The notes under the pieces: model-generated | What the model saw: only the letters and a program-made list of their open reading frames with translations | Databases searched by the model: none | What the model was told of the DNA's origin: nothing | Origin: Chitinivibrionia bacterium | Lineage (GTDB): Bacteria > Krumholzibacteriota > Krumholzibacteriia > WVZY01 | Length of the DNA: 5,097 nt | Reading direction: 5' to 3' | Assembly: GCA_016208665.1 (NCBI GenBank) | Contig: JACQXT010000005.1 | Span: forward strand, 2,835-7,931 | Made by a program: the position numbers and the translations under genes | Shown here: in pieces, positions 1 to 5,097 of the stretch | How the letters are laid out: each line of letters begins with the position of its first letter | How positions within the stretch are numbered: the first letter of the stretch is position 1

Positions 1-260
1 ACATGATCGATCGTAAGGTCCAAATCATAATACACGGCGTCGTAGCCGGTTTGATTCTCCGTCTGGGCTTGAACTGCGGCACTCGCGGCTGCGAAACGCT
101 CGGCCTTCTGCCGGGCAAGATCCCTTCTGAAATCGACGGGCCGCGGCCGCTGGGCATGCGACGTGAAAGGTGCGGCCAGAACGCCCAGCAGCATGGGCAA
201 TACGGCCAATCCGGGAGGGAGCATTCTCAAAGCCAGGGGTGCTCTCGTCTGCGCGTGCAT
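1..260 (-). CDS. Secreted M1-family metallopeptidase (aminopeptidase N-like), N-terminal fragment
   Basis: This is the 5' end of a minus-strand gene that runs off the left edge of the window, with 86 codons visible. The ATG at 260-258 is preceded by GAGG at 272-269 with an 8-nt spacer. The frame stays open upstream but has no other ATG, GTG or TTG before a TAG near 380, so this start is well supported. Residues 1-36 look like a signal peptide: an Arg-containing N-region, a hydrophobic stretch (GLAVLPMLLGVLAAPF) and an S-H-A cleavage site before Gln37. A charged, Ala-rich spacer follows (about 38-70). From residue 73 the protein reads YDAVYYDLDLTID, which resembles the first beta strand of the M1 peptidase N-terminal domain, usually written YDV-x-x-YDLxLxID. 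Those enzymes are zinc aminopeptidases. The HExxH zinc site would lie outside the window, so activity cannot be confirmed. The export signal places the product in the periplasm, outer membrane or outside the cell. Another secreted protein with a similar opening strand is possible. Confidence 0.62.
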   Translation of the reverse strand, partial: MHAQTRAPLALRMLPPGLAVLPMLLGVLAAPFTSHAQRPRPVDFRRDLARQKAERFAAASAAVQAQTENQTGYDAVYYDLDLTIDH

Positions 261-316
261 GGTTCGGACCTCGATTCGGCTGACATTCGGATTCGGTGCG
301 GCGGCCGGCTCTTTCG

Positions 317-326
317 GAACCGGTTC
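317..326. repeat. 10-bp perfect palindrome in the leader of the secreted peptidase gene
   Basis: GAACCGGTTC is its own reverse complement. It lies inside the predicted 5' leader of the minus-strand gene, flanked by GCCGGC hexamers at 304-309, 334-339 and 363-368. It could be a protein-binding site or an RNA hairpin with little loop, but in GC-rich DNA it may be fortuitous. Confidence 0.3.
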
Positions 327-392
327 GGCATCGGCCGGCGGCGCTGAGAGAAGCCGCGCCGAGCCGGCCGAGAACTGTGACTAATTAACGTA

Positions 393-421
393 ATTATAAC
401 ATGTTAAAACCGCATTCGCAA
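393..421 (-). promoter_or_regulatory. Sigma-70-type promoter for the minus-strand secreted peptidase gene
   Basis: On the minus strand, TTGCGA (421-416, four of six consensus bases) is followed after exactly 17 bp by a perfect TATAAT (398-393). Transcription would start near 386, giving a 5' leader of about 125 nt before the ATG at 260. The promoter sits in the most AT-rich part of the intergenic region. No experimental evidence is available. Confidence 0.6.
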
Positions 422-428
422 GAGCGAA
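415..428. promoter_or_regulatory. Inverted repeat TTCGC-N4-GCGAA overlapping the minus-strand -35 box
   Basis: The half-sites TTCGC (415-419) and GCGAA (424-428) are perfect inverted copies separated by AAGA. They cover the -35 element of the minus-strand promoter, which is where a repressor operator would be expected. The same half-sites recur fused as TTCGCGAA at 496-503. The operator role is an inference from position and symmetry. Confidence 0.3.
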
Positions 429-454
429 CGAACATTCCCACCATCTCATATCGC

Positions 455-484
455 TTGCCAACAACCCTCAAGATATGCAAAAAT
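455..484 (+). promoter_or_regulatory. Weak candidate promoter for the aminotransferase-transketolase unit
   Basis: TTGCCA (455-460) matches five of six -35 consensus positions. After 18 bp it is followed by AAAAAT (479-484), a poor -10 match. Transcription would begin about 60 nt upstream of the aminotransferase start. Nothing better is visible on the plus strand between 261 and 540. Confidence 0.28.
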
Positions 485-487
485 AGC

Positions 488-505
488 TGTTCTACTTCGC
501 GAACA
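488..505. promoter_or_regulatory. Inverted repeat TGTTC-N8-GAACA, possible operator
   Basis: TGTTC at 488-492 and GAACA at 501-505 are perfect inverted copies around an 8-bp centre, and the inner bases also make the palindrome TTCGCGAA (496-503). The element lies between the candidate plus-strand -10 and the ribosome binding site, a common place for a repressor to act. It would suit a dimeric helix-turn-helix regulator, but none is encoded in the window. Confidence 0.33.
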
Positions 506-534
506 TTTTGTGGATTCGGCAGATCAACTATCCA

Positions 535-540
535 GGGAGG
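535..540 (+). promoter_or_regulatory. Ribosome binding site of the aminotransferase gene
   Basis: GGGAGG ends 8 nt before the ATG at 549. This decides the start over the in-frame GTG at 510, which has no purine-rich tract in front of it and would add 13 residues not typical of the family. Confidence 0.75.
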
Positions 541-548
541 ATGCGCAT

Positions 549-1847
549 ATGGGTCACCTAGCGGACAGGATCAAGAGCCTCGGAACGGAAAACGCATTCA
601 AGATCGGAGACGATATCAAGCGGTGCGTCGAGATGGGGAAGACGGTCATCAAGCTCAATCTCGGCGAACCGGATTTCAACAGCGCCGAGAATATCAACAA
701 GGTCGCCATCGAGAACATCAACGCCGGCAATTCGCACTATACCGATCCGCAGGGAATCCTTCCGCTGCGCGAGAGCATCGCCCGGCACGTGAGCGCGACG
801 CGCGGCATCAACGTCGATCCGCGGAGAGTCGTGGTAACCACCGGCGCCAAGCCTCCCATTTCATACAGCATGTTGACCCACGTCAATCCGGGGGACGAGG
901 TGATCTACCCGAGCCCGGGATTCCCCATATATGAATCATGGGTGACGTTCGTCGGGGCCGTTCCGGTGCCTCTGCACCTGGAGGAACGGAAGAACTTCCG
1001 CTTCGACGCGGGCGATATCGAGCGGCTCATCACTCCCAAGACGAAGCTGTTGATCATCAATTCTCCGTCCAACCCGACGGGCGGCGTGCTCACCCGGGGC
1101 GATCTCGAGGATATCGCGCGCGTGGTGAAGAAAAAGACCGCTCCCGGGTTCCGCGTTTATTCGGACGAAGTGTATGAGGACATTATTTTCGACGGCAAGA
1201 AACACGAGAGCATCGCGTCCATCGAAGGAATGGCGGAACGGACGATCCTCGTCAGCGGCCATTCGAAATCGTACGCCATGACCGGCTGGCGCCTCGGCTA
1301 TGCCATTCTGCCCTCGGAGGAAGAGACGATGGTCTTCCGCCAATTGAACATCAATATCATTTCCTGCACGCCGCCGTTCATACAGGCCGCAGGCAAGCAG
1401 GCGCTCGACGGCGCGGAGAACACCGGGATCGTCGCGGCCATGGGAAGGGAATTTCAAAAGAGGCGCGACGTCGTTGTGGACGCTCTCAACGCCGTCGACG
1501 GGATCGCCTGCCAGAAGCCCGAAGGGGCATTCTATGTATTCCCCAACATCGGAGGAGCATGCACGAAGCTCGGGATCGTCGACTTCTATGGGAAGCTCGA
1601 TCCCTCGGTGAGGAAAAAATCGAGTCCGTCCACCATCTTCCAGATGTTCCTGCTCTATGAACACGGAGTGGCGACTATGGACCGTCCTTCATTCGGGCGC
1701 ATCGGAAGCGAGGGTAAGCATTTCTTGCGGCTCTCGACGGCCGCCGATATGGAATCGCTCAAGGAAGGGATACGGAGGATCGAAGCCGCAACACGCGACA
1801 CGGAAGGGTGCGCTCGCTTCATGAAGGCAGGGGCCCACCTGTACTAA
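549..1847 (+). CDS. Class I/II PLP-dependent aminotransferase (aspartate aminotransferase-like)
   Basis: The product is a complete 432-residue fold-type I transaminase. It moves an amino group between an amino acid and a 2-oxo acid using pyridoxal phosphate in the cytoplasm. Visible motifs in order are LNLGEPDF (36-43), the Tyr64 region HYTDPQG (63-69), PSNPTGG with cofactor-contacting Asn175 (173-179), Asp206 and Tyr209 in YSDEVYE, Lys240 in SGHSKSYAMTGWRLGY (the Schiff-base lysine), Arg248, PEGAFYVFPNI (324-334) and Arg394 in FLRLSTA, the likely substrate-carboxylate arginine. The segment HVNPGDEVIYPSPGFPIYESW (111-131) fits the broad aspartate/aromatic aminotransferase subgroup. The protein is longer than the usual ~390-400 residues because of an insert at about 335-362 and a short C-terminal extension after about 415. 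It has no signal peptide. The transketolase gene begins 57 bp downstream on the same strand, so co-transcription is likely. The fold and cofactor are certain, but the substrate (Asp, Ala, aromatic or other) cannot be read from sequence alone. Confidence 0.93.
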   Translation: MGHLADRIKSLGTENAFKIGDDIKRCVEMGKTVIKLNLGEPDFNSAENINKVAIENINAGNSHYTDPQGILPLRESIARHVSATRGINVDPRRVVVTTGAKPPISYSMLTHVNPGDEVIYPSPGFPIYESWVTFVGAVPVPLHLEERKNFRFDAGDIERLITPKTKLLIINSPSNPTGGVLTRGDLEDIARVVKKKTAPGFRVYSDEVYEDIIFDGKKHESIASIEGMAERTILVSGHSKSYAMTGWRLGYAILPSEEETMVFRQLNINIISCTPPFIQAAGKQALDGAENTGIVAAMGREFQKRRDVVVDALNAVDGIACQKPEGAFYVFPNIGGACTKLGIVDFYGKLDPSVRKKSSPSTIFQMFLLYEHGVATMDRPSFGRIGSEGKHFLRLSTAADMESLKEGIRRIEAATRDTEGCARFMKAGAHLY

Positions 1848-1892
1848 CGATTCGCTTTACATTTTATGGTGCGTATACAATCCGGCTCGCGA

Positions 1893-1898
1893 AAGGAG
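1893..1898 (+). promoter_or_regulatory. Ribosome binding site of the transketolase gene
   Basis: AAGGAG lies 6 nt before the ATG at 1905. This favours that start over the in-frame ATG at 1866, which has no Shine-Dalgarno match and would add 13 residues unlike a transketolase N-terminus. Confidence 0.75.
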
Positions 1899-1904
1899 CA
1901 GAGT

Positions 1905-4283
1905 ATGGGATTAACATTCGGACCGCGCAGGGGCGTCTACATCGATATCGGCACGGAGCTCACACGGAACGGGAACCCGCTTTCGGCGGAGGAACTGAAG
2001 GATTTCGAGACGCTCGATCTCATCTATCGTTCGCTGTGCGGCCTTATGTACAACTATGTTCCCCTGTCGGGCCATCCCGGCGGATCGATATCGTCCGGCA
2101 GGTTCGTCGCCGCGATACTCTTCGATGCCCTTGATTACGATGTCGCCGATCCGGAACGGAAGGACGCGGACATCATTTCGTACGCCGCGGGGCACAAAGC
2201 GCTGGGTCTCTATGCGATGTGGGCGCTACGCAATGAAATCGTCAGGATCGGCGCTCCCCAGGCGCTCCCGTCGGATGTTCGTTATCAGCTCCGGCTGGAA
2301 GATTTGCTGGGATTCCGGCGCAATCCGACGACGAAGACGCCCCTATTCAGGAAATTCAAGGCCAAAGCCCTCGACGGACATCCAACGCCGTCCACGCCTT
2401 TCGTACGGCTCTCCACGGGGGCATCCGGCGTCGGAGTCGCGACGTCCCTCGGCCTCGCGTTCGGCGCCCTGGATTACTACGGCGATAACGCTCCCCGGGT
2501 TCACGTCGTCGAAGGAGAAGGCGGCATGACGCCGGGCCGCGTCGGCGAGGCGTTCGCCGCGGCGGGAACGGCGTCGTTGAAGAATGCGATCATCCACATC
2601 GATTGGAACCAGGCGTCCATCGACAGCAACCGCGTATGCCGGGACGGGGAAGTCCCCGGCGACTATGTGCAATGGACGCCCGCCGAGTTTGCGTATCTGC
2701 ACGATTGGAATGTCGTCTTCGTGCCCGATGGAAGAGACTTCCAGCAGATCGTCGCCGCGCAGCGGAAGGCGAGAGGACTCGATAACGGGCAGCCGACGGC
2801 CATCGTGTACAGGACGACAAAAGGATGGAAATACGGGATTGAGGGGAAAGCCTCCCACGGCGCCGGGCACAAGCTTTGCTCCGAAGGATTCTACGAAGCG
2901 GTTCGACCGCTGCTCGATCTCACGGGGGCGGCGCTGCCGGCGTGCGAATCCGGCTGCCAGCGCTGCGAGGGCGGGAACAAGCCGGACGTCGTCGAAGCGT
3001 GCTGCTATGAAGCGCTGCTGGTCGTTCGAAAGGCGCTCGAAGGCAACCACCTTCGGGTCCGCGATCTCGCCGGCCGCCTGCTCGGAGCGCGCGACAGGCT
3101 CGACGCGCTTTCCCGCAAACCGCGAACCGACGCTCCGGACGTCGGCGCCGTCTTCGAGGCGGCCGGGAAGAACGCGAAAAAGATACCCGATGATCTGGTG
3201 CTCGCGCCCGGGACCCAGACCACGCTTCGCGGAGAACTGGGCCGCGTTCTCAACCACTACAACAAGCTCAGCGGGGGCTCCATATTCGCGGCGGCGGCCG
3301 ATCTGCTCGGATCGACGAGCGTTCTCACCGCCGGAAAGGGATTTCCCGAGGGATACTACAATTCCGCCGCGAATCCCGGGTCGCGGATCCTGTCCATAGG
3401 CGGCATCTGCGAGGACGCCATGTCGGGCGTGCTCGCCGGCATGTCGACCTACGGGCGCCATATCGGGGCGGGATCGTCCTATGGGGCGTTTATTGCGGCG
3501 CTCGGCCATATCGCGTCCCGTCTGCACGCGATCGGAAATCAGGCGAAGCATGAAGTGTTCGGCTCCCCCTATCAACCGTTCGTCCTCATCTGCGCGCATG
3601 CGGGCGTGAAAACGGGCGAGGACGGCCCGACGCACGCCGATCCGCAGCCGCTGCAGCTCCTGCAGGAGAATTTTCCCTTGGGAACGATGATTACACTCAC
3701 GCCGTGGGATCCGCAGGAGTTGTGGGTGCTCATGACGGCCGCGCTCGCGAAGAGGCCGTGCATCATCGCGCCGTTCGTCACACGGCCCCCTGAAACCGTC
3801 GTCGACCGTGCATCGCTGGGATTCGCTCCCGTCGCCGCCGCCGCCAAGGGGCTCTACAAACTCAGCGCCGCCAAGCGGAAACGACCCGACGGCGCGATCG
3901 TAATACAGGGAAGCGAAGTTGCGTACGCGTTCATCGAGGTCGCGCTGCCGCTGCTCGAGCGGGAGGGAATAGACCTCGACGTGTACTACGTTTCGAGCGC
4001 CGAGCTGTTCGACATGCTGCCCCGAAAGCAGCAGGAAGCACTGTTCCCGCCTTCGGCTGCGGATAGAGCGATGGGCATCACCGGATTCACGCTTCCCACG
4101 ATGCACCGCTGGATTCGATCCGAGCGCGGCCTCGCGCATACGATGCACCCATTCCAGAAGGGGCGCTTTCTGGGAAGCGGGCAAGCCCACATGGTGCTCG
4201 AAGAGGCGGGGCTCGACGGGCGGAGCCAATTCAAGAGGATCGTGCAGTATGTGAAGGATCGGCGGCGAGGATGCTTTCCCTGA
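1905..4283 (+). CDS. Transketolase-family thiamine-diphosphate enzyme, long divergent form
   Basis: The product is a complete 792-residue protein with the three-part transketolase architecture. Transketolases move two-carbon ketol units between sugar phosphates in the non-oxidative pentose phosphate pathway, in the cytoplasm. In the N-terminal PP domain (about 35-330) I see SGHPGGSIS with His57, AGHK with His97, TGASGVGVATSLG (171-183), the cofactor motif G204-E205-G206 with Asn235 thirty residues on, and KASHG with His318. The Pyr domain (about 445-625) has ICEDAMSG with Glu503, the catalytic glutamate position, and GEDGPTHADPQ with His577. The C-terminal domain ends in KGRFLGSG (752-759), matching the usual end of the family. 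It differs from ordinary transketolases of about 620-670 residues in four ways: a ~110-residue linker (335-445) with Cys347, 351, 354, 366 and 367; Glu for Asp in the GDG motif; Pro210 where classical enzymes have a conserved Glu; and GHK instead of GHG. Family membership is secure, but the donor and acceptor sugars are not. It is probably expressed with the upstream aminotransferase. Confidence 0.9.
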   Translation: MGLTFGPRRGVYIDIGTELTRNGNPLSAEELKDFETLDLIYRSLCGLMYNYVPLSGHPGGSISSGRFVAAILFDALDYDVADPERKDADIISYAAGHKALGLYAMWALRNEIVRIGAPQALPSDVRYQLRLEDLLGFRRNPTTKTPLFRKFKAKALDGHPTPSTPFVRLSTGASGVGVATSLGLAFGALDYYGDNAPRVHVVEGEGGMTPGRVGEAFAAAGTASLKNAIIHIDWNQASIDSNRVCRDGEVPGDYVQWTPAEFAYLHDWNVVFVPDGRDFQQIVAAQRKARGLDNGQPTAIVYRTTKGWKYGIEGKASHGAGHKLCSEGFYEAVRPLLDLTGAALPACESGCQRCEGGNKPDVVEACCYEALLVVRKALEGNHLRVRDLAGRLLGARDRLDALSRKPRTDAPDVGAVFEAAGKNAKKIPDDLVLAPGTQTTLRGELGRVLNHYNKLSGGSIFAAAADLLGSTSVLTAGKGFPEGYYNSAANPGSRILSIGGICEDAMSGVLAGMSTYGRHIGAGSSYGAFIAALGHIASRLHAIGNQAKHEVFGSPYQPFVLICAHAGVKTGEDGPTHADPQPLQLLQENFPLGTMITLTPWDPQELWVLMTAALAKRPCIIAPFVTRPPETVVDRASLGFAPVAAAAKGLYKLSAAKRKRPDGAIVIQGSEVAYAFIEVALPLLEREGIDLDVYYVSSAELFDMLPRKQQEALFPPSAADRAMGITGFTLPTMHRWIRSERGLAHTMHPFQKGRFLGSGQAHMVLEEAGLDGRSQFKRIVQYVKDRRRGCFP

Positions 4284-4291
4284 AGCATTGA

Positions 4292-4309
4292 GCGCGCGGT
4301 CCGGCGCGC
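4292..4309. terminator. GC-rich hairpin between convergent genes, possible weak terminator
   Basis: GCGCGC (4292-4297) can pair with GCGCGC (4304-4309) around a 6-nt loop, in the 52-bp gap between the transketolase stop and the stop of the converging minus-strand gene. An outer inverted repeat, CTGAAGC (4280-4286) with GCTTCAG (4333-4339), overlaps both stop codons. There is no T-run on either side, so it is not a classical intrinsic terminator. Its role as a shared transcription end is inferred from position. Confidence 0.3.
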
Positions 4310-4335
4310 GCGGATACGGATCTGCAAGCGCCGCT

Positions 4336-4554
4336 TCAGCGGATCAGCACCATCTTGCGCGTCAGCGTCGTACCTCCAACCCTCATGCGGCACAGGTAAA
4401 CGCCGGAAGCGACGGCATTGCCCTGGAAATCCTTTCCGTCCCAGGAGACTTCCTTGGAGCCGAATTCGAGGCGATCGTCGAGGAGTGCCGCGACGAGCTT
4501 TCCCTCCAGGTCGTAGACGGACAGGTTGACATGCTCCCCGCCGGAGATCGGAAG
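4336..4554 (-). other. Out-of-frame FlgD-like / T9SS-type C-terminal domain of the secreted repeat protein
   Basis: In a different minus-strand frame from the repeats, 72 residues run from LPISGGEHV to a TGA at 4338-4336. They show the hallmarks of the FlgD-like immunoglobulin fold used as a C-terminal sorting tail: VYDLEGKLV (13-21), VSWDGKDFQGNAVASGVYLCRM (36-57) and a final TRKMVLIR. In FCB-group bacteria such tails accompany type IX secretion or cell-surface attachment. The frame has no start of its own, and its natural N-terminal partner is a protein like the repeat region upstream. The first beta strand usually seen before it (an NPFNPxTxIxFxLP-like linker) is absent, which suggests that sequence is missing at the join. 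Confidence 0.75.
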
Positions 4555-5097
4555 AGCACGGCGACGGGAAGTCCGAGCACGCCGTGGGCGTTTATATGTT
4601 GGGCGAAGATGTTGTAGTTATCGCCGTTTCTGTAATCGACCCACGCGAGGATAGCACCGCTCACGAAATGAAGGTCGGATACGAGCACCGGGCCGGTTTG
4701 GCCGTTCGAGGCGGTGCAAACGGCTATGGCGTTCGTGTTCCATTGTATGTCGCCGTCCGGATCGATTCGCTGGGCGTATATGTCGTTTTCGCCGCCGTTT
4801 CTCGTGTCCTCCCATGCGATGATGGCGCCGCCGGCGTCATCCGCGATCATGACGGGCGCTCTTGTTCCTACCAGCGACTGGACGCAGACGACGGGGATGC
4901 CGTTCGCAGCCCACCGAGCCGTTCCGTTTTCGGCGATGCGCTGCGCGTAGATATCGCAGCCGGCGGGAACCGTTCGGTGATCCGACCACGCGATGATCGC
5001 TCCCCCCGCTCCGTCGGCGCCTAATTTTTGCGAATCCTGCTTGTCGGTATCCGTGCAGACCGCTATCCCCGAGGCGTTCCACAGCGGCGCACCGTCG
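4383..5097 (-). CDS. Secreted repeat protein, C-terminal part, as read before and through the frame break
   Basis: This minus-strand frame enters from the right edge and is open for 237 codons plus a stop. Residues down to about 4560 form three tandem repeats with the signature GxxxW..NGIAVCT...GGAIIAW.D.R...DIYAQRI. Such repeats are common in secreted and cell-surface proteins of FCB-group bacteria, where they probably fold as beta-propeller-like blades. No enzymatic motif is visible, and the true start lies outside the window. After GVLGLPVA the frame runs into VLFRS (4559-4545) and then into low-complexity Ser/Arg residues, which is not a believable protein end. The believable continuation is in another frame (4336-4554). 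The last ~60 residues of this frame are therefore spurious, and the gene as shown is either frameshifted or misassembled. Convergent with the transketolase gene, it is unlikely to be functionally linked to it. Confidence 0.7.
   Translation of the reverse strand, partial: DGAPLWNASGIAVCTDTDKQDSQKLGADGAGGAIIAWSDHRTVPAGCDIYAQRIAENGTARWAANGIPVVCVQSLVGTRAPVMIADDAGGAIIAWEDTRNGGENDIYAQRIDPDGDIQWNTNAIAVCTASNGQTGPVLVSDLHFVSGAILAWVDYRNGDNYNIFAQHINAHGVLGLPVAVLFRSPAGSMSTCPSTTWRESSSRHSSTIASNSAPRKSPGTERISRAMPSLPAFTCAA
4545..4559 (+). other. 15-base match to the Illumina TruSeq adapter start at a frame break (probable assembly artefact)
   Basis: The plus strand reads AGATCGGAAGAGCAC, identical to the first 15 bases of the standard Illumina TruSeq read-1 adapter, after which the sequence departs from the adapter. 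On the minus strand it encodes V-L-F-R-S, exactly where the repeat protein leaves its sensible frame. Both the identity and the position suggest residual adapter in a chimeric read or join. Confidence 0.7.
4584..5093 (-). repeat. Three tandem repeats of about 57 residues (56, 57 and 57)
   Basis: The units are at 5093-4926, 4925-4755 and 4754-4584. Each opens GxxxW, continues with (N/S)(G/A)I(A/P)V and a Cys, has (A/S)GAI(I/L)AW(S/E/V)D at the centre and ends with (D/N)I(Y/F)AQ(R/H)I plus a three-residue turn. Further units very likely lie to the right of the window. The DNA copies have diverged, so these are protein-level repeats rather than recent duplications. Confidence 0.8.

Follow-up and report, generated by a model that had tools for sequence, protein, structure and literature searches.

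The 15 bases AGATCGGAAGAGCAC at positions 4545-4559 (+) of the window, by which we mean the whole stretch of 5,097 nucleotides analysed here, reproduce the first bases of the TruSeq read-1 adapter without a mismatch (15/15 bases, with a 13-base core at 4545-4557), as the sequence-only reading of this DNA had reported. We are highly confident that these bases are leftover adapter marking a former right-hand contig end which has been fused to a second piece, 4560-5097, and the join in all likelihood arose during assembly and is no feature of the living genome. The window corresponds to bases 2835-7931 of contig C224, which is 7931 bases long and belongs to a 1.86-Mb draft genome, split over 232 contigs and 66% complete, and the adapter match is contig-internal, lying about 540 bases from the real contig end, with similar G+C content to its left and right. 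The library insert would have ended at 4544, with the read running on into adapter that was then incompletely trimmed; the contig end extended in this way may have been fused, by the assembler or at a later merging step, to the piece carrying the repeat array, 4560-5097.

The window holds an aminotransferase gene (549-1847) and a transketolase-like gene (1905-4283), and its right-hand end comprises two minus-strand coding pieces in different frames with the 15-mer between them. The piece at 4336-4544 (-) is a FlgD-like / T9SS-type C-terminal tail, which scored above the curated cut-offs of both PF13860 (31.9 bits versus 27, stretch 4339-4557) and TIGR04183 (25.3 bits versus 23, stretch 4339-4542). 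The piece at 4560-5096 (-) is the end of the repeat array of a predicted secreted protein, made up of repeats of about 50 residues with a motif like DIYAQRI...GGAIIAW.D.R, and it runs off the contig end. The claim that the secreted repeat protein shifts frame at the 15-mer was borne out, as the repeat frame spans 5096-4560 and the tail is read in another frame, to a stop codon at 4336-4338. Passing both cut-offs and having many paralogues, the tail resembles the FlgD-like / T9SS-type tails that are found on predicted secreted repeat proteins, but unlike the others it has no NPF linker and differs in frame from the repeats.

The same genome gave 29 FlgD-like tail matches, this tail included, of which 27 were examined (this tail and 26 paralogues, with the weak or partial L043 and L044 left out). 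An NPF or NPY linker precedes the tail in all 26 paralogues, lying within the stretch first inspected in 25 of them and further upstream, in the same frame, in L038 (NPF-type), whereas none of the NPF type was found upstream of tail 4544-4336 in the tail frame; the strand that the sequence-only reading had described as missing before the FlgD-like domain is indeed absent. The distance from NPF to the domain core was 18 residues in 20/26 paralogues and 19 in three (L020, L022 and L026), with 31 and 45 residues in two further paralogues; the values for L020 and L022 were settled by eye because a second NP misleads the automatic count. Among the best 120 of 7997 candidate relatives, our script pattern found both linker and core within the last 160 residues of 46, with 45 of these 46 at a spacing of 18, while within the same limits 72 had no linker and two had no core.

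In a column comparison, the similarity of the tail to known tails ends at or inside the 15-mer. This comparison used 66 tails of standard spacing, 20 from the same genome and 46 others, the latter picked with a slightly wider pattern which took 46 at spacing 18. In the tail frame, the V, L, V, Y and D columns of the domain core fit on the near side of the 15-mer. At or beyond it, a column that is I in 63/66 tails is R in this tail, one that is T in 62/66 is also R, and one that is F or Y in 64/66 is L. The two hydrophobic columns coded by the 15-mer itself carry residues that are rare among the tails but do occur (1/66 and 3/66), and the G directly following it occurs in 0/66 tails in a column that is E in 33/66. 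On the repeat side, which codes for 179 residues, matches in some relatives extend to residue 178 or as far as 179, where the final codon abuts the 15-mer. The spacing might be taken to fix the end of the adapter at exactly 4545, the proline ahead of GGEHV then being native, but it is only suggestive and was not relied on; that reading of the register is weakened by the occurrence of P in 35/66 and S in 4/66 tails, and by a gapless L and I that fit 1 and 3 of 66.

The rarity of the match was assessed from copy numbers expected under a dinucleotide model of the window, counting both strands. For the 15-mer this gave 1.7e-5 copies per window, close to the figure of about 1e-5 given previously, and the next-best match in the window, with up to three mismatches allowed, was a single site with three mismatches. 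The 13-mer core is expected 4.5e-4 times per window and 0.17 times per genome, so the 13-mer alone is unremarkable genome-wide and its position is what counts; a pattern search found it in single copy in the whole 1.86-Mb draft genome. Beyond the core, identity to the adapter continues for two more read-1 bases before diverging, and a two-base match has a chance of about 1 in 16. A bare adapter match is weak evidence since many windows were presumably scanned, and an adapter match that falls on the gene-breaking point is stronger evidence than this.

Adapter words were then compared across a control set of 80 genomes of the same class, the genome under study included. The 13-mer occurred 20 times, in 10/80 genomes, and the reversed control pattern four times. 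Eleven of the 20 occurrences are found within 0-12 bases of a contig end, every one of them pointing outward; these adapter-bearing ends belong to four draft genomes, G042, G047, G057 and G063 (L181-L183, L185-L187 and L189-L193). In one of these genomes, 18 TruSeq read-1 bases were also seen abutting a stretch of N at a contig-internal scaffold gap (L179:617-634, G057:C26). Seven of the 20 are internal in other genomes, the site at 4545-4559 being the remaining one. One of the seven, L175, points inward at a distance of 218 bases from a contig end, and at 6/7 the surrounding open frame extends to the left and right of the site. The site at 4545-4559 also sits within a stop-free frame, of 237 codons, so an open frame by itself is not discriminating. 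In this class, then, draft genomes often carry adapter remnants, with the orientation seen at 4545-4559, the one expected where a contig ends on the right. The seventh internal site is a run of 16 read-2 adapter bases deep within its contig and flanked by minus-strand open frames, one on each side (L176:1501-1516, G009:C119:56579-56594), which may be a second embedded adapter remnant or may be due to chance.

Adapter at contig ends has been described as common in microbial genome databases, and for the MGnify genomes Moeller et al. 2024 describe the same excess, forward adapters being found at the ends of contigs and reverse ones at their beginnings (PMC11536531). The match at 4545-4559 resembles the Illumina TruSeq contamination set out there in having the same 12-13-base core and contig-ending orientation, together with the two further read-1 bases, but differs from those published cases, which are concentrated at contig ends, in being internal, about 540 bases in. 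The published remedy reaches adapters up to 300 bases from a contig end (PMC11536531); the present site, at about 540 bases, suggests that remnants lying deeper in a contig can escape it. This matters for data quality only, in that a gene model, domain fusion or neighbourhood read through 4545-4559 would be wrong.

The internal position, where most adapter cases are at contig ends, counts against an artefact, as do the single copy of a 13-mer with a chance expectation of 0.17 per genome, the ordinary appearance of the seven internal 13-mers in other genomes, the stop-free frame at the site, the occasional occurrence in tails of the residues coded by the 15-mer, and the misfit of the G that follows it. 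The change of frame had also been entertained as proof of a false join and was dropped, since two other genes of the assembly, a repeat-gene paralogue on contig C3 and a peptidase M1 gene, change frame without adapter. Frames in the assembly, or in the organism, are thus broken by other causes too, and what carries the case for leftover adapter is that an exact adapter match coincides with the loss of the linker. In the paralogue (L005, G000:C3) the frame changes within the repeats near contig base 2550, and the best adapter match within the surrounding 360 bases is 8/13. The peptidase M1 gene lies on the same contig as the site (window 3-260, -; L002:435-3148, -) and appears, from domain matches and third-position G+C, to run through three frames, with the start in one, PF17900 and PF01433 in the second and a FlgD-like tail in the third; the adapter core, being unique in the genome, is at neither of its frame changes, near 2840-2690 and near 1700 of the contig, and the gene is either broken or affected by base errors in the assembly.

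These other frame changes bear on the alternative that the gene is really broken, by a chromosomal deletion with a change of frame that left a linker-less tail out of frame with the repeats, the adapter match being a coincidence. Decayed genes may be present in a genome with other frame-changed genes, and natural 13-mers do exist, seven being internal in the 79 other genomes and 6/7 of them in open frames; a 15-mer expected 1.7e-5 times in the window nevertheless falls on the break, and the other frame changes are without the core, which has one copy in the genome. We consider a real broken gene very unlikely, and give equally little credence to a real join in an organism with several broken genes for secreted proteins, this one among them. 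Less probable again, to the point of being scarcely credible, is over-trimming, whereby a natural adapter-like word in the tail would have led trimming software to cut reads there, opening a gap that was closed wrongly. The word does code for A-L-P-I-S in the tail frame, loosely like the strand that comes before the domain, but a match at LP needs two residues beyond the common spacing (18 in 20/26 paralogues, 19 in three), and in a gapless alignment the residues coded by the 15-mer are rare in tails. Leftover adapter at a former contig end remains our preferred reading.

The sequence-only reading had gone further, to a chimeric join through the adapter after which 4560-5097 might not truly neighbour the rest; the part of this that stands is the carry-over of adapter at a false join, and on the foreign origin of 4560-5097 the evidence points both ways. 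A genuine chimera, with tail side and repeat side drawn from different genes or genomes, is a sub-case of the adapter join and does not exclude it, and we regard it as possible but rather doubtful. In its favour are the fragmented state of the assembly, 66% complete and in 232 contigs, and an orphan tail on contig C70, with which 4560-5097 might truly belong. The end of that contig cuts a repeat-tail gene within its middle domain, leaving the tail but no repeats (L206, at G000:C70:13630-13755; L026), and with such an orphan tail present a swap between paralogues is possible. On the other side, the G+C content is alike across the join and the right-hand piece is of the expected family, strand and order, all three other repeat genes of the genome keeping their last repeats and FlgD-like tail in one open frame (852 codons in C59, 840 in C193 and 391 in C3, although the earlier repeats of the C3 gene are in another frame than this one). 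Repeat-coding stretches in the right orientation amount, by our own estimate from the coordinates of repeat matches, to about 4 kb of 3.7 Mb of strand, or about 0.1%, so a random join would seldom produce the order seen. One gene with its middle lost fits better than a random join, and the tail and repeat pieces probably come from the same gene.

The size of the lost stretch may be anywhere from about 100 bases to 1 kb. Across the loci compared, an NPF-type motif comes 32 to 414 residues after the last repeat motif, the values being 241, 277 and 355 residues for the three paralogues named above and 32 for L056 of genome G015. A search of the same genome with the middle domain returned the truncated gene at the C70 end in addition to the three known paralogues, and a DNA search of it for a second copy of 4300-5097 found none, the best other match being 73% over about 90 bases.

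The comparison with related genomes that had been proposed as a check on the join was carried out over 99 loci, none of which offered an orthologous neighbourhood for comparison. A first search, of 43 of the 80 named loci, found neither the repeat part nor the tail; it was redone with all 80 named loci, the 19 transketolase-like loci and three positive controls, and the repeats were found in 0/99 loci (80 named and 19 transketolase-like). In a set of 5.8 billion proteins, the best 120 of 7997 candidates included no intact same-species copy, with identities of at most 48%. The transketolase-like neighbour was matched in 19/19 genomes, the one under study included, with at least 56% identity in 12 of the 19 (again including it, and with three partial matches) and only distant matches in the others. 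The tail was found in 6/99 loci (L129, L134, L135, L138, L139 and L142) at 28-43% identity; the nearest of these, in L138, is without repeats and lies about 0.7 kb past the transketolase-like gene, at 34% identity.
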